Of a DNA stretch of 64,000 nucleotides, positions 1-64,000 are shown piece by piece. The DNA comes from Paludibaculum fermentans. GTDB taxonomy: Bacteria; Acidobacteriota; Terriglobia; Bryobacterales; Bryobacteraceae. The stretch lies in contig NZ_CP063849.1 in the NCBI RefSeq assembly GCF_015277775.1, positions 8,509,501-8,573,500 of the forward strand. The letters run 5' to 3'. The translations under genes were made by a program, and so were the position numbers. The notes below the pieces were generated by a model. That model saw only the letters and a list, made by a program, of their open reading frames with translations, was not told where the DNA came from and did not search any database. The first letter of the stretch is position 1. Every line of letters begins with the position of its first letter.

Positions 1-1497
1 ATAATTCAACTTGCCGGGCACCCGCAGCGCAATCGCCCCCAGCGCCAGCCACTCAATGTACTTCGCCGCCACCGGGAACTGGGACACACCCGGAGCTCCG
101 CCCTTACATGCGCGGATCCAATCCTGCTGATGGTTGATGCCCCGCTGCAGCATCTGCGGCGGCAGTTTGTACTCCGCCCAGCGCGACGCCGGCAGCAGCC
201 ACACACCCTCGCCGCGGGTCGTCGTGGCCATGTACCCCTTCGAGCCCACGAACACCGCTCCATTGCCCGGAGCCCGCATCTTCGCCTCCGCGGTCAGCGC
301 GCCGCCCGGTCCACCCGGACCACCAGGTCCACCCGGCCCGCCCGGACGCGGACCCATGCCCGGAGGCCGCGGTCCACCCGGAGCGAACACACCCGGAGCC
401 GGCTTTCCATCAATACCCAACCGGTCGCCAACCATCATCGTTCCGTCGCCCGTACTCAGGAAGGGCCGACCCTTTTCCGCCAGATTGTTCATCGATGGGA
501 ACAGCCGGTCTCCCTCAGCCATGCCCGGAGGATTCTCGAAATCGCCGCGCATATTCTGGTAGGCGTGGACCGTCACTGGCGGCATGTTCGCCCGGGCAGG
601 GAACTCAAACACCAGGTGCGCCCGCAGCGGCCACAGCCACTCGCTCTTGCCCTCCACGAACACACACTCCACGCTCGTCGGCGAGGCCTTGTCCAACTGC
701 AGCGCCAGGTGCGCCGGCCCCAGGTTGTGCACCAGCCAGTCGCCCAGCGAACCGCCCGTCGAGAAGTCCTGGAACGCCCGCCACTGGTTCGTCATCAGCG
801 GATTGAAGTCCCGTGGCTTCGCCGGGCCGAGCCACAGATCCCAATCCAGCGTCCCGGGGACCTCTGTCTTTTCCGGACCCGTCTCGGGGATCTTCGGCTG
901 CCCGCCGTAGATGCCGCCCGTCCACGCATGCAGTTCCTTCACCTCGCCGATATCGCCCGACCATAGGATCTCGCACGCCGTCTTCGTGGCTTCGTGATTG
1001 AAGCCCTGATTCCCCATCTGCGTGGCCACTTTGTACTTGGCGGCCGCTTCCACCAGCAGCCGCGTCTCGTGCACCGTGCGCGTCAGCGGCTTCTCGCAGT
1101 ACACGTGCTTGCCGTGCTGCATCGCGGCCAGCGCGATGGGCGTGTGCATATGGTCCGGCGTCGCAACCATCACCGCGTCCACCGTCTTCTCGGTCTCCAG
1201 CAGCTTGCGGAAATCCTTGTACTTTGTCGCCTTCTCGTACGTCGTGAAGGCCTTCGCGGCCCGCTTCTCATCGACGTCGCAGAGCGCAACGACATTCTCC
1301 GTGGGCGTCACGCCCATCAGGATCTCCGGACCCCGGATGCCCACGCCAATCGCGGCGATGTTCAGCTTCTCGTTCGGCGATTTGTAGCCGGCAGCCCGCA
1401 GGGAAGCCACGCTTCCGAAGCCGCCTGTCGGAATTGCGCCGGCCAGAAGAGATCCATAAAAGAAGTAACGTCTCGAAAATCCGCCGTCTGGCATCAT
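1..1497 (-). CDS. Gfo/Idh/MocA family oxidoreductase, Tat-exported, partial (C-terminus beyond left edge)
   Basis: The frame is open for 499 codons from ATG 1497 to the window edge, so the C-terminus is missing. The N-terminus has a twin-arginine signal (FSRRYFFYGS), then a Rossmann start (IAAIGVGIRGPEIL) and the family signatures ATPDHMHTPIA and HGKHVYCEKPL, which carries the EKP lysine. The family performs NAD(P)-dependent oxidoreduction of sugars and derivatives; the substrate cannot be read here. A strong AGGAGG lies just upstream, and ATG 1494 is an equally good start. Residues about 372-398 form a Gly-Pro-rich collagen-like insert. The gene lies 262 nt downstream of the GH92 gene on the same strand and may be read with it or from its own promoter at 1624-1652. 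Family call is sure; substrate is unknown. Confidence 0.92.
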   Translation of the reverse strand, partial: MMPDGGFSRRYFFYGSLLAGAIPTGGFGSVASLRAAGYKSPNEKLNIAAIGVGIRGPEILMGVTPTENVVALCDVDEKRAAKAFTTYEKATKYKDFRKLLETEKTVDAVMVATPDHMHTPIALAAMQHGKHVYCEKPLTRTVHETRLLVEAAAKYKVATQMGNQGFNHEATKTACEILWSGDIGEVKELHAWTGGIYGGQPKIPETGPEKTEVPGTLDWDLWLGPAKPRDFNPLMTNQWRAFQDFSTGGSLGDWLVHNLGPAHLALQLDKASPTSVECVFVEGKSEWLWPLRAHLVFEFPARANMPPVTVHAYQNMRGDFENPPGMAEGDRLFPSMNNLAEKGRPFLSTGDGTMMVGDRLGIDGKPAPGVFAPGGPRPPGMGPRPGGPGGPGGPGGPGGALTAEAKMRAPGNGAVFVGSKGYMATTTRGEGVWLLPASRWAEYKLPPQMLQRGINHQQDWIRACKGGAPGVSQFPVAAKYIEWLALGAIALRVPGKLNY

Positions 1498-1623
1498 GGC
1501 CTCCTAATCGATATGAAGTGCGGCTGGTTGGCTCTAACAGGCGTCGCTGTCAGGAGGGTGCACCGGCCTGGAGTCTTCGGACACCGAAAGGCGCAGCACT
1601 CATCCGCTCGTTTCTGCTCGTTG

Positions 1624-1652
1624 ATTCTATTGCGATTGCCTGCCGAGAGCAA
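1624..1652 (-). promoter_or_regulatory. putative sigma-70 promoter for the Gfo/Idh/MocA gene
   Basis: On the minus strand a -35 TTGCTC (1652-1647) is followed by exactly 17 nt and a -10 TAGAAT (1629-1624). The ATG at 1497 lies about 120 nt downstream. This is by eye, with no score. A preceding hairpin at 1708-1725 fits an independent transcription unit. Confidence 0.35.
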
Positions 1653-1707
1653 GCAACCGGCCCCCACGGCGAAACCCGAGCACCTATCGAAAGGCCCGCG
1701 CCGCGAA

Positions 1708-1725
1708 GGGCGGACTCTTCCGCCC
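1708..1725 (-). terminator. hairpin downstream of the GH92 gene, possible terminator
   Basis: A perfect 7-bp stem (GGGCGGA/TCCGCCC) closes a four-base loop, about 35 nt after the GH92 stop codon. No T-run follows, so it may be a weak terminator or a 3'-end stabiliser. Confidence 0.4.
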
Positions 1726-1759
1726 CACGCACCCAATCTTGTTCATCGGGATCTGATCC

Positions 1760-4027
1760 CTACTTCGTCATCGACGGCGGAGCCGCTTCCACCGCCGAAG
1801 CAAACTGCTTGTTCGGCTCGGCGCCCATTCGGAACACGATCTTCCCTCCATCCGCGATCGCCGAATGCGGGAACCACGCCTTTTCATACGGCTTGCCATT
1901 CAGGGTCACCGACTGGATGTACTTGTCATCCGCCGACTTCCTGACAGCCTCCACCACCAGTTTTCGGCCCGCGCCCATGTCGATCGTCGCCCGGTCAAAC
2001 AGCGGCGTCCCGAAGACATAGTTCGCACTCGCCGGATCCACGGCATAGAAGCCCAGCGCGCTGATCACATACCACGCCGACATTTGGCCGCAATCTTCAT
2101 TGCCCGACACTCCATCGTCCGGCGTGTTGCCATACAGATGATCCAGCAGATACCGCACGCGCTCCTGCGTCTTGTACGGCGCTCCGCCATAGGAATACAG
2201 GTAGGCGATGTGATGGCTCGGCTCGTTGCCGTGCGCATACTGCCCCACCAGTCCCGTCATGTCGGCCACCTTTTCCCCCACCGTCTCCGTCGACTGTGCG
2301 AACAGCGCATCCAGCTTGTCGATAAATGCCTGCCTGCCGCCCAACAGGTTGATGTAGCCCTTCGGATCCTGCTGTGCCCCCCACGTTGCCTGCCACGAGT
2401 TCGCTTCCGTGTAGTCGCGCCACTTCTTCGAAACACCGGTCGTCTTTGGATCGAACGGACCCGCCCACTCGCCATTCTCCAGCCGCGGCCGGACAAAGCC
2501 TGTCGACTTGTCCCATAAATTGCGATAGTTCCCCGCCTGGCCCAGCAACTTCTCGTACTCGCCCATCTTCCCGAGTTCGCGCGCGATCTGCGCCACGGAC
2601 CACGCGTCGTAACTATACTCCAGCGTCTTCGTGGCCGACTCCTCTTCCTTATCGCTCGGAATGTAGCCCAGCTTACGGTAGTAACCCAGCCCGCGGTAAT
2701 CGTCTACCATCGCCCGCTGGTACAACTTCGCGTAGGCCCGCTCGTAGTCGACACCCTGGATGCCCTTCATCATCGCCTCGGCGATGACCGGAGCTGAATG
2801 GTAGCCAGTCATGCAGAATGTCTCCCGCCCCTGCAGCGGCCAGATCGGGACACCCGCCGGACTCTCTTCGCCCATCCGGATCAGGCAGTTCAACAGGCCC
2901 GGCAGCCGGTCCTGCTGCATCAGCGTGTACAGCGGATGCAGCGCGCGGTACGTGTCCCACAGCGAGAACGTGCTGTAGTTGTGCTCTCCGGCCTTCATCG
3001 TGTGGACCGCATTGTCCATGCCCCGATACTGCCCGTCGACATCGTCAAACAGCGTCGGCGCCAGCATCGTGTGATACAGCGCGGTGTAGAAGACCTGCGC
3101 CCGCTTCTCGTCCTTGGTTTCGATGGCCGCCCGCGAAAGCTCCTTCCTCCAGCTCTCCTTTGCCTTGGCCTCGACCTTGGCGAAATCCCAGTCCGGAATC
3201 TCCGTCTCCAGGTTCTTCATCGCTCCTTCGACACTCACCGCCGAAAGCCCCACCTTTACCTGGATCACTTCGCCGGCCGTCGTCTTGAAATGCACCAGCG
3301 CCTTGACACTCCTGCCCTTGGCCTCACGCAACGCCGCGTCCAAGGTCTTGCCATCGGCGACGATCTCGGACCGCCCGAACGGCTTCGAGAACTTCATCGC
3401 GAAATAGATGTATCGGCCCTTGGCCCACCCATTCACGCGCCGCCCGCCGGTCACCGTCGAATCGCCCACAAACTTCAATTCCGCTTCTGTGACCCTCTGC
3501 GGTCCGCCGTTGGCGTGCGCCAGATCCACAATGAAATGGCTCGAGTCGCTGGCCGGGAACGTGTACTTGTGGAACCCGGCGCGCTCAGTGGCGGTGAGCT
3601 CCGCCTTGATGTTGTAGTCCTTCAGCAGCACCGAATAGTAGCCGGGCACCGCGGTCTCGTCCTGATGGGAGAACCGGGACCGGTAGCCCTGCTCCGGATT
3701 CTCGCGCGTGCCCGGCTCAGTCTTTGCCGGACCGGTACCCGGCATCACCAGCACATCCAGCAGGTCGCCCACGCCGGTGCCGCTCAGGTGCGTGTGGCTG
3801 AAGCCCATGATCGACGAATCGGAATAGTGATAGCCCGAGCACCAGTCCCAACCGCTGTCAAAGGTGTCGGGACTCAGTTGCACCATGCCGTGGGGCAGCG
3901 TCGCGCCGGGGTATGTGTGGCCGTGCCCGCCCGTGCCGATGAAGACGTTGACGTGGCGGCTGGGATCTCCCGCGGCGAAGAGTGTTATGGACGAAAGCAG
4001 TAAAACAGGTATGAAACGATCAAACAT
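1760..4027 (-). CDS. GH92 family glycosidase (alpha-mannosidase type), secreted
   Basis: This 755-residue protein reads as a full-length GH92 enzyme, a calcium-dependent exo-acting alpha-mannosidase family. The N-terminus (MFDRFIPVLLLSSITLFAA) is a signal peptide followed at once by the family opening VNVFIGTGGHGHTYPGA. Further signatures are WDWCSGYHY, the PLQGRETFCMTGYHSA segment, and the C-terminal GNEDCGQMSAWYVISALGFY. ATG 4027 was chosen because the signal peptide starts there; GTG 4030 or 4044 are possible. It is the first of two GH92 genes in the window and is divergent from the GH35 gene, so the pair may serve one glycan. Linkage specificity cannot be read from sequence. Confidence 0.93.
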   Translation of the reverse strand: MFDRFIPVLLLSSITLFAAGDPSRHVNVFIGTGGHGHTYPGATLPHGMVQLSPDTFDSGWDWCSGYHYSDSSIMGFSHTHLSGTGVGDLLDVLVMPGTGPAKTEPGTRENPEQGYRSRFSHQDETAVPGYYSVLLKDYNIKAELTATERAGFHKYTFPASDSSHFIVDLAHANGGPQRVTEAELKFVGDSTVTGGRRVNGWAKGRYIYFAMKFSKPFGRSEIVADGKTLDAALREAKGRSVKALVHFKTTAGEVIQVKVGLSAVSVEGAMKNLETEIPDWDFAKVEAKAKESWRKELSRAAIETKDEKRAQVFYTALYHTMLAPTLFDDVDGQYRGMDNAVHTMKAGEHNYSTFSLWDTYRALHPLYTLMQQDRLPGLLNCLIRMGEESPAGVPIWPLQGRETFCMTGYHSAPVIAEAMMKGIQGVDYERAYAKLYQRAMVDDYRGLGYYRKLGYIPSDKEEESATKTLEYSYDAWSVAQIARELGKMGEYEKLLGQAGNYRNLWDKSTGFVRPRLENGEWAGPFDPKTTGVSKKWRDYTEANSWQATWGAQQDPKGYINLLGGRQAFIDKLDALFAQSTETVGEKVADMTGLVGQYAHGNEPSHHIAYLYSYGGAPYKTQERVRYLLDHLYGNTPDDGVSGNEDCGQMSAWYVISALGFYAVDPASANYVFGTPLFDRATIDMGAGRKLVVEAVRKSADDKYIQSVTLNGKPYEKAWFPHSAIADGGKIVFRMGAEPNKQFASAVEAAPPSMTK

Positions 4028-4107
4028 CACTGAGTAAAACCTCACTTTGAGTGTATGCCCGCGCCACCCGCCGCGCCGCATGGGGTTCTTCCGCCGTTCA
4101 ATCGCTG

Positions 4108-4113
4108 TAGAAT
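4108..4113 (+). promoter_or_regulatory. possible -10 element for the GH35 gene
   Basis: TAGAAT lies 40 nt upstream of ATG 4154, in the intergenic space divergent from the GH92 gene. The -35 region (TTCTTC near 4087) is weak, so this is only a candidate. Confidence 0.25.
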
Positions 4114-4153
4114 GGCCCTCGGTCATTCCTGGCCGCGACGAGAGGATCTTTGT

Positions 4154-5773
4154 ATGCTCCGATTGTTCAAACCCGCCCTGCTGGCGGCTGCGCTGATCTG
4201 TTGCGCTGTTGCCGCGCCCATGCCGCAGATCGTCAAACAGGGGCGCAAGTTCACGCTCCTGGTGGACGGCAAGCCCTTCATCCTCCTGGGCGGCCAGGTG
4301 AACAACTCCACCGGGTGGCCATCTCGCATGCAGGAGATCTGGCCTGTCTACAAGGCCCTCCACGCCAACACGGCCGAGATCCCGGTCTACTGGGAGATCG
4401 TCGAGCCCAAGCCCAACGAGTTCCACTTCGAAGCCGTCGATCAGATCATCCGTGACGCCCGCGCCCAGAACCTGCGTCTCGTCCTGCTCTGGTTCGCCAC
4501 CTGGAAGAACGGCGTCATGGACTACGCGCCCGGGTGGGTAAAGGCCGACACCGCCAAGTACCCCCGCATGATTGATTCGGGCGGCAAACCCGTCCGCGTC
4601 CTCTCACCCCACAGCGAGGCAACCATGCACGCGGATCGCAACGCCTTCGCCGCCTTCATGCGCCACCTCAAGGAAGTGGATGGCGACGCACACACCGTCA
4701 TCATGGTGCAGGTCGAGAATGAACCCGGCTCCCTCTTTACTGACCGCGATCACGCCCCCGCTTCCAACAAGCTCTTTGAAGGACCCGTACCCGCCGCGCT
4801 GACCACCGCCCTCAAGAAGAACGCCGGCACCTGGACCCAGGTCTTCGGTCCGGAGGCCGACGAAGCCTTCGCCGCCTGGCATGTCGCGAAGTACGTGAAC
4901 GAAGTCGCCGCAGGCGGCCGGAAGGAGTACGGCCTCCCGCTCTACGTCAATGTCTGGCTGCGCGAGCGCAAGAACTTCATGCGCCCCGGCGAGGCCTACC
5001 CCAGCGGCGGAGCCACCTCCAACGTGCTCGACATCTGGAAGGTAGCGACCCCTTCCATCGACGTGATTGCGCCCGACATCTACGTGATGGACTACGCCGG
5101 CTACCGCGCCGTCTGCGAGAGCTACGGCCGGCCCGACAACGCCCTGCTCATCCCGGAAACAGGGGGCTTCGGAGCCTTCGCCCGCTATATGTTCTACGCC
5201 CTGGCCGACTACGACGCCCTGGGCTTCGCCCCCTTCGGCATCGATCGCATCGGCGCGGGCACTGTCCCGGACGGCGTCCCCGGAGTCAGCGCCGGCACCA
5301 GCATCGCCGATCTCGTCCGCCCCATGATGGACAACTACCGCCTGCTCGGCCCCGCTCTCGACCAGATCGCCGCCTGGCAGGGCACCGGCAAACTCCACTC
5401 CGCCGTGGAAGAAGATCAGATCACTGAGCGCCTGCTCACCTTCACAGACTATGAGGTGCTCGCCCAGTTCGGCAGGCCCGAGGTCAGCTATGGCGGCACC
5501 TTTGCGTCGGGGACGGCCCGCAAAACCGGCCGTGCGATGGTCTCCGAGATCGCACCGGATGAGTTCGTGATCCTCGGTTTCGACACCACGATCCGCTTCG
5601 AACCCCGCCGCGGCTCCAAGCTCAAGAGCGCCCAATTCCTCTGGGTAGAAGAGGGCAAGTTCGAGAATGGCGAATGGAAGGCCGCCCGCCGGCTCAACGG
5701 CGACGAGACCTTCTTCCGCCTGACACTACCCTCGCAGGGGGCAATCCTGCGAGCGAAGCTGATGTCTTATTGA
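4154..5773 (+). CDS. GH35 beta-galactosidase-like protein with DUF5597-type C-terminus
   Basis: The 539-residue protein has a signal peptide (MLRLFKPALLAAALICC), then a TIM-barrel start (GRKFTLLVDGKPFILLGGQV) typical of GH35. VQVENEPGS carries the likely acid/base glutamate, and a second glutamate in LLIPETGGFG is the likely nucleophile. Length and C-terminal sheet domain resemble the GH35/DUF5597 group, which includes xyloglucan-active beta-galactosidases; that substrate is only inferred. ATG 4154 has AGAGGA seven bases upstream; longer in-frame starts lack a signal peptide. It is divergent from the GH92 gene and its stop lies 5 nt from the convergent ankyrin gene. Confidence 0.88.
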   Translation: MLRLFKPALLAAALICCAVAAPMPQIVKQGRKFTLLVDGKPFILLGGQVNNSTGWPSRMQEIWPVYKALHANTAEIPVYWEIVEPKPNEFHFEAVDQIIRDARAQNLRLVLLWFATWKNGVMDYAPGWVKADTAKYPRMIDSGGKPVRVLSPHSEATMHADRNAFAAFMRHLKEVDGDAHTVIMVQVENEPGSLFTDRDHAPASNKLFEGPVPAALTTALKKNAGTWTQVFGPEADEAFAAWHVAKYVNEVAAGGRKEYGLPLYVNVWLRERKNFMRPGEAYPSGGATSNVLDIWKVATPSIDVIAPDIYVMDYAGYRAVCESYGRPDNALLIPETGGFGAFARYMFYALADYDALGFAPFGIDRIGAGTVPDGVPGVSAGTSIADLVRPMMDNYRLLGPALDQIAAWQGTGKLHSAVEEDQITERLLTFTDYEVLAQFGRPEVSYGGTFASGTARKTGRAMVSEIAPDEFVILGFDTTIRFEPRRGSKLKSAQFLWVEEGKFENGEWKAARRLNGDETFFRLTLPSQGAILRAKLMSY

Positions 5774-5778
5774 CCGGC

Positions 5779-6711
5779 TCAGTGCTGCCGCACGAACGCG
5801 ATGACTTCGGCCAGTCCTGGTTCATCTCCGTATACACGCAGATGGGATTCCAGCATGTCCTTGTAGCCCATGCCGTCGGGCGTGCGGTACTGTTTCCAGT
5901 CCGCGCCTCGCTCCAGTAGCATCAGTGCCGCCTTCCAGTTCGAGGAAGTCGACGCCGCGAACACCACGCTGTTCCCCTGCGAGTCGCGAGCCTTGATATC
6001 CGCGCCGTGATCCAGCACCATCTGCAAGATCTCCGGAGGCACCGTCCGGCCCGCCGCTCCATAGAAGACCGGCGTACCGAAGGAATCCTTGGTATTCGGC
6101 TTGGCGCCGGCTGCCAGCAGCAATTGGACCGGTTCCGGCCCTGTCTTCCCGCTGAGCTGAATCGCCAGACTCAGCGGTAGCTCATCGCCAGACCCGAGGT
6201 TTGGATCGGCCCCTGCCTTCATCAGCGCCCGCAGCACCTCCAGATGGTCCGGAGTGGCGCGCAATTGCCGGAAGGCCAGCATCAGCAGAGTGGTGTCCGC
6301 AAAACCGCGGCTGTTCACATCGACTTTGGGCGCCAGCGACGCCACCGTAGCGGCATCGTTCTGCGAGATAGCAGTGGCGATATCACGGACGGGTCCTGAG
6401 CGGAAGAACGTCAGGTTGCCCTGCGAGTCGCTGTTCAGCCGCACCTGCGCCTCGGTGTAGCCCTTCAGCAGGACGAGAATCAACACCGGCGACAGCGCCA
6501 GCAGGAACCCGGTCCCGCGCAGCAACCGCGACGAAGTCCCGTGAAACAGGAAGATCGACAGCGCCAGCACCAGCCCGGGGACCAGCAGCATAACCCCGGC
6601 CACGCTGATCGAACTCGTCTTCGAACTTGTGGCCGCGGCCAGTCCGAGCACAAACATCAGGAAGATCCCTGCCATGTCGCAGAGAACAATGAGCCAGAAC
6701 AGAAGTTTCAT
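5779..6711 (-). CDS. membrane-anchored ankyrin-repeat protein
   Basis: In this 310-residue protein three hydrophobic segments occupy about residues 3-27, 38-58 and 65-84. About four ankyrin repeats follow from residue 115 onward, recognisable by ADTTLLMLAFRQ, GADPNLGSGDELPLSLAI and GADIKARDSQGNSVVF. Ankyrin repeats bind proteins; the partner is unknown. The gene starts 7 nt after the stop of the small 6719-6961 gene, so the two are probably co-transcribed. The repeats should sit on one face of the inner membrane, but their side cannot be fixed by eye. Confidence 0.85.
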   Translation of the reverse strand: MKLLFWLIVLCDMAGIFLMFVLGLAAATSSKTSSISVAGVMLLVPGLVLALSIFLFHGTSSRLLRGTGFLLALSPVLILVLLKGYTEAQVRLNSDSQGNLTFFRSGPVRDIATAISQNDAATVASLAPKVDVNSRGFADTTLLMLAFRQLRATPDHLEVLRALMKAGADPNLGSGDELPLSLAIQLSGKTGPEPVQLLLAAGAKPNTKDSFGTPVFYGAAGRTVPPEILQMVLDHGADIKARDSQGNSVVFAASTSSNWKAALMLLERGADWKQYRTPDGMGYKDMLESHLRVYGDEPGLAEVIAFVRQH

Positions 6712-6718
6712 GGGTGCT

Positions 6719-6961
6719 TCACCGCCACAGAGTCATCGCAACTCGGTAAATTGTACCCTGGTGCTCCGGGTCAGCCTGAATCACCGCATGAACACTGGCC
6801 GGAAAGAGTGCGGCGCCGTGGACATCCCGCAGTTCAAAGTCGCGCTCGCCCGGGACAATCTCATAGCCAAACCACGCCCGCAGCAGCGGTGCCGTCTCCG
6901 CGCGGTGATCGGAACACAGCCGCAGAAAGTCGTAGTAGCTGATCTCGTAGCCGGTTTTCAA
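6719..6961 (-). CDS. small hypothetical protein upstream of the ankyrin gene
   Basis: I do not recognise this protein. The frame reads convincingly from YEISYYDFLRLCSDHRAET to YRVAMTLWR, has no signal peptide, and is rich in aromatic and charged residues. The start is uncertain: TTG 6961 gives 80 residues, whereas TTG 7036 gives 105 but overlaps the tail of the gene remnant at 6981-7362. A TATACT that could be a -10 lies at 6996-6991, which favours the shorter form. Its stop is 7 nt before the ankyrin gene, suggesting translational coupling. Confidence 0.55.
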   Translation of the reverse strand: MKTGYEISYYDFLRLCSDHRAETAPLLRAWFGYEIVPGERDFELRDVHGAALFPASVHAVIQADPEHQGTIYRVAMTLWR

Positions 6962-6980
6962 AGTGGAAGCCCCAGAGGTA

Positions 6981-7362
6981 CTAGCGTTCCAGTATAAGCC
7001 CTGATCCGCCCCGCAGATGTGGCCTCGCAAACTCAACCGTTTCGCGCAGCGGCTTCATGCCCGCCTCTGTGAGCTTGGCCCCGTCTTGCCGCGTCCGTGT
7101 GGCGAACTCCAGCCAGCCCTCGTTGCTCCAGTTCGAATGCCAGTAGCGGCGTGCGAGCGTGCAACTGCCATCCAGCCCGCGTTCGTCACCGCCGTGCCCG
7201 GTTGGCCCGGATCGACGACATAGACCTTCACTTCCTTGATGGTGAGATCGGGCAGGTCGCCTGTCTTCAGTCCGACCGCTTGCGCGGCCGCTCCGCCCGG
7301 ATTCAACCGGGCTCCCGCGCCCATCGCCAGCATGTTCCGGCGACGGACGCGTCTGTCATCAT
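6981..7362 (-). pseudogene. frameshifted and truncated remnant, Tat-exported enzyme with MR/MLE-like N-terminus
   Basis: A strong GGGAGG and ATG ATG ACA start at 7362 follow directly after the PKD-domain gene, but that frame stops after 19 codons. One frame over, a Tat-like RRRNMLAMGAGA and LPDLTIKEVKVYVVDPG read well, resembling the N-terminus of mandelate racemase/enolase-superfamily proteins. In the third frame a natural-looking tail follows (RYWHSNWSNEGWLEFA to the stop at 6981). No single frame joins them and the total is far too short for the family. I infer a decayed operon gene with at least two frameshifts plus an internal deletion; the family call is weak. Confidence 0.5.
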
Positions 7363-7375
7363 GGCGCCTCCCGCC

Positions 7376-8473
7376 CTACTTCACGGTCACGTCCCACACC
7401 TTGGCACGGCGCGACTTTCCGGCGGGTCCCTCAACGTACAGGGTGACAACGTACTGCCCTGCCTTCTCGTACGCGTGGATCGGATGCTGCTCCGTCGATT
7501 CTGTGCCGTCGCCGAAATCCCACTTCCAAGACGTCACCTGGCCCACAGTCCGATCCGTGAACGCGATCAGACGGCGGTCCATGTCCGCCACCACGAAGGA
7601 CCATTGGGCTTCGAGCTTCTTTCTCAAATTGGGCTCCAACGGCATCAGGCGGAACGCGACCAGGTCAGACGCGTTGCCGTACATCGTCTGCTTGTGGGAG
7701 AGGTTCCAGAAGCCCGTGTGCGTCTTGGCGTTGACGTCGTCGTAGTCCAAGATCGACCACGAGAGCCCGATGATCTTGTTCTCCCAGAGCTTCGACTCGA
7801 CCGACCGGTCCGGCCCGTCGCAGCTCGCATAGTCGAACGGTGTAATCCAGAACTCCAGCGTTAGGCGGCCCGCCTCACCCGGCTTGAAGTTGTACTTGTA
7901 CGCCGCATTCATATACGGCAGTTCCTTGATCCACGGCTGGCAGCCCCACGCCAGTGCCCAGTCCTTGCCCTCCGCCGGCGTGAAGATGTGATAGTTCTGC
8001 GCATGCACGCCATGCATGGAGAAATGCGCGTCCCAGCGCGGAATGTCTTTGTTCGGGTGCATCTGGGCGATCAGCGGGCCGCCGGACAGGTCGCCGTCCA
8101 CCACCACTTCGAAGATGTCGTTGTGCAGGTCGTTGCGCGAGAAGTCCCAGTAGTTGTCGTACGCCTCATAGAGGAAGTAGAGGCGGTTTATGCCCTTCAC
8201 CCAGCCCACCTTCACACGCACATCGAGATCCTTGCGGTCGATGTTCGTGCCTCGGCCATGGACTGTATCCATCAACTGGTCCGTCCCGATCATGTAGCTC
8301 TCCGGCACCATTGACCAGTCATCCGTGTTGCCGTCCACTCGGGGGATCTGGTCTGCAGGGAACTGGAAGATCTGGAAGGTGACGCCAGGGCGGGCCAGCG
8401 ACTGCGGTTGCGCGTGCAGCAGCGCGGCCAGCACGGGCAGCAGCAGTACGCGGAGGGCGGGATGGGAACTCAT
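7376..8473 (-). CDS. secreted protein with CBM9-like domain and C-terminal PKD domain
   Basis: The 365-residue protein has a signal peptide (LRVLLLPVLAALLHAQP). About residues 40-270 resemble the DOMON/CBM9-like fold: IPRVDGNTDDWS, RLYFLYEAYDNYWDF, DIFEVVVDGDLSGG and LTLEFWITPFDYA. A PKD domain follows at about 280-365 with the typical WKWDFGDGTESTEQHP and YEKAGQYVVTLYV. Such proteins bind carbohydrate or other ligands outside the cell; no catalytic site is visible. The gene directly precedes the remnant at 6981-7362 in the same orientation, so the original operon probably ended in an enzyme now lost. Confidence 0.82.
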   Translation of the reverse strand: MSSHPALRVLLLPVLAALLHAQPQSLARPGVTFQIFQFPADQIPRVDGNTDDWSMVPESYMIGTDQLMDTVHGRGTNIDRKDLDVRVKVGWVKGINRLYFLYEAYDNYWDFSRNDLHNDIFEVVVDGDLSGGPLIAQMHPNKDIPRWDAHFSMHGVHAQNYHIFTPAEGKDWALAWGCQPWIKELPYMNAAYKYNFKPGEAGRLTLEFWITPFDYASCDGPDRSVESKLWENKIIGLSWSILDYDDVNAKTHTGFWNLSHKQTMYGNASDLVAFRLMPLEPNLRKKLEAQWSFVVADMDRRLIAFTDRTVGQVTSWKWDFGDGTESTEQHPIHAYEKAGQYVVTLYVEGPAGKSRRAKVWDVTVK

Positions 8474-8560
8474 GACTCTCCATCTAATGCGAACGCGCGC
8501 TGCTCAGCAACCCCCTCGTGCTACTTTGAAACCACCTGACGCTTCAGAAGGACCCAGCCC

Positions 8561-9517
8561 ATGCGCTTCATTGACCGCGAGGAAGTTGCCCGCCGTCTCA
8601 CCTATCCGCGCTGCATCCCCATCGTGCGGGACGCGATGATCGCGTTCTCGAAGGGCGAGACCATCCAGCACCTGCGCTCCATCCTGACCCTTTCACCGGG
8701 CCGCCTGTTCGGCATCATGCCCGGGGCGCTGGGTACGGATGTTCCCTTCGGCGCGAAGCTGATCAGCGTCTTCCACGGCAACGCCGCGCTCGGCCGGCAG
8801 TCGCATCAGGGTGTGGTCGTCTTGTTCGATCCCCTCACCGGAGAGCCCGTCTGCGTGGTCCATGCAGGCGAACTCACGGCCATCCGGACAGCCGCGGCCA
8901 GCGCGGTGGCCACTGATGCCCTCGCCCGTCCCGATGCCGCCCGCCTCGCCATACTGGGCTCCGGCGAACAGGCCGGAACGCACATCCAGGCCATCGCCCA
9001 GGTCAGAAAGTTGGAGTCGATCCGCATCTGGGGCAGATCCCCGGCACGGGCCGCTGCCCTGGCGGAGCGGACGGAAGCCGCCTGCCCGGTGCTGCCGGCT
9101 GCCTCTGTGGAAGAGGCCGTCGCGGACGCCGACATCGTCTGTACCGTCACCTCTTCGGCCGAGCCCATACTGCAGGGCCGGTGCCTGAAGCCGGGCACAC
9201 ACGTGAACGTCGTGGGCTCCAGCCATGCGGGTCCGGTGGAGGTCGACAACGACCTGGTGGTGCGGTCCCGGTTCATCGCGGACAGCCGCGAGGGCGTACT
9301 GCTGCAGGGCGCCGAGTTCCTGCGGGCCAAGCAGGCCGGCCTGATCGGAGACGATCACCTCGTGGGCGAGATCGGCCAGGTCCTGGCCGGCACGATTCCC
9401 GGTCGCCAGTCGCAGGACCAGATCACCGTCTACAAATCACTGGGTCACGTCGTGCAGGACTTGGCCACGGCGTGGGCCCTGTACACCCAGCCGGACGAGC
9501 AACGGATCAACCCTTGA
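8561..9517 (+). CDS. ornithine cyclodeaminase / mu-crystallin family protein
   Basis: The 318 residues match the usual length of this NAD(P)-dependent family, which includes ornithine cyclodeaminase, alanine dehydrogenase and related imine reductases. Visible signatures are HAGELTAIRTAAASAVAT, the Rossmann motif LAILGSGEQAGTHIQAI, IWGRSP, and the C-terminal ITVYKSLGHVVQDLA. AGAAGGA precedes the ATG. The protein is cytoplasmic. Its 3' end overlaps the convergent molybdenum hydroxylase gene by 11 nt. The true substrate is not decided by these motifs. Confidence 0.9.
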   Translation: MRFIDREEVARRLTYPRCIPIVRDAMIAFSKGETIQHLRSILTLSPGRLFGIMPGALGTDVPFGAKLISVFHGNAALGRQSHQGVVVLFDPLTGEPVCVVHAGELTAIRTAAASAVATDALARPDAARLAILGSGEQAGTHIQAIAQVRKLESIRIWGRSPARAAALAERTEAACPVLPAASVEEAVADADIVCTVTSSAEPILQGRCLKPGTHVNVVGSSHAGPVEVDNDLVVRSRFIADSREGVLLQGAEFLRAKQAGLIGDDHLVGEIGQVLAGTIPGRQSQDQITVYKSLGHVVQDLATAWALYTQPDEQRINP

Positions 9518-11816
9518 GCAGTTTCGTCACGTAGGCAGGGGTCAACGGAATGCGTCGTGGGTGCACCCCCGTGGCGTCGAAAAACGCAGCCGCCACCGCC
9601 GGAGCGCAGATGCCGTTGGCGGCCTCTCCACCTGTACCGAACCCCTGGTCATCGCGCGAAACCTGGACAGTCCGGATCTCAGGCATCTCAGCCATCGTCA
9701 GGATTTTGTACTTGCTCCAGTCCGTGCTGGTGACCCGTTCCTTGTCGAAGGTCACCTCCTCCTTCAACGTCTCGCTGAGTCCCATGACCAGTCCGCTCTT
9801 CATGCAGCGGTCGAGCTGGCGCGGGTTGATGATCTTGCCGCACTCCAGGCCGATCGTGAATTTTGTGACCTGCACCACCCCCGTTGCCGGCGTCACGGCG
9901 ATCTCGGCGATCCCCACCCAGTAGGCGTTGGAGCGCTTCATGATATTGACCCCTCGACCTGTCAGCGTGCCTGGCCCGTCTCTTCGCGCCTCCGGCTTAG
10001 GTGAGGGTCGCGGGGTCCATCCGGCCGCCTTCGCGGTCGCCTTCAGGATGTCGATCAGCCTCTGGTCCGTCGTATGGTCGAGCCGGTATTGAATGGGATC
10101 GGCGGCGGCCGTTGCGGCAGCTTCGTTGATGAGTCCCTCCAGGACGAAGTTCTGCTGGCGCTGCCCCGGCGTACGCATAATATTGCCGCGCAGGCCGCCG
10201 GCGGGCGTTTCCCCAGCCAGGTTGCCCATGCCGAAGCCGCGCTCACAGAAGTTCGGAATGCGGTCATAGGCCCACTCCAGCGCGAGGAAATTGGAGGACT
10301 TCGAGGTGCTGCAGGGCAGGCCGGCCAGGATCGCGCCCAGCAGCCGCGCGTCCATCTGCTTCGGCATGTAGGAGTCGAGCTGAAGCGCGGCTATGCGGCC
10401 GCTGGCGTCGAGGCCAGCCTTGATATCCGCGACCCAGCCGGGGGATACAGTGGACCATGCGAGGTCCTCCTGCAGGGTCCACTGGACGCGCACGGGCTTG
10501 CCGGTCATCTGTGAAAGGACCACCGCGTCCGCCTCGGCTCCATCGCCGCCAAAGGTAGTGCGGCCATACTGCCCGGCCTGATCCAGCCAGCGGACCACGA
10601 CCTTCTCCACAGGGACGCCAAATGTGTGTGCGAGCTGTGCCCGCAGGCCCTGGGAGTGCGAGGAGTGGGTCCACACAGTGACCGCGCCGTCGGGCTTTAC
10701 CTCAGCAACTGCGACAAACGGACCCATGGGGGCGTGGCGCACATACGGCTGCTCGTAACTCGCCGAGATGGTCCGGGCCGCGCCTGCCAGCGAAGCGGTG
10801 ACGGTTTCGGCTTTGCCATGAGCCTCACTGGGCGCGCCCCAGTTGACTGCTCGCAGGGCAGCCGTCAGATTCTCGCTTCCGGGGAGGCCGGCCCACGCCG
10901 TCCATTGGGTTGTGTTCGCAACGGCCCGCGCGGCGCCGATCGCTTCCCACTCGTCGGGTGAGACGACCGCCACGAGGTTGTTCTTGCGGACGACCTGCGC
11001 GGTGGGAAAGCGCTTCTTGTCCAGCGTCCCCAGCGCGAGCAAGGTGGAGCCAAGCGTCGCGGGCCGGATCATGCGGGCGTGCAGCATGCCCGGCAGCCTG
11101 ACGTCACAGCTCCACTGCGTCCGGCCCGTCACCTTGTCCGGAATGCCTGGCATCGGATACGACTTGCCCACCACGCGGTACTGGCCAATGGGCCTCATGG
11201 GCGGGTCGCCGGCGACGACGTAGCCATCGAGCCCGGCCAGGCCGTTGCCCGTCGTCGCATCGACGCGGGCCGGCGTACCCGAGATCGGAATCTTCAGGTC
11301 CAGCTGCTGGCCCTGCACGAGCTGACCGTAGCTGATACTCTTGCCGCCGCCGGAGACGCTTCCATCCGTGACGCTGAGCTCCGCGGCCGGCACTGCGAGG
11401 CGGGCAGCGGCCAGGCCGAGCAGCGCCTGATGCGTATACGCGCCGACCTTCCGAAAGTTCATCGCCCCTGTGAGGAAGCCCGCCGAATAGCCCCCATCCG
11501 GCGTACGATCCGTATCTCCGAGGATCAGCGTGATCGTCTCGGGCCGGACGCACAGCTCCTCGGCGAGCGTCTGGGCGTAGAAAGCGCTCATCCCGGTGCC
11601 GGTCTCTGTGCGGCCGGTGCGAGCCACGATTGTGTTGTCGGCACGGATCTCCAGCCACGAGGGGAGTCGCGTGGGATCGAGTGCGCTGACGGCCGCGGCA
11701 GGCCTGTCCGGCTGCTGTGCCGGCAGCGCCAGCGAGACAAAGAGCGCGCCGCCCGCCTGCACGAGACTGCGCCGCGTGAGGGTGGAACTGATGGGGACTG
11801 CTGTGCGGGGCCGCAT
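9507..11816 (-). CDS. xanthine dehydrogenase-family molybdopterin-binding subunit (isoquinoline 1-oxidoreductase type)
   Basis: The 769-residue large subunit of a molybdenum hydroxylase has a twin-arginine signal (LTRRSLVQAGGALF), so the complex is probably exported folded. Family segments include RTGRTETGTGMSAFYAQ, VTGRTQWSCDVRLPGMLHARMIRP, YEQPYVRHAPMGPFVAVAEV and LRGNIMRTPGQRQQNFVLEG. GTGGEAANGICAPAVAAAFF carries the probable catalytic glutamate. Only the [2Fe-2S] subunit gene lies upstream (one base between stop and start) and there is no FAD subunit, as in isoquinoline or aldehyde oxidoreductases that pass electrons to cytochromes. Substrate is unknown. Confidence 0.93.
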   Translation of the reverse strand: MRPRTAVPISSTLTRRSLVQAGGALFVSLALPAQQPDRPAAAVSALDPTRLPSWLEIRADNTIVARTGRTETGTGMSAFYAQTLAEELCVRPETITLILGDTDRTPDGGYSAGFLTGAMNFRKVGAYTHQALLGLAAARLAVPAAELSVTDGSVSGGGKSISYGQLVQGQQLDLKIPISGTPARVDATTGNGLAGLDGYVVAGDPPMRPIGQYRVVGKSYPMPGIPDKVTGRTQWSCDVRLPGMLHARMIRPATLGSTLLALGTLDKKRFPTAQVVRKNNLVAVVSPDEWEAIGAARAVANTTQWTAWAGLPGSENLTAALRAVNWGAPSEAHGKAETVTASLAGAARTISASYEQPYVRHAPMGPFVAVAEVKPDGAVTVWTHSSHSQGLRAQLAHTFGVPVEKVVVRWLDQAGQYGRTTFGGDGAEADAVVLSQMTGKPVRVQWTLQEDLAWSTVSPGWVADIKAGLDASGRIAALQLDSYMPKQMDARLLGAILAGLPCSTSKSSNFLALEWAYDRIPNFCERGFGMGNLAGETPAGGLRGNIMRTPGQRQQNFVLEGLINEAAATAAADPIQYRLDHTTDQRLIDILKATAKAAGWTPRPSPKPEARRDGPGTLTGRGVNIMKRSNAYWVGIAEIAVTPATGVVQVTKFTIGLECGKIINPRQLDRCMKSGLVMGLSETLKEEVTFDKERVTSTDWSKYKILTMAEMPEIRTVQVSRDDQGFGTGGEAANGICAPAVAAAFFDATGVHPRRIPLTPAYVTKLLKG

Positions 11817-11817
11817 G

Positions 11818-12354
11818 TCAATCGGCCTTGCCCGCCGTCATCGTCCTGGCCGCAAGCAGGACGGCATCAATGATCGCCGCATACGTGCCGCAGCGGCAGA
11901 GGTGTGGCGAAGGCGGCGTATTCGTGAAGGCGTCCTTGATCTCCTCGACCGTTGGATTCGCATTTCTGGAGAGCAGGTCGACCGCCGCAATCATCATGCC
12001 GCTCTGGCAGTAGCCGCACTGTGGCACCTGTTCGTCGATCCAGGCCTGCTGCACGGGATGCAGGGCGCCGGCGGAACCAGCCTCGGCTGGCGGATGGTCC
12101 GCCGCCCAGAGCGCGGACAAGCCTTCAATGGTGGTGACGCGTTTGCCGTTGACGGACCCCGCCGGCGTGGCGCAGGAGCGAACCTCCTTGCCGTCCACCA
12201 GCACGGCGCACGCGCCGCACTGCGCCAGCCCGCAGCCGAAACGCGGGCCCGTGAGGTTCAACTCATTGCGTAGCACATAGAGCAATGGGGTTTGTGGTGC
12301 GGCGGCGATCGCCTTCCGCGCGCCATTCACAGTCATCGTGAGTTTCGAAGCCAA
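11818..12354 (-). CDS. (2Fe-2S)-binding subunit of molybdenum hydroxylase
   Basis: The 178-residue small subunit carries both cluster sites of the family: a plant-type ferredoxin loop (GCGLAQCGACAVLVDG with a later C at VRSC) and the C-terminal helical site (CGYCQSGMM and HLCRCGTYAAI). It moves electrons from the molybdenum centre of the 9507-11816 subunit. It has no signal of its own and probably travels with the Tat-signal partner. Its TGA and the partner's ATG are one base apart, so translation should be coupled. A PadR and membrane-protein pair lies upstream on the same strand; a regulatory link is possible but unproven. Confidence 0.94.
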   Translation of the reverse strand: MASKLTMTVNGARKAIAAAPQTPLLYVLRNELNLTGPRFGCGLAQCGACAVLVDGKEVRSCATPAGSVNGKRVTTIEGLSALWAADHPPAEAGSAGALHPVQQAWIDEQVPQCGYCQSGMMIAAVDLLSRNANPTVEEIKDAFTNTPPSPHLCRCGTYAAIIDAVLLAARTMTAGKAD

Positions 12355-12424
12355 GAACAGTCCTCCTGCAGAGACACGAATCGTATGTTGCCTGCGAGTG
12401 CGGGGCAGACGGCCGAGACCGGGT

Positions 12425-13126
12425 TCAGCCGGCCATCGGGCCGGACCGGCGGGCAGTGGCCACCAGGTACCACGCCGGCCAGCTCAGCGCCCAGTTGGGC
12501 AGCCACGGCCCGCTAAAGGCCCACGTCGGAATGGTAAGCGCCGTTACACTGACGGCGAGAAGGATAGCCGGTCCGGGCCGGATGCGCGCCAGCCGCAGGC
12601 CTTGCCCGGCGCCCCACAGCGCGGGGATCAGGAACAGCAACAGGCAGAATCTCGACAGGGATTCGATGTTGAACCGCGCGAAGCAGAACAGGCAGGGCAG
12701 GCCGCTGAGGGCTGCGCTCACCCACAGGGTGCGGCGCGAAAGCGAGCCGACGGCGAAGCCGCAGGTCCACGACCATCCGGCGAGCAGCAGCGCCTGCCAG
12801 CAGAGCAGCGAGAGTCCCGGTGGCAGCGACCACCCCGTGCCGCGCAGCAAGGCGGCGTCGATGGTCTGCTGCCAGGTCCTGCTGACGGTTAGGGAGAAGC
12901 CCATGAGCAGCAATGTGCACGGCCACGCCAGGCCGAACGCGGCCAGCCAGGGCCGCCAGTTCCGCCACAGCAGCAGGTGCCGCCGGAAGGCCAGCCCGGC
13001 GACGCCAAGGAACATGCGCGGCGTGCTCTCGCCTGCCTCCATCAAGTCACCCAACACCGCCTCGCGCTCGCGAGACTCGAGGAGTTGGGATACCGCGTCC
13101 ACCAGGGTCAGCCCGAGGTTTCTCAT
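12425..13126 (-). CDS. multi-pass membrane protein linked to a PadR regulator
   Basis: The 233-residue protein has a soluble N-terminal stretch with ESREREAVLGDLMEAGE. This resembles the short cytoplasmic prefix found on PadR-linked membrane proteins of Acidobacteria. Hydrophobic segments follow at about 57-80, 98-120, 130-150, 160-178 and 185-205. It starts 13 nt after the PadR stop codon, so the two form an operon. Function is unknown; small membrane partners of PadR genes are often efflux or stress modules. A 16-nt perfect hairpin at 12429-12444 overlaps its last codons. Confidence 0.78.
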   Translation of the reverse strand: MRNLGLTLVDAVSQLLESREREAVLGDLMEAGESTPRMFLGVAGLAFRRHLLLWRNWRPWLAAFGLAWPCTLLLMGFSLTVSRTWQQTIDAALLRGTGWSLPPGLSLLCWQALLLAGWSWTCGFAVGSLSRRTLWVSAALSGLPCLFCFARFNIESLSRFCLLLFLIPALWGAGQGLRLARIRPGPAILLAVSVTALTIPTWAFSGPWLPNWALSWPAWYLVATARRSGPMAG

Positions 13127-13139
13127 GTCCGCTTCTCCG

Positions 13140-13481
13140 TCATGCCAACCGTTGGGTCCGGTTTTCCGCCCACGAGACGCCGATGCTCAACCGGATCACC
13201 GCCTCGTAGAAGTCCTTGGCCGCGGTGACACCCTTCGGCGTCACCCGCACCATCCGCTTCGCCCGGCCCCCTCGCTGCGCGGTCGCCTCGCCCATCCAGG
13301 TCTCGACGAAGCCCTTGGACTCCAGCCGGTCTACTGTGGTGTAAAGCGCGCCGATCGAGCAACGCCGGCCGGTGGTCGATTCAATCTCCTCGCGCATCGC
13401 CGCGCCATAAGCGTCGTCGCCGAGCCGGGCAGCCGCCGTAATCAGAAGGTATTCAAACTCGCCCAGCATGATTTGAATCAC
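13140..13481 (-). CDS. PadR family transcriptional regulator
   Basis: The 113-residue winged-helix regulator opens with MLGEFEYLLITAAARLGDDAYG, contains GRRCSIGALYTTVDRLESKGFVE (recognition helix and wing), and has KRMVRVTPKGVTAAKDF near the end. PadR proteins usually repress neighbouring membrane or efflux genes and bind their own promoter. It leads an operon with the membrane protein 12425-13126 and is divergent from a second PadR gene at 13614. The two probably share the 132-nt intergenic space. Confidence 0.92.
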   Translation of the reverse strand: MIQIMLGEFEYLLITAAARLGDDAYGAAMREEIESTTGRRCSIGALYTTVDRLESKGFVETWMGEATAQRGGRAKRMVRVTPKGVTAAKDFYEAVIRLSIGVSWAENRTQRLA

Positions 13482-13597
13482 ATTGTGCTACTAATGCCGG
13501 ATCGTGTCAAGAGCCGCCTGCGGTCGGGAATGCAAACTTCTCGCCCCGCCGCGTGTAAACAGATTGCCTCCGCCGCCCAATTTGTGAGTCCCGGCCG

Positions 13598-13603
13598 TAT
13601 AAT
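13598..13603 (+). promoter_or_regulatory. perfect -10 element (TATAAT) next to the second PadR start
   Basis: A consensus TATAAT ends 10 nt before ATG 13614, which would leave an untranslated leader of only a few bases. No good -35 is visible at 16-18 nt. No Shine-Dalgarno sequence precedes the ATG. Confidence 0.4.
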
Positions 13604-13613
13604 CAGGCAGTCT

Positions 13614-13940
13614 ATGGGAAAGAACGACCTGCTCCCCGGCACTCTCGACATGATGGTCCTCAAAACGCTTACCCGAGGAACCCTCCACGGCTACGCCATC
13701 GCCCAACTCCTCCGCCAGCTTTCCGAGGACATCCTGCAGGTGGAAGAAGGCTCGCTCTATCCCGCCCTGCAGCGCCTGGAACTCAACGGCTGGATCGAAG
13801 GCGAATGGGGTCAGTCCGCCAACAACCGCCGCGCCCGCTTCTACAAACTCACTGCCGATGGCCGCAAACAGCTCGCCTCCGAAACGGCCCGTTACCGCGA
13901 AATGTCTGGCGCCATTGCCCGGGTCATGGGCTTGGCCTGA
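13614..13940 (+). CDS. PadR family transcriptional regulator (ABC-permease-linked subtype)
   Basis: The 108-residue protein matches the acidobacterial PadR subtype nearly throughout: LLPGTLDMMVLKTLTRGTLHGYAIAQ, VEEGSLYPALQRLELNGWIEGEWG, ARFYKLTADGRKQL. In these genomes that subtype usually precedes a large MacB-like ABC permease; here no permease follows, so it is an orphan. ATG 13614 was chosen because homologous sequence begins exactly there. The long in-frame extension upstream does not resemble protein and runs through the divergent PadR operon. Confidence 0.92.
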   Translation: MGKNDLLPGTLDMMVLKTLTRGTLHGYAIAQLLRQLSEDILQVEEGSLYPALQRLELNGWIEGEWGQSANNRRARFYKLTADGRKQLASETARYREMSGAIARVMGLA

Positions 13941-14029
13941 TCTCGTGCCGCTGGAATACCGTAATTGGGATGACACTCTGGGTTTGTTCGCCGCTCGCGC
14001 TCATCCACGGCAACATGCACTCTGGGCTG

Positions 14030-14626
14030 CTATCGCAGCTCCAGGTACGGCCGCAGCAGCGCTGTCAGCTCCTCGGCACTCACGGCCGCCGCCGCTTTCT
14101 CCGAGGCAAACCGGATATTGAAGCGAGAACCGTGCCGTGCCCGTTCTTCCCGCTCCAACTGCTCCCGCAACGGCCGCACCCTCCGCCTCCGCACCCGGTC
14201 ATACTCGCTCTCCAGCCGCCGGCGGCGCTCCTTATCCCGGGTACCCATCATGCTGGAGCGGAGCCTCCGTTCCTCCTCCGTCGTGCCCCAATGCACGGAG
14301 TCATACCCGGGCAGACCCAGCAGTTGCCGGTTCGTGAATCCCCCACCATCCAGTTGAAACTCGATGTGGTCGCCCTTGAGCTTTACCAGTGTGACCGCCG
14401 CCACCTGGCCCCGCCGCAGTGCAATCCCATACTTCGCCAACCGCCCACCGGCCTCATCCGAGTGCCCGGCCGGAGCCTCGCGCGCATACACATCGACACC
14501 CGAATCGTCGCCCGGCATGTCCACCAGCAGCGTCACCTGCCTTCCTCGAAAATGCTCCTCCATTGCCGTTGGCGGCTGGCCTTGCAGAGCCGCCGCAAGA
14601 CCGAGAAACAATAGTGATCGCATCAT
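14030..14626 (-). CDS. hypothetical exported protein
   Basis: I do not recognise this 198-residue protein. It begins with a likely signal peptide (MMRSLLFLGLAAALQGQ), continues with a beta-rich stretch (GRQVTLLVDMPGDDSGVDVY, VKLKGDHIEFQLDGGGF), then a long, highly charged helix of Arg and Glu at about 135-175. The last 30 residues resemble a small helical domain. The ATG pair at 14626/14623 was chosen for the signal peptide; no clear Shine-Dalgarno precedes it. It is divergent from the hemoglobin-ankyrin gene, with about 157 nt between starts. Confidence 0.7.
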   Translation of the reverse strand: MMRSLLFLGLAAALQGQPPTAMEEHFRGRQVTLLVDMPGDDSGVDVYAREAPAGHSDEAGGRLAKYGIALRRGQVAAVTLVKLKGDHIEFQLDGGGFTNRQLLGLPGYDSVHWGTTEEERRLRSSMMGTRDKERRRRLESEYDRVRRRRVRPLREQLEREERARHGSRFNIRFASEKAAAAVSAEELTALLRPYLELR

Positions 14627-14783
14627 AGAGGCAGCCCATCCCCTCACTCGCTGATTTGGAGCAAGGCGCGTCGGAAGCCGGGCCGCCGCCCGCGTGCTCC
14701 GCAACCCCGCGCCAAACTCTCTAGAGTATGCCGCAACATCGGCTCGTTTGCGTCCGCGCGAACCGTGCCGCAAATCGTGGACA

Positions 14784-15980
14784 ATGTCTGGTATGCCGCA
14801 AGCCCGCCCCCCGCGGAATCCGGATGGCAGCCCGCCCTGCCTGCACCAGGCCGTTGGCGGCACCGCGGCGTGGCGCCGGCTCTCCGAAGCGTTCTACGGC
14901 CGCGTCGCACAGGATCCACGTCTCCGCCACCTCTTTCCGGGCAAGTCCTTTCACTGCGCCATCGAGGAACTCACCGCCTTCCTCGTTCAACTCTTTGGCG
15001 GGCCCGGCGGCGATACCCAGCGCCGTTGGTGGCTCAGTCTCCACGAGTCGCACCAGCGCTTCAAGATCGGGCACGAGGAGCGCGCCGCCTGGCTGGAGAA
15101 CATGCGGTCCACCCTCGACGACATGCCCATGGCGCCGGAACACCGCGCCGCCCTGCTCAGGTTCTTCGAGGACTCCTCCGCCCATGTCGTGAATACCGGC
15201 GGCCCGGTCCCCACCGCCGCACTCCCGGCAAACCAGCCCGCCGGCGCAACAGAACAGGAGATTGCCCGCCGCTGGCAGGGCCAGTGCGCCCTCGACCAGT
15301 TCGTGGCCGCTCTCCGGGCAAACAATGCGGAATCGGCCCTGTCCCTCATGGATGGCCAGGTCCTGCTCGAGCGGTTCCAGTACGACCGTTCCGGGCTCGC
15401 GGGCGTGCTCGGACTCATGCTTGGGGTGGACCACCCCTCCATCCAGGCGTACGTCCACACGCGTCTCACCATGGACCCGACCCTCGTAACCGAGCGCTTC
15501 GCCGGCCGCACCCTCCTCCACCAGGCCGCCGCCCTCGGCCACCGGCCGTTCGTGGAACTGCTTCTGCGTCTGGGTGCGGATCCCAACGGAATGGACGGCG
15601 GCGAGCACACGCCGCTCTATTCGCTCGCCAACGAATACCGCGGCAACGATGGCGGGCCGCTCGTCCGGATTCTCGTGCAGGCCGGCTCCAAGGTTGACGC
15701 GAATGGTGGAGCCAAACGCTGCACCGCCCTCCACATGGCCGCTCGCCGGGGCAGCGTGGAAATTGCCGAGGCCCTGCTGGACTGCGGAGCAGCCATCGAA
15801 GCCCGCGACAGCCTGGGCGAAACGCCGCTCCGCCGAGCCGTCAATTGCGACAAGATCCGGGTCGCGGCTCTCCTTCTCAACCGCTCAGCGGACCCGCACT
15901 CCCTGGGCAGCAAACGCCGCACCCCATTCCTCGCCGCCCGCTCAGAGGCGATGAAAGCCCTGTTGCAGTCGCGCAAATGA
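14784..15980 (+). CDS. truncated hemoglobin fused to ankyrin repeats
   Basis: The 398-residue protein has two clear parts. Residues about 18-135 are a group II-like truncated hemoglobin: the VGG opening at 24-26, FY at 37-38, DPRLRHLFP, GGP at 72-74, and SHQRFKIGHEERAAWL in which H90 is the expected proximal heme ligand. Residues about 215-398 form at least four ankyrin repeats (GRTLLHQAAALGHRPFVELL, KRCTALHMAARRGSVEIAEA, GETPLRRAVNCDKIRVAALL). No signal peptide is seen, so it should be cytoplasmic. An oxygen- or NO-responsive scaffold is an inference. ATG 14784 or 14793 both fit. The neighbours give no pathway. Confidence 0.87.
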   Translation: MSGMPQARPPRNPDGSPPCLHQAVGGTAAWRRLSEAFYGRVAQDPRLRHLFPGKSFHCAIEELTAFLVQLFGGPGGDTQRRWWLSLHESHQRFKIGHEERAAWLENMRSTLDDMPMAPEHRAALLRFFEDSSAHVVNTGGPVPTAALPANQPAGATEQEIARRWQGQCALDQFVAALRANNAESALSLMDGQVLLERFQYDRSGLAGVLGLMLGVDHPSIQAYVHTRLTMDPTLVTERFAGRTLLHQAAALGHRPFVELLLRLGADPNGMDGGEHTPLYSLANEYRGNDGGPLVRILVQAGSKVDANGGAKRCTALHMAARRGSVEIAEALLDCGAAIEARDSLGETPLRRAVNCDKIRVAALLLNRSADPHSLGSKRRTPFLAARSEAMKALLQSRK

Positions 15981-16034
15981 ACTCGCGCCCGCCGGCCCCG
16001 CACGTGCTGATCCCAGCCCGGATGGAACGGGCCT

Positions 16035-18782
16035 TCAGAACCGCAGCCGCAGCCCAGCCCACGCCCCGCGCGGGGCACCCGGAGCATAGAACGTCGACTG
16101 CTGTACCGGATATTCTCCATTCGAAGTCGCCGGAAATGGCCGGGCCACGAAGTTCCCTTGCGCCGTGAACCCCGTCGGACCCAGTTGCGCCGCCGAGTAG
16201 TAACACCGGTCCAACAGGTTGTTGATCCGCGCGAACAACTCCACCCGCCGGTGCAGTTGATACCGCGCCCCCAGGTTCACCACCCCATACCCGGCAGACC
16301 GCCCCGGACCCAGATAGTACGTCCCATCGGGCTGATGCTGGTTGTTCTCGTTGCCCCGCGCATACGAACCGGAGGCGCCAATCACGTTCAGATCCACCAG
16401 CAGCTTCGACGTCACCTGGACATCGGCATAGGCCTTCACCAGGTGGCTCGGGATGAGCGGGATATGGCTGCCTGGCTCAATCTCGATCGTCCCCTCCAGC
16501 CCGCGCGAGACCGTCCGCGCCAGATCGTTGCTGCTGTTCCCGCTGCCATTTACCGCCTCGCTGCTCTCAAACGTGGCCCGCAAAAACGTGTAGCCACCTC
16601 CATACGTCACCCTTCCGGCGCGCGCACTCATATCCAGTTCCAGGCCCTGCCGGCGTGTCGTCTCGAAGTTCTTGAAGTAGCCGAACCCCGTCTGCTGCGA
16701 CGCGACAAACAGAATGTCATCGTGATTGGTGGCCCGGAACCACCCCGCGCTCCAGCGCAGCCCATGCTCGCCGCTGCCCCGAACGCCCGCCTCGAACGTC
16801 CTCGTCACCACCTGCTGCAAGGGCGGATCCCCCGCCATCGCGTTCGGCAGCTTGCACGGCGTCTCCGGGTCCGCGCAACCCAACTCGATCGACGTCGGCG
16901 CCCGGCTGCCCTCCGTATATCCGCCATACAAGCTCACCGCTCCTGTCACGCGATACGTCGCGCCGGCCGCCGGATTGAACCGCCGGAACTCGTGCCAGCC
17001 CGTCAACGAGCCGCTGCCCGCCGCCGGACGGATCCGGTCGAGGTTGTCGATCGTCGTCCGGTTGAACCGCCCCGAGACCGTGAGATTCAGCCGGCCCGCC
17101 GTCAGCGTATCCGTGGCGTACACACTGGCGCTGTGCATGCGCCCGCTCAGGTTCACCCGGACGTCGAAGGGTTCGCCGTCCACGTCACCGCCGGTCACGC
17201 CATCGCCGAATGCGCCCGTGCCCACCACGCTCCGGTCCGGAGCCAGGTACCCCAGCTCGGACGATTGTTCGAACCCCACGCTGTTCCCGTCATACGCCGC
17301 TCCCGCGGTCAACTGGTTTCGGTACCGGCCCATCCGCCCGAACCAGCTCACCTGCCCGGATAGTCCGTAATTGCGCTGCTGCGAGGCGCCGCGGTTGATC
17401 AGGCCGTTGCACTTCTCCCCGGGCTCATCGCCCAACAGAACATTGCCGATACAGCGCCAGAACGGGAATGGCGTGTTCGCCGCCGTGGCGCCGGATGTGG
17501 GGAACCCCGTATACCCGGCCGCCGTCAACGCCGCCCGCTCCGCCGCACCGGGCTGATAAACCGACTGGTCCAGCGAGTTTTCGTTGATGTCGCCGTTCAG
17601 TGTCCTCGTGCGGATGTGCCGGAAATAGGCATTGCCGGAAAAGGTCAGGGCATTCGAAAAGCTGTGCCGCAGTTGCAGATTCACAAACGGCGAACGGTTC
17701 GCCGTCTGGTCCGGTTTCGTATAGACGCTGCGGTAATCGCGCTCCAGCAAACGAAGCTCCTGCAGCCCGTTCCCAATCAGCGTATTGTTCGCGTACGCCA
17801 GCGTCAGGCCAATCGACGTCCTCTCGCGCTGCCGCCCGATCTTCCCCAGAAACTGCCGCACATTCGAAGGCGACGACGCGCGCCAGCCATCCTCGAAGAA
17901 CAGGCTGCTCGCCAGGTACCAGTGGAGCCCCTTGGCGGTCGACCCGCCGTGCTCCAGCTCAGCCGTCTTCCGCCCGAAGCTGCCGCCGCTCAATTGCACC
18001 GAAGTGCCCGGATGGCTGATGCCGTCTTTCGTCCGCAGTGAGAGCGCGCCGCCCAGCGTGTTCAACCCGAAGAGAGGATCCGACCCTGCGATCATCGCCA
18101 TCTCGGCCACCGCCACGCGCGGAATCAGATCCCAACTCACCACATCTCCGAACGGCTGGTTCAGCCGCACCCCGTCCATGTAGACCGACACACCCTGCGG
18201 CGTCCCCAACAGCGGCGAGGCCGTATAGCCGCGAAAGTTCACATCCGGCTGCAGCGGGTTCCCCTGGATCTCATTCACATAAACATTCGCCAGACGCCGG
18301 TTCAGGAAGTCGGACACATCCAGCGCCCCGCTGGCTTCGAGATCCCGGTCTGTCGCCGCCTTCGCTGGGGCGGGCATCTCCTCCAGCAGCCGGTCCAGTC
18401 CGGCCAGAGGAGTCGCGCTCACCACCGAAACGGCGTACGAAGACGCTCCAATCTCCAGGCGGATCGTGCGCTGCACCGCGGCGTTCCCTGCGATCTCGAG
18501 AGTCTCCGTATAAGTGGCGAAGCCCTCCTTGGTGAGCCGCAGCCGGTAGCGGCCCGCAGGCAGCCCGGACACCGTGCCCAGCCCGCGCCGGTCGCACTGG
18601 AAACTCCGCCGGAACCCCGAGTGCAGGCCCTCCAGCCATCCGTGCGCCTCCACCGCCGCGCCCGACCCATCTTTGACCTCCACCTGGATCTCGCCGGCAG
18701 GAGCCTGCCCAACGAGAGCCGGCAGGCACGACAACAACAGCAGAACAATCAGGCGCATCGGACGCTGCCAGAACAGAGCCAT
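16035..18782 (-). CDS. TonB-dependent receptor with carboxypeptidase-like N-terminal domain
   Basis: The 915-residue outer-membrane receptor has a signal peptide ([17 protein letters not shown] within the first 25 residues). A CarboxypepD_reg-like domain ([39 protein letters not shown]) precedes the plug ([44 protein letters not shown]) and a 22-strand-type barrel ending in an aromatic strand ([10 protein letters not shown]). It imports a large or scarce substrate with TonB energy; the substrate is unknown. It is divergent from an ECF sigma/anti-sigma pair. There is no STN signalling domain, so Fec-like signalling is not supported. ATG 18758 is an alternative start. Confidence 0.92.
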
Positions 18783-18876
18783 ATGAGGAACATTCGTGCC
18801 GGGCCCCATCTGTTCAGGGTATTTTCGCCTGCCCCCAGCGCAGCCGCGAAAACGCCCCAACCCTCATGCCCCCGCT

Positions 18877-18885
18877 TGCTACAAT
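18877..18885 (+). promoter_or_regulatory. extended -10 promoter element for the sigma factor gene
   Basis: TGCTACAAT (TGn plus TACAAT) lies 28 nt upstream of ATG 18914. Its position makes the earlier in-frame ATG 18866 unlikely as the start. The same CTACAAT core occurs at two other gene starts in the window. Confidence 0.4.
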
Positions 18886-18913
18886 CAACCCCATCCCCCC
18901 GGGCGCACGCACC

Positions 18914-19465
18914 ATGTCAGAATTCTCCTGGACCCAACTGGCTCGTATCGTCTCTACCCGGGAACAGGATCCACCCAATCCCACCCACGACGAAGTCGTC
19001 CGCTTCTTCACGGAACTCAGAACCCCGCTCCTTCGCTATCTCTACACCCTGGGACTCCCGCTCAGCGAAGGCGAGGACGTCGCCCAGGAAACCTTCCTCG
19101 CCCTCCACCGCCATCTGCTCGAAGGTAAGCCGCGCGACAACCTCCACGGCTGGGTCTTCCGTGTAGCCCGCAACCTCGCCCTGAAGCGCCTGCAGCGGGC
19201 TGCCACCACCGGTGGAGAACCCGATTTCCATGACCTCACCGACCCCGCCCCCAACCCGGAGCAGCAGGCTGTCCGCACCCAACAGCAGCGCGCCATCCAG
19301 TCGGTGATTGCCGCCCTGCCGGACCTCGACCGCCAGTGCCTCTATCTCCGCGCCGAAGGACTCCGCTACCGCGACATCGCCCAGGCTCTCGACATCTCCC
19401 TGGGCTCCGTAGCCCAGGCCCTCAGCCGGGCCCTCGACAAACTCGCCCGGGCGGCCCAACGCTAA
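18914..19465 (+). CDS. ECF-type RNA polymerase sigma factor
   Basis: The 183-residue protein has region 2 (FFTELRTPLLRYLYTLGLPLSEGEDVAQETFLALH, about residues 29-65) and region 4 (IAALPDLDRQCLYLRAEGLRYRDIAQALDISLGSVAQALSRAL, about 125-175). It directs RNA polymerase to stress or envelope promoters. The anti-sigma gene follows 119 nt later on the same strand, and the TonB receptor is divergent. ATG 18914 was chosen because a promoter-like extended -10 sits between it and ATG 18866; no Shine-Dalgarno is visible before either. Confidence 0.92.
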   Translation: MSEFSWTQLARIVSTREQDPPNPTHDEVVRFFTELRTPLLRYLYTLGLPLSEGEDVAQETFLALHRHLLEGKPRDNLHGWVFRVARNLALKRLQRAATTGGEPDFHDLTDPAPNPEQQAVRTQQQRAIQSVIAALPDLDRQCLYLRAEGLRYRDIAQALDISLGSVAQALSRALDKLARAAQR

Positions 19466-19584
19466 CGCCATGGCAATCTCCAGGAAAAAACAATGAACAG
19501 AATCGGGGTCGAGGGAATATCGCAGCAGGAGCAGCCTCGCCGCAAGCAGGGCTTGGACCACAAGCCGAGCGGTGGCGCATCAGC

Positions 19585-20406
19585 ATGAAGCCGGAAGCGC
19601 ACATCTCAGAAGAGGAACTCGTCCTGGCCATGGACGGCGAGTTGGAGGCGCCGCGCGCCGCCGAGGTAAGCCGCCACCTGCTCCACTGTTGGGAGTGCCG
19701 CGCCCGCCGCACCCGCCTGGAGCAATCCATAGCCGACTACATGGAGCTCCATCGTTCCGCCCCCTGCCCGGCCATCCCACCGGTGGAGGGACCCGCGGCC
19801 AAACTCCGGGCCAGCCTCCGTCTTGAAACCGCGCCAACCGCCGCGCAGCCCTGGTGGCGTTGGGCCTGGACGCGAGCCACACCCTCCCTCGTGGCCGGCT
19901 CCCTGGCGCTCGTCATCACGCCGCTGGCCCTGATCCTCTGGCTAAGCTCCGCCAAAGTGGAAGCCGCCGGCCCGCTGCCCGATGGCCGCCTGACACCCGG
20001 AGCGGCCCGGATCATCTCAAAACAGCAGGTCTGCGTCGCCCCCGCCGGAGACGAAGGCCGTCTCGTCCCGGCCCAACTCGCCCGGCGCGTCTTCGAGGAA
20101 TACCGCATCTCGAACCCGAGGCCGCGCAGCTACGAAGTGGACTACCTCATCAGCCCGTCGCTCGGCGGCTCCAGCGAACTCAGTAACCTCTGGCCGGTCC
20201 CTTACGACCAAGGCCTTTGGACATCGAGAGTGAAAGATGCGCTGGAAGACCACCTGCGAACGCTCGTCTGCGAGGGTCAACTGGACCTGCCCACCGCCCA
20301 GCGCGAGATCTCAACCAACTGGATCGCGGCCTACCAGAAGTACTTCCGGACCAAGAAGCCGATGGCAGCGCACGCCCGCTTCGTCAAAGACAGCCCCTGG
20401 GAATAG
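19585..20406 (+). CDS. zinc-finger anti-sigma factor with extracytoplasmic HNH-like domain
   Basis: The 273-residue protein begins with a ZAS-type zinc site, H31-x3-C35-x2-C38, in a helical domain that should bind the adjacent sigma factor. A single membrane segment lies at about 101-120. The outside part (about 121-273) resembles secreted HNH-like proteins, with the pattern YEVD-x-LI, LGG, NLWP and a C-terminal VCEGQLDLPTAQREISTNW. The usual catalytic DH is D186-Y187 here, so nuclease activity is doubtful and a sensing role more likely. Two cysteines (C150 and the one in LVCEG) may form a disulfide. The start is the ATG fitting the anti-sigma domain; its Shine-Dalgarno is weak. Confidence 0.82.
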   Translation: MKPEAHISEEELVLAMDGELEAPRAAEVSRHLLHCWECRARRTRLEQSIADYMELHRSAPCPAIPPVEGPAAKLRASLRLETAPTAAQPWWRWAWTRATPSLVAGSLALVITPLALILWLSSAKVEAAGPLPDGRLTPGAARIISKQQVCVAPAGDEGRLVPAQLARRVFEEYRISNPRPRSYEVDYLISPSLGGSSELSNLWPVPYDQGLWTSRVKDALEDHLRTLVCEGQLDLPTAQREISTNWIAAYQKYFRTKKPMAAHARFVKDSPWE

Positions 20407-20494
20407 CTGCGGCTGTCGAAATGCACTCTTAATGGCCCGCGCCCAGGCCGCCGGCCCGCGAGTCGCGGAGTGTCCGGCCGCCGGCCACCCGGCA

Positions 20495-21124
20495 TCAGTA
20501 GCCCACCAGCGGTGTTTGGTGAAGGTACGCGTCACTGCGCAATTGCGCCAGTACGAAGGCCGCCGCGTCGGCTCGGGAGATGGAACGGATCGTGACGCCC
20601 TCCAAGTTGGTCAAGGCCCGCAAATGCCCGCGCTGCGGACCGTTGGTGAAGGCCGCCGGGCGCACAATAATCCAGTCCAGGGAACTGGCCCGGATCAACG
20701 CCTCCTGCCGGTCTTTGTCCGCGTAGGTCTCTTGGGTGATCCAGGGGAACACGATCCTGTCGTAAAGGAAGCCGCCGTGGCCTCTGCTGTCGCCGGCCCC
20801 GATGCCGGTCACGCAAACCAGGCGCCGGACACCGTGCGTCTCCATGGCGTGAATCAGGATCCGGGTTGCGTCGGAGAACATCGTCGTCGGCGCGCGATGA
20901 CTCCTCCGGCCGAGCGAGAATACGACCGCGTCTTGCCCACGCACGGCGGCGGCCACGGCCACCGGGTCCAACGCGTCCCCTGCGACCGTACGCAAGCGTT
21001 CGTGCCTGGCTTCGAGCTGGGAAGGATCCCGGACCAACGCGGTCACCTCATCGCCCAATGCGAGAGCCTGCGGCACCAGATGCCGGCCCATGCTGCCCGT
21101 TGCGCCGAGAATGAGTACTTTCAT
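20495..21124 (-). CDS. NAD(P)-binding atypical SDR (NmrA/YwnB-like)
   Basis: The 209-residue protein starts MKVLILGATGSMGRHLVPQAL, the glycine-rich NAD(P) motif of atypical short-chain reductases. GQDAVVFSLGRRS, VRRLVCVTGIGAGDS and DWIIVRPAAFTNGP follow. These proteins reduce small substrates or act as NADP(H) sensors; the substrate is unknown. It starts 12 nt after the stop of the small membrane protein 21137-21553, so they form a two-gene operon. It ends convergent with the anti-sigma gene. Confidence 0.88.
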   Translation of the reverse strand: MKVLILGATGSMGRHLVPQALALGDEVTALVRDPSQLEARHERLRTVAGDALDPVAVAAAVRGQDAVVFSLGRRSHRAPTTMFSDATRILIHAMETHGVRRLVCVTGIGAGDSRGHGGFLYDRIVFPWITQETYADKDRQEALIRASSLDWIIVRPAAFTNGPQRGHLRALTNLEGVTIRSISRADAAAFVLAQLRSDAYLHQTPLVGY

Positions 21125-21136
21125 GACGTCACCCCG

Positions 21137-21553
21137 CTATTGCTGCCGAACTCGCCAAGCCAGCCCCACCCCTGCCATCACGGCGCCCAGCAGCATGTAG
21201 AACGGCTGCAGCGGTGGGTCGCTACTGTAACCAATGATCGCGACCTCGACGGCCAGCCAGATCAGCAGCGCCACCCCGATGCTGAATGCGGCATCGGGCG
21301 CCCTTGGATTTCGGCGCCACGCCAACCAGGCCGCCGCCAGCGGGCCCAGCCCAAGGATGGTGAACAGAATCACTCCTGGCACGAAGTAAGTTGCAAACGG
21401 CGAGCCCTGCAGCGCCGACAGGGGGAGCGGGATGATCTCGCCCCGTGGCCCAAGCATCAGGGCGGCGCCGCCCGCAAGCGCGCCCAGGCTCAGAAAGATC
21501 TCCAGCGAAATGGCGGCCATTGCCAGCGGGCGCAAGGAAGGCGTTTCCGGCAT
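21137..21553 (-). CDS. small integral membrane protein
   Basis: The 138-residue protein has four hydrophobic segments at about 10-35, 52-75, 84-105 and 112-132, with short charged loops and a final RVRQQ. No family was recognised. Its stop is 12 nt before the SDR gene. Such four-TM proteins next to NmrA-like reductases may be DoxX-like, but the sequence does not decide this. Confidence 0.7.
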   Translation of the reverse strand: MPETPSLRPLAMAAISLEIFLSLGALAGGAALMLGPRGEIIPLPLSALQGSPFATYFVPGVILFTILGLGPLAAAWLAWRRNPRAPDAAFSIGVALLIWLAVEVAIIGYSSDPPLQPFYMLLGAVMAGVGLAWRVRQQ

Positions 21554-21985
21554 GACCTAGATTGAATCACGAAACACCCCCGCTGCACTGGGTCTTTTCA
21601 GATGCCGAGGTATCAATCCCGTGCGAGATTCGCGGGCTGGAAACCGTGGAACTCACCGAAAGCTGCTGGTTCCTCTCTACAAGTCCGCCGAGCCGACAGA
21701 CAGTGAGTCCAAAACGGTGGCCCGGGTCCATCCAGAAGTTCCACCCCTGCGCCATAACCCACAAGGAGTATAGTGCTCAGCCGCGCCATACCACTCGCCC
21801 GGACCCCACTTGTTCCCCAATTCCCGCACTAAGTAATATGAGGTCACCGCGTCTGAAACTCTTTTTTCTCTTTCTTTGCAACACCGGCCTCTCCAAAGCA
21901 GCCCTTTTCCCCTTGACACCCCCCTTACCCTGGAATCGCGCCGGCACCCACGCCGGCCATTTTCATTTACAGGGAGTTTGACATC
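21554..21985. other. 432-nt intergenic region
   Basis: No convincing coding frame is present on either strand. It holds a perfect -35-like TTGACA at 21913-21918 without a matching -10, a pyrimidine-rich tract (about 21862-21880), and a GCCGGC/GCCGGC hairpin at 21940-21957. GGGAG at 21972-21976 is the ribosome binding site of the next gene. Confidence 0.6.
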
Positions 21986-22693
21986 ATGGCTACCGTTGCT
22001 CAGATCACCGCCAACCAGGCGAACGCGAAGCATTCCACGGGCCCCGTCACCATCGAAGGCAAGGCCCGCACTGCCCAGAACGCCCGCCGCCACGGCTTCA
22101 CCGCCCAACACCTCAGCATCACGCCCGAAGACCGTGCCGCGTTCACATCCCTCGAAGCCGCCCTGCGCCTCGACACCCGGCCCGCGACCAGCCTCGAGGA
22201 AGAGATCTTCCACCGCATCCTCACCCACACCTGGAACCTGCGGCGCATCGAATCCTTCGAGTGCCTGATCCTCGCCGAAACGGACCCATTGGCTGAGACC
22301 AACACCCGCGACGGTCAGCTCGAACGCTACGCCCGTTATCGCCGCGACCTCGAGCGCGGCCTTTACCGCGCCATCAAGGAGCTCAGCAAACTCCAAACCG
22401 AGCGCGCTGCCCTCGCCCAGCAACACCCCGATGTCGTCAAAGCCGTCCGCGAAAACGTCCCCTTGGCCGAGGTCACCCGCCTGACCAGCAACACCGACGA
22501 ACTCTTTTTCTACGAAGGCTATGGCCGACCGCGCCGGGCGCTCGAACACCTCACCACCGGCATCGATACCAATCACCCCGACAACCAGGATCCGCTGGCC
22601 GACCTCCAGCCGATCCGCGTTCCACGAAACGAAGCCAACCCAATGCGCGAAGACGGGCTGCCCAACCTGAACTACAACTTCTCGGGCCTCTAA
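21986..22693 (+). CDS. uncharacterised protein of the STGP-x4-GKA-x3-NA-x2-HG family
   Basis: The 235-residue protein opens with ANQANAKHSTGPVTIEGKAR, then TAQNARRHGFTAQHL. This Arg/Lys-rich motif recurs in a large family that I recall as multi-copy in Acidobacteria and Planctomycetes, with no known function. Mostly helical sequence follows (about residues 45-165), including RYRRDLERGLYRAIKELSKLQTERAAL, and the C-terminus is disordered and polar, ending in NLNYNFSGL. There is no signal or membrane segment. GGGAG nine bases upstream supports the start. It is flanked by long gene-poor stretches with short repeats, which fits a mobile or recombination-linked family, but no transposase or att site is seen. 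Confidence 0.8.
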   Translation: MATVAQITANQANAKHSTGPVTIEGKARTAQNARRHGFTAQHLSITPEDRAAFTSLEAALRLDTRPATSLEEEIFHRILTHTWNLRRIESFECLILAETDPLAETNTRDGQLERYARYRRDLERGLYRAIKELSKLQTERAALAQQHPDVVKAVRENVPLAEVTRLTSNTDELFFYEGYGRPRRALEHLTTGIDTNHPDNQDPLADLQPIRVPRNEANPMREDGLPNLNYNFSGL

Positions 22694-23024
22694 TCACCAA
22701 GCCCAGGCGAAGCCGCCGCCCATCGACGGAACGAAGCCATTGACGACCTCCGCCGCGAGTCGTGACCACAGCCGGAGCCCCATCCAGCACCGCTCTTTGA
22801 AATCCTCACCTCTGCCCCCACCAGGGGAGCCCCGACCGCACACGCCGCGCCACAGCTGTGCCCGTGCCTCGCCCAGTTCCTGAGCGCAAGCGACGGGCTC
22901 CCCCGAGGACTCCAGTCCCTGAACCCTTGAACTGGTGCGACGAAACGAAGCCACACCGCCGGCCTGCCGGCCGCCGGACCATCTCGGCGCCCGCGCCACG
23001 CCCGGCAGTGCGGCCCCGTCTCCT
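22694..23024. other. 331-nt intergenic region with a degenerate 16-nt direct repeat
   Basis: No supported gene was found. Two copies of CGAC(G/A)AACGAAGCCA-type sequence (22724-22739 and 22938-22953, 15 of 16 identical) stand 214 nt apart. A GCCGGC/GCCGGC hairpin lies near 22958-22973, downstream of the convergent GH92 gene, and may help end transcription. Confidence 0.5.
22724..22953. repeat. pair of 16-nt near-identical direct repeats
   Basis: The repeats at 22724-22739 and 22938-22953 differ at one base. They lie just downstream of the STGP-family gene. Read on the minus strand both encode GFV followed by P or S, so they may be remains of a duplicated stretch. Confidence 0.4.
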
Positions 23025-25301
23025 CTATTTACCTGCCTGCCCGGCGCCGCCCGTGCTCGCCGCATACGTCTCGTCCGGCGTCGGCAGCCCGCCCGTCGCC
23101 CACTTCTCATTCGGCTGCGCACCCATCCGGAACCGCAGCGTCCCTCCGTTCACAATCTCGCTGTGCGAGATCCACGAGCGGTCCAGCGGCCGGCCGTTCA
23201 AGGTCGCCGACTGCACATAGATCTCATCCTCCGACTTCCGCGCCGCTTCCACCGTGAACCGCTTCCCATTCTCCAGCCGGATGCTGGCCTTCTGGAACAG
23301 TGGCGACCCGATGGCATAAATCGGCTGCCCCGGATTCACCGGATAGAACCCCAACGCGCTGAAGATGTACCAGGCCGACATTTGCCCGTTGTCCTCATCG
23401 CCCAGCCAGCCCGCCGGACCCGGCTTGTAGTTCCGCACCATTACTTCATGCGCCCACTTCTGCGCCTTCCACGGCTGGCCCGCATAGTCGTACAGGTAGA
23501 TCACGTGGTGTACCGGCTCGTTGATGTGCGCATACTGCCCCATCTCGCCCATCTTCGCTTCCGTCATCTCGTGGATCACCTGCTTGTAGCCGCCCACCTT
23601 GAAATCTGTCGTCGTGCTGAACAGTTCGTCCAGCTTCTTCAGGAACGCATCGCGGCCGCCCATCAGCGCCATCAGCCCCGGAACGTCATGCTGCACGGAC
23701 CAAAGCCATTGCCACGCGTTGCCTTCGGTGAACACTCCACCCCAGTCCAGCGGATCGAACGGAGTCAACCACGACCCATCCCGGTTCCGCCCGCGCATGT
23801 AGCCCGTCGACGCGTCATACAGGTTGCGGTACGACTTCGCCTGCTTCATGAACCGCTCGTAGTCATCCTTCTTGCCCAATGCCCGCGCCACCTGCGCGAC
23901 GCAGAAATCGTCGTACGCATACTCCAGCGTCCGCGCGGCCGACTCCTGCACGCCGCCATCGGCCGGCACGTAGCCCAGTTTCAGGTAATCCTCGATGCCC
24001 AGCCGCGCTTTGAAGACCCCGGTGCCCGGCAGCGTCGCGTCCTTGCGGATCGCGGCATACGCCTTCTCGATATCAAACCCGCGGATCCCCTTCATGTAGG
24101 CGTCAGCCACGGCCGAGTCGCCGTGCGTGCCGATCATCACGTTGCGCTCAATCGGGTTCGGCCATGTCGGAATCCATCCGCCCTCTTCATACGTATGCAC
24201 CATCGCCCGCATGATCTCCGCGTTGCGGCTCGGGCTGGCCACCGTCAACAAGGGGAACTGGGCGCGGAACACGTCCCAGAAACCGATATCCGTGAACATG
24301 GGGCCCGCGTGCACCTTGCCGTCGTAGAGCCCGTAATGCACCGTCTCGCCCTTCGCGTCCGTCTCGTTCAGCATCCGCGGAAACTGCAGCGAGTGGTAGT
24401 AAGCCGTGTAGAACGTCTTTCGCTGCTCGGCCGTGCCGCCCTGGATCTCGAACGTCGCCAGGGCGCGATCCCACACCTGCTGCGCCGCCGCGGCCGCCGC
24501 GTCCACATCGGCCTTGGGCAGTTCGGCCTTCATGGCGCGTTCCGCCTGCTCCAGGCTGATCAGCGACGTACCCACGCGTACCGTCACCACCTCGCCCGCG
24601 CGGAAGCCAACATACGCGCCCGTATGCGGGCCTGAGCGTTTCTTCGCCTCGTCCTTGGCACCCTTGATGTCCCACGTGCCGGACGACGTGAAAGGCTTGT
24701 CAAACTCGGCCACGAAATAGACCGCGAACCCGGGCACCGACCCGCGCGCCGTCAGCGAGTTCGTCCCCGTGATCCGGTTCGACTCCGGGTGGATCTCCAC
24801 TGAGCTGCCGCCGTTGTTGGCATCCAGCACCACCCAGGCGTCGCCCTCCTTGGGAAACGTGAATCGTAGAATCCCGCCGTGCGCGCTCGGCGCCATCGAG
24901 ACTTTCGTCTTGTAGTCGTCCAGCAGCACGTCATACCGGTAGGCCTTCGCCGTCTCGTTCGCATGCTGGAACTTCGAGCCCCGCTGATCCGGCAGCACTT
25001 TCAGCGGACCCGTGCCGGGCATGATCGAGAACGAGCCCCAGTCAATGGTCCAGGCCGAAGGACGATGCGTCATCCGGAAGCCCCGGATATTGTCCTTGGC
25101 GTACTGATAGGGCCAGCCGCCGTCGCCGGTCTGGGCGGTCCAGGCCGCCATTGCATAGGGGATGAAGATGGCCGGATAGGTGTTGCCGCGAGACAACTCG
25201 TATTTGGAATCGGTGCCCACCAGGGGGTCGGGCAGATCCGACAGGCGATCCGCGCCGGAGCACAGCGACAGGCAGAGGAGGGGAAGAAGAAAACGTTGCA
25301 T
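23025..25301 (-). CDS. GH92 family glycosidase (alpha-mannosidase type), secreted, second copy
   Basis: This 758-residue enzyme has a signal peptide (MQRFLLPLLCLSLCSG) and then DPLVGTDSKYELSRGNTYPAIFIPYAM, a GH92 opening clearly different from the first copy. Other signatures are EEGGWIPTWPNPIERNVMIG, GDSAVADAYMKGIRGFD and WLGDEDNGQMSAWYIFSALGFY. The two copies belong to different GH92 subgroups by eye and so probably cleave different alpha-mannosidic linkages. ATG 25301 begins the signal peptide; GTG/ATG starts further up have no such signal. No Shine-Dalgarno is clear. The esterase gene 25480 is divergent. Confidence 0.92.
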   Translation of the reverse strand: MQRFLLPLLCLSLCSGADRLSDLPDPLVGTDSKYELSRGNTYPAIFIPYAMAAWTAQTGDGGWPYQYAKDNIRGFRMTHRPSAWTIDWGSFSIMPGTGPLKVLPDQRGSKFQHANETAKAYRYDVLLDDYKTKVSMAPSAHGGILRFTFPKEGDAWVVLDANNGGSSVEIHPESNRITGTNSLTARGSVPGFAVYFVAEFDKPFTSSGTWDIKGAKDEAKKRSGPHTGAYVGFRAGEVVTVRVGTSLISLEQAERAMKAELPKADVDAAAAAAQQVWDRALATFEIQGGTAEQRKTFYTAYYHSLQFPRMLNETDAKGETVHYGLYDGKVHAGPMFTDIGFWDVFRAQFPLLTVASPSRNAEIMRAMVHTYEEGGWIPTWPNPIERNVMIGTHGDSAVADAYMKGIRGFDIEKAYAAIRKDATLPGTGVFKARLGIEDYLKLGYVPADGGVQESAARTLEYAYDDFCVAQVARALGKKDDYERFMKQAKSYRNLYDASTGYMRGRNRDGSWLTPFDPLDWGGVFTEGNAWQWLWSVQHDVPGLMALMGGRDAFLKKLDELFSTTTDFKVGGYKQVIHEMTEAKMGEMGQYAHINEPVHHVIYLYDYAGQPWKAQKWAHEVMVRNYKPGPAGWLGDEDNGQMSAWYIFSALGFYPVNPGQPIYAIGSPLFQKASIRLENGKRFTVEAARKSEDEIYVQSATLNGRPLDRSWISHSEIVNGGTLRFRMGAQPNEKWATGGLPTPDETYAASTGGAGQAGK

Positions 25302-25479
25302 GGCTAGGGGTATAAATCCACCTACCATGTTAGTCCGAATGAGATGCGCGGCTCTGAAACACCAATGCGTGGCCCCGTCAGGACCGGTTGGGGAATCGGC
25401 CCTGCCCGCCTTCCCTGGGCTTGCTCCCGCCCGGCAACAACGGCAGAATTGAGCTTCGCCCCCTGGCGATCCCAATCCG

Positions 25480-26565
25480 ATGCATCATATCCGGCACTCC
25501 GCCTCCCTTCTGTTCCTCCTGGCAACCGCCCTCCTCCAGGCGCAACAGCCCTCCGCTGAGCCTCGGCCCACCACGGCCGCTGAGGCGCCCCAACGCGATA
25601 CCAGCTACATCGACGCCCAGGGAACCGCCCACATCACCCGCGTCGTGCCGGTTCCGAAGACCCTCAGTCCCCAGGCGCAACGCTCGCTCAGCCGCCAGGT
25701 GCCCGATCAGGGTCCGCCCCAATCTCTGGCCGAGCGGCGCAAAAGCACCGATGCCTACACCGCCCGAGCTCGCGCGGAATGGACCCGCCTGTGTCCCAAT
25801 CAACTGGTGGAAGACAAAATCGCCGGTGTCCCTGTCCGCATCGTCACCCCGGAAGGAATGCCCGCGTCCAACCAGGACAAGGTTCTGCTCAACCTCCACG
25901 GCGGCGGCTTCAACTCGGATTCCGGCTCCTATACGGAGTCAATTCCCATCGCCTCCTACACGAGGATCAAGGTGGTCGCTGTCCTCTACCGCCTGGCGCC
26001 GGAGCATCCGTTCCCGGCCGCTGTCGATGACTCCATCGCTGTCTACAGGGAGTTGCTGAAGACCTATAAGCCCGGCCGCATCGTGATCTATGGCACTTCG
26101 GCCGGAGCTATTCTCACCGCCCAGGTGGCCGTCCGCCTCAAGCAACTGGGCTTGCCCCAACCCGCCGCGCTCGGCATCTTCAGCGGCATGGGCGACTTCT
26201 CACGCAATGGGGATTCGTTGGCCCTGTTCAGCCTCGGCGGGCTATCCGGACATCTGGAGCCGCCCATCGACGAGCCGCACGACCCCGAATATGCCACCAC
26301 CACCAACCCTCGGGATCCCGTGCTCTCGCCCATCTTCTCTGACCTGCGCGGCCTGCCGCCCACCCTGTTCATCACCAGCGGCCGCGACTTGCTGCTCTCC
26401 GGCACCGTCGATCTCCACCGCGCCTATTACAACGCAGGCGTGGACGCGCGTCTGGTGGTCTTCGACGCGCTGCCCCACGCCTTCTGGTACAACCCGAATC
26501 TGCCGGAGGCCATCGAGGCCAATCACATAATGGCCGGCTTCTTCCTCCAGCAGTTGATGAAATGA
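25480..26565 (+). CDS. alpha/beta hydrolase, hormone-sensitive-lipase (family IV) type, secreted
   Basis: The 361-residue protein has a signal peptide (ASLLFLLATALLQAQ), then the HSL-family oxyanion motif in LNLHGGGFNSDSG. Next come YRLAPEHPFPAAVDD and the nucleophile elbow in IVIYGTSAGAILT (GTSAG). ITSGRDLLLSGTVD and ALPHAFWYN provide the expected Asp and His. It should hydrolyse short acyl esters, perhaps acetyl groups on glycans given the hydrolases nearby; this is inference. It is divergent from the second GH92 gene and convergent with rubrerythrin. Confidence 0.9.
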   Translation: MHHIRHSASLLFLLATALLQAQQPSAEPRPTTAAEAPQRDTSYIDAQGTAHITRVVPVPKTLSPQAQRSLSRQVPDQGPPQSLAERRKSTDAYTARARAEWTRLCPNQLVEDKIAGVPVRIVTPEGMPASNQDKVLLNLHGGGFNSDSGSYTESIPIASYTRIKVVAVLYRLAPEHPFPAAVDDSIAVYRELLKTYKPGRIVIYGTSAGAILTAQVAVRLKQLGLPQPAALGIFSGMGDFSRNGDSLALFSLGGLSGHLEPPIDEPHDPEYATTTNPRDPVLSPIFSDLRGLPPTLFITSGRDLLLSGTVDLHRAYYNAGVDARLVVFDALPHAFWYNPNLPEAIEANHIMAGFFLQQLMK

Positions 26566-26588
26566 CCCGCCGCCGCCTTCGCGACTGA

Positions 26589-27089
26589 CTAGCCAACCAG
26601 GCTGAACCGCTCCGCCTTCGCGCCGCAGATCGGGCACGCAGCCGGCGGCTGCCCGAACTCGATGTGGCCGCACATCGGACACAGGTAGAAGTTCAGCTCC
26701 GTCAGGTCCTTCCCCTCCGCCACCGCCTGCAAGGCGAGCTTGTAAAGTTCGGCATGCACCGCTTCGGCCTTCATCGCGAAGCCGAACATGACCCGTGCGC
26801 GGTGGTTCTCCTTCTGCGCTTCCTCCAGCATCGGCGGGTACATCGTGGTGAACTCATAGGTCTCACCTTCAATGGCGGACTGCAGGTTGTCCTTCGTGGT
26901 GCCTACGCCGTCCATGTTCCGGAAATGCGCTTCGGCGTGAATCCGCTCCGCTTCCGCGGCGGTCCGGAACAGCTTCGCCACATTGGGAAATCCATCGGTC
27001 TCGGCCCGCTTGGCAAACGCGCGGTACTTCTGGTGCGCCTGGCTCTCGCCGGAGAATGCTTCCTTCAGATTGTCAGTAGTATTGCTCAT
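26589..27089 (-). CDS. rubrerythrin
   Basis: The 166-residue protein has the rubrerythrin layout: a ferritin-like diiron domain with EAFSGESQAHQKY, AEAERIHAEAHFR, EGETYEFTTMYPPM and MKAEAVHAELYK. A C-terminal rubredoxin-like FeS(Cys4) knuckle follows, CPMCG and CPICGAK. It reduces peroxide in the cytoplasm using rubredoxin or NADH-linked electrons. ATG 27089 has AAGGA about ten bases upstream and matches the family start. No partner redox gene is adjacent. Confidence 0.95.
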   Translation of the reverse strand: MSNTTDNLKEAFSGESQAHQKYRAFAKRAETDGFPNVAKLFRTAAEAERIHAEAHFRNMDGVGTTKDNLQSAIEGETYEFTTMYPPMLEEAQKENHRARVMFGFAMKAEAVHAELYKLALQAVAEGKDLTELNFYLCPMCGHIEFGQPPAACPICGAKAERFSLVG

Positions 27090-27316
27090 CGTGAATACCG
27101 TCCTTATTGAGGTGTAAGAAGACGAAACCTGCCGCGCCCAATCGCGAGACCCAGGTGTCATTACGGCTTGAGCATATCACGGGCAAGCAGTGTAATCAGG
27201 CCTTAATATCGATAACAAAGGCTCCGAACGCCCGGCCGTGACTGGTTTGGGCCAGGCTCACGCGCGCTCCCCTTCAGCGCTCTGCTTCTCGATGGACACC
27301 TGCCCGGATGGCCGGG

Positions 27317-28693
27317 CTACGAGTAGAACTCCTTGCGGTGCTCTTCGGCATACGTCTTCAGGCGCGCCGCCACCTCGGGATACTGTTCGATCACATTCAC
27401 CGTCTCGAACGGGTCCTTCTCCATGTCGAACAGGGAAAGCTCGATCGAGGCCTGCCGGAACCTGCCCGGCTTTCCATCGTTGCCCGCCTCGATCAGCGTT
27501 CGGTAGTTGTGCGGCACGTGCAGTTTCCAGTGCCCATCGCCGCTGATCACCCCTTCGAAATTGGGCCCCGTGCAGAAGGCGTAGTAGTCGTGCGGATTCC
27601 TGGCCCCCGGCTTGTCCACAATGAGATCCCAAACGTTCCTGCCGTCAATCGGGTTCTTTGGCAGCGGAGCCCCGGCCAGACCCGCAAACGTGGGCAGCAG
27701 GTCAATCGAGCTGAACGCCTTCACCGACGCCGAACCCGCCTGGATCCGGCCCGGATACCGCATGATGCACGCGCTGCGGGTTCCGCCATCGAAACCGGTT
27801 CCCTTCGCCTCCCGGAACGGAGTCGCACCCGCATGGTTGCCGTACGATGTCCACGGACCATTGTCCGAGGTGAAGACGAGCAGCGTGTTGTCCTCCACCC
27901 CGTTCTGGCGCAGAGCCTTCGTGATCTCTCCGACTGACCAGTCGATCTCCATCATCACGTCGCCATAGACGCCGGCGCCCGATTTCCCTTTGAACTTCTC
28001 GCTCCGGAACAGGGGCACATGCGGCATGGAGTGCGGCACATAGAGAAAGAATGGATTGGCCTTGCTGCGTTGGATGAAGTCGACCGCGTGCTCCGTGTAC
28101 CACGTCGTCAGCATCGGCTGGTGCTCCGGCGTCATGCGCGGGATCTTTACCTGGCCGTTCTCCCAGAACTGCAAGGGGAACTTGCTGTAGGCCTGGGGGT
28201 TCTCCGGATGAAACTCCCACATGTCGTTCGAGTACATCAGGCCGCACGATTCATCGAAGCCTCGAGCCGGCGGACGCGTCTCCGGCTGGTCGCCCACGTG
28301 CCACTTGCCGAAGACCGCGGTGCGGTAGTTCTTCGCCTGCAGCACCTGGCCCATCGTGGCGAAGCCGGGATCGAGCCCCCGAGCTCCTGGTCCGTGCGCT
28401 CCAAAGACCTTGGTGCGTCCGGGATAGCACCCGCTCAGCAGCGCCGAGCGCGACGCCGAACAAACCGCCTGCGGCACATAGAAGTTGTTAAAGCGGCAGC
28501 CCTCGCTCGCCAGCCGCTCGACATTCGGTGTCGGGTAGTTGGGGTGCCCGAATGGCTTGAAGTCAGCCCAGCCCGAATCGTCCAGGAAGATGAGCACGAT
28601 GTTCGGCGCGCTCGCGGCGCGCACCGCCTGTGGAAGGCCCAGCGAGGTGATGCCGGCGAAGGCCGTTTTCTGGAGGAAGTCTCTGCGGTTCAT
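27317..28693 (-). CDS. arylsulfatase-family sulfatase, Tat-exported
   Basis: The 458-residue sulfatase starts with MNRRDFLQKTAFAGI, a twin-arginine signal. PNIVLIFLDDSGWAD gives the metal-binding aspartates D38-D39. AVCSASRSALLSG is the C-x-A-x-R formylglycine site (C78). Later EIDWSVGEITKAL and VFTSDNGPWTSYG complete the metal site. The Cys type needs a formylglycine-generating enzyme, which is not in the window. Substrate is unknown, but sulfated glycans fit the glycosidases nearby. A 6-bp hairpin (27302-27317) overlaps the stop codon. Confidence 0.94.
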   Translation of the reverse strand: MNRRDFLQKTAFAGITSLGLPQAVRAASAPNIVLIFLDDSGWADFKPFGHPNYPTPNVERLASEGCRFNNFYVPQAVCSASRSALLSGCYPGRTKVFGAHGPGARGLDPGFATMGQVLQAKNYRTAVFGKWHVGDQPETRPPARGFDESCGLMYSNDMWEFHPENPQAYSKFPLQFWENGQVKIPRMTPEHQPMLTTWYTEHAVDFIQRSKANPFFLYVPHSMPHVPLFRSEKFKGKSGAGVYGDVMMEIDWSVGEITKALRQNGVEDNTLLVFTSDNGPWTSYGNHAGATPFREAKGTGFDGGTRSACIMRYPGRIQAGSASVKAFSSIDLLPTFAGLAGAPLPKNPIDGRNVWDLIVDKPGARNPHDYYAFCTGPNFEGVISGDGHWKLHVPHNYRTLIEAGNDGKPGRFRQASIELSLFDMEKDPFETVNVIEQYPEVAARLKTYAEEHRKEFYS

Positions 28694-28843
28694 CTTGGTG
28701 CCGCCTCAGAATATCAGGCGCCGGACCCGCCCGCATCGGCCAGCAGTGCGGGACGGAGGCTTCGCGAGGTATCCTTTACAGTCAGGTTGCTCCAGGCGGG
28801 AGGACGCTTGGAGCCCACTCTCTGAAAGCAGACTAGCCGACGC

Positions 28844-30028
28844 GTGAAGACGCTGTACATCGCGTTCGACATCTTTCCCCGCGCCAAAGGGTCTTCGAGC
28901 CACATCGCCTCGATGGTCACGGCGCTGGAGCGGACCTTTGGCGCCGTGGAGCTGATCTGCCTCGGCACGCCCGAAATGCCGGCCTACCAGCGCGAAGGCG
29001 GCATCGAGATCTACCGCTTCCGCAAGCTCCATCGCGACCTGCTCGCGCGTGCCACCGCGTTCGCTCAGTTCGTGGCTCAGCGCGTCCATAGCCTGCGCGG
29101 CAGCCTCACCCTGTCCGTCTTTCGCGACCCGTGGGGCGGCTATCCGCTGCTGCGTGCAACGCCCGGGTGTCCTGTCATCTTTGAAGTGAATGCACTCCCC
29201 ACCTGGGAACTCGGCTATTCGCGGCCGGCGCTCGCCGCCAACGCGGCTTTGAGGGCCAAACTCGGAGACATGGAACGGCGTTGCCTGCGCGAGGCCGCCC
29301 GCGTACTGTGCGTCTCTTCCGTCACGCGGGATGCCCTCGCCGGATTGGGCGTCCACCGTGCGAAGATCGACGTAATCCCCAACGAGGCGCGCGACTTGTT
29401 CTTCGCGCCGCCCGGCGGGCCCTCCCCCATTCCGGCGCTGGACTCCGGCAAATGGTTTGCCTATATCGGTAGCCTGCAGTCCTGGCAGGGCGTGGAAGCG
29501 ATCATCGATGCCTTCGCGCTGGCGGCGCCGGATTGCGAGGACAGCCGGATGCTGATTCTTCACAGCGGCCAGGCCCGTCTGGCACGGCCCGTCGAGCGCG
29601 CCATCGCCCGCCGCCAGTTGGGCGGCCGGATCCTGCTGCACCCTCCTCTCGATCCGGAAGGTGTGGCCGGGGTGCTCCAGCGGGTGCGCTTCACCGTGGT
29701 GCCGCTGGCCGATACGCCGCGCAACACGGTGCAGGGCTGCTGCCCGGTGAAGATGATAGAATCCATGGCCGCTGCCGCGCCGGTGATCGCGTCCGATCTC
29801 GCCGTGTGCCGGGAGTGGTTGCAGGATGGCACGGAAGGTTTGCTGGCGGCCCCGGGCGGCACTCGGGATTGGGCCCTGGCGATCCGGCGCCTGATGCGGG
29901 ATGAGCCCTTGCGGCGGAGTCTCAGCCAGGGCGCCCGCCGGCGCGCCGAGGCGTGCTTTGCGCCGCCGGTCATCCAGCGGCAATTAGAGCAGCAGTTTCT
30001 GACCGCAGCAGGAGGAGGCAATCGATGA
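28844..30028 (+). CDS. GT4-type glycosyltransferase (first of a five-gene overlapping run)
   Basis: The 394-residue GT-B enzyme begins with GTG: VKTLYIAFDIFPRAKGSSSHI. The C-terminal half has WFAYIGSLQSWQGVEAIIDAF, GRILLHPPLDPEGVAGVLQ and KMIESMAAAAPVIASDLAV, the nucleotide-sugar region of GT4. It transfers a sugar from an NDP-sugar to a surface glycan or lipid at the cytoplasmic membrane face. Its TGA overlaps the next gene's ATG (ATGA at 30025-30028) with GGAGGAGG ahead, so translation is coupled through 33291. Donor and acceptor are unknown. Confidence 0.88.
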   Translation: MKTLYIAFDIFPRAKGSSSHIASMVTALERTFGAVELICLGTPEMPAYQREGGIEIYRFRKLHRDLLARATAFAQFVAQRVHSLRGSLTLSVFRDPWGGYPLLRATPGCPVIFEVNALPTWELGYSRPALAANAALRAKLGDMERRCLREAARVLCVSSVTRDALAGLGVHRAKIDVIPNEARDLFFAPPGGPSPIPALDSGKWFAYIGSLQSWQGVEAIIDAFALAAPDCEDSRMLILHSGQARLARPVERAIARRQLGGRILLHPPLDPEGVAGVLQRVRFTVVPLADTPRNTVQGCCPVKMIESMAAAAPVIASDLAVCREWLQDGTEGLLAAPGGTRDWALAIRRLMRDEPLRRSLSQGARRRAEACFAPPVIQRQLEQQFLTAAGGGNR

Positions 30029-30945
30029 CTGAGGCACCGCCGGCCGTGGCGCGCGGCCGATTCAAGGGATTTTCCCCGGAGGCGCTGGCCGCCATCCAGA
30101 CACGGAGTATCACTGGTTCCTGGGAACTTCGCAAGCTCCTCAAGGTGATGACGGAGCTTTCCCACTTCGACGAGGTCAACGACGCCGCGATCAAAAAGGC
30201 CAAGACCCGCATGATGGTGTGCATCTTCGCGGCGGTATTCTGCTTCGTCATCGCCTTCTTTTTGATGGCCTTCACTGAGTCCTTGTGGAGCTTTCTGTTG
30301 CCGCTGGCCGTCGGCGGCGCGGCCGCGTTCTTCGGCATCAACTATTCGCGGCTGAAGAAAGCAGACCTCATCAACGACTTCCGGCTGTGTCTCCAGCCGG
30401 GACTGCGCGACGTGGCCCAGGACCTGGACCCCGAGAAGAAGATCCGCGTCCGGATGGACCTCGCCGGGCCGGTCCAAAGTAAGCAGAAGTCCAAGCAGAA
30501 CCTGCCTCCAGGACGGTTCGTCAAGGTGACCGAAACCATCTTTGAGGACCCGTGGTGCGAGGTGCGGCTGCCCCTGGTGGATGGCAGCACCGCGCTGCTG
30601 GAGTTCGACGTGGAGTGGACCAAGATCGAGCGGGAACGCCGCAACGGCCGCGGCAAGATCAAATCCAAGACGAAGTGGCGCAAGAAGTGCGCCGCGTCGG
30701 CGACCCTGCTGCCGCCCGCGCCGGCCAGTTGGAACGAAGCTGCATTGCGGGCCCGTCTGGATCCGCGAAAGGAGAAGGCACAGTTGCTCGAGAAAGACGG
30801 TGTCACGGGCGCAAGGCTGCAACGGCATTGGGTGTTCAAGGGAGCCGATGATCCGCCGCCGGAGGCGCCGCCGGCCCGCGAAGTGGTGGGCCTGCTGCTT
30901 CGGCTTTACTCCGCGCTGGCTCGCGGCAGCGAGGCCTCCAAATGA
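30025..30945 (+). CDS. two-TM protein of unknown function in glycosyltransferase run
   Basis: I do not recognise this 306-residue protein. A helical N-terminus (SPEALAAIQTRSITGSWELRKLLKVM) is followed by a hydrophobic hairpin at about 62-100 (FAAVFCFVIAFFLMAF and FLLPLAVGGAAAFFGI). A large, basic cytoplasmic part follows with KSKQKSKQNLPPG, a beta-rich middle (ALLEFDVEWTKIERERR) and a C-terminal LLLRLYSALARG. It overlaps its neighbours by 4 nt on each side, so it should be made in step with the glycosyltransferases. A membrane scaffold or polymerisation factor is a guess. The upstream Shine-Dalgarno is very strong. Confidence 0.78.
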   Translation: MTEAPPAVARGRFKGFSPEALAAIQTRSITGSWELRKLLKVMTELSHFDEVNDAAIKKAKTRMMVCIFAAVFCFVIAFFLMAFTESLWSFLLPLAVGGAAAFFGINYSRLKKADLINDFRLCLQPGLRDVAQDLDPEKKIRVRMDLAGPVQSKQKSKQNLPPGRFVKVTETIFEDPWCEVRLPLVDGSTALLEFDVEWTKIERERRNGRGKIKSKTKWRKKCAASATLLPPAPASWNEAALRARLDPRKEKAQLLEKDGVTGARLQRHWVFKGADDPPPEAPPAREVVGLLLRLYSALARGSEASK

Positions 30946-31277
30946 GCTGCCAGGCACAAGTTGGTCTTCTGGTCCTGCGTGTTTGCGGCCAGCCTGCGAT
31001 GGGCGCCTGTTCGAGCTGCGGACTGCCGCTATGCGGGCTCCACCTCGGAGCGGGCACGTGCCCCTCGTGCATGCTCACCCGCGGAAATCCCGAGGAGAAC
31101 GACCTCACCCGGGAGGCGGCCAATCGCCATCAATACTACGAGACCTACGGCGGAGGGCATCAGTATGGCGACGCCCGTTTCTTCAATGAAGGCGACAGGC
31201 AGTCGCTGCACCCCGCCGCCGCGGGCTTTGCCGCCACCACCGGGCACTCCGACGACTACGATCCCTTCGAAACATAA
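30942..31277 (+). CDS. small B-box-like zinc-binding protein
   Basis: The 111-residue protein carries cysteines at 3, 15, 23, 26, 31, 40 and 43 with His at 34. The spacing C23-x2-C26, C31-x2-H34, C40-x2-C43 looks like a B-box or treble-clef zinc finger. The remaining half (about 50-111) is polar, Tyr/Gly-rich and likely disordered (HQYYETYGGGHQYGD). It overlaps the preceding gene by ATGA and the following gene by one base (TAATG). A protein-binding adaptor role is inferred; no enzyme motif is present. Confidence 0.75.
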   Translation: MSCQAQVGLLVLRVCGQPAMGACSSCGLPLCGLHLGAGTCPSCMLTRGNPEENDLTREAANRHQYYETYGGGHQYGDARFFNEGDRQSLHPAAAGFAATTGHSDDYDPFET

Positions 31278-32407
31278 TGCACCGCCTGCTCTGGGTCACT
31301 GAACACTACCCCCCGGTGAAGGGCGGGATGGCCGTAAGTTGTGCCCGCGTGGTGCGAGGCCTGCGCCGGCGCGGGCTTTCGGTGGATCTGCTCGCCCTGA
31401 ATGGCGCGCACGAGCCCGTCGAAGTGCGTCCCACCGACGGCGGCGCGGATCTCCGGATCCGCCGCGACCGGTCGCCCGAGGTTGCGCCCAACCTCGCCTG
31501 GAGCCTCGTGCGCGAACGCCACCTGGCCGATCCTTATTCCGCCATCGTCTCCTTCGGGGCGTCGAAAGCCGGGTTCGTCGGGACCACCTTCGGAGCCTGG
31601 TTGGATCTGCCCAGCCTCGTCATGGTGCGCGGCAACGACCTGGACCGCGACTGGTTTTTGCCCCGCCGCGGAGGCTGGGTGCGGGAAGCCCTCTCGCGCG
31701 CCACGGCCATCGGCGCGGTCTCCACCGAGAAAGTCGAACGCATCGCCCGCCTCTATCCGGGCAAATGCGTGCTGTGGACCCCGAACGGTGTGGATTCGAA
31801 GCGCTGGGAACTGCTGGCCGCGGACGTTCGCCGGCGGGACGAGGTCCGGTCGCTGCTCGACGCCGGGCACCGCCGCATCTGCGGGCTGTTCGGGGAGCTG
31901 AAGTTCAAGAAACGGATCCCCTTCTGGCTGGAAGCCGTGCGCGATGCGGGCCTGCTTTCAAGCATCGCGTTGCTGGTGGTAGGGCAGCTCGACGAGGACA
32001 CCACGCGGATCCTCGACGATCCGGCGATCGCTCCGCGCAGCCTCCGCCTGCCGTTCCTGCCGCAGGCCGAATTGCCTGCGCTCTACTCGGCCTGCGATTT
32101 CGTGGCGATCCCCTCAGCCTTTGAAGGCATGCCCAACGTGCTGCTGGAAGCCGCGGCCTGCGGAGCCGTGCCGCTGGTCTCCGACGCCGGCGCCATGCGC
32201 GATGTCGTGGAAGACGGCGTCACCGGCTTCGTCTTCCGGGCCGAGAACCGCCAGGCCGCCGGCGAGGCGACGCGGCGAGCGTTGGAACTCTCCAGCGAAC
32301 AACTGGCCGCAATGTCCGCTGCCGTCCGCGCCCGGATCCGCGATCGCTTCTCTCCGGAGCGCGAGATTGACACCATCCTCGACCTGATTCACCGGGCCGC
32401 CCCGTGA
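31277..32407 (+). CDS. GT4-type glycosyltransferase
   Basis: The 376-residue enzyme shows the GT4 plan: N-terminal WVTEHYPPVKGGMAVSCARVV, then CVLWTPNGVDSKRWE, LFGELKFKKRIPFWLEAV, and the nucleotide-sugar region LPALYSACDFVAIPSAFEG with PNVLLEAAACGAVPLVSDA. Its ATG shares a base with the stop of the zinc protein, and its stop overlaps the next gene's GTG (GTGA). It likely adds one sugar in the same pathway as the first GT4. Donor and acceptor are not predictable. Confidence 0.92.
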   Translation: MHRLLWVTEHYPPVKGGMAVSCARVVRGLRRRGLSVDLLALNGAHEPVEVRPTDGGADLRIRRDRSPEVAPNLAWSLVRERHLADPYSAIVSFGASKAGFVGTTFGAWLDLPSLVMVRGNDLDRDWFLPRRGGWVREALSRATAIGAVSTEKVERIARLYPGKCVLWTPNGVDSKRWELLAADVRRRDEVRSLLDAGHRRICGLFGELKFKKRIPFWLEAVRDAGLLSSIALLVVGQLDEDTTRILDDPAIAPRSLRLPFLPQAELPALYSACDFVAIPSAFEGMPNVLLEAAACGAVPLVSDAGAMRDVVEDGVTGFVFRAENRQAAGEATRRALELSSEQLAAMSAAVRARIRDRFSPEREIDTILDLIHRAAP

Positions 32408-33291
32408 ACCGGCCGTCCATCCTGTACTGCGCGCCCGGCTCTGGCCTGGGCCATGTCAACCGGGCGCTGGCCGTCTGCCTGGAACTGCAGGAACTCGGCG
32501 TCAGCGCCCAGATCGTCACCAACTCGCCCTTCGCGGCCGGCCTCGCGCAACTGGCCCGGTTCCCCATCACCCGCATCCCGGCGGAGCGTTGGCAGGCCGA
32601 TGTCCGTCACTTCGCCGCCGCGGTCCAACCGGAACTGATGGTCTGCGACACCTTTCCCCGAGGCATGCGCGGCGAATGGAAGGATGGCCTGCCTGTGCCT
32701 GCCATCTACATGGCCCGGCGGCTGAATCCTGAAGCCGTGTCCACCTTTCTCGGCGATCCAGGCTGGCCGGACGGGATCGTCCAGGTCATCGCAGCCGAGG
32801 AACTGTCCGGCGAACACGACGCTGCCCTGGCCGCGAGCAAGGTGCCGGTGGTACACCTGCCGGGCCGGATCCGACTGCGGCCCGGCTTGCTGCCGACGGA
32901 GATTCCTGCGGAGCTGGAGCGCCTCCTCGATACCGGGCGGTGCTGCCTGGTGGTCCACGGCGGGCCCGCCGCGGAAGTGGCTCAGTTGGCCGGCCTGGCG
33001 CGAAAACAGGGTCGACCGGTCGCGATCACCCCTTGGGGCGAACGAATGGAGGGCCTGCCGTCTTTCGAATACTACCCGGCCGGCAACCTCATGGCCCGGG
33101 CGGCGCACGTGTTCACCGGAGCCGGCTATAACGCGATGGCCGACATGATGTTCCTGAGCGAGGCTCATACCGCGGTGGCGTTTCCCCGGCGGTTCGACGA
33201 CCAGGCGGCCAGGCTGGCGTCCTGGCGGCAGGCAGTCCAGGACGGAACGCGTGAGGCGGCGCAGGCGATCGCAGCCGTCTTGGCGGCCTAG
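32404..33291 (+). CDS. UGT/MurG-like glycosyltransferase
   Basis: The 295-residue protein starts with GTG (NRPSILYCAPGSGLGHVNRALAV). The GxGHxxR loop is typical of GT1/GT28 GT-B enzymes. The C-terminal AAHVFTGAGYNAMADMMFL is the family's nucleotide-sugar site. It is short for the family (usually 350-400), with a compact N-domain. It is the last gene of the overlapping run, and the next gene is convergent at 33288. It probably completes the glycan made by the two GT4 enzymes. Confidence 0.85.
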   Translation: MNRPSILYCAPGSGLGHVNRALAVCLELQELGVSAQIVTNSPFAAGLAQLARFPITRIPAERWQADVRHFAAAVQPELMVCDTFPRGMRGEWKDGLPVPAIYMARRLNPEAVSTFLGDPGWPDGIVQVIAAEELSGEHDAALAASKVPVVHLPGRIRLRPGLLPTEIPAELERLLDTGRCCLVVHGGPAAEVAQLAGLARKQGRPVAITPWGERMEGLPSFEYYPAGNLMARAAHVFTGAGYNAMADMMFLSEAHTAVAFPRRFDDQAARLASWRQAVQDGTREAAQAIAAVLAA

Positions 33292-34280
33292 TTCAGCTTG
33301 AGAGTCCCCACCGCGGTCATCCCCGGCCGCACCAGCGTCGACGGGCTGGAGAACTCGACCACCACCTTGCCGTTCTCCACCGACTTCACCGTGGCGGGCA
33401 GCCCGTTGCCCGGCAATTCCGCGATCAGTACCACCGCGGGTTGCCCGGCCTTCAGCCGCTTGAAGACGGGCGGCTCCGGCTCCAGCACGAGCTCGAGTTG
33501 GGACAGGTCGGTGGCGATGGTGATGAGGTCAGGCATGCCCTTGTGCACCTCTTCGCCCGCTGATTTGCCGATGGAGATGACCAGGCCGTCCGCCGGCGCC
33601 AGAAGATCGGCCGAGGACAGGCTCGTCTTCGCCGAGTCAAGATTCTGTATCTTCTCGGCCAGGGTCTTCTTCGCCAGGTCAATGTCCTTGATCACACCCT
33701 GCACCCGGTCCTGCAACGTGTTGGAAAGCGACTGCAGGGTGTCGGATTCCTTCTTGGCCGCCTCGTAGTCCTGCTGGGCCTTCTGATAGGTATTCCGCGG
33801 CGTCGCGCCTTCCGTATTCAGCATCTGCTGGCGCTGGTAGTTGCGCTCCGCCCGCTGGAATTCGATCCGTGCCCGGGAGGCGTCTGCGGCGGCGCGCGAG
33901 TCTTCCAGGCGCGCGGCGATCAACTGGCTCTCCGCTTCGTTCACCTTGGCCTGGGCGCGCTCCACCTCCAGTTCGGCTTCGTGCGCGGTTTCCTTTAAGG
34001 TCTCATTGGCCACGCGTCCCAGGATCTGGCCCTCAAATACCTCGTCGCCGGGCTTGACCGGGAACTCCTCGGCGACACCGTCGAGAGGCGCCGCCACCTG
34101 CACCAGGTTCACGGCGCGGATCGAGCCGGTAAGGTGAACCTCAGTCCCGGGCGGCAACGCGGGTGCGCTCGCCACCTGGACGGACTTGGCTGGTTTTTGA
34201 CGCAGGTAGTAGGTGAGAGCGCCGCCGCCGGCTGCCAGGAAGAGAGTCCCGCCGGCGAACAGAAGCCATTTGCCACGCAT
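33288..34280 (-). CDS. HlyD/MFP-type periplasmic adaptor protein
   Basis: The 330-residue protein has an N-terminal anchor (LLFAGGTLFLAAGGGALTYYL). A biotinyl-lipoyl half (VAAPLDGVAEEFPVKPGDEVFEGQILG) follows, then a long coiled coil at about 95-195, rich in Ala, Glu and Gln. The second lipoyl half (DLLAPADGLVISIGKSAGEEVHKG) and a beta-barrel complete it. Such adaptors join inner-membrane pumps to outer-membrane channels. No pump is next to it, so it is an orphan here. The -10-like TATCAT ends five bases before the ATG and no Shine-Dalgarno is seen, so the mRNA may be leaderless. Confidence 0.88.
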   Translation of the reverse strand: MRGKWLLFAGGTLFLAAGGGALTYYLRQKPAKSVQVASAPALPPGTEVHLTGSIRAVNLVQVAAPLDGVAEEFPVKPGDEVFEGQILGRVANETLKETAHEAELEVERAQAKVNEAESQLIAARLEDSRAAADASRARIEFQRAERNYQRQQMLNTEGATPRNTYQKAQQDYEAAKKESDTLQSLSNTLQDRVQGVIKDIDLAKKTLAEKIQNLDSAKTSLSSADLLAPADGLVISIGKSAGEEVHKGMPDLITIATDLSQLELVLEPEPPVFKRLKAGQPAVVLIAELPGNGLPATVKSVENGKVVVEFSSPSTLVRPGMTAVGTLKLN

Positions 34281-34285
34281 ACTTT

Positions 34286-34291
34286 ATGATA
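34286..34291 (-). promoter_or_regulatory. -10-like element giving a possibly leaderless mRNA for the HlyD gene
   Basis: TATCAT ends only 5 nt before ATG 34280 on the minus strand. Transcription should start at or next to the A of the ATG, and no ribosome binding site is present. Confidence 0.35.
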
Positions 34292-34383
34292 GGCGAGGGT
34301 GGCGGGCCAGGCGTAACAGGTGTGGGGTAGGTGCCTTTTGGGGTCGATTTTTGATAAAGTGTGGCTCTTGGGTAGGAGGCCGC

Positions 34384-34647
34384 ATGTCTGCGATTCGCCT
34401 TGGCGACGATATTGACGATTACTGCGTCAAGTGCAAAAGGATGACCAATCACTCCATCCTTTCGCTGGTCGATTCAGAACCTGCGAAAGTTCGTTGCCGC
34501 ACGTGCTATAACGAGGGGCCGTACCGCAGAGGAGAGATTCCTCCGTCGAAGAAAGACCTGAAGAAGGCCGCTCTTTTCAACGAAGTACTCAGCGCAATTC
34601 CAGGCGCCACCCCGGAAGCCGAGGACAAGGACAAGAAGCCCAAATAA
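34384..34647 (+). CDS. small zinc-ribbon protein
   Basis: The 87-residue protein has two zinc knuckles, C14-x2-C17 (YCVKCKRMTNH) and C38-x2-C41 (VRCRTCYNEG), and a charged, Lys-rich C-terminus ending in KDKKPK. This zinc ribbon is short and basic and may bind nucleic acid or protein; function is unknown. AGGAGG six bases before ATG 34384 decides the start. It lies between the divergent HlyD gene and a convergent permease. Confidence 0.83.
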   Translation: MSAIRLGDDIDDYCVKCKRMTNHSILSLVDSEPAKVRCRTCYNEGPYRRGEIPPSKKDLKKAALFNEVLSAIPGATPEAEDKDKKPK

Positions 34648-34672
34648 CGGGTCGGGCCTGAAACTACGAAAC

Positions 34673-36910
34673 CTAACTGCCGGAATCGACCGGCGGGTTT
34701 CGCATTTCGTTCTTCAGTTCGTCTACCAATTCATCCCTCCTCGGGGAGTCCAGTTCACTCTCCAGCCGGCGCAGGGCCGCTCCCACGACGTCGCGGTGGT
34801 GCAGGTTTGAGCCGAAGCCTTCCCTCGAAGTCAGCCGCAGCCAGATCTCGTGCAGGCGGTCGACATCTTCCGGCCAGAGCCGGGGTGGATGGGGGCCCAG
34901 GTTGACGTAAGTGGACTGCCGGTCCTGCGCGATGATCTCCAGTGAGAAGGGATGCCGCGGTTCCGGTAACTGCTCCCAGGCCAAGCCGATGCGGCGTGCC
35001 AGTTCCTCGCTGGCCATGGTGTGGGATACGCCTGTGACGAGCCTTGACGCCTTTAGGTTCTGGGCCGCCTGGACCATGGCGACAAACGGGTCGGTCGCCG
35101 GCACTACCAGCAGGTCGACGGGCTTGCCTTCCTTCTCGGCCAGGGTCACCACGCGGGAGAAGAGCTCCTGTTCGTAGGAGCTGAAGATCTGGTCCTCGGC
35201 CAGGCCATACTCACCTGCTCCGGTGGAGATGGGGCGAACCGTGGCCACAACGATGTCGTGCCGGCGCAGGTTGGTCTTCTCCAGGACGCGCCGCAGGTGC
35301 TCCATGTTGTACGGGTCGCGGACCGCGACCAGCACGCAGCCAGGACGCGCGTGCATGCTCGTGGTGCCGATTTGAGGCTGGTGATCGAGGTTGAACTCCT
35401 CCAGCCCCTTGACGTCCTTGGACTGGCGCCGTTTCGCGTTCAGGTATTCACTCAGGGTGAAGATGATGAACAGGACGATGGTGAAGCTGACACCGTAGAT
35501 GGTGGCGATCTTCTTGGTGAACAGGTTGGCGATGGCGACCAGGAAGAGGGCCATCGTGGTAACGCCCAGGCCGATTGGGATCTCCAACTTGCCGAAGTGC
35601 AGGTTGAAGGGCATCTTGTATTCCTGGTCGTGCCGCTGGAAGCGGAGCGCGAGCACGCCCATCCCCTTCAGGGCAAAGCTCCAAACCACGCCGAAGGCAT
35701 AGGCTTCCCCCAGCAGGTAGACATCGCCGCGCGAGAAGACGATGGTCGCCAACTGGGCGATGGTGATCATGGCCACGATGCGCGAGGTGGTGCCGTAGGT
35801 CTTGTGAGGTTTGCGGAACCAAGGGACCAGCACGCCGTCCTCGGCCACACGGTTCAGCACGCCGTTGGCGCCGATGATCGAAGTATTCACCGCGCCGGAC
35901 AGGATGAGCGCGCCGACGATCACGACAAAGATGTGGAAGCAGAGCTTCAGGATCTCCGGCCCCGCCAAGCTCATCGCCAGGCCGCCGATGAGGTTGTCGT
36001 AGTAGTTCGAGCGCACGGCATCCGGGATGATCATGACGGCGAAGAGCGAGATCAGGCCGGTGGACATCAGCGCGTAGACGCACACGATGTTCGCCGTGAT
36101 CTTCAGATTCTTCATCTTCGGGTACGCGATTTCCCGGTAGATCTGGGCCAGCGTCTCAAAACCGCTCATGGCGAGCAGCGAGTGGCCGAAGGCGATCAGC
36201 ATGGCGGCCGCCCAGATGGTGGGCCACACGGTGCCGTGCAGCCAGCCCAGCGAATGGGGCTCGAAGGTGAGATTCTTCAGCGTCGGCGCGGGCGGGAGAT
36301 GAACGTTGTCCTGGAACAGCAGCGTGATGGGGCACCAGATCAACAGAATGACCACCATCACCGTGGTGATCTGCATGATGCGCAACGCTTTGCTGGAGGA
36401 CTCGTGGATGCCCTTGACGTTCTGCCACCAGAAGTAGATGGTGACCACCACGCCGAAGCAGGCGGAGAAGTAGTTCGGGTTGACCCTGACCGAGGAGTGG
36501 GCGAACTCCGATAGCTCGTTCAGCAGACGCCCCAGGTACTGCCCGGCGGATACTGATGATATTGGTCCGGTTAGGATGTAGTCGACGACCAGGGCGGAGA
36601 CCGAGAGCTTGGCCATGCGCGGCCCGATGGAGTCGCGTACGACTACGTACACGCCGCCGCGTACGAACATTCCGCAGCTTTCCATGTAGATGCTGCGTAC
36701 GGCGAAGCCAAAGAACATGACGCCGAGAACAAACCACGGTGCTGACTTGCCGATGGCCTGTTCTGTAATGCCGCCCACGTAGAACATGGTGGAGGCCAAG
36801 TCGCTGAGAACGATGGAGGCTCCACGCCAGAAGGAGATGAAGGACAGTGCTACGGTAGTGGCGACTACAACTTTGGTCGTTGCGCCCGGCCGGTCGAAAG
36901 TATCAGCCAT
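34673..36910 (-). CDS. APC-superfamily permease with C-terminal USP-like domain
   Basis: The 745-residue protein has about 12 membrane segments between residues 15 and 490. It keeps APC features such as YVVVRDSIGPRMAKLSVSALVVDY and SGAVNTSIIGANGVLNRVAEDGVLVPWF. The C-terminal 230 residues (GCVLVAVRDPYNMEHLRRVLEK, PVDLLVVPATDPFVAMVQAA) resemble a universal-stress-protein fold. The fusion may couple amino-acid or cation transport to nucleotide sensing; this is an inference. It starts 47 nt from the divergent CCA/poly(A) gene. Confidence 0.88.
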   Translation of the reverse strand: MADTFDRPGATTKVVVATTVALSFISFWRGASIVLSDLASTMFYVGGITEQAIGKSAPWFVLGVMFFGFAVRSIYMESCGMFVRGGVYVVVRDSIGPRMAKLSVSALVVDYILTGPISSVSAGQYLGRLLNELSEFAHSSVRVNPNYFSACFGVVVTIYFWWQNVKGIHESSSKALRIMQITTVMVVILLIWCPITLLFQDNVHLPPAPTLKNLTFEPHSLGWLHGTVWPTIWAAAMLIAFGHSLLAMSGFETLAQIYREIAYPKMKNLKITANIVCVYALMSTGLISLFAVMIIPDAVRSNYYDNLIGGLAMSLAGPEILKLCFHIFVVIVGALILSGAVNTSIIGANGVLNRVAEDGVLVPWFRKPHKTYGTTSRIVAMITIAQLATIVFSRGDVYLLGEAYAFGVVWSFALKGMGVLALRFQRHDQEYKMPFNLHFGKLEIPIGLGVTTMALFLVAIANLFTKKIATIYGVSFTIVLFIIFTLSEYLNAKRRQSKDVKGLEEFNLDHQPQIGTTSMHARPGCVLVAVRDPYNMEHLRRVLEKTNLRRHDIVVATVRPISTGAGEYGLAEDQIFSSYEQELFSRVVTLAEKEGKPVDLLVVPATDPFVAMVQAAQNLKASRLVTGVSHTMASEELARRIGLAWEQLPEPRHPFSLEIIAQDRQSTYVNLGPHPPRLWPEDVDRLHEIWLRLTSREGFGSNLHHRDVVGAALRRLESELDSPRRDELVDELKNEMRNPPVDSGS

Positions 36911-36957
36911 GGGTAATGAAATCGTGCCCTAGTGAACTATTCTACGATCAAACGGAC

Positions 36958-38280
36958 ATGTCCGACCTGTTGAACAGATTATCGGCGGAGGTGGCGACGC
37001 GACTACGAGGTGCGGGCCGTCAGGTCTACTACGTGGGTGGCAGCGTGCGGGACGAGCTACTTGGCGTCGAAGTACACGATCGCGATCTTACCACCGATGC
37101 CACTCCGGCTGAGTTGAAAATGCTCTTTCCCGGAGCCTTGGAGGTGGGTGCCCACTTCGGTGTGATGCTCATCCGCCGGGATGGTGTGGAAGTCCAGGTG
37201 GCTACCTTTCGGACAGAGAGCAGTTACCGGAACGGCCGGCATCCCGAAGAAGTACGGTTTGAGACGGACGTGGTGGCCGACCTGCGCCGGCGCGACTTCA
37301 CGATCAATGCGCTATTGCGGGATCCGTTCACCGGCGCGATCCTTGATCCGCTGGGTGGAATGGCCGATCTCCGGGCCGGCATCATTCGCGCCATCGGCAA
37401 TCCGGCCGAGCGGTTCCAGGAAGATCACCTGCGGATGCTGCGGGCCGTGCGCTTCGCGGCGCGCCTGGGCTTCGAAATCGAGGCCGGGACGATGGATGCC
37501 ATCCGCACGCTGGCTCCGCAGATCAACCGGATCTCCGCCGAGCGGATCCGCGACGAACTGGTAAGGATTCTCACCGAGGGCGGAGCCCGGCGCGGTTTCG
37601 AACTGCTGGATTCCAGCGGGCTGCTGCTGGAGATCCTGCCCGAGGTGTCGGCCATGAAAGGCGTCCAGCAACCACCTCAGTTCCATCCGGAAGGAGATGT
37701 CTGGATTCATACGCTCGGGTTGCTGGAACGCATGGGCACACCGCCGATCGAGTTGGCGCTGGGCTGTCTGCTGCACGATGTGGGCAAGCCGCCCACTCAG
37801 ACGTTTGAAGACCGCATCCGGTTCAACGGGCACGACCATGTAGGAGCGGGGATGACCCGCCGGATCCTGTCGCGGCTGCGCTTCCCTTCGGATGTGATTG
37901 AGGCGGTTGAGTCGATGGTGGACCAGCACATGAAGTTCAAGGACGCCGGACGGATGGGCGTGAGCGCATTCAAGCGGTTCGTCCGGCAGCCCGGGTTCGA
38001 TGAACTGCTGCAGTTGCACCGGTTGGACATCCTGGCCAGCGGAGGCGGGTTGCGCAGCTATGACGCGGTGAAGGACCGGTATGAGGCGCTGCCCGAGGAA
38101 CAACTGCGGCCGCCACCCCTGATTACGGGCCGCGATCTGATCGAACTGGGCTATCAGCCAGGTCCGGCGATGGGCACGATCCTGCGCAGCGTGGAGGAAC
38201 AGCAGTTGGAGGGTCAACTGCAGAGCAAGGAAGAGGCGATCGCCTACGTCAGACGAGTTTGGGCGCCAGCAGCCACTTGA
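36958..38280 (+). CDS. CCA tRNA nucleotidyltransferase / poly(A) polymerase family with HD domain
   Basis: The 440-residue protein has the class II nucleotidyltransferase head: YYVGGSVRDELLGVEVHDRDLTTDA (G-G-x-V-R-D and D-x-D), RRDFTINALL, and RFQEDHLRMLRAVRFAARLGF. An HD domain follows (GCLLHDVGKPPT). It adds CCA to tRNA 3' ends or A-tails to RNA; the two activities cannot be separated by eye. ATG 36958 fits the family start. The 3' end overlaps the antisense sixA gene by 32 nt. Confidence 0.92.
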   Translation: MSDLLNRLSAEVATRLRGAGRQVYYVGGSVRDELLGVEVHDRDLTTDATPAELKMLFPGALEVGAHFGVMLIRRDGVEVQVATFRTESSYRNGRHPEEVRFETDVVADLRRRDFTINALLRDPFTGAILDPLGGMADLRAGIIRAIGNPAERFQEDHLRMLRAVRFAARLGFEIEAGTMDAIRTLAPQINRISAERIRDELVRILTEGGARRGFELLDSSGLLLEILPEVSAMKGVQQPPQFHPEGDVWIHTLGLLERMGTPPIELALGCLLHDVGKPPTQTFEDRIRFNGHDHVGAGMTRRILSRLRFPSDVIEAVESMVDQHMKFKDAGRMGVSAFKRFVRQPGFDELLQLHRLDILASGGGLRSYDAVKDRYEALPEEQLRPPPLITGRDLIELGYQPGPAMGTILRSVEEQQLEGQLQSKEEAIAYVRRVWAPAAT

Positions 38281-38728
38281 GGACGCCGCGCGGCCTGGGT
38301 CCGGCACTCACCAGATCGATGCGTATCAAGGCGCCTTTTTTGTAGTCGATCTCGAGGGATGGGGCGCCCAGGAGGAACGCGGCCAGCCGCCCGCACAAGG
38401 GTTCGTGGGAGGCACACAGGATCTGGGCGTGATCGCGGTGCAGCCGCAGCTCTTCCCACGCAGCCAGTGGATCGGCATCCGGCGTAAGGGCCTGCGTCTG
38501 CAGGACATCCCCGGTGTAGTTGAGGGCCTTCACGGCGATCTCCGCCGTCTGCATGGCCCGTTTGTAGGGGCTGGTAAGAATCAGGGTGGGAGCAACGCCC
38601 GAAGCGAACGCTCGTTTCAGGGTGGCCTGCAGCTTTTTGCGGCCGTCCAGAGTGAGCGCACGATCGGCATCCCGCTGGCCTGCAGTGGGATCCTCAGCGA
38701 TCCCGTGGCGAAGGATGTAGATCTGCAT
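38249..38728 (-). CDS. sixA: phosphohistidine phosphatase SixA
   Basis: The 159-residue single-domain histidine phosphatase begins MQIYILRHGIAED with the catalytic RHG (H8). LTSPYKRAMQTAEI and CASHEPLCGRLAAFLLG supply the second Arg and His of the pocket. SixA removes phosphate from histidine phosphotransfer proteins, linked in Escherichia coli to ArcB and the nitrogen PTS. It overlaps the 3' end of the CCA/poly(A) gene on the opposite strand by 32 nt. Confidence 0.9.
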   Translation of the reverse strand: MQIYILRHGIAEDPTAGQRDADRALTLDGRKKLQATLKRAFASGVAPTLILTSPYKRAMQTAEIAVKALNYTGDVLQTQALTPDADPLAAWEELRLHRDHAQILCASHEPLCGRLAAFLLGAPSLEIDYKKGALIRIDLVSAGPRPRGVLKWLLAPKLV

Positions 38729-38773
38729 CGCGCTGTTCTGAATGTCATTGTGTCACACTGAGTTGCGTCGCAC

Positions 38774-39973
38774 ATGAAGCCGGATTTCCAGCGAATCGCA
38801 TACTGGTGCGCACTTGGGGCGGCCGCCTCCTGTGCCGTCTCGATTGCCGCGTGGCAGGTGCTGTTGGGCGTGTGCCTGGCGGCCATGCTTTTGGGCCGTT
38901 TGCCGTGGCGGGTGCCGCGTTACTGGCAGGCCCTGACGGTGTTCGCCGTCTGGACCCTGCTGTCGCTGGCGCTGAGCGACGCTCCGCGGTCCGGCATGCC
39001 GCAGGTGAAGAAGTTCTACGCCTGGCTGACCTTGTTTGCCGTCCTTTCCGCCTTGCGGAAGGCGCGGGACGTCTACTGGCTGGCTGTGGCCTGGCTGGCC
39101 GGGGGGACGCTTTCGGCGATCGACGGACTGCGGCAGTTCGGGCTGAAGTGGTCGAAGGCGGCGGCGGCCGGCAAGGACTTCTACAGCTCTTATGTGGCTG
39201 ACCGCATCACCGGGTTCAACAGCCATTGGATGACCTTCAGCGGGCAGATGATGATCGTCCTGCTGCTGTGCCTGGCGCTGTGGTTTTGGGGCCGTCCCGA
39301 GAAACGGCTGCGATGGGCCTTCGCCGTGTGCCTGCCGTTGGTTGCATTGGCCTTGGTGCTGGCCTTCACTCGAGGCATGTGGATCGCCACGGGTGTAGGG
39401 GCGCTCTACCTGCTGTGGTGCTGGAAGCGGTGGACGGTGGCCCTCGTGCCGGTGCTGGCACTGGCGGCGTTCCTGCTGGGGCCGGCCGCGTTGAAGGATC
39501 GTGTGATGTCGCTGGTGAAGCCACATGGCCAGATGGACTCCAACGACCACCGGGTGTATGTGTTCCGGACCGGGCTGGAGATGATCAAGGCGCATCCCTG
39601 GTTTGGCTTGGGTCCGCAGCGGGTAGGGCCTCATTTCCGGGAATACATTCCGGCTGACTTGCCCAAGACGCTGCCCGACGGCTACTACGAGCACCTGCAC
39701 AACATCTACATCCACTTCGCCGCCGAGCGCGGGTTGCCCGCGATGTTCGCGGTTATCTTCTTTTTCGCCGCCACCTTGTGGGACTGGCTGCGCCAGCTGG
39801 GCCGCGGTGCGGGGGAGGCGGAATGGGTGTTGCGCGGCGGCGTAGCCATCCTGATTGGTGTCCTGGTGGCCGGTTGCTTCGAGTACAACCTGGGCGATAG
39901 CGAGATCCTCGGCATGACCCTGGCGGCGGTCGGCGCGGTGAGCGGGGTGGCCCGGTCGTCGTCGAATTCCTGA
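38774..39973 (+). CDS. O-antigen ligase/polymerase family membrane protein
   Basis: The 399-residue protein has about 10-12 hydrophobic segments and the Wzy_C-like loop. The periplasmic loop at about 255-300 contains SNDHRVYVFRTGLEMIKAHPWFGLGP and LHNIYIHFAAERGLP, typical of O-antigen ligases, in which R and H residues act on undecaprenyl-linked glycans. It may join or polymerise the glycan made by the glycosyltransferase run 5 kb away, though the two are not contiguous. The next gene, lhgO, follows 41 nt downstream and is functionally unrelated. Confidence 0.87.
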   Translation: MKPDFQRIAYWCALGAAASCAVSIAAWQVLLGVCLAAMLLGRLPWRVPRYWQALTVFAVWTLLSLALSDAPRSGMPQVKKFYAWLTLFAVLSALRKARDVYWLAVAWLAGGTLSAIDGLRQFGLKWSKAAAAGKDFYSSYVADRITGFNSHWMTFSGQMMIVLLLCLALWFWGRPEKRLRWAFAVCLPLVALALVLAFTRGMWIATGVGALYLLWCWKRWTVALVPVLALAAFLLGPAALKDRVMSLVKPHGQMDSNDHRVYVFRTGLEMIKAHPWFGLGPQRVGPHFREYIPADLPKTLPDGYYEHLHNIYIHFAAERGLPAMFAVIFFFAATLWDWLRQLGRGAGEAEWVLRGGVAILIGVLVAGCFEYNLGDSEILGMTLAAVGAVSGVARSSSNS

Positions 39974-40014
39974 CAACGGTATCCTGATCAATAGGGGACA
40001 ACCCCAAGGAATTC

Positions 40015-41223
40015 ATGTCAGAGCCTCATATTCTTGTGATCGGCGGCGGAGCGGTGGGCCTGGCCTCGGCTGTCCGCATCCTGCAACGGATGCCGGACGC
40101 CCAGCTGACCCTGCTGGAGAAAGAAGAGGGCGTCGGCCGTCACCAGACCGGCAATAACTCAGGCGTCATGCACTGCGGCCTGGCCTACCGGCCCGGCACC
40201 GCCAAGGCGCGGCTGGCCGTGCGCGGCATCCGCCAGTTGACTGAGTATTGCCAGGAGAAGTCGATCCGGCACGACGTCTGCGGCAAGCTGGTGGTGGCTT
40301 CGAAACAGGAGCAGATTCCGCGGCTGCACAACCTGCTGGAGCGGGGCACGGCCAACGGCCTGCGCGGCCTGGAGATTCTGGATCCGCCGCGCATGCGCGA
40401 ACTGGAGCCGCACGTCGGCGGGCTGGCCGGGTTGCGGGTGCCGGAAGAAGGAATCGTCGACTACCCGCTGGTGTGCGAGACGCTGGCGGCCGACATCCAG
40501 GCGCGCGGCGGCTCAGTCGAATGCGGCGCCGGTGTGCGCGGATTGACGTATCGGGGCGGGGAATGGATCGCGCAAACCGGCCGCGGCGAGTTCAAGGGCG
40601 GCTACATCGTCAGTTGCGCCGGGTTGCAGGCGGATCGCGTGGCGAAGCTGGCCGGTGAGCGGCCTGAAGTGAAGATTGTGCCCTTTCGCGGCGACTACTA
40701 TAAGCTCAAGCCGGAGAAGGAGTACCTGGTCCGCAACCTGATCTATCCGGTGGCGGATCCGGCGTTCCCGTTCCTGGGTGTGCACTTTACGCGCATGATT
40801 GCGGGCGGGATCGAGGCCGGGCCGAATGCCGTTCTCTCGCTGAAGCGCGAGGGTTATACCCGGACTTCGTTTGACCTGCGCGATGCGGCGGACGCCCTGT
40901 CGTTCATCGGCCTGTGGCGCTTCCTGGGTAAGCACTTCCGGATGTGCACGGCCGAGGTGCGCCGGTCGTTCAGCAAACAGCTCTTCTGCGCTTCGCTGCA
41001 AACACTGGTGCCGGAAGTTCAGCCGGACGATCTGGTGGAGGCGGGCGCCGGGGTCCGGGCGCAAGCCATGAAGCCGGAGGGATCACTGGTAGAGGACTTC
41101 GAGATCATCGCGCGGCAGAACGCGGTGCACGTGTTGAATGCCCCGAGCCCTGCCGCTACCGCCAGCCTGGCCATTGGCGAAGAGGTGGCCGACCGGTTGT
41201 GCACCGTGGTGCGCGGGGGATAG
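40015..41223 (+). CDS. lhgO: L-2-hydroxyglutarate oxidase
   Basis: The 402-residue FAD protein has the dinucleotide motif ILVIGGGAVGLASAVRIL, then KEEGVGRHQTGNNSGVMHCGLAYRPGTAKA, a strong LhgO signature. Later come YIVSCAGLQADRVA, VPFRGDYYKLKPEKEYLV and FPFLGVHFTR. It oxidises L-2-hydroxyglutarate to 2-oxoglutarate and feeds electrons to the quinone pool at the membrane. AAGGA precedes the ATG and a TATCCT lies further upstream. It ends 31 nt from the convergent flotillin gene. Confidence 0.93.
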   Translation: MSEPHILVIGGGAVGLASAVRILQRMPDAQLTLLEKEEGVGRHQTGNNSGVMHCGLAYRPGTAKARLAVRGIRQLTEYCQEKSIRHDVCGKLVVASKQEQIPRLHNLLERGTANGLRGLEILDPPRMRELEPHVGGLAGLRVPEEGIVDYPLVCETLAADIQARGGSVECGAGVRGLTYRGGEWIAQTGRGEFKGGYIVSCAGLQADRVAKLAGERPEVKIVPFRGDYYKLKPEKEYLVRNLIYPVADPAFPFLGVHFTRMIAGGIEAGPNAVLSLKREGYTRTSFDLRDAADALSFIGLWRFLGKHFRMCTAEVRRSFSKQLFCASLQTLVPEVQPDDLVEAGAGVRAQAMKPEGSLVEDFEIIARQNAVHVLNAPSPAATASLAIGEEVADRLCTVVRGG

Positions 41224-41254
41224 CCCGGGGAAGGGCCACCCCCCCTGCGATGGC

Positions 41255-43048
41255 TTAGCCCTTCTTCGCCAGTTGGCTGGCGAGCAGGGCGACCAAGGCC
41301 TCAGAGGCGGTGGCATTCGCGCCGCCGCCACCCACCAGGACATCCGGGGTCAAGCGGACGCCCTTGTCGGCCAGGGCCGTGAAGATCTGCAGCAGGCCGT
41401 AGTACTCACCCATCGCTTCGACACCCTTGCGGGCCGCCTCGGCGCGAGCAAGACCGACGGCCTGAATGGCCGTGGCTTCGTTGGAACCCTTAATGGCCAG
41501 GATCTCGGCTTCGGCCGTACCGCGGCGGCGGATGGCTTCGGCCTCGCCGTTGGCGCGGGTCGACATAGCAGTCGAATCGCCTTCGGCCTGGCGGATATTG
41601 GCCTGCGCCTTGCGCTGGGCGATGAGGATGTTCTGTTCTTCGTTCACGAGTTCGCGCTGCTTCTCGGCCAGCGCCTTCTCGGCCTCGAGGGTCTTGCGGG
41701 TCTCCTGGGCCAGGCGTTCGGCGTCGTAGGTCTTCTTCTGTTCCTCGGCGATCTTGCGTGCGATCAACGGCTCCATCAGGGACGGCGGCGGCGTGATGTC
41801 GCCGATGAGGCTATCCACGCTCTGCACGTCGTACTCGGAGATGGCGCGGCTGATGTGCTCGCGGGCCTCTTTCTGGCGATCGGAGCGGGCCGACAGGAAG
41901 TCGAGGACCGTATAGTTCTGGGCGCTGTTGCGGAAGTAGTTTCCGACCAGCGGCTCCAGCACCTGGTTGACGAGATTGCGGACGGAACCCACACGGCTGA
42001 TCACCCAGGGCGCTTTGGTGGCGCCGATGTTGATGATCTGGCTGACGTCGAGGTTGAAGGTGAAACCGTCACGCGAGCGCACGGTGATGGTGGAGAGCTT
42101 TTCGTCCAGTTTGTGCGCCTCGCTGCGGGCGTTGGCCCAGTTCAGCACGATGTTGGTGGTCGGCACCAGTTCGATGCGCAGACACTCCATGTTCAGCGGG
42201 TGCTTGCCGGGGTAGAGGGGTTCTGACCAGACGCCCTTGCCGCCACGGGGCACGATGTTGCCGTGCGTGAACGATTCGCCCGAGATGTCCTTTTCGTCGC
42301 TGCCGACGAAGCTGACCACGACGCCGACGTAGCCGATGGGGACCTCGAAGAGGTCAGCCAACTTCACATCGACAAACCAGGGATTCAGGTTGAACTGGCC
42401 GGCCATGATGATCTGTTCCTGCAGGCCGCGGTGGCCGCCGGCCTGGATGAACGCATCCGGGTCCTGGAAGTTCGCATGTCCTTCCACAATGGGGGCAGCC
42501 ATCTGCCCCTTGGGCATCGGCGCGCCGTCCATGACGGTGACGATCGCCACCTTGTCCGGAGGGATGTTGGTCAGGTCGCTCTTGAACACGTCGAACAGGA
42601 CGAGGTTGATGCGATACATGCCGGCTGTCAGCACGGCGGCTTGTTTGCCCTTCTGCCCGCCGTTGCGGAGGAAGGCTTCGGCGTCCTGGAAGTTGTCGCA
42701 GGAGACCTTGCGGGCGAGGATGCGGTCCATCGGGAGCAGATGGCCGTCCTTGGCCAGAACCATGCCGATCTTGCCGGATTCAATGGTAAGAATAGGGCGC
42801 TTGTCGATGCGGTACATCCAGGGCCAGTACCAGAAGTGGAGTCCAGGGGCGAGGGTGCGGGCCTGATAGCCGGCTTCGCCTTCCAGGGCAACGATGCGGC
42901 CCTGCGGCAGATCCTTCGAGCCGAACTTCTTCACGATGTGGCCGACCTGGTCTTCCCGGATCAGCACCCATCCGAGGAGAAACTTGCTGAGTACCACAAC
43001 GCTGACGATGATCAGCGCTGCCAAGAGATACGGAACATACGCGGACAT
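41255..43048 (-). CDS. large SPFH/flotillin-like membrane protein with internal duplication
   Basis: The 597-residue protein has one N-terminal membrane segment (about 6-28), an SPFH/band-7 region to about 430, and a long heptad-rich Glu/Ala/Lys coiled coil (about 435-545) typical of flotillins. It ends in a small Gly/Ala-rich tail. Residues about 93-154 and 166-228 are duplicated copies, each with NFQD-x2-AF and ending with F-D/V-V. Flotillins scaffold membrane microdomains. ATG 43048 has AAGGAG at good spacing; no NfeD partner gene is adjacent. The longer N-terminal reading is not supported. Confidence 0.9.
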   Translation of the reverse strand: MSAYVPYLLAALIIVSVVVLSKFLLGWVLIREDQVGHIVKKFGSKDLPQGRIVALEGEAGYQARTLAPGLHFWYWPWMYRIDKRPILTIESGKIGMVLAKDGHLLPMDRILARKVSCDNFQDAEAFLRNGGQKGKQAAVLTAGMYRINLVLFDVFKSDLTNIPPDKVAIVTVMDGAPMPKGQMAAPIVEGHANFQDPDAFIQAGGHRGLQEQIIMAGQFNLNPWFVDVKLADLFEVPIGYVGVVVSFVGSDEKDISGESFTHGNIVPRGGKGVWSEPLYPGKHPLNMECLRIELVPTTNIVLNWANARSEAHKLDEKLSTITVRSRDGFTFNLDVSQIINIGATKAPWVISRVGSVRNLVNQVLEPLVGNYFRNSAQNYTVLDFLSARSDRQKEAREHISRAISEYDVQSVDSLIGDITPPPSLMEPLIARKIAEEQKKTYDAERLAQETRKTLEAEKALAEKQRELVNEEQNILIAQRKAQANIRQAEGDSTAMSTRANGEAEAIRRRGTAEAEILAIKGSNEATAIQAVGLARAEAARKGVEAMGEYYGLLQIFTALADKGVRLTPDVLVGGGGANATASEALVALLASQLAKKG

Positions 43049-43259
43049 ACTAACTCCTTGTACAAACTGGACATCAAGACTCAATTGGGGTATTCCTTGC
43101 GCTACGCGGGCCGGACGGCTGCGTTCTATGGCAAGGTTTCGAGGTGGGTCATCTGCTAGGTGGACCAGCCTGTTGGGGCTGACCTCCATCAGCAATATAC
43201 TCCCAGATCGCCCTGTTTGTTCCCGAAATCGGACAGGAATCGGAAGGTAGGTGGGGCCG

Positions 43260-43667
43260 CTACTTTGCGCGCTGGAGGAAGGCGGCTACGGGCAGGACGA
43301 GGAAGCTGGCCACCCAGACGTAGAACGCGGGGAGTACGCGGACGATGGCGGTTTTCGTTACGCCGCCTTCATCTCCGGGCAGTTCCCGGCCCAGGTCGTT
43401 GAAGACGGTGCAGGCGGCGGCGACGGCGAGAAGGCAGGCGATGGCCGCGGGTACCGGCTTGCGCATCAGAGTGAAGGCCAAGCCTAGGAAATAGAGGGGA
43501 TTGGCGTACCAGCCCAGGACGCCAGCAAAGACTCCAGACCAGCCCACGGCCAGAGCTCGAAGACCCAGCATGATGTCGTCGGGCGTACCGCTTTTGCGAA
43601 AAGTGAGGGCAGGAAGACAACAAGCGATACCGTACAGGACCAGACTCACCAGTAAGCCGCTCTTCAT
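43260..43667 (-). CDS. small membrane protein
   Basis: The 135-residue protein has four hydrophobic segments, at about 3-20, 37-60, 65-82 and 110-130 (LVSLVLYGIACCLPALTF at the first). The start MKSGLLVSL was chosen because a -10-like TACAAT lies seven bases upstream and no Shine-Dalgarno exists, so the mRNA may be leaderless. Function is unknown. It is divergent from signal peptidase I. Confidence 0.65.
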   Translation of the reverse strand: MKSGLLVSLVLYGIACCLPALTFRKSGTPDDIMLGLRALAVGWSGVFAGVLGWYANPLYFLGLAFTLMRKPVPAAIACLLAVAAACTVFNDLGRELPGDEGGVTKTAIVRVLPAFYVWVASFLVLPVAAFLQRAK

Positions 43668-43674
43668 TTTGGGT

Positions 43675-43680
43675 ATTGTA
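43675..43680 (-). promoter_or_regulatory. -10-like element (CTACAAT core) for the small membrane protein
   Basis: TACAAT ends 7 nt before ATG 43667 on the minus strand. It shares CTACAAT with elements at 18879-18885 and 47833-47839. No clear -35 is visible. Confidence 0.3.
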
Positions 43681-43786
43681 GCCGAGAGGGCCGGTTGGCC
43701 GAGAGCGAAATGTACGCCTTGGTCCAGGAACAGGGCGTCGGTGTGTTGCGTATCGACAAGCAGCACTGAAAGGACTACCGTACCTG

Positions 43787-44407
43787 ATGCCATTCTTCGA
43801 ATCCCCGTTTACCCGCCGCACCCTGCTGCTGGGGGGCTGCGCCGCGGCTGTGTTGCTACTGGCTACTCCGTTCGTCGCCCGAGCCTTTGTGGTGCCGGGC
43901 GCTTCCATGGAATCCACGATTCTCGTGGGTGACCACCTGATTGTCGGGCGGCTGCACTCTCCGCCAAGGCTGGGTGACCTGGTCTCGTTCCACCCGCCAC
44001 AGAGTCCGGAACAGAGCTTCATCAAGCGCGTTGCCGGTTTGCCCGGCGACCGGCTTCACTTTGTGAACAAGGTACTCTTCCGCAACGGCGAGGCGGTGAA
44101 CGAGCCTTATGTGCAGCACAGCACATCCTTCGTCGACCCATACCGGGACAACTTCCCCTCCGAGCCGAACTTCCCGCTGCCCGATTCAGGGAAGAAGATG
44201 CTGGCGGAGCATCTCGTGAACGGGGAGATCGTGGTTCCGGCCGGCTGCTATTTCGTGTTGGGCGACAACAGAGACAACTCGCTCGACAGCCGGTATTGGG
44301 GGTTTGTCTCCGAGACGGCGCTGCAGGGGACGCCGCTGATGGTGTACTGGTCGAAGGATCCTAACGGCGGCACGCGCTGGTCGCGAACCTTCCAACCGCT
44401 AAAATAA
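43787..44407 (+). CDS. lepB: signal peptidase I
   Basis: The 206-residue protein has one membrane segment (about 12-32). The nucleophile Ser40 lies in VPGASMESTI, the general base Lys80 in FIKRVAGLPGD, and box E is GDNRDNSLDSRYWG. It removes signal peptides outside the inner membrane, serving the many exported enzymes here. A single N-terminal TM and the small size place it with Gram-positive-like type I peptidases. It is convergent with the membrane gene 44419, only 11 nt away. Confidence 0.95.
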   Translation: MPFFESPFTRRTLLLGGCAAAVLLLATPFVARAFVVPGASMESTILVGDHLIVGRLHSPPRLGDLVSFHPPQSPEQSFIKRVAGLPGDRLHFVNKVLFRNGEAVNEPYVQHSTSFVDPYRDNFPSEPNFPLPDSGKKMLAEHLVNGEIVVPAGCYFVLGDNRDNSLDSRYWGFVSETALQGTPLMVYWSKDPNGGTRWSRTFQPLK

Positions 44408-44418
44408 CCGCCTGCCGG

Positions 44419-44934
44419 TCAGATGAGCAGGCCGGCCAACGCAAGCAGGGCTGCGGCCGTGGAGGCGCCCCACCTGCCTGTGTAAGGGAGAAGGGCCAGT
44501 CCGGCCGCCAGGACGACGGCGGCGACAATGAGTTCGACACCCAGGACATGGGCGCTGGCGGACTGCAGGAGGCGAATGCCGGCGAACACTCCGGTGACCA
44601 GGGCTCCCACCGCCACGGCCGCCCATTTTCCGTTGATCCGCCACAGGCAGGCTGCCGAGGCTGCGACCTGCATGCTGAACGGGAAGAACAGACGGCGGTC
44701 GCCAGTCCAATGGAACAGGGCCAGCCAGAAGAGTCCGCCGGCAGCGGCCTGCAGCATCGCCCAGCCGCCGGATTCCCTGGTGCGCAACGTCACAACCAGA
44801 ATGGCGGCCATCAGGGCCCACGGCCAGCCGCCCAAAAATGCAGCGGAGGTCAGCAGGGCCACGGCGGCAAGATTTGACGGGAGCGTGCCCTGGAAGGGTT
44901 CCCCTTGGGCCGGCAGTTCGATTGAAAGGGCCAT
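44419..44934 (-). CDS. hypothetical membrane protein
   Basis: The 171-residue protein contains five or six hydrophobic segments: AVALLTSAAFLGGWPWALMA, LQAAAGGLFWLALFHW, FSMQVAASAACLW, AVAVGALVTGVFAGIRLL and VIVAAVVLAAGLALL-type stretches. Length, composition and codon use look genuine, but no family was recognised. It is convergent with lepB and divergent from the ACT-domain gene. Confidence 0.62.
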   Translation of the reverse strand: MALSIELPAQGEPFQGTLPSNLAAVALLTSAAFLGGWPWALMAAILVVTLRTRESGGWAMLQAAAGGLFWLALFHWTGDRRLFFPFSMQVAASAACLWRINGKWAAVAVGALVTGVFAGIRLLQSASAHVLGVELIVAAVVLAAGLALLPYTGRWGASTAAALLALAGLLI

Positions 44935-45008
44935 CCGACCTATGATTCCCAGGCGAGGCCGGTGGATGGATTAAATGTTGAGTCCCGAGCTCTGGTAGGC
45001 TCCAGGGG

Positions 45009-45395
45009 ATGGGCCATCGATTGCAGTTCCGGCAGCTGAAGGGTAGTTGGGCGGTTTGCCGGCTGGGTGCCGAGGACGCGATTCCGGATTGGGCGGGGCG
45101 TGGGCCGTTTGTTTCCATCACGCGAACTCCCGAGGAGTTGTCGGTGGTCTGCCCGGCGGATCAGGCGCCGGATGGGATCCGCGCTCAAGCTGGTTGGGCG
45201 TGCCTGCAACTGGCGGGGCCTTTCGATTTCGCACTGACCGGGATCCTGGCGTCATTTCTGCAGCCCCTGGCGGAGGCGGCGGTGCCGATCTTCGCGCTGT
45301 CGACCTTCGACACCGATTGGGTGCTGATCCCGGAGCCGCATCTGGCGCGGGCGCTGGACGCGCTACGCGCCGCCGGACATGACCTGATCGTTTAG
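45009..45395 (+). CDS. ACT-domain protein (ACT_7/CASTOR-like)
   Basis: The 128-residue cytoplasmic protein has the tandem-ACT layout seen in small ACT_7 proteins: SWAVCRLGAEDAIPDWA, then WACLQLAGPFDFALTGILAS, PLAEAAVPIFALSTFDTDWVLIPE, and AALRAAGHDLIV-like ending. ACT domains bind amino acids allosterically; this stand-alone form has no catalytic domain and its ligand is unknown. Its stop overlaps the convergent GH43-like gene by four bases. Confidence 0.85.
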   Translation: MGHRLQFRQLKGSWAVCRLGAEDAIPDWAGRGPFVSITRTPEELSVVCPADQAPDGIRAQAGWACLQLAGPFDFALTGILASFLQPLAEAAVPIFALSTFDTDWVLIPEPHLARALDALRAAGHDLIV

Positions 45396-46423
45396 CGGCC
45401 GGCGGGCGGCGCCAGCCAGACGTGGACTGGTTCGTCGCGGTCGCAGGTCAGTTGTCCATCCTTCAATTTCAGTTCGGCCATCTGCAGGAGCGTGTGGCGG
45501 CCGGAGTTGGGCACGGAGGGATCCGCGTCGGCCCCGCTCTGATGCGTGAAGTAGATGATGTAGGCCCGGTCTCCGCTGACGACGACATCGGCATGCTGGC
45601 CTTTTTCGCGGTCTGTCGGCAGCTTGCCGCCGTCACGCAGGATAGGTTCCGCCTGGGCCGTCCACTTGTTGGTATCCGGCGACGAGTAGACCGCGATGCC
45701 CTTCCACATGTCGGTGATCATCCAGTAGCGGCCCTGCCAGAGGAAGACTTTGGCGCCTTCGCCGGCACGGTCGTCGACGGCGACGCCGCCCGGGTTCCAC
45801 TGGTTCAGGTCCGGGCTGTCGGCGTAGTAGATATGGCTCTTGTCCCGTTCGTTCTTGTACCAGAGCCGCCACTGGCCGTTCTTCAGCCGGATGACGGTGG
45901 CGTCGATCACGCGGTCTGACGCCAGGGGCAGTTTGACGCCATGGCTCCAGTGCAGCAGGTCGGTGCTGGTGAGATGGACGATGTCGCGCGGCGCGTTCCA
46001 GTCGGGAAACGTGCCCGGTACCACGGAGAGGAACATGTGATAGACCTTGCCGTCGTCAATGACATCGGGCGCCCAGAGCGAGTAATCCGGCTTGCCGTAG
46101 TCGATGTCGGCCACGCCGCGGTACTTCCAACTCGCTCCGTTGTCGATGGATTCCGCGATGCCGATGCGGGTGCCATGCACCCAGGCCACGCCCGGCAGAT
46201 CGGGCACGTTGGCGCGACGGTTGGTGTAGAGCATGAACCAGCGCTTCTCGGCGCGGTTCCAGACGAGCACGGAATCGGCGGCGCCGTCGTGGACGGGGTC
46301 GCGGAAGAGTGGCTTGGCGGCGATCTTGCCCTGTTGCGCTTTCACTGGCGTAGTGAGGCAGCAGGCGGCGCCCAGCACCAGCAACAGGGACTTCGTGAGA
46401 CGAGGAAACAGCAGTGCGTTCAC
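45392..46423 (-). CDS. secreted GH43-like five-bladed propeller protein
   Basis: The 343-residue protein has a signal peptide (TKSLLLVLGAACCLTTPVKAQ) and a GH43-like beta propeller: KPLFRDPVHDGAADSVLV, YSLWAPDVIDDGKVYHMFLS, DRVIDATVIRLKNGQWRLWYKN and HADVVVSGDRAYIIYFTH. The catalytic residues of GH43 (three acids) plausibly lie in DPVHDG, DAT and the downstream E-containing loop, but this was not proved. It may act on arabinan or xylan chains. Start is GTG 46423, the only one in front of the signal peptide. It is divergent from the metallophosphoesterase gene. Confidence 0.8.
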   Translation of the reverse strand: MNALLFPRLTKSLLLVLGAACCLTTPVKAQQGKIAAKPLFRDPVHDGAADSVLVWNRAEKRWFMLYTNRRANVPDLPGVAWVHGTRIGIAESIDNGASWKYRGVADIDYGKPDYSLWAPDVIDDGKVYHMFLSVVPGTFPDWNAPRDIVHLTSTDLLHWSHGVKLPLASDRVIDATVIRLKNGQWRLWYKNERDKSHIYYADSPDLNQWNPGGVAVDDRAGEGAKVFLWQGRYWMITDMWKGIAVYSSPDTNKWTAQAEPILRDGGKLPTDREKGQHADVVVSGDRAYIIYFTHQSGADADPSVPNSGRHTLLQMAELKLKDGQLTCDRDEPVHVWLAPPAGR

Positions 46424-46492
46424 GCCGACTATCGTACTCCGTCCCGTTGGACGGTCTCGCGGGCGGCGGCGCGAAGGGGCGAAACTGGAAGG

Positions 46493-47386
46493 ATGCACGG
46501 ATTCGCTCTGTTCCTTGGCGTCGCGATGCTCGCACAGGTCCCTGTATCGGCCCAGCAGCCCCTGTTCTCCTTTGGGGCGATCGCGGATGTGCAGTATGCC
46601 GACAAGGATGACGCGATCGGCCGGCAGTATCGCGTGTCGACGGCGAAGTTGGCGGCGTGCGCGAACCTGTTGAATCGGGAGAGGCTGGAGTTTGTGGTGC
46701 ACCTCGGCGACCTGATCGATGAGGGCGCGGGCAACCTGGAGGTGATTCGGAAGGTCTATGGGCAGATCCAGGCGCCGCGGTATTACGTGCTGGGCAACCA
46801 TGACTTCACGGCCGGGCGCTCCACGTTGATGTCCGTCCTGGGACTGAACAGGCCTTACTACGACTTCTCAGTAAAGGGATGGACCTTCGTTGTCCTGGAT
46901 GGCATGAACGAGAGCGTGGCGGGCGGCTGGCCGGAGGCGGATCCGCATGCGCAGGCCGGGCGGGCCACATTGGATGCCTTGAAGAAAGCCGGCCTTTCCA
47001 ACGCCCAGTCCTGGAATGGAGCCGTGGGTCCGGCACAGAGGAGATGGCTGCAGGAGACGCTTGCCCGCGCAGCCGGTCAGGGCAACCGCGTCATCGTCTT
47101 CAGTCACTTCCCGGTGCTGGCCGCCTCGTGCCGGCCGGAGCACCTGCTGTGGGATCACGAGGAGGTCCTGCGGATTCTCGAAGCCAGCTCCGCCACAGCA
47201 GCCTACCTGAACGGACACGACCATAAGGGCGGGGCGGCGTTGCATTCGGGCATCCCCTACGTCACGTTGCCCGGCATGGTGGAGCATGCGGTGAACGAGA
47301 GTTGCCAGGTGGTGGACGTGTATCCGGACGGGCTGGTGGTCCGCCAGGCGGGCGCGGGATCGGGCCGCTCCTTCCCGTTGCGCTAG
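46493..47386 (+). CDS. secreted calcineurin-like metallophosphoesterase
   Basis: The 297-residue protein has a signal peptide (LFLGVAMLAQVPVSAQ). It then shows the dimetal motifs of the family: GAIADVQYAD, FVVHLGDLIDEG, YVLGNHDFTAGRS, VIVFSHFPVL and LNGHDHKGG. The layout resembles ADPRibase-Mn/UshA-like phosphatases that cleave phosphoesters outside the cytoplasm. GGAAGG just before ATG 46493 decides the start. The stop overlaps the convergent P-II gene by four bases. Confidence 0.92.
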   Translation: MHGFALFLGVAMLAQVPVSAQQPLFSFGAIADVQYADKDDAIGRQYRVSTAKLAACANLLNRERLEFVVHLGDLIDEGAGNLEVIRKVYGQIQAPRYYVLGNHDFTAGRSTLMSVLGLNRPYYDFSVKGWTFVVLDGMNESVAGGWPEADPHAQAGRATLDALKKAGLSNAQSWNGAVGPAQRRWLQETLARAAGQGNRVIVFSHFPVLAASCRPEHLLWDHEEVLRILEASSATAAYLNGHDHKGGAALHSGIPYVTLPGMVEHAVNESCQVVDVYPDGLVVRQAGAGSGRSFPLR

Positions 47387-47721
47387 ACGAGCGAGTATTG
47401 GAGGTGCTCGCCCCGGCCGATGCGGACCGCGTCGGCGACCTCATAGATTAGGATGATCCCGTCGTCTCCGAGTCCGGTGCGCGCGACGCGGTTCAGCAGT
47501 TCCACCACATCATCGGCACGTTCGTGGGAAACGAGCATCTCCAGGCGCACTCTTGGGGTACTGGCCCGATATTCGGCTCCGCGGTAGAAGGCCCGGGGCC
47601 CGTCGGGGCCGCCGTGGTCCATGATCTGGGACATCATCACACCCACGATGCCCTGTTGCTCCAGCGCCGCCTGGACGTCGTCGAGCCTGGCCGGATGGAT
47701 GTTCGCCTCGATCTTCAGCAT
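47383..47721 (-). CDS. P-II family nitrogen regulatory protein-like
   Basis: The 112-residue protein has the P-II fold order. The T-loop carries RGAEY with tyrosine at residue 51, exactly the usual uridylylation position. The B-loop is GLGDDGIILIYEVADAVRIGRGE, close to the family GDGKIFV-x5-AIRIRTGE. The T-loop flanks (GGPDGPRAFY) differ from classical GlnB/GlnK. No amtB, glnA or glnE lies nearby, so its target is unknown. It is convergent with the phosphoesterase and divergent from the VOC gene. Confidence 0.87.
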   Translation of the reverse strand: MLKIEANIHPARLDDVQAALEQQGIVGVMMSQIMDHGGPDGPRAFYRGAEYRASTPRVRLEMLVSHERADDVVELLNRVARTGLGDDGIILIYEVADAVRIGRGEHLQYSLV

Positions 47722-47782
47722 GAGTTGGAATTGCCTCCCAACCCGAGACTATTCTGAACTCCGTAAGGAAGTCATGACCGGG

Positions 47783-47839
47783 GCATAAAGAGAGCATAAA
47801 GCCGCCGCTGGGGCCGCCGGGCGGGAAAATTCCTACAAT
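47783..47839 (+). promoter_or_regulatory. promoter region of the VOC gene with an 11-nt-spaced direct repeat
   Basis: GCATAAAG occurs twice (47783-47790 and 47794-47801), one helical turn apart. A TACAAT -10 (47834-47839, CTACAAT core) follows. The ATG is 68 nt further on. The repeat could be an activator site; no factor is known. Confidence 0.35.
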
Positions 47840-47907
47840 CCGTCCGCAGCCGCCGGAGACTACACTGAAGCCATCAAGGCCGAATCCGTCTGGGAAAGAG
47901 AGTCACC

Positions 47908-48372
47908 ATGAGCGAGCAGCCCGTGCAGCAGAACGTTGTCATCAAAGACGTCCGCCCATACCTCCGCCTGCGGCGCGCGGCGGAGGCGATTGATTTCTAT
48001 ATCAGGGCGTTTGGAGCGGAGGAGGTCCTGCGGCTGACCGAGCCGGGGGGCCGCATCGGCCATGCCGAGATCAGGATCGGACCGGCGACTGTCTACCTGG
48101 CCGACGAGTATCCTGAGTTCGGCATTCGCGGACCCGAGTCGCTGGGCGGAGCGACGAGTGCCCTCCAGTTGGATGTCGATCAGGTCGACGCCCTGGTGGA
48201 GCGGGCCAGCCAGGCGGGCGCGACCATTGTGCGGCCGCCCGGGGATGAGTTCTACGGGCAGCGCGCCGCTGTTGTGCGCGATCCCTTTGGACATGAGTGG
48301 ATGTTCGCCCAAACGATTGAGGCCGTTTCGCCGGAGGAGATGCAGCGCCGCTTCGAAGCGCTGCTCGAGTAG
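47908..48372 (+). CDS. VOC superfamily (PhnB/glyoxalase-like) protein
   Basis: The 154-residue protein shows two betaalphabetabetabeta modules of the VOC fold: PYLRLRRAAEAIDFYIRAFGAEEV, then ATVYLADEYPEF, and LDVDQVDALVERASQAGATIVRPPGDEFYGQRAAVVRDPFGHEWMFAQ. It resembles PhnB/YdfC-like metal-dependent or antibiotic-resistance relatives; substrate is unknown. AGAGAG precedes the ATG. Confidence 0.88.
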   Translation: MSEQPVQQNVVIKDVRPYLRLRRAAEAIDFYIRAFGAEEVLRLTEPGGRIGHAEIRIGPATVYLADEYPEFGIRGPESLGGATSALQLDVDQVDALVERASQAGATIVRPPGDEFYGQRAAVVRDPFGHEWMFAQTIEAVSPEEMQRRFEALLE

Positions 48373-48570
48373 TCCGCGGTACACTGCGCTGTCAGGCAAA
48401 ATACGTCCGCCCTGTAACCTTTCGATAGCAGAACGCGCATCCTGTTAGTGTGCGATGGGATCCGGTCCTGGTTCGGTCCTCGGCAGCGCGATGGATCGGG
48501 CCAGTCAGGGGATGCCCGCGCAGGTATGCATTTCGAAACAGCTCATACCAATCGAGAAGGGAATATTAAA

Positions 48571-49662
48571 TTGCAGAACAGACCTACTCAAGGGACCGGA
48601 CGGCGGACCTTTCTCCAGACCGCAACGGCCGGTGTTGCGCTCGCCGGCTCAGTCAACGCAGGGCCTGGGACAGGCGTCGCGCGCGCTCTTACTGAGAAGG
48701 AAAAGCTCGCACGGCTGGCCTCCAACACCTGGCCGCTTAGAACTCTCTTCAAATCCCGGCCCACGTCCCGGCCGGTTGGTCCGGAGGTGGAAGCCTTCCG
48801 GAAGAAATACGGGCAGATCACGATGCTCGACTTCCCGCAGTTCACGAAGGACACGTTCCCCGGCGTCTGGCACATGGATCTGTGGTCGTCGCTGTTTGGC
48901 GATGTCACGGACCAGAGCATGTACGTCGGCTCCACGGTGATGATGGGCGAGAACAAGCGCACCGTCTACGAGTTCGACCCCTCTACGCCGTCGTCCAAGA
49001 AGTGGCTCACCACGCTGGCGGGCAAGATGGCCGCGGGCGGTGTGCTTTGCCACCACATCTCCAACAATGCCCCGCGCGACATCTGCGATCTCGATCCCGA
49101 GAAGCGCAAAGCCGGCATCGACGTGGCGAAGAAGTGGCTGGATGGCGCGGCCATTCTCGGCGCCAAGACGATGCGTGTCAATACCGGCGGGCCGCGGATC
49201 GCGCCCAGCGCCGTGGCCACGTCCGACTACCCGCGCAACGACGAAGTGGTGAAGTACCTCAGCAACGCGATTGAGTCCTTCAAGGAGATGGCCGACTACG
49301 GGCAGAAGGTCGGCGTCAAGGTCACCATCGAGAACCACTGGGGCCTCAGCGCCAATCCGCTGCACGTGCGGATCATCCTCGACGAAGTGAATCATCCCTT
49401 CTGCGAAGCCTCGCCGGACTTCTGCAACTGGGAGCACGAGTACATGCTGTATCACGCGCTGGACGATCTTGCTCCTTACGCGCACTCCACGGTGCATGCC
49501 AAGACCTGGAGCCGCTGGAAGGAAGTGGATGTGCAACGGTGTGTGCGCATCATGACAGCCAACAAGTTCCAGGGGATCTTCGCGCTTGAGTACGAAGAGG
49601 GTCCGTGGGATGGCGTCGACGGCGCCCGCTACCTGATGAAGGAAGTACTGGCCGCCCTCTAG
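48571..49662 (+). CDS. Tat-exported sugar phosphate isomerase/epimerase-like protein
   Basis: The 363-residue protein has a twin-arginine signal (TGRRTFLQTATAGVALAG) followed by a xylose-isomerase-like TIM barrel: KLARLASNTWPLRTLFK, MLDFPQFTKDTFPGVWHMDLW, VLCHHISNNAPR, TMRVNTGGPR, VKVTIENHWGLSANP and FALEYEEGPWDGVDGARYLM. The substrate is unknown. Start TTG 48571 is preferred because AGAAGGGA lies nine bases upstream and the Tat signal is then close to the start; ATG 48526 is the alternative. It ends in a strong shared terminator with the next gene. Confidence 0.88.
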   Translation: MQNRPTQGTGRRTFLQTATAGVALAGSVNAGPGTGVARALTEKEKLARLASNTWPLRTLFKSRPTSRPVGPEVEAFRKKYGQITMLDFPQFTKDTFPGVWHMDLWSSLFGDVTDQSMYVGSTVMMGENKRTVYEFDPSTPSSKKWLTTLAGKMAAGGVLCHHISNNAPRDICDLDPEKRKAGIDVAKKWLDGAAILGAKTMRVNTGGPRIAPSAVATSDYPRNDEVVKYLSNAIESFKEMADYGQKVGVKVTIENHWGLSANPLHVRIILDEVNHPFCEASPDFCNWEHEYMLYHALDDLAPYAHSTVHAKTWSRWKEVDVQRCVRIMTANKFQGIFALEYEEGPWDGVDGARYLMKEVLAAL

Positions 49663-49673
49663 TAGTTGGACTT

Positions 49674-49714
49674 CACAAATGCCGGCAGGCGCAATCCGTC
49701 TGCCGGCATTTGTG
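49674..49714. terminator. bidirectional terminator, perfect 15-bp inverted repeat
   Basis: The arms CACAAATGCCGGCAG (49674-49688) and its exact reverse complement (49700-49714) enclose an 11-nt loop. The A/T-rich outer ends supply a weak T-run for both directions. It sits between the convergent isomerase-like gene (stop 49662) and GlcG-like gene (stop 49727). Confidence 0.7.
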
Positions 49715-49726
49715 CGTCTGGTGGAC

Positions 49727-50605
49727 TTACGGCCGCACAGGCGGCAGGGTACTGGACCCGCTGGTATTCAGACACGAGGGATGGCCGAAGCCGCTGGCGC
49801 TGTTGCCCGTGCCGCCATTGGGATTGGCGGTGATGTCGAAGATGATGTTGTCGGGATGCGTGGGATCGGCGTTGAACAGGCTGGCCGGTCCGGGTACGGC
49901 GGGCACGGCTCCGTTCACCGCCATGTGGTCGAGTTTGAGGAGGTTGCGCACCCTCCACGCGATGTTGTGGTCGGCGCACGAGGTGTCTCCGCTGACGCCG
50001 ACGCCGCCGATGATCCTGTGACCCTCGGCATAGAGGGCCAGTCCTCCGCCGAACACGTTCACGCCGCCGATCGTGTTGCCCACCATGGGGTCGTTGGACG
50101 TGCCATTCTTGGAAGCCGGGCCTTTGTAAGCGACGGAGGTGTCCACCGGGTTGCTGTGTTGCAGGCCATACAGGCTGCCACCCGGTTGCACGGCGGAGTA
50201 GAGGTTGGCCGTGGAGAGAGCCAGGCCGCCCACTTGCCCCGAGCCGTTGTCGTTCGACGACGCGTCGAGGCTGAAGGCGTTCGCGGCATTCGCCTTTTGC
50301 GCCGAGATGACACGGCTGCCGGGCCACTGCGCGCCGCGATTTTCTCCCGAGAAGGCCACGGCGCAGACCACGCCGTCGCGGTTCACGAGGGTGGCCCACA
50401 TCTGATTGTTGAGGCCGCTGGTTTCAGTGGCCGTGGCGGAGGCCAGCGCGCTCTTCAACTCCGCATAGCCCGGCAGACGCGAGCACTCGGAGTTGTTGTT
50501 GCCATTGCCGGGAGAGTCGTCGAACGCAGCTCCCATGGCAATGAAAGAAAAGGTGAAAAGCAGGCAGAGTGTCAGGCTCTTTGCCGGACCCCAGGGTCGA
50601 ATCAT
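49727..50605 (-). CDS. secreted GlcG/HbpS-like (DUF336) protein
   Basis: The 292-residue protein has a signal peptide (SLTLCLLFTFSFIAMGA). The body matches the heme-binding GlcG/HbpS fold: WATLVNRDGVVCAVAFSG, AQKANAANAFSLD, GGVNVFGGGLALYAEGHRIIGGVGVSGDTSCADHNIAWRVR. The C-terminal 70 residues (LLKLDHMAVNG to SSTLPPVRP) are an Asn/Gly/Pro-rich extension beyond the usual 140-residue domain. It probably binds heme or a small molecule outside the cell. A long leader with a hairpin precedes it (50606-50759). Confidence 0.82.
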   Translation of the reverse strand: MIRPWGPAKSLTLCLLFTFSFIAMGAAFDDSPGNGNNNSECSRLPGYAELKSALASATATETSGLNNQMWATLVNRDGVVCAVAFSGENRGAQWPGSRVISAQKANAANAFSLDASSNDNGSGQVGGLALSTANLYSAVQPGGSLYGLQHSNPVDTSVAYKGPASKNGTSNDPMVGNTIGGVNVFGGGLALYAEGHRIIGGVGVSGDTSCADHNIAWRVRNLLKLDHMAVNGAVPAVPGPASLFNADPTHPDNIIFDITANPNGGTGNSASGFGHPSCLNTSGSSTLPPVRP

Positions 50606-50759
50606 GTTCGTCCTCCGAAACGAGATCTCTCCTGGCTACCGATGTCTTCGGATGCCAGGGACGTTCATGACCGGGCCTCCCTCCGCTGGCTTTGTTCCGC
50701 TCTTTGCCTGGCGGTTCGAAAGCCCCCGGAGCCAATTGAATATAACTCAATACAGATAA
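50606..50759 (-). promoter_or_regulatory. structured 5' leader of the GlcG-like gene
   Basis: The leader contains a strong hairpin (50631-50659: CCTGGC and GCCAGG with an inner CCGA/TCGG), a repeated GGCAAA...CAAAGCC pattern upstream, and GGAGGAC just before the ATG. It may be a riboswitch-like or attenuator leader; the class was not identified. Confidence 0.25.
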
Positions 50760-50793
50760 TCTGGGAAGAGAATCTTCTGTTCGCGGCCGTCGT

Positions 50794-51405
50794 CTATTCG
50801 CCGTTGCGCAGGTCCTTTAGCGGCTGGGGCGTGTAGGAAATCGAGCTGAAGCGTACCTCGCAGCCGTGCCCCATGGGCGATTGCACCAGGAAGCCGGCCT
50901 GCAGCGGCAGCGGCGCCAGGCCGAACGCCCGGACAAACTGCCACGGCCCTTCCGCGCTGGTGGCGTAGTGAAAGGCGTAGCCTCGTCCGATGCGGGCCAC
51001 GCGCAGGAATACGCGATTACCGTCGATCACCACGGAATTGCAGTCGTCCGAAGCGCCGCAGGTGACTACCGACACCACCATGGGCTGGCGTTGGGGCGAG
51101 TACTCGAAACAGAGCTTTGCCCAGTTCGAATCGTCCTGGTGGAGCAGCAGGACGCCGGCATCGAAGGTGCCTTCGAACTGGACCTCCACGCAGGCGCTGA
51201 GCATGAACTCCGCGTCCGGTTGGAACAGCAGCATGGCCGCATCCAGTTTGCGGGCGTCGCCGATTGGATCCAGGAACAGATCGGTGCCCGGTTGAGCCTG
51301 TCCTTGCAGTACATCCTCACTGGCCGTCCAAACATTGGGCACCGTGGAGTGAAGCGCCGCAGGCAGGCCCGGGAGCAGAATGGGTTCTTCGGTCAAAGTC
51401 ATCAC
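50794..51405 (-). CDS. DUF1349 family protein
   Basis: The 203-residue protein fits the DUF1349 concanavalin-like fold: SACVEVQFEGTFDAGVLLLHQDDSNWAKLCFEYS, GNRVFLRVARIGRGYAFHYATS and GFLVQSPMGHGCEVRFSSISY. Its function is unknown, perhaps sugar binding. It has no signal peptide and lies 24 nt downstream of the SDR gene 51430 on the same strand, so they are probably one operon. Confidence 0.83.
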   Translation of the reverse strand: MMTLTEEPILLPGLPAALHSTVPNVWTASEDVLQGQAQPGTDLFLDPIGDARKLDAAMLLFQPDAEFMLSACVEVQFEGTFDAGVLLLHQDDSNWAKLCFEYSPQRQPMVVSVVTCGASDDCNSVVIDGNRVFLRVARIGRGYAFHYATSAEGPWQFVRAFGLAPLPLQAGFLVQSPMGHGCEVRFSSISYTPQPLKDLRNGE

Positions 51406-51429
51406 CTCGTATTCAGGTTGCGGAAGCGG

Positions 51430-52200
51430 CTAGCGCGCTGTCCAGCCGCCATCGATCAACATCGTATGCCCGGTAATCATGGAGGCCGCGCCTGAGGCCA
51501 GGAAGACGACAGCGCCGGCCACCTCCATGGGTTCGCCAATGCGGTGCAGCGCGGCGATGCGTTCGACGACATCGGCCCGGAAGGCGTCGTCGGCCAGGAC
51601 TTCCGCATTGCCGGGTGTCGCGATGAACGTGGGCGCCACGGCGTTGACGCGAATCCCGTGTTTGCCCCACTCCACCGCCAGGCATCTGGTCATGTGCACC
51701 AGCGCGGCTTTCGTCATGCAGTAGACGGAAACTCCAGGCAGGGCCACGAAACCGGCCTGCGAGCTGAGCGTCACGATCGAGCCGCCCTGCTGCCGCATCA
51801 TCACCTGGGCGGCTGCCTGGCTGGCGAAGAAGGCGCTCTTTACGTTCAGGGAGAACTGCCGGTCGTACTCCGCCTCGGTCACGGCTTCAGCCGGATTCAC
51901 CTCGGCCATGCCCACGTTGTTGACCAGGATGTCCAGGCGGCCGAATTGCGCGGCGGCGGACTCCACTGCCTGGTGAATCTGTTGCAGCGACGACACATCC
52001 ATCTGGAGCCGCAGGGCCTTGCGGCCCATTGCTTCGATCTCCTCCGCCAAGCCTCCGTCGGACGAGGCATCGCGCAGGCCGAGGGCGACGTCGGCTCCGG
52101 CATGTGCCAGGGCCAGTGAAATGGCCCGGCCCAGGCCGCGCGCGGCGCCTGTCACCAGGGCGGTCCGGCCCGTCAGATCGAATCGTGGATACTCAGCCAT
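51430..52200 (-). CDS. SDR family oxidoreductase
   Basis: The 256-residue classical short-chain reductase has the NAD(P) motif [16 protein letters not shown], the NNVG structural motif ([10 protein letters not shown]), catalytic Ser in IVTLSSQAG and the YCMTK pair (Y-x-x-x-K), and [10 protein letters not shown] at the end. Substrate is unknown. ATG 52200 begins 64 nt from the divergent second SDR gene, and DUF1349 follows 24 nt after its stop. A ketone or sugar alcohol oxidoreductase is the most likely activity. Confidence 0.94.
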
Positions 52201-52264
52201 CCCGACCAGCTTACCCGCTCCCGCATCCTGCCGGCCTGGGGTGATAGACAATGGAGCATTCGCC

Positions 52265-53041
52265 ATGAATTTCTCCACGCCGACAGAGACCACTCCACGA
52301 ATCGCGCTTGTGACCGGAGCCGGCAGCGGCATTGGGCGGGCCTGCGCCCTGGCGCTGCAATCCGCCGGCTATTCCGTGGTGCTGGCGGGCCGGCGCGAGG
52401 CGGCACTGCAGGAGACCGCGGGGCTTGCCACGCCTGGAGGCGGCAGTATGCTGGCGGTGCCCACGGACGTCGGCAAGCCGGAGTCCGTCCAGGCGCTGTT
52501 CGCGGCCATTCGCAGCCACTTTGGACGCCTGGACCTGCTCTTCAACAATGCCGGCGCCAATGCTCCGGGCATCCCCATGGAGGAGTTGTCGTTTGAGCAG
52601 TGGAACGCGGTGGTGGCTGTGAATCTTACGGGCCCGTTCCTGTGTGCCCAGCAGGCCATCCGGCTGATGAAGGAGCAGGAGCCGCGGGGCGGCCGCATTA
52701 TCAACAACGGCTCGATCTCGGCGCACGCACCGCGGCCGGGTTCCGCGCCTTACACCGCGACGAAACATGCGATCACGGGCCTGACGAAGTGCATCTCTCT
52801 GGATGGCCGCGAGTACGACATTGCCTGCGGCCAGATCGACATCGGGAATGCGGCGACGGAGATGACGCAGCGGATGACTTCCGGGGTGCGGCAGGCCAAT
52901 GGATCGACCATGGTGGAGCCTCGCATGGATGTGAGGCATGTTGCCGACGCTATCCTCTACATGGCCGGACTGCCGTTGGATGCCAATGTCCAGTTCCTGA
53001 CTGTCATGGCCACGACCATGCCGTTCATCGGGCGCGGCTAG
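52265..53041 (+). CDS. SDR family oxidoreductase (second)
   Basis: The 258-residue short-chain reductase has [42 protein letters not shown], and [11 protein letters not shown] (Y-x-x-x-K). The C-terminal part differs from the divergent SDR: it lacks the GG-x-A end of classical enzymes and reads [20 protein letters not shown], typical of a plain SDR of the RhlG/FabG-like group. Substrate is unknown. It is divergent from the first SDR with 64 nt between starts. Confidence 0.92.
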
Positions 53042-53150
53042 GCACTTTCTTCAAAAACTCGTTCCCTGGGCCCCGAACCCGTGTCTGACCGAGCAATCCC
53101 GGACGCATGCACACCGCACGGCCGGTACTGGACACAAGGGGATTCAACAA

Positions 53151-54620
53151 ATGAAACCATGGATCGCGCTCTGTCAGGATACGTTTGCCCGCTCACTGAA
53201 GCGTGGCACTTTTTTGCTTGCCGTCCTTTCGGCGGCCGTCTGCGCCCAGGCGCAAACACCGGTTACTCTCTTCGGCGCATTGTCCAATTTCGATGTGCTC
53301 AACGACACGAAAGAGCCGGCCTATGGGTTCGAAATCGAGCTCCATGGCGTCTCCAGTGTTGGCGGGACCTTCAATTGGAATCGCTTTGGCGCGGCCAACA
53401 TTGTGCCGTTCCAGGGCGGCGTTTATGTTCGTTACCTGTCCGGCTATGATCCGGCGACGAAGCAGTACCTGACCGCGACACCGGCGGCTGTCGACTTCAC
53501 CCCGACCAACGGCCATCAGTGTGTCCTGGGCACGCTGAACTACCAGACCAGCGGCTGTGAGCACTTCGGCGTGTGGACGTACCAGAATCCGACCGCGACC
53601 TACTATTACTGGCTGGTGGCGGATCCAGCCAACCCGGGCACGTTGAAGCGCTATGGTTCACCGGTTTCCATTCCCGCGCCAGTTTGGACTGTAATCCAAC
53701 CCGCCAAGCCGGCTGATCCCGTGCAGGTCGCCGCCGACATCGTGGCGCCCATCCAGCCCGTTGCCGCTTTCCAGTATGGCGATGCGCAGTGGATGAAAGT
53801 GTACAAAACCGAACACAAGCGCAAGGTCGGGCTCGACGAGCTCGTCACCGACAACGCTGTCGTTCCGGAGGATCCGGCCCAGGTGGAAACCTCCTGGTAT
53901 CTGGTGCAGGCCAAGATCGGAGGCAAGGGCAAACGCAATCAGAAGCGCAACCAAGGAGCCCTGGGCGGCGGTTCCCAGGCAGTGGTTCGCCGCTATGAGT
54001 TCTACAAGTTTGCGGGCACCTACGATGCCATCACGCACGAAGCGATCTGCGCGGACGCGCTCTGCAACGTGCCGGCCGATGCCGAAGTGGGCAATTACAT
54101 CGGGGCCCAGATGGCTGCCGCGGATCTCGATGGCCCCGCAGTGGTCGATCTGACCGTCGCCACCGCAGGCAGCGGCCTGGTCACCGGCAACGTCGGGTCC
54201 ATCAAGTGTCCGGGCGTCTGCTCTGCCTCGCTGAACACCGGCACTTCCGTTACTCTCACTGCTGCCGCCGCCAAAGGCGTCGTGTTCGCCGGGTGGGGAG
54301 GCGCCTGCCAGGGCACAGCGCTCACCTGCACGTTCACTATGAATGCGGCGACCTCGGTGACCGCCTCCTTTAAGTCCTCGTTTACGCTTTCAGTGAACCG
54401 GGCCGGTAAGGGCGTAGTGACGAGTGCTCCGGCCGGTATCGACTGCGGCGGGCGCGGCAGCTGCTCCAACACCTTCCCGCAGGATGCCCAGGTGACGCTG
54501 ACGGCGGTACCCGATCCCGGCTCGGCCTGGACTGGGTGGGGCGGCGCCTGCTCCGGCACCGCGCTCACCTGCACCGTCAGTATGACCAAGGCCACTTCCG
54601 TCCAGGCCAACTTCCGTTAG
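53151..54620 (+). CDS. secreted protein with two InlB-type (Flg_new_2) repeats
   Basis: The 489-residue protein has a signal peptide (KRGTFLLAVLSAAVCAQAQ). An unknown N-terminal domain (about 35-320) holds VKVTV-poor, Tyr/Gly-rich sequence and a Lys-rich stretch (KIGGKGKRNQKRNQGALGGG). Two beta-grasp-like repeats follow, about 335-410 and 414-489, each with a G-x-V-T opening, a paired-cysteine loop, TLTA and GWGGAC. Such repeats occur in surface adhesins. It ends convergent with the GH13 gene at a strong shared terminator. Confidence 0.78.
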   Translation: MKPWIALCQDTFARSLKRGTFLLAVLSAAVCAQAQTPVTLFGALSNFDVLNDTKEPAYGFEIELHGVSSVGGTFNWNRFGAANIVPFQGGVYVRYLSGYDPATKQYLTATPAAVDFTPTNGHQCVLGTLNYQTSGCEHFGVWTYQNPTATYYYWLVADPANPGTLKRYGSPVSIPAPVWTVIQPAKPADPVQVAADIVAPIQPVAAFQYGDAQWMKVYKTEHKRKVGLDELVTDNAVVPEDPAQVETSWYLVQAKIGGKGKRNQKRNQGALGGGSQAVVRRYEFYKFAGTYDAITHEAICADALCNVPADAEVGNYIGAQMAAADLDGPAVVDLTVATAGSGLVTGNVGSIKCPGVCSASLNTGTSVTLTAAAAKGVVFAGWGGACQGTALTCTFTMNAATSVTASFKSSFTLSVNRAGKGVVTSAPAGIDCGGRGSCSNTFPQDAQVTLTAVPDPGSAWTGWGGACSGTALTCTVSMTKATSVQANFR

Positions 54621-54668
54621 CTGTTCAGGGATTCGGGCATCGGCCCGAGCCGCTCTCCACCAAACCGC

Positions 54669-54698
54669 GCGCCCGGAGCGAACTTCCGCCCCGGGCGC
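54669..54698. terminator. bidirectional terminator between convergent genes
   Basis: A perfect 8-bp stem (GCGCCCGG/CCGGGCGC, 54669-54676 and 54691-54698) has a 14-nt loop and is followed by ACTTTC. It lies between the InlB-type gene stop (54620) and the GH13 stop (54714). Confidence 0.6.
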
Positions 54699-54713
54699 AC
54701 TTTCGTTGGCGAA

Positions 54714-56594
54714 TCAATCCCGTTTGAAGAAGATCGCGCCCCAGTTTGAGCCGACCTCCACGCTCAGGCGGCCACCCTGGGCCGTCACGGTGTGGCCGCT
54801 GATTAGGTCCGTCCAGGGGCCTGCGTCCGGGACCTCGAAGGAGACCCATTGCGTGTACTGGGCAAAGTTCAAGGCTATATAGAACCGTTCCAGATGCCCC
54901 TGGCCGTCGTCGCCCCACCGGTGATAGACCACCAGGTTGCCGGCGCGGTCGAGGCCGAAGCCGTGCTCATTGCGCTGGGTATTCGATTCGTCCCAGTTGT
55001 TGGGGTAGAAGTTGGTGCTGCGCAGGCCGGGATGCGCGTTCCGGATGCTCATCATCTGCTGGTAGCGGGCGAAGAGGGTGGGGCCCGGTTCGGCGTCACG
55101 CAGCAGCCAGTTTAAAGGGCGCGGGACGACACGGCCATCGCCGTCCTCGGGCATGTCGTTGTCGAGCCCGAACTCCTGCCCGTTGTAGATGAGCGTCGCT
55201 CCGGGGCTGGTGAAGAGAGCGATGATGTACGGCTGGGTCAGGTACCAGAAGTCGCGCCCACCGGCTTTCAACATGAAGCGGCGATGGTCGTGATTCTCGA
55301 TGTAGATCGTCGGTGTGTGATCCGTGCCGAAATCGCGATGTGCGTCCAGCAGGCGCATTAGGCCGGGGTCCACCTGGGGACGGCCTTCGGGCCGGTTGCC
55401 GAGGTAGTCCATATTTCGGCTGCGGAACGGGTCGAGCCAGCAACTGGTGGCGCCCACTTTGTTGGTGACGTCGATGGCCTCGAAGTCCCAACTGTGTTCC
55501 AGGATCAGGGCGAAGTTTTTGTTGTCAGTGTCCACGCAGTGGGCGCGGATATCCGAGAGCAGCTTGGGCAGGCCATGCGCGCGGTCGTCGGCCTTGTAGA
55601 TGCCCAGCGTGTTGTCCAGGCGGATGCCGTCGATCTGGAACTTGTCCATCCAGTAGAAGCAGACATCGCGGATGTACTCATACGTGCATTGGTTGGCGTA
55701 GTCCAGATCCTGGAAATAGCTGTGGTCGGCGAAGTTGCCGACATAAGGCGAATCGGCGGGTTCCTGGTAGAGCCAGTAGTAGGGGAAGCCGCGATCGGGC
55801 GGGGAAGCGTCGGCGTGATTGAAGACGCCGTCCATGATGACGTGGATGTCGCGCTTGTGGCACTCGTTGATGAGCCGCTTCAAGTGGACGAGTTTGTCCA
55901 ATTCGGTGTCCGGGTTCAGGGTGTACTTGTGGGCCACCGAGAAGTACTGCACCGGGTTGTAGCCCCAGCTGAAGTCCTGTGTCGTATCCACCGGGTAGGT
56001 CCAGGCGGTCCACGGCATGAACTCGATGGCGTTGATGCCCAGGGCTACGAGGTCATCGAGTTTCCGGGCGATGGTCTGCAGCGGGGCCTCGTCCGATCTC
56101 TTCAGGTTTGCCGTGAAGTCATCGATCATCAGTTCGTAGAGGATGAGGTCGCCGTAGGGGCGGCGCGGACTGGCCAGCGGCTGGACCGTAGCCACGGAAC
56201 CGCCCACCACGAAGGCGGAATTCTGATTCTCGGTGCCGCCGTACCGGGAACACGGATCGGTGATCTGGCGCGGCGCCGCTTCCGTGAAGTGCAGCAGGTA
56301 TTTGTACTCGTAGAAGCCGTCGGGCAACGGCGCCGAGACGAAGGTGTACACGATGCCCTTCACCGTGGCGGTTTGGGGATCCGTGTAGTTCGACGGGCTC
56401 ATCCGGACGGGGTGGTCAGGATCCCAGATGCGAGTCAGCGGGTTCTGGAAACCGCCGATCACGAACACATCGGTCAGGCCTGGCGAGCCGCCGCTGGTGT
56501 ACTGGTCGGGGTCCAGCGTGTTGTCGGGTACAAAGAGCTTAAACGTGACGGTTTTGTCGTTCTGGTCGACAATGGCGCCAAACTGCTCATACAT
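54714..56594 (-). CDS. GH13 family enzyme (branching-enzyme/amylase-like)
   Basis: The 626-residue protein has an N-terminal CBM48-like beta domain (about 15-150) and a catalytic barrel. Region II IDGIRLDNT gives nucleophile D327, region III ILEHSWDFE gives acid/base E366, and region IV is YIENHDHRR. The C-terminal beta domain follows. The N-domain and lack of a signal peptide fit a glycogen-acting GH13 or a pullulanase/isoamylase relative. It starts 228 nt after the aminotransferase gene on the same strand, and a structured leader precedes it. Confidence 0.9.
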   Translation of the reverse strand: MYEQFGAIVDQNDKTVTFKLFVPDNTLDPDQYTSGGSPGLTDVFVIGGFQNPLTRIWDPDHPVRMSPSNYTDPQTATVKGIVYTFVSAPLPDGFYEYKYLLHFTEAAPRQITDPCSRYGGTENQNSAFVVGGSVATVQPLASPRRPYGDLILYELMIDDFTANLKRSDEAPLQTIARKLDDLVALGINAIEFMPWTAWTYPVDTTQDFSWGYNPVQYFSVAHKYTLNPDTELDKLVHLKRLINECHKRDIHVIMDGVFNHADASPPDRGFPYYWLYQEPADSPYVGNFADHSYFQDLDYANQCTYEYIRDVCFYWMDKFQIDGIRLDNTLGIYKADDRAHGLPKLLSDIRAHCVDTDNKNFALILEHSWDFEAIDVTNKVGATSCWLDPFRSRNMDYLGNRPEGRPQVDPGLMRLLDAHRDFGTDHTPTIYIENHDHRRFMLKAGGRDFWYLTQPYIIALFTSPGATLIYNGQEFGLDNDMPEDGDGRVVPRPLNWLLRDAEPGPTLFARYQQMMSIRNAHPGLRSTNFYPNNWDESNTQRNEHGFGLDRAGNLVVYHRWGDDGQGHLERFYIALNFAQYTQWVSFEVPDAGPWTDLISGHTVTAQGGRLSVEVGSNWGAIFFKRD

Positions 56595-56625
56595 TCGAGG
56601 GTCCTCCGAGGGTAGGGTGGCCGCA

Positions 56626-56679
56626 GTGCAGCCTCAGCCTGGGCGTTGGGCACGACAGAACATTCTCCCCTGGCTGCAC
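56626..56679 (-). promoter_or_regulatory. hairpin in the GH13 leader
   Basis: GTGCAGCC and GGCTGCAC, a perfect 8-bp inverted pair, enclose 38 nt of G/C-rich sequence upstream of ATG 56594, close to GGAGGACC. It may be a leader regulatory structure; no class was recognised. Confidence 0.3.
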
Positions 56680-56789
56680 GCGTAGCTGTTGCTCCGCCTG
56701 GTCCTGCCTCTTGTTTGCGGGCAGGCTCCGGCCTATTGCATTGCGCGGAATGGGGATGACGCGATCCCCACATACATTGTGTAGTTCAG

Positions 56790-56815
56790 GGCCCGGCCGT
56801 TTCGGTAACCGGGCC
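56790..56815 (-). terminator. hairpin after the aminotransferase gene
   Basis: A perfect 7-bp stem GGCCCGG/CCGGGCC with a 12-nt loop lies directly after the aminotransferase stop (56823). No T-run follows. It probably ends or slows transcription before the GH13 leader. Confidence 0.4.
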
Positions 56816-56822
56816 ACCAGCT

Positions 56823-57956
56823 TTACTTGCCGTAGCCTTCGGCCTGGAAGGCGTCTTTCAGGGCACCCAGCAGGAGTTGGACATTCTCCGGGCTGGAACC
56901 GTAGCCCATCGTGCCGATGCGGAAGACTTTGCCGCCCAACGGCCCGAGACCGCCCGCGATCTCGATGCTATGCTCCGCCATCAATTTCTTGCGGACGTTC
57001 ATGTCGTTCACGCCGGCAGGAACGAAGGGGGTGTTCAGCGTCCACAGGCGGTGGCCTTCGGCGACCAGCATGCCCACGCCGATCTCCGCCAGTCCGGCGA
57101 CAAAGGCTTCGTGGTTGGCCTTGTGGCGGGCCCAGCGGTTTTCCAGACCCTCTTCCGTGATGATGGCCAGGGACTCGTGCAGGGCATAGAACATCGAAAT
57201 GGGCGCCGTGTGGTGGTAGCGGTGGGCGCTCTCGTAGTAGTCCAGCAGGAGTTTGAGGTCCAGATACCAGCTCACCGTCGTCGTTTTGCGGGCCTTCAGC
57301 CATTCGAGGGCGCGCGGGGAGCAGGTGATGGGCGCCAGGCCGGGCGGGCACCCCAGCGCTTTCTGGGTGCCGCTATAGGCGATGTCGATTCCGGATTCGT
57401 CCACCAGGACCGGCATGCCGCCCAGGCTGGTGACGCAGTCGGCAATGACGAGCGCGCCGGCCTCGTGCGCGGCCTTGCAGATGGCATGGCCGGGCTGGTA
57501 GGCGCCGGTGGAGGTTTCCGCCTGGACGAAGGCGACCACGGCCGGCTTGGTGCTGGCGATGAACTCGCGCGCCTCGGCGTCGGTGTAGGTCTCGCCCCAG
57601 GGCTTCTCCAACCGCACTACGTCGCCGCCGTGACGGCGCGCCATCTCCGTCAGCCGATCAGAGAAGTAGCCATTCGCGAAGACGGCCACCTTGGCGCCCG
57701 GCTCCACGAAGTTGGTCACCGCGCATTCCATGCCGGCGCTGCCGGTGCCCGAGATCACCATGGTGAACTCGTTGGCCGTGCCGAAGCAGGTCTTAAGGCC
57801 CCGGCGAATGTCCTCATTCACCTGGAAGAAGAAGGGATCCAGGTGGCCCACAATGGGCTGCCGCATGGCTTCGTAGACGCGCGGATGGACCGGCGACGGC
57901 CCGGGTCCGAAGAGCAGCTTCGTGGGTGCTTTGAGTGCGGAGGCTGTGGTGGACAT
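56823..57956 (-). CDS. class V aminotransferase (alanine-glyoxylate/serine-pyruvate type)
   Basis: The 377-residue PLP enzyme shows the family plan: LLFGPGPSPVHPRVYEAM, VISGTGSAGMECAVTNFV, VAFVQAETSTGAYQPGH, LVIADCVTSLGGMPV and AYSGTQKALGCPPGLAPI, where the lysine of GTQK binds PLP. It moves amino groups between small substrates such as alanine, serine and glyoxylate. ATG 57956 is only 20 nt from the divergent HrpB start. A hairpin follows its stop. Confidence 0.93.
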   Translation of the reverse strand: MSTTASALKAPTKLLFGPGPSPVHPRVYEAMRQPIVGHLDPFFFQVNEDIRRGLKTCFGTANEFTMVISGTGSAGMECAVTNFVEPGAKVAVFANGYFSDRLTEMARRHGGDVVRLEKPWGETYTDAEAREFIASTKPAVVAFVQAETSTGAYQPGHAICKAAHEAGALVIADCVTSLGGMPVLVDESGIDIAYSGTQKALGCPPGLAPITCSPRALEWLKARKTTTVSWYLDLKLLLDYYESAHRYHHTAPISMFYALHESLAIITEEGLENRWARHKANHEAFVAGLAEIGVGMLVAEGHRLWTLNTPFVPAGVNDMNVRKKLMAEHSIEIAGGLGPLGGKVFRIGTMGYGSSPENVQLLLGALKDAFQAEGYGK

Positions 57957-57976
57957 CACTGACCAGTTTATTCTGA

Positions 57977-60292
57977 ATGGTAGGTCTCGTGATCGCACTC
58001 CCCGTCGATGCGCTGATCCCCTCGATTCTCGAGTCGCTGCGCACCACCCCGAATCTCGTACTGGAAGCCCCGCCCGGAGCGGGCAAGACCACGCGCGTAC
58101 CGGCTGCCCTGTTGGGCGCGCTGAAGGGTCAAATCCTGGTGTTGGAGCCGAGGCGTCTGGCGGCCCGTCTGGCGGCCCGGCGGGTCGCGTCGGAACTAGG
58201 CGAACAGCCCGGCCAGACGGTCGGGTATCAGGTCAGGTTCGAGCAAGTGGGCGGGCCTTCCACGCGGCTGCGGTTCCTCACCGAAGGCGTGCTGACCCGG
58301 CAGCTCCTCTCCGACCCGGACTTGAAGAATGTGGATGCGGTGATCCTGGATGAGTTCCATGAACGGCATCTGGAGGGTGACCTCGCACTAGCGCTGCTGC
58401 ACCGGTTGCAGCAGACCCGGCGGCCGGATCTGCGGCTGGTGGTGATGTCCGCTACCCTGCACGGCGAGCCGATCTCCGCATTTCTCGGTGGGTGTCCGGT
58501 GCTGCGCAGCGACGGCCGGTTATTTGACCTTTTGGTCGGGTATACGCCGCATTCGGCGGATTCGCTGGAGACCCAGGTGGCGGAAGCCGTGGAAGCGCTG
58601 GTGAAGGAACAGAGCCAGGGCGACATTCTGGTGTTCCTGCCCGGAGCTGCCGAGATCCGCCGCTGCCAGCGGGCATTGCAGCGCTTTGCGGACCATCGCG
58701 GTGTGCTGGTTTTGCCGCTCTATGGCGATCTTTCTCCGCAGGAACAGGATCGCGCCGTCGCGCCCTCTGACCAGCGGAAGGTGATTCTGTCCACGAATGT
58801 GGCCGAGTCGTCGATTACGATCGAGGGTGTCCGGGCGGTGGTGGACTCGGGCCTGGCGCGGATCCCCAAAGACAATCCCTGGACCGGCCTGGCGCGCATT
58901 GAAATTCAACGGGTTGCGCAGGCGTCCGCCGTGCAGCGGGCCGGCCGTGCGGGGCGCACCGGGCCGGGGCGCGTCATCCGGCTTTACACCAAGGAAGACT
59001 TTCTGCGCCGTCCGGCCTACGACACGGCTGAGATCACGCGCCGGGAACTGGCCCAGTTGTGCCTGGACCTGCATGCCGCGGGGTTGCGCAATCCCTTGGA
59101 TCTGCAGTGGTTGGACTCTCCGCCGGAGGCCGCGCTGGTTGCGGCCGAAGATCTCCTGCACCGGCTGGGGGCGTTGGACGCAAACGGCGCGATCACCCCT
59201 TTCGGACGCCGGATCGCCGCCCTGCCGCTGCATCCTCGCCTGGCGGCGTTGGCGATCCACGGCGGAGTCGAAGGCTGTGCCGCTGCCGCGGGATTGGCTG
59301 CCGGCAACCGTCCCCAGGCGGCGCAGATCGAAGACCAGCTTCTGCGGCTGACTTCGCCGAAACGAAGCCAGCACGATCCGCTACCCCAGGCGTACCTGCG
59401 TGCATTTCCAGACCGCGTGGCCCGCCGCCGCAAGTCCAACGAACTGCTGCTGAGCGGCGGGGCTTCGGCGGTCCTGTTGAACGACAAAGGCGTCGAAACG
59501 GCGGAGTTTGTGGTTGCCCTGGATATCGAGGACCGGCCGGACCAGGGGCTCCCGATCGTCCGGCAGGCGTCCCCGATTCAGGCGGACTGGCTGCTGGACC
59601 TGTTCCCTGACCGTGTTACGGCGCGCGAAACCGTCACCTGGAACCGCACGGCGGAGCGGGTGGAGGCCGTCAGCGCGCTGCTCTACGACAGCCTGGTACT
59701 GGAAGAATCGCGCGGGCAAACCTCTGATTCTGAACAGGCGGCCGCGCTGCTGGCGGCAAAGGCCGTCGAGGCAGGGGTGCACCGGTTTGCCGAGGCGGAG
59801 TCCATTCAGCTTTTGAGGAACCGCGCGGCGTTTGCCGGTCTCCCCGATGTCGATCTGGAATCGGCGCTACGCAGGTTGAGCCACGGGTTGAGCTCGTTCC
59901 GCGAACTGGAACAGATGACTCGGGACGGCGGCCTGGAGCGCGCCCTGGTGGACGGGCTCGGGCCGAATGCGCAGCGCACGCTGGAGCGGGCGGCTCCGGA
60001 ATCCATCAAACTGCCGTCGGGCCGCCGCGCCAAAGTGCAATATGCGCCGGGCCAGACCCCGTGGGTCGCCTCCCGCTTACAGGACTTTTTCGGCATGGCT
60101 GAGTCGCCTAGAATCGGAGACGGAACGCCGCTGGTGGTGCACCTGTTGGCGCCCAACCGGCGGCCCGTTCAGATGACCCAGGATCTGGCGGGCTTCTGGG
60201 AACGCCTGTATCCCCAGGTACGGAAAGAGTTGTCCCGGCGTTATCCAAGGCACTCCTGGCCGGAAAATCCATATAATGTCTATAGAGATTAA
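57977..60292 (+). CDS. hrpB: ATP-dependent RNA helicase HrpB
   Basis: The 771-residue DEAH-box helicase has Walker A APPGAGKTTRVP (K37), LVLEPRRLAARLAA, motif II ILDEFHERHLEGD, VVMSATLHGE, ILVFLPGAAEIRR, VILSTNVAESSITIEG and QRAGRAGRTGPG. The C-terminal HrpB-specific domain includes VTARETVTWN and the final HSWPENP, the HrpB signature. Usual length is about 820, so this copy is slightly short. Start ATG 57977 or GTG 57989 both fit. It is divergent from the aminotransferase (20 nt) and its stop lies 3 nt from the TlpA-like gene, an unusual pairing. Confidence 0.93.
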   Translation: MVGLVIALPVDALIPSILESLRTTPNLVLEAPPGAGKTTRVPAALLGALKGQILVLEPRRLAARLAARRVASELGEQPGQTVGYQVRFEQVGGPSTRLRFLTEGVLTRQLLSDPDLKNVDAVILDEFHERHLEGDLALALLHRLQQTRRPDLRLVVMSATLHGEPISAFLGGCPVLRSDGRLFDLLVGYTPHSADSLETQVAEAVEALVKEQSQGDILVFLPGAAEIRRCQRALQRFADHRGVLVLPLYGDLSPQEQDRAVAPSDQRKVILSTNVAESSITIEGVRAVVDSGLARIPKDNPWTGLARIEIQRVAQASAVQRAGRAGRTGPGRVIRLYTKEDFLRRPAYDTAEITRRELAQLCLDLHAAGLRNPLDLQWLDSPPEAALVAAEDLLHRLGALDANGAITPFGRRIAALPLHPRLAALAIHGGVEGCAAAAGLAAGNRPQAAQIEDQLLRLTSPKRSQHDPLPQAYLRAFPDRVARRRKSNELLLSGGASAVLLNDKGVETAEFVVALDIEDRPDQGLPIVRQASPIQADWLLDLFPDRVTARETVTWNRTAERVEAVSALLYDSLVLEESRGQTSDSEQAAALLAAKAVEAGVHRFAEAESIQLLRNRAAFAGLPDVDLESALRRLSHGLSSFRELEQMTRDGGLERALVDGLGPNAQRTLERAAPESIKLPSGRRAKVQYAPGQTPWVASRLQDFFGMAESPRIGDGTPLVVHLLAPNRRPVQMTQDLAGFWERLYPQVRKELSRRYPRHSWPENPYNVYRD

Positions 60293-60295
60293 GTA

Positions 60296-61486
60296 ATGAA
60301 ACTCCAAGCCCTTCTCTTCCTGTTGCCGGCGACCCTGCTGGCGCAAGCGCCCAAAGGTATCTGGGACGCTGCGGTGACATCGGAGGGGCAGCCTGTGGCC
60401 TTCCGGTTGGAGTTTGCAGGCAGCGTTCCGCTGCGGGGCGCCATCCTGGACGGCGAGAAGAGGATCTGGTCGAGTTCCGGCACTTTTGCCAAGGGTTCGC
60501 TGGAGCTGAAGTGGGACTACTTCGACTCCGTCCTGAAGGCGTCAATGGAGAATGGGGTGTTGAAGGGCAGTTACGTCCGCCGCAAGCGAGTGGGCCCGGT
60601 GACGCTGCTGTTCACCGCAAAACCGTTCCAATCGCCGGCGCCAAGTACCGCAAAACCGGCTCAGTTTGCCGGCTTGTGGCGGCTGGAGACCGAGGCGAAG
60701 CAGGGTGTAAGGGTGATGGACGGCCGGTTCCGGCAGTCGGGCGACCAGGTGACAGGGACGATCCAGCGGATCGATGGCGACTTTGGGACGCTCAGCGGCC
60801 AGGTCGACGGGAACCACCTGATCTTGACGCATTTCGACGGGATCCGGGCGACGCGTGTTGAATTCGAGATGCAGGCCGATGGAACGCTGCGCGGGGCGAC
60901 GACGGGCGGCCCGAAGTTCCGCGGCGTGCGGGCGGAGAAGGCCACTCAAATGGGGATCCCGGAGCCTCCGGATCCGACGCGCTACATCGCGGTCAAGAAT
61001 CCGGCGGAACCGTTTGCTTTCCAGTTCGACGATCTGGACGGCAAGCCGGTGTCGCTGGCCGATGCGAAGTTCCACGGCAAAGCCGTGATCGTCACTATCA
61101 CGGGAAGCTGGTGCCCGAACTGCCACGATGAGGCTCCGTTCTTGCTTGACCTTTATCGCAAGTATCATGCAAAGGGCTTGGAGATTGTCTCGTTAGGCTT
61201 TGAATATACAGGGGAAATCGAGCGTGACCGGGGGCAACTGAAGGCGTTTGCCCGGCTGTTGAACATCCCCTGGACGGTGCTGTTGGCCGGCACGACGGAG
61301 GACGGCGAAGTCCAGCGAAAGCTGCCGCAACTGGCGAGCTTCGGCGCATTCCCGACGACGCTGTTTCTGGGGCGCGACCACCGTGTGGAAGCCGTGCATG
61401 CGGGGTTTGCCGGGCCGGCGAATCCGGAAGAACACCGCAAGTTAAAAGAAGAAACGGATTCGTTGGTCCAAAAACTTCTCAAATAA
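60296..61486 (+). CDS. secreted TlpA-like thiol-disulfide protein with N-terminal extension
   Basis: The 396-residue protein has a signal peptide (LQALLFLLPATLLAQ) and an unknown beta-rich domain (about 20-225) with two GLW- and EFEMQADGTLRG-type repeats. A thioredoxin fold (about 240-396) contains ITGSWCPNCHDEAPFLLDLY, W272 and active C273-x2-C276. It should reduce or exchange disulfides in the periplasm. The start lies only 3 nt after the hrpB stop, so the two are translated together, although the roles are not obviously linked. Confidence 0.88.
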   Translation: MKLQALLFLLPATLLAQAPKGIWDAAVTSEGQPVAFRLEFAGSVPLRGAILDGEKRIWSSSGTFAKGSLELKWDYFDSVLKASMENGVLKGSYVRRKRVGPVTLLFTAKPFQSPAPSTAKPAQFAGLWRLETEAKQGVRVMDGRFRQSGDQVTGTIQRIDGDFGTLSGQVDGNHLILTHFDGIRATRVEFEMQADGTLRGATTGGPKFRGVRAEKATQMGIPEPPDPTRYIAVKNPAEPFAFQFDDLDGKPVSLADAKFHGKAVIVTITGSWCPNCHDEAPFLLDLYRKYHAKGLEIVSLGFEYTGEIERDRGQLKAFARLLNIPWTVLLAGTTEDGEVQRKLPQLASFGAFPTTLFLGRDHRVEAVHAGFAGPANPEEHRKLKEETDSLVQKLLK

Positions 61487-61523
61487 GTCTAAAGAATCGG
61501 GGCTCAGCTGCGATGTGTAGGAC

Positions 61524-62945
61524 TTGGGACTCAAAGCCAGAACTGCGACTCGTGTCTCCGCCGCAGAGGCGGCCTTGGAACTGCGGGCGGATCAGGACCT
61601 GGCGCATCGAAGCCGCGTCTCCAGCGTAGCCCAGGTCTTCTGTGTGGCTCTGCTGGGGTTGGGCGGAGACTACTACCGCGATCTTCCTGTTTCCTTCTCC
61701 CTGCTGGCTGTGTGGATGCTGGCGTTCATGCTGATGCGGATCCGGCTCACCCTGCGGCGGCCGGATGCAACTGCTTCCTATAGCGAATTCCAGCTGCTGC
61801 TTCAGGCCAATGTGGTGGGGACTGCCTGTGGTTGGGGCGCGTTCTTCGGCCTGGCCGTGTACTCCTACCCGGTGGGGTCGTGGAACTCCAACTTTGCGTT
61901 GCTGATGATGCTGGGCATCGGCTCCGGTTCCATTGCGACGCTCATCTCACACTATGATCTGCTGCGGCTGAATCTGGTGGCTTACTCGCTGCCCGTGATT
62001 CTGATGCTGGTGCTCGATTCCGGACAGCGCGGCATTGTGCTGGCCTGCGGAATTCTCGCTTACAGCCTCTTCATGATCTGGCAGGGCCGCAATCTGAACC
62101 GGTGCTATTGGGCTGGCTTGCACGATCATGCACTTCTGAAAGTGAAGGTCCAGGAACTGGAGCAGGCGCGGCTGGAGGCGGAACGGGCGAACCGGGCCAA
62201 GAGCGAGTTTCTGGCGAACATGAGCCATGAGCTGCGGACGCCGATGAACGGCATCCTCGGCATGACGGGGCTGACTCTGGATACCGAACTGACGGCCGAC
62301 CAGCGCGACTATCTGGAGATGGTGCAGACTTCAGGGAATGCGCTGCTGCGGCTGCTGAACGAAGTGCTGGATCTTTCGAGGATTGAAGCGGGGCACCTCG
62401 AACTCTTCGAGGATGCGTTCGAGCTGCCTGTCCTGGTGGATGAGGTCCGGCGGATGTTCGCGGTGCAGGCGCACCAGCGCGGCCTCGAGTTCCACTTCAA
62501 GATCGGGCCTGACGTGCCGCGCATGCTCATCGGCGATGCGGGGCGGCTGCGCCAGGTGCTGATCAACCTGATCGGGAATGCCCTAAAGTTCACAGCCCAG
62601 GGCGGGATCTTCGTTGATGTCGTGATGACGGATGCGGACGGGCAAACTGCCGCCGACGCCCTGACGGTTGAGTTTTCCGTAAGGGACACCGGCCTGGGGA
62701 TTCCCCTCGAAATGCAGGATGCGGTCTTCCGCTCGTTCGTGCAGGTGGATGGCTCACTACGGCGGCAGCATGGCGGTGCGGGCCTTGGCCTGGCGATCTG
62801 CTCGAAGCTCGTGGAACTGATGGGCGGGACCATTACGCTGGATTCCACCCCTCAAACGGGTTCAACGTTCCGATTCAGTGCGAAGCTCCGCCGGGTGGCC
62901 AGCGGAGCGGCGGAAGCGTCCGTCCAGATGCCGATCTCCGCCTGA
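61524..62945 (+). CDS. membrane sensor histidine kinase
   Basis: The 473-residue protein has about six hydrophobic segments in residues 30-200, then a HAMP-less linker helix ([19 protein letters not shown]). The HisKA box is [19 protein letters not shown] with phosphoacceptor H235, and HATPase motifs are [19 protein letters not shown] and GGAGLGLAI. It lacks a receiver domain, so its partner must lie elsewhere. The TTG start at 61524 is uncertain and no strong ribosome binding site is seen. It follows the TlpA-like gene by 37 nt. Signal unknown. Confidence 0.88.
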
Positions 62946-62989
62946 GTCGGCCCCACTTTGAAATCACCTCGCCAAGCGGGCGCGGGTGC

Positions 62990-64000
62990 TCACTTCGCCT
63001 CTGGCGGCGACGGAAGCGCGGCCGTACGCTGCGCCACGGGGGCCAGCGGCGGCAGACCATTCTCGGCGGCATTCAGATAGAACAGGGCCACGGCGCTGAC
63101 GTCCTGGCGCTGGTACATGTTCACCCAACTGTCCGCTGGCGCCGGATCCGCGGCGAGGATATAGCCGTCAGGCTTATCCATCAAGGGGACGAGTTCGCCG
63201 CCCACATCGATGCTCACCGGCCGGATGGCCGCGCCGCGTTCGAGCAACTTCACCACATTCGCCTTGCTGTCGCCGCCCATCTGCTGGAGTGTAACGCGCA
63301 GGCCGGTGTGGAAGTAGACGGGATCGGGCACATGGTAACGGTAGAACGCATACTGCCGGGTTTCCTTGTCACCGACGGTGCTGCCCATGAAGCGGGTCTG
63401 GTAGAGCCCCTGGCCCCAGCCGGTGCCGATGTAGTCCTCCGTGCCGGTTCCGGCGATGGTGGGCTGGGCCGTGTCGCCATCCAGGAACATCTTGACCTCG
63501 CCCTCGCCCCACCAGCCGGTGAGATCGGGAGCGGCGATCACGCCGACATGTGTGCCGAGGAAGCGGCCCTCGCCCTTCACCTGCGGCAGGATTTCGAAGT
63601 CGTGGCCGAGCTGCGTGGGCTGCTCGCGGCGCCAGATGGCGTGGAAGTAGAGAGCCTCCGGATCGGGTTTCGCCGTGGCGAGGAAATCGACGTCGTAGAA
63701 GAGATGCTTCACCAGGTGGCCCGATTCGTTGGTGAGTGTAATGCGGGCGCCGGTGCGGAACGGCATGGGTATATAGCAGTTGAACGAGCGGCCCTCGGGG
63801 TTGACGAAGAACTCATTCTCCAATTTGACGGCGCGGCCATGGATGGCTCCGAAGAAGTCTCCGAAGGGGACCGAGACGGCCGGGGTCTTGGCGCCATCCC
63901 AGTACATTTCCAGCTTCAGGGTGCGCAGCGTGGCGGGATCGCGATCGGAGATGGTGATCCAGATGCGGCGGACGCTGCCGCTGCCCTGGACGTCGAGCAG
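62990..64000 (-). CDS. GH172/DUF2961 family protein, partial (N-terminus beyond right edge)
   Basis: The frame runs unbroken from the right edge to the stop at 62990 (336 codons), so the N-terminus is missing. It shows GH172 features: YWDGAKTPAVSVPFGDFFGA, SFNCYIPMPFRTGARITLTNES, LGTHVGVIAAPDLTGWWGEGEVKMFLDGD, IAGTGTEDYIGTGWGQGLYQTR, and FYRYHVPDPVYFHTGLRVTLQQMGG. Family members act on arabinofuranosides or fructofuranosides; the E in GEGEVK and in GTEDY are likely catalytic. It is convergent with the histidine kinase. Confidence 0.9.
   Translation of the reverse strand: MLDVQGSGSVRRIWITISDRDPATLRTLKLEMYWDGAKTPAVSVPFGDFFGAIHGRAVKLENEFFVNPEGRSFNCYIPMPFRTGARITLTNESGHLVKHLFYDVDFLATAKPDPEALYFHAIWRREQPTQLGHDFEILPQVKGEGRFLGTHVGVIAAPDLTGWWGEGEVKMFLDGDTAQPTIAGTGTEDYIGTGWGQGLYQTRFMGSTVGDKETRQYAFYRYHVPDPVYFHTGLRVTLQQMGGDSKANVVKLLERGAAIRPVSIDVGGELVPLMDKPDGYILAADPAPADSWVNMYQRQDVSAVALFYLNAAENGLPPLAPVAQRTAALPSPPEAK

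Follow-up and report, generated by a model that had tools for sequence, protein, structure and literature searches.

What does an ECF sigma factor of Paludibaculum fermentans switch on when its anti-sigma partner carries a domain resembling secreted HNH-like proteins, and what might such a domain sense? We analyzed this locus in a stretch of 64,000 nucleotides, hereafter the window, taken from the 9.53 Mb genome of this soil bacterium, a member of the Acidobacteriota. The answer that we consider probable is a receptor-control circuit in which a repurposed, catalytically disabled HNH domain acts as the periplasmic sensor. The first-pass annotation of the locus, made from the sequence, was right in recognizing a zinc-associated (ZAS) anti-sigma factor with an HNH-like domain, but overlooked the receptor partner. 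Likewise, the coordinates and motifs that it gave for the sigma and anti-sigma genes are each present in the sequence, but the unit is larger, as it also includes a divergent receptor gene and two promoter elements.

The sigma factor, the anti-sigma factor and its outer domain

The two genes and the main features of the anti-sigma protein are as follows.

18914-19465, plus strand: ECF sigma factor gene (Pfam Sigma70_r4_2, 1.3e-13, and Sigma70_r2, 1.3e-8; TIGR02937, 1.3e-21)
19585-20406, plus strand: anti-sigma gene, 273 amino acids
19585-19764, plus strand: N-terminal anti-sigma domain, residues 1-60, with H31-x3-C35-x2-C38 in the sequence
19888-19944, plus strand: membrane helix, residues 102-120 (hydropathy; AF2 helix 100-126)
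19966-20403, plus strand: outer HNH-like domain, residues 128-273 (AF2 pLDDT 87, pTM 0.83; homology to secreted HNH-like proteins)
20032-20034, plus strand: C150, invariant in fused forms (72/72), probable disulfide partner of C229
20140-20145, plus strand: D186-Y187, in the place of the DH motif of free-standing relatives (sequence and family counts)
20269-20271, plus strand: C229, probable disulfide partner of C150

The sigma frame runs from the ATG at 18914 to the stop at 19465, with an in-frame alternative ATG upstream at 18866, and encodes an ordinary ECF factor with regions 2 and 4 only (Pfam; TIGR02937 above its cut-off). The anti-sigma frame, from the ATG at 19585 to the stop at 20406, has the previously noted zinc site at its N-terminus (H31, C35, and C38). 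Only zf-HC2 matched this protein in Pfam at E up to 1, below threshold (E 0.012; 16.1 bits against a cut-off of 22.2), and no FecR-type domain was found there. With Foldseek, the N-terminal domain matched RsiW, ChrR, and RslA, every E being above 3. The single membrane helix proposed earlier agrees with hydropathy, since residues 102-120 form the only strongly hydrophobic stretch (Kyte-Doolittle mean 2.37, next best elsewhere 0.55). The protein probably holds the sigma factor in check. A chance resemblance is argued against by homologs of the whole anti-sigma protein in two congeneric genomes, with 81 and 82% identity, and by the presence of the outer domain in 114 of the 257 genomes of the order, free-standing forms included. 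Further downstream, a glycosyl hydrolase family 92 protein is encoded at 23025-25475 on the minus strand, with both of its domains matched (1.7e-180 and 8.8e-57).

The outer domain carries the motifs YEVD (183), LGG (193), NLWP (201), VCEG (228), and QREI (239). In searches with the window sequence alone, no Pfam (E up to 1), NCBIfam, or PHROG model matched it, and thus no HNH assignment was obtained. The relatives do match HNH profiles, though weakly: among 73 family members scanned, fused forms included, hits in Pfam at E up to 1 were to Endonuclea_NS_2 (51/73), HNH (42/73), and HNH_5 (33/73), the best E-value being 3.1e-4. An AF2 model of the domain, built with 73 sequences, has a strand at 183-187, a strand at 202-206, and a helix at 214-229; in this prediction the order is the bba one expected for HNH proteins, and the D-H/Y pair closes the first strand. 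Thus, as far as structure prediction goes, the outer part does not fold unlike HNH proteins, and the HNH-like character of its free-standing relatives together with the bba order bears out the kinship with secreted HNH-like proteins proposed before.

Matches to solved structures were weak. Foldseek with the domain model gave no match with E below 0.001, and profile searches ranked an unrelated designed protein (0.33) ahead of Cas8-HNH (0.49), which came first in another run (0.24). In a structural second look (VIA) at rows taken from Foldseek's own list, 15 of 31 were titled HNH, 11 of these 15 belonging to one Cas8-HNH system, and one row was a TetR regulator; every Z was 3.8 or less. Most of the remaining rows are nucleases that we take to be of the bba-Me type. 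DotN chains were also present among the rows, and DotN exemplifies an HNH-like fold that is put to use without cleaving a substrate. Because single-sequence searches gave no assignment and the profile matches to solved structures were weak, the HNH case rests on the relatives and the predicted fold; we regard HNH ancestry of the domain as likely, not proven. Finally, C150 or C229 is missing in six sequences, and five of these six lack both, which suggests a disulfide between the two residues as a probable feature of the domain.

The catalytic site and the origin of the fusion

After removal of identical domain sequences, the family comprises 158 unique sequences, 72 fused and 86 free-standing, a sequence being counted as fused if the zinc motif lies upstream (71) or, in one case (L192), if it has a sigma neighbor. 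A sigma ORF is found upstream, within the stretch examined, in 67 of the 72 unique fused sequences, and three of the other five had under 800 bases upstream; hence the co-occurrence with sigma genes that the first-pass annotation proposed to look for in other Acidobacteriota is indeed observed.

Residue 187 distinguishes the two groups. In the 72 fused domains it is tyrosine in 65, phenylalanine in one, and histidine in six, whereas in the 86 free-standing ones it is histidine in 82, tyrosine in one (L203), and unreadable in three. L203 is incomplete, beginning at the edge of its contig, and may itself be fused. The described replacement of the catalytic DH by D186-Y187 recurs in most fused forms, with tyrosine or phenylalanine in 66 of 72 fused domains against histidine in 82 of 83 readable free-standing ones. 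In the window the general-base histidine after the aspartate is absent, and the domain is probably catalytically inactive. The notion of a domain stripped of activity fits the window, but has to be qualified for a clade of six fused sequences (L027-L031 and L033) that carry His187. As this clade is nested within the tyrosine clade, the histidine appears, on the domain tree described below, to have returned once. The other site residues (D186, N201, K217, D218, C150, and C229) are kept in all 72 fused sequences, which suggests a conserved binding surface. Position 213, at the start of the helix and presumed to be a metal ligand, is asparagine in 50 fused domains, threonine in 16, including the window, aspartate in five, and serine in one.

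The free-standing forms have DH at 186-187 and neither the zinc motif nor an adjacent sigma gene of this kind, in contrast to the window protein, with which they share LTPG, GG, NLWP, KD and, in most cases, the cysteine pair. A hydrophobic stretch precedes the domain in 79 of 86, four being too short to tell and three lacking it. They occur in Acidobacteriota, in records titled Armatimonadetes, Gemmatimonadetes, and Methylobacter, and on 43 plasmid records. For instance, a pattern scan returned 17 loci, of which 13 were fused, all in records titled Acidobacteria or its families and genera, and four were free-standing, in records titled Armatimonadetes (2), Gemmatimonadetes, and Methylobacter. 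Free-standing forms were also seen at no fewer than 80 viral-contig loci (at least L074-L153), with DH in all 61 readable unique sequences; one free-standing query, run at 1e-5 against 50,697 phage records, matched none of them. Three divergent relatives (L072, L073, and L214) have a membrane-like hydrophobic stretch before the domain, keep DH, and have both conserved cysteines replaced; they are possibly another membrane-anchored subfamily.

The distribution is patchy. The domain is present in three of nine genomes searched in the genus of the window, and in 17 of 396 genomes drawn evenly from the phylum, for each of which 10 candidates were scored. A tree was built from 151 domains (125 columns, column 187 retained; L203, L072, L073, L214, and rows under 100 residues left out), and in it the fused domains form one clade with support 100/94, consistent with a single origin of the fusion. 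The rows closest to this clade are free-standing acidobacterial domains (L201, L202, and L205), although support for the branches that join them is lower (92/14 and 87/91). Another copy of the domain, encoded elsewhere in the genome, was considered as a binding partner and is ruled out for the window, whose genome has the domain once at E up to 1.

The receptor partner and the promoter element

The remaining features of the unit lie on the other side of the sigma gene and between the two genes.

16035-18758, minus strand: TonB-dependent receptor gene with a CarboxypepD_reg-like N-domain, plug, and barrel (Pfam), divergent from the sigma gene
18790-18822, minus strand: promoter element before the receptor, ATACCCTGAACAGATGGGGCCCGGCACGAATGT (conservation and whole-genome pattern scan)
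18877-18885, plus strand: extended -10-like site upstream of the sigma gene, TGCTACAAT, tentatively a housekeeping-type promoter
19488-19520, plus strand: second copy of the element, AAACAATGAACAGAATCGGGGTCGAGGGAATAT, between the sigma stop and the anti-sigma start (pattern scan)

The genome has a single copy of the receptor (2061 bits, with the next hit at 43), and its closest solved structure is the colicin I receptor (1.4e-4). Among the 257 genomes of the order, 111 have an ortholog at E up to 1e-60 and 103 have the fused anti-sigma factor. Both are found in 83 genomes, only the anti-sigma factor in 20, only the receptor in 28, and neither in 126, giving an odds ratio of 18.7 for these 257 related genomes, uncorrected for kinship; weak or known free-standing hits were removed by hit strength and frame length rather than by a zinc-motif check. 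In 60 of the 83 genomes with both, the two hits share a contig and are no more than 6 kb apart. Adjoining the receptor gene, at 14784-15977 on the plus strand, is a predicted protein that combines a bacterial-like globin (PF01152, 3.5e-18) with ankyrin repeats (PF00023, 1.6e-21), a combination that looks unusual.

The partnership extends to other receptors. Four of the 20 anti-sigma-only genomes, with wide flanks (L196, L197, L199, and L200), have a different CarboxypepD_reg outer-membrane barrel gene nearby, divergent in the first three and on the same strand in L200. Most full-length partners score about 800-1880 bits against the window receptor, whereas those of L197 and L200 score 37 and 32 bits and those of L196 and L199 have no match at 1e-5. 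In the Acidobacteriaceae loci L047, L052, and L053, neither a receptor of the window's subfamily nor a receptor-direction element of score 9 was found in the stretch examined. Conversely, judging by the 28 receptor-only genomes, the receptor may not need the sigma/anti-sigma unit. Ten genes near such unit-less receptors encode a GMC oxidoreductase, an amidohydrolase, a methyltransferase, a RraA-like protein, a pyridine-nucleotide oxidoreductase, two FG-GAP/UnbV proteins, a MacB-like protein, and two proteins without a match; no common theme among these ten points to the receptor substrate.

The element has the form TGAAC-N15-GGAAT, and the consensus in the receptor-sigma spacer is AAAnnC-TGAACA-N14-GGAATAT. 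Of 68 upstream regions, 42 score at least 9 of 10 in the receptor direction and 22 do so in the sigma direction, against 0.35 of 68 in simple base shuffles; the element was derived from these same 68 regions, so the count of 42 is not by itself independent. Across 42 whole genomes with the domain, a stricter and longer pattern gave 41 matches in 30 genomes, none in the other 12, and none with a reversed-pattern control. The window's genome has exactly two strict matches, one before the receptor and one between the sigma and anti-sigma genes. Among all 41, 36 are at the unit or its receptor and one precedes a distant receptor (G550). Another (G573:C41:140797-140829, L235) lies 4 nt before a 794-aa ORF that looks receptor-like by its sequence only, the main receptor being on another contig. 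The three matches elsewhere (G049:C96, G532:C3:342879, and G546:C12) are either chance occurrences or extra targets; the one at G532:C3:342879-342911 (L232) is 22 nt before a 437-aa ORF that resembles a Gfo/Idh oxidoreductase by sequence only.

The element was then compared between receptors with and without the unit. It is present at the receptor start in all 15 loci with an adjacent unit, in 20 of 22 genomes whose anti-sigma gene lies on a different contig (or, once, at a distance of 719 kb), and in two of 16 genomes where no fused anti-sigma factor was found, with almost none in shuffles; thus the element goes with the sigma/anti-sigma pair rather than with the receptor itself. Both exceptions in the last group are fragmented assemblies of genus g42, where the unit is common. 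Since assemblies are broken, some of the 22 non-adjacent cases may be neighbors cut apart; in 18 of them the contig reaches 2 kb or more upstream from the receptor, with no fused anti-sigma factor found on it within 6 kb, and 16 of these 18 have the element. The comparison took 15 of the 60 adjacent cases, 22 of the 23 non-adjacent ones (G059, with the start missing, was left out), and 16 of the 28 receptor-only genomes; the receptor-only loci L248 and L250, with a sigma gene and the element near the contig edge, were set aside. Receptor starts were placed by homology, so distances from the element to the start codon are approximate, and the genomes are related, with kinship uncorrected.

In 67 loci the element precedes the sigma gene in 21, which may reflect operon autoregulation, the anti-sigma gene in six, both in none, and neither in 40. 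Those with the element before the anti-sigma gene are L009 (the window), L011, L012, L013, L014, and L055. Five of these six, and no other of the 67 loci, have the extended -10-like sequence TG(C/G)TA(C/G)AAT before the sigma gene (1.2 expected in shuffles); a scan with the sigma-70 consensus did not flag the site at 18877-18885 and found nothing. Taken together, the two sites indicate that in the window's clade the sigma factor may be expressed constitutively and the anti-sigma factor by feedback.

The proposed circuit, its alternatives and known systems

In the circuit that we favor, a single-pass membrane anti-sigma factor would hold the ECF sigma factor, and its periplasmic half, a repurposed and disabled HNH (bba-Me) nuclease domain, would be the sensor. 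As its signal, this domain would most likely meet either the partner receptor or the cargo of that receptor. Inactivation of the anti-sigma factor, probably by regulated proteolysis, would follow, and the freed sigma factor would read the TGAAC-N15-GGAAT promoter and raise the amount of receptor. In the window's clade it would also raise the anti-sigma factor, closing a negative feedback loop. This circuit is supported by comparative evidence, namely the architecture, the single origin of the fusion, the loss of the catalytic histidine, the receptor partnership, and the promoter element, while sigma binding, reading of the element by the sigma factor, topology, signal, and proteolysis are what we infer. 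The sigma factor appears dedicated to switching on one outer-membrane receptor. As that receptor, with a promoter element of its own, is the best-supported target, the signal more probably concerns what the receptor handles.

The main rival is signaling by direct receptor contact, as in FecA-FecR-FecI, where the N-domain of the receptor would touch the HNH-like domain, substrate binding on the outside would be relayed by protein contact, and the HNH fold would be a docking platform that binds no ligand. We consider it possible but rather doubtful, and it overlaps the favored circuit, which leaves a contact route open. That the receptor is the conserved partner and bears the element speaks for contact, as does a CarboxypepD_reg-like N-terminal match in eight of nine receptors scanned, although it falls below the family cut-off in L200 and the window. 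However, the window receptor gave no match to an STN or Secretin_N signaling domain at E up to 1 (Pfam), and eight other receptors gave none to an STN domain at E up to 0.01; the partner receptor of L218 has no N-terminal domain match at E up to 0.01, and the dissimilar receptors of L196, L197, L199, and L200 pair with the same anti-sigma clade.

Other readings concern the domain itself. HNH folds frequently bind nucleic acids and metals, which would suit a sensor of envelope stress or of extracellular DNA, metal, or wall fragments with a broad response, but the strict element is rare: the genome of the window has two sites, and 38 of the 41 sites from 42 genomes either lie at the unit or precede a receptor or receptor-like ORF. 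More targets would be expected of a stress regulon, with the caveat that the strict pattern can miss weaker sites, and we hold this reading to be improbable. Still lower is our estimate for an active nuclease or phosphodiesterase whose catalytic residue has shifted and whose substrate cleavage would be coupled to signaling: the intact D186, N201, and K217-D218 and the return of histidine in one fused clade would fit it, but 66 of 72 fused domains have another residue in place of the histidine, and the presumed metal ligand N213 is threonine in 16, the window among them. Somewhat less remote, yet unlikely, is surface signaling by nucleic acids, in which the receptor would import nucleic-acid fragments or a nucleotide-like compound, or admit a nuclease bacteriocin, and the pseudo-nuclease would bind this material in the periplasm, leading to receptor induction. 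If true, the sensor would be a pseudo-enzyme derived from a nuclease family whose members are also carried by plasmids and viral contigs.

The favored circuit is known in kind. In the Fec system, an ECF sigma factor and a membrane anti-sigma factor have a TonB-dependent receptor as partner, and the window shares with cell-surface signaling of this type (FecI/FecR/FecA; FoxI/FoxR/FoxA of Pseudomonas) the sigma factor, a membrane anti-sigma factor with a periplasmic domain, the receptor and, judged by conservation, a promoter element before the receptor gene that accompanies the partner sigma factor. It differs in that no STN domain was found in the receptor, and the anti-sigma factor has a zinc motif and an HNH-like domain instead of a FecR-type match. 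RsiW combines an H-x3-C-x2-C motif with a single membrane helix and is encoded directly after its ECF sigma gene; the window protein resembles such zinc-associated membrane anti-sigma factors in all three respects, but has the C-terminal HNH-like domain in addition.

FoxA and FoxR, a TonB-dependent receptor and its anti-sigma partner, are reported to signal by direct contact (PMC11637429). RsiV (PMC5014341) is an anti-sigma factor that serves as a lysozyme receptor, its outer domain binding the ligand before regulated proteolysis; the proposed sensor is similar in using the outer domain as a ligand receptor, but RsiV is Gram-positive and its ligand is known. The term HNH is absent from the main text of a survey of class-I anti-sigma factors (PMC7406223) and from PMC3174227. 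A full-text search of open-licence PMC papers found no anti-sigma factor with an HNH-like outer domain, in keeping with the earlier remark that no system of this layout is known to have been described. Thus the ECF/ZAS receptor-control circuit would be of a known kind, with the HNH-like sensor domain as its new part.

These observations would trace the rise of a new sensory system, in which a secreted nuclease-like domain was fused once to an anti-sigma factor, the catalytic histidine was lost, and the fused circuit was tied to an outer-membrane receptor through a promoter element of its own. Acidobacteriota are rich in ECF sigma factors and outer-membrane receptors that have no assigned role. 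Here the sensor, regulator, promoter, and target form a set defined enough for bench testing, and the cargo of the receptor may be approached by asking what turns the circuit on.
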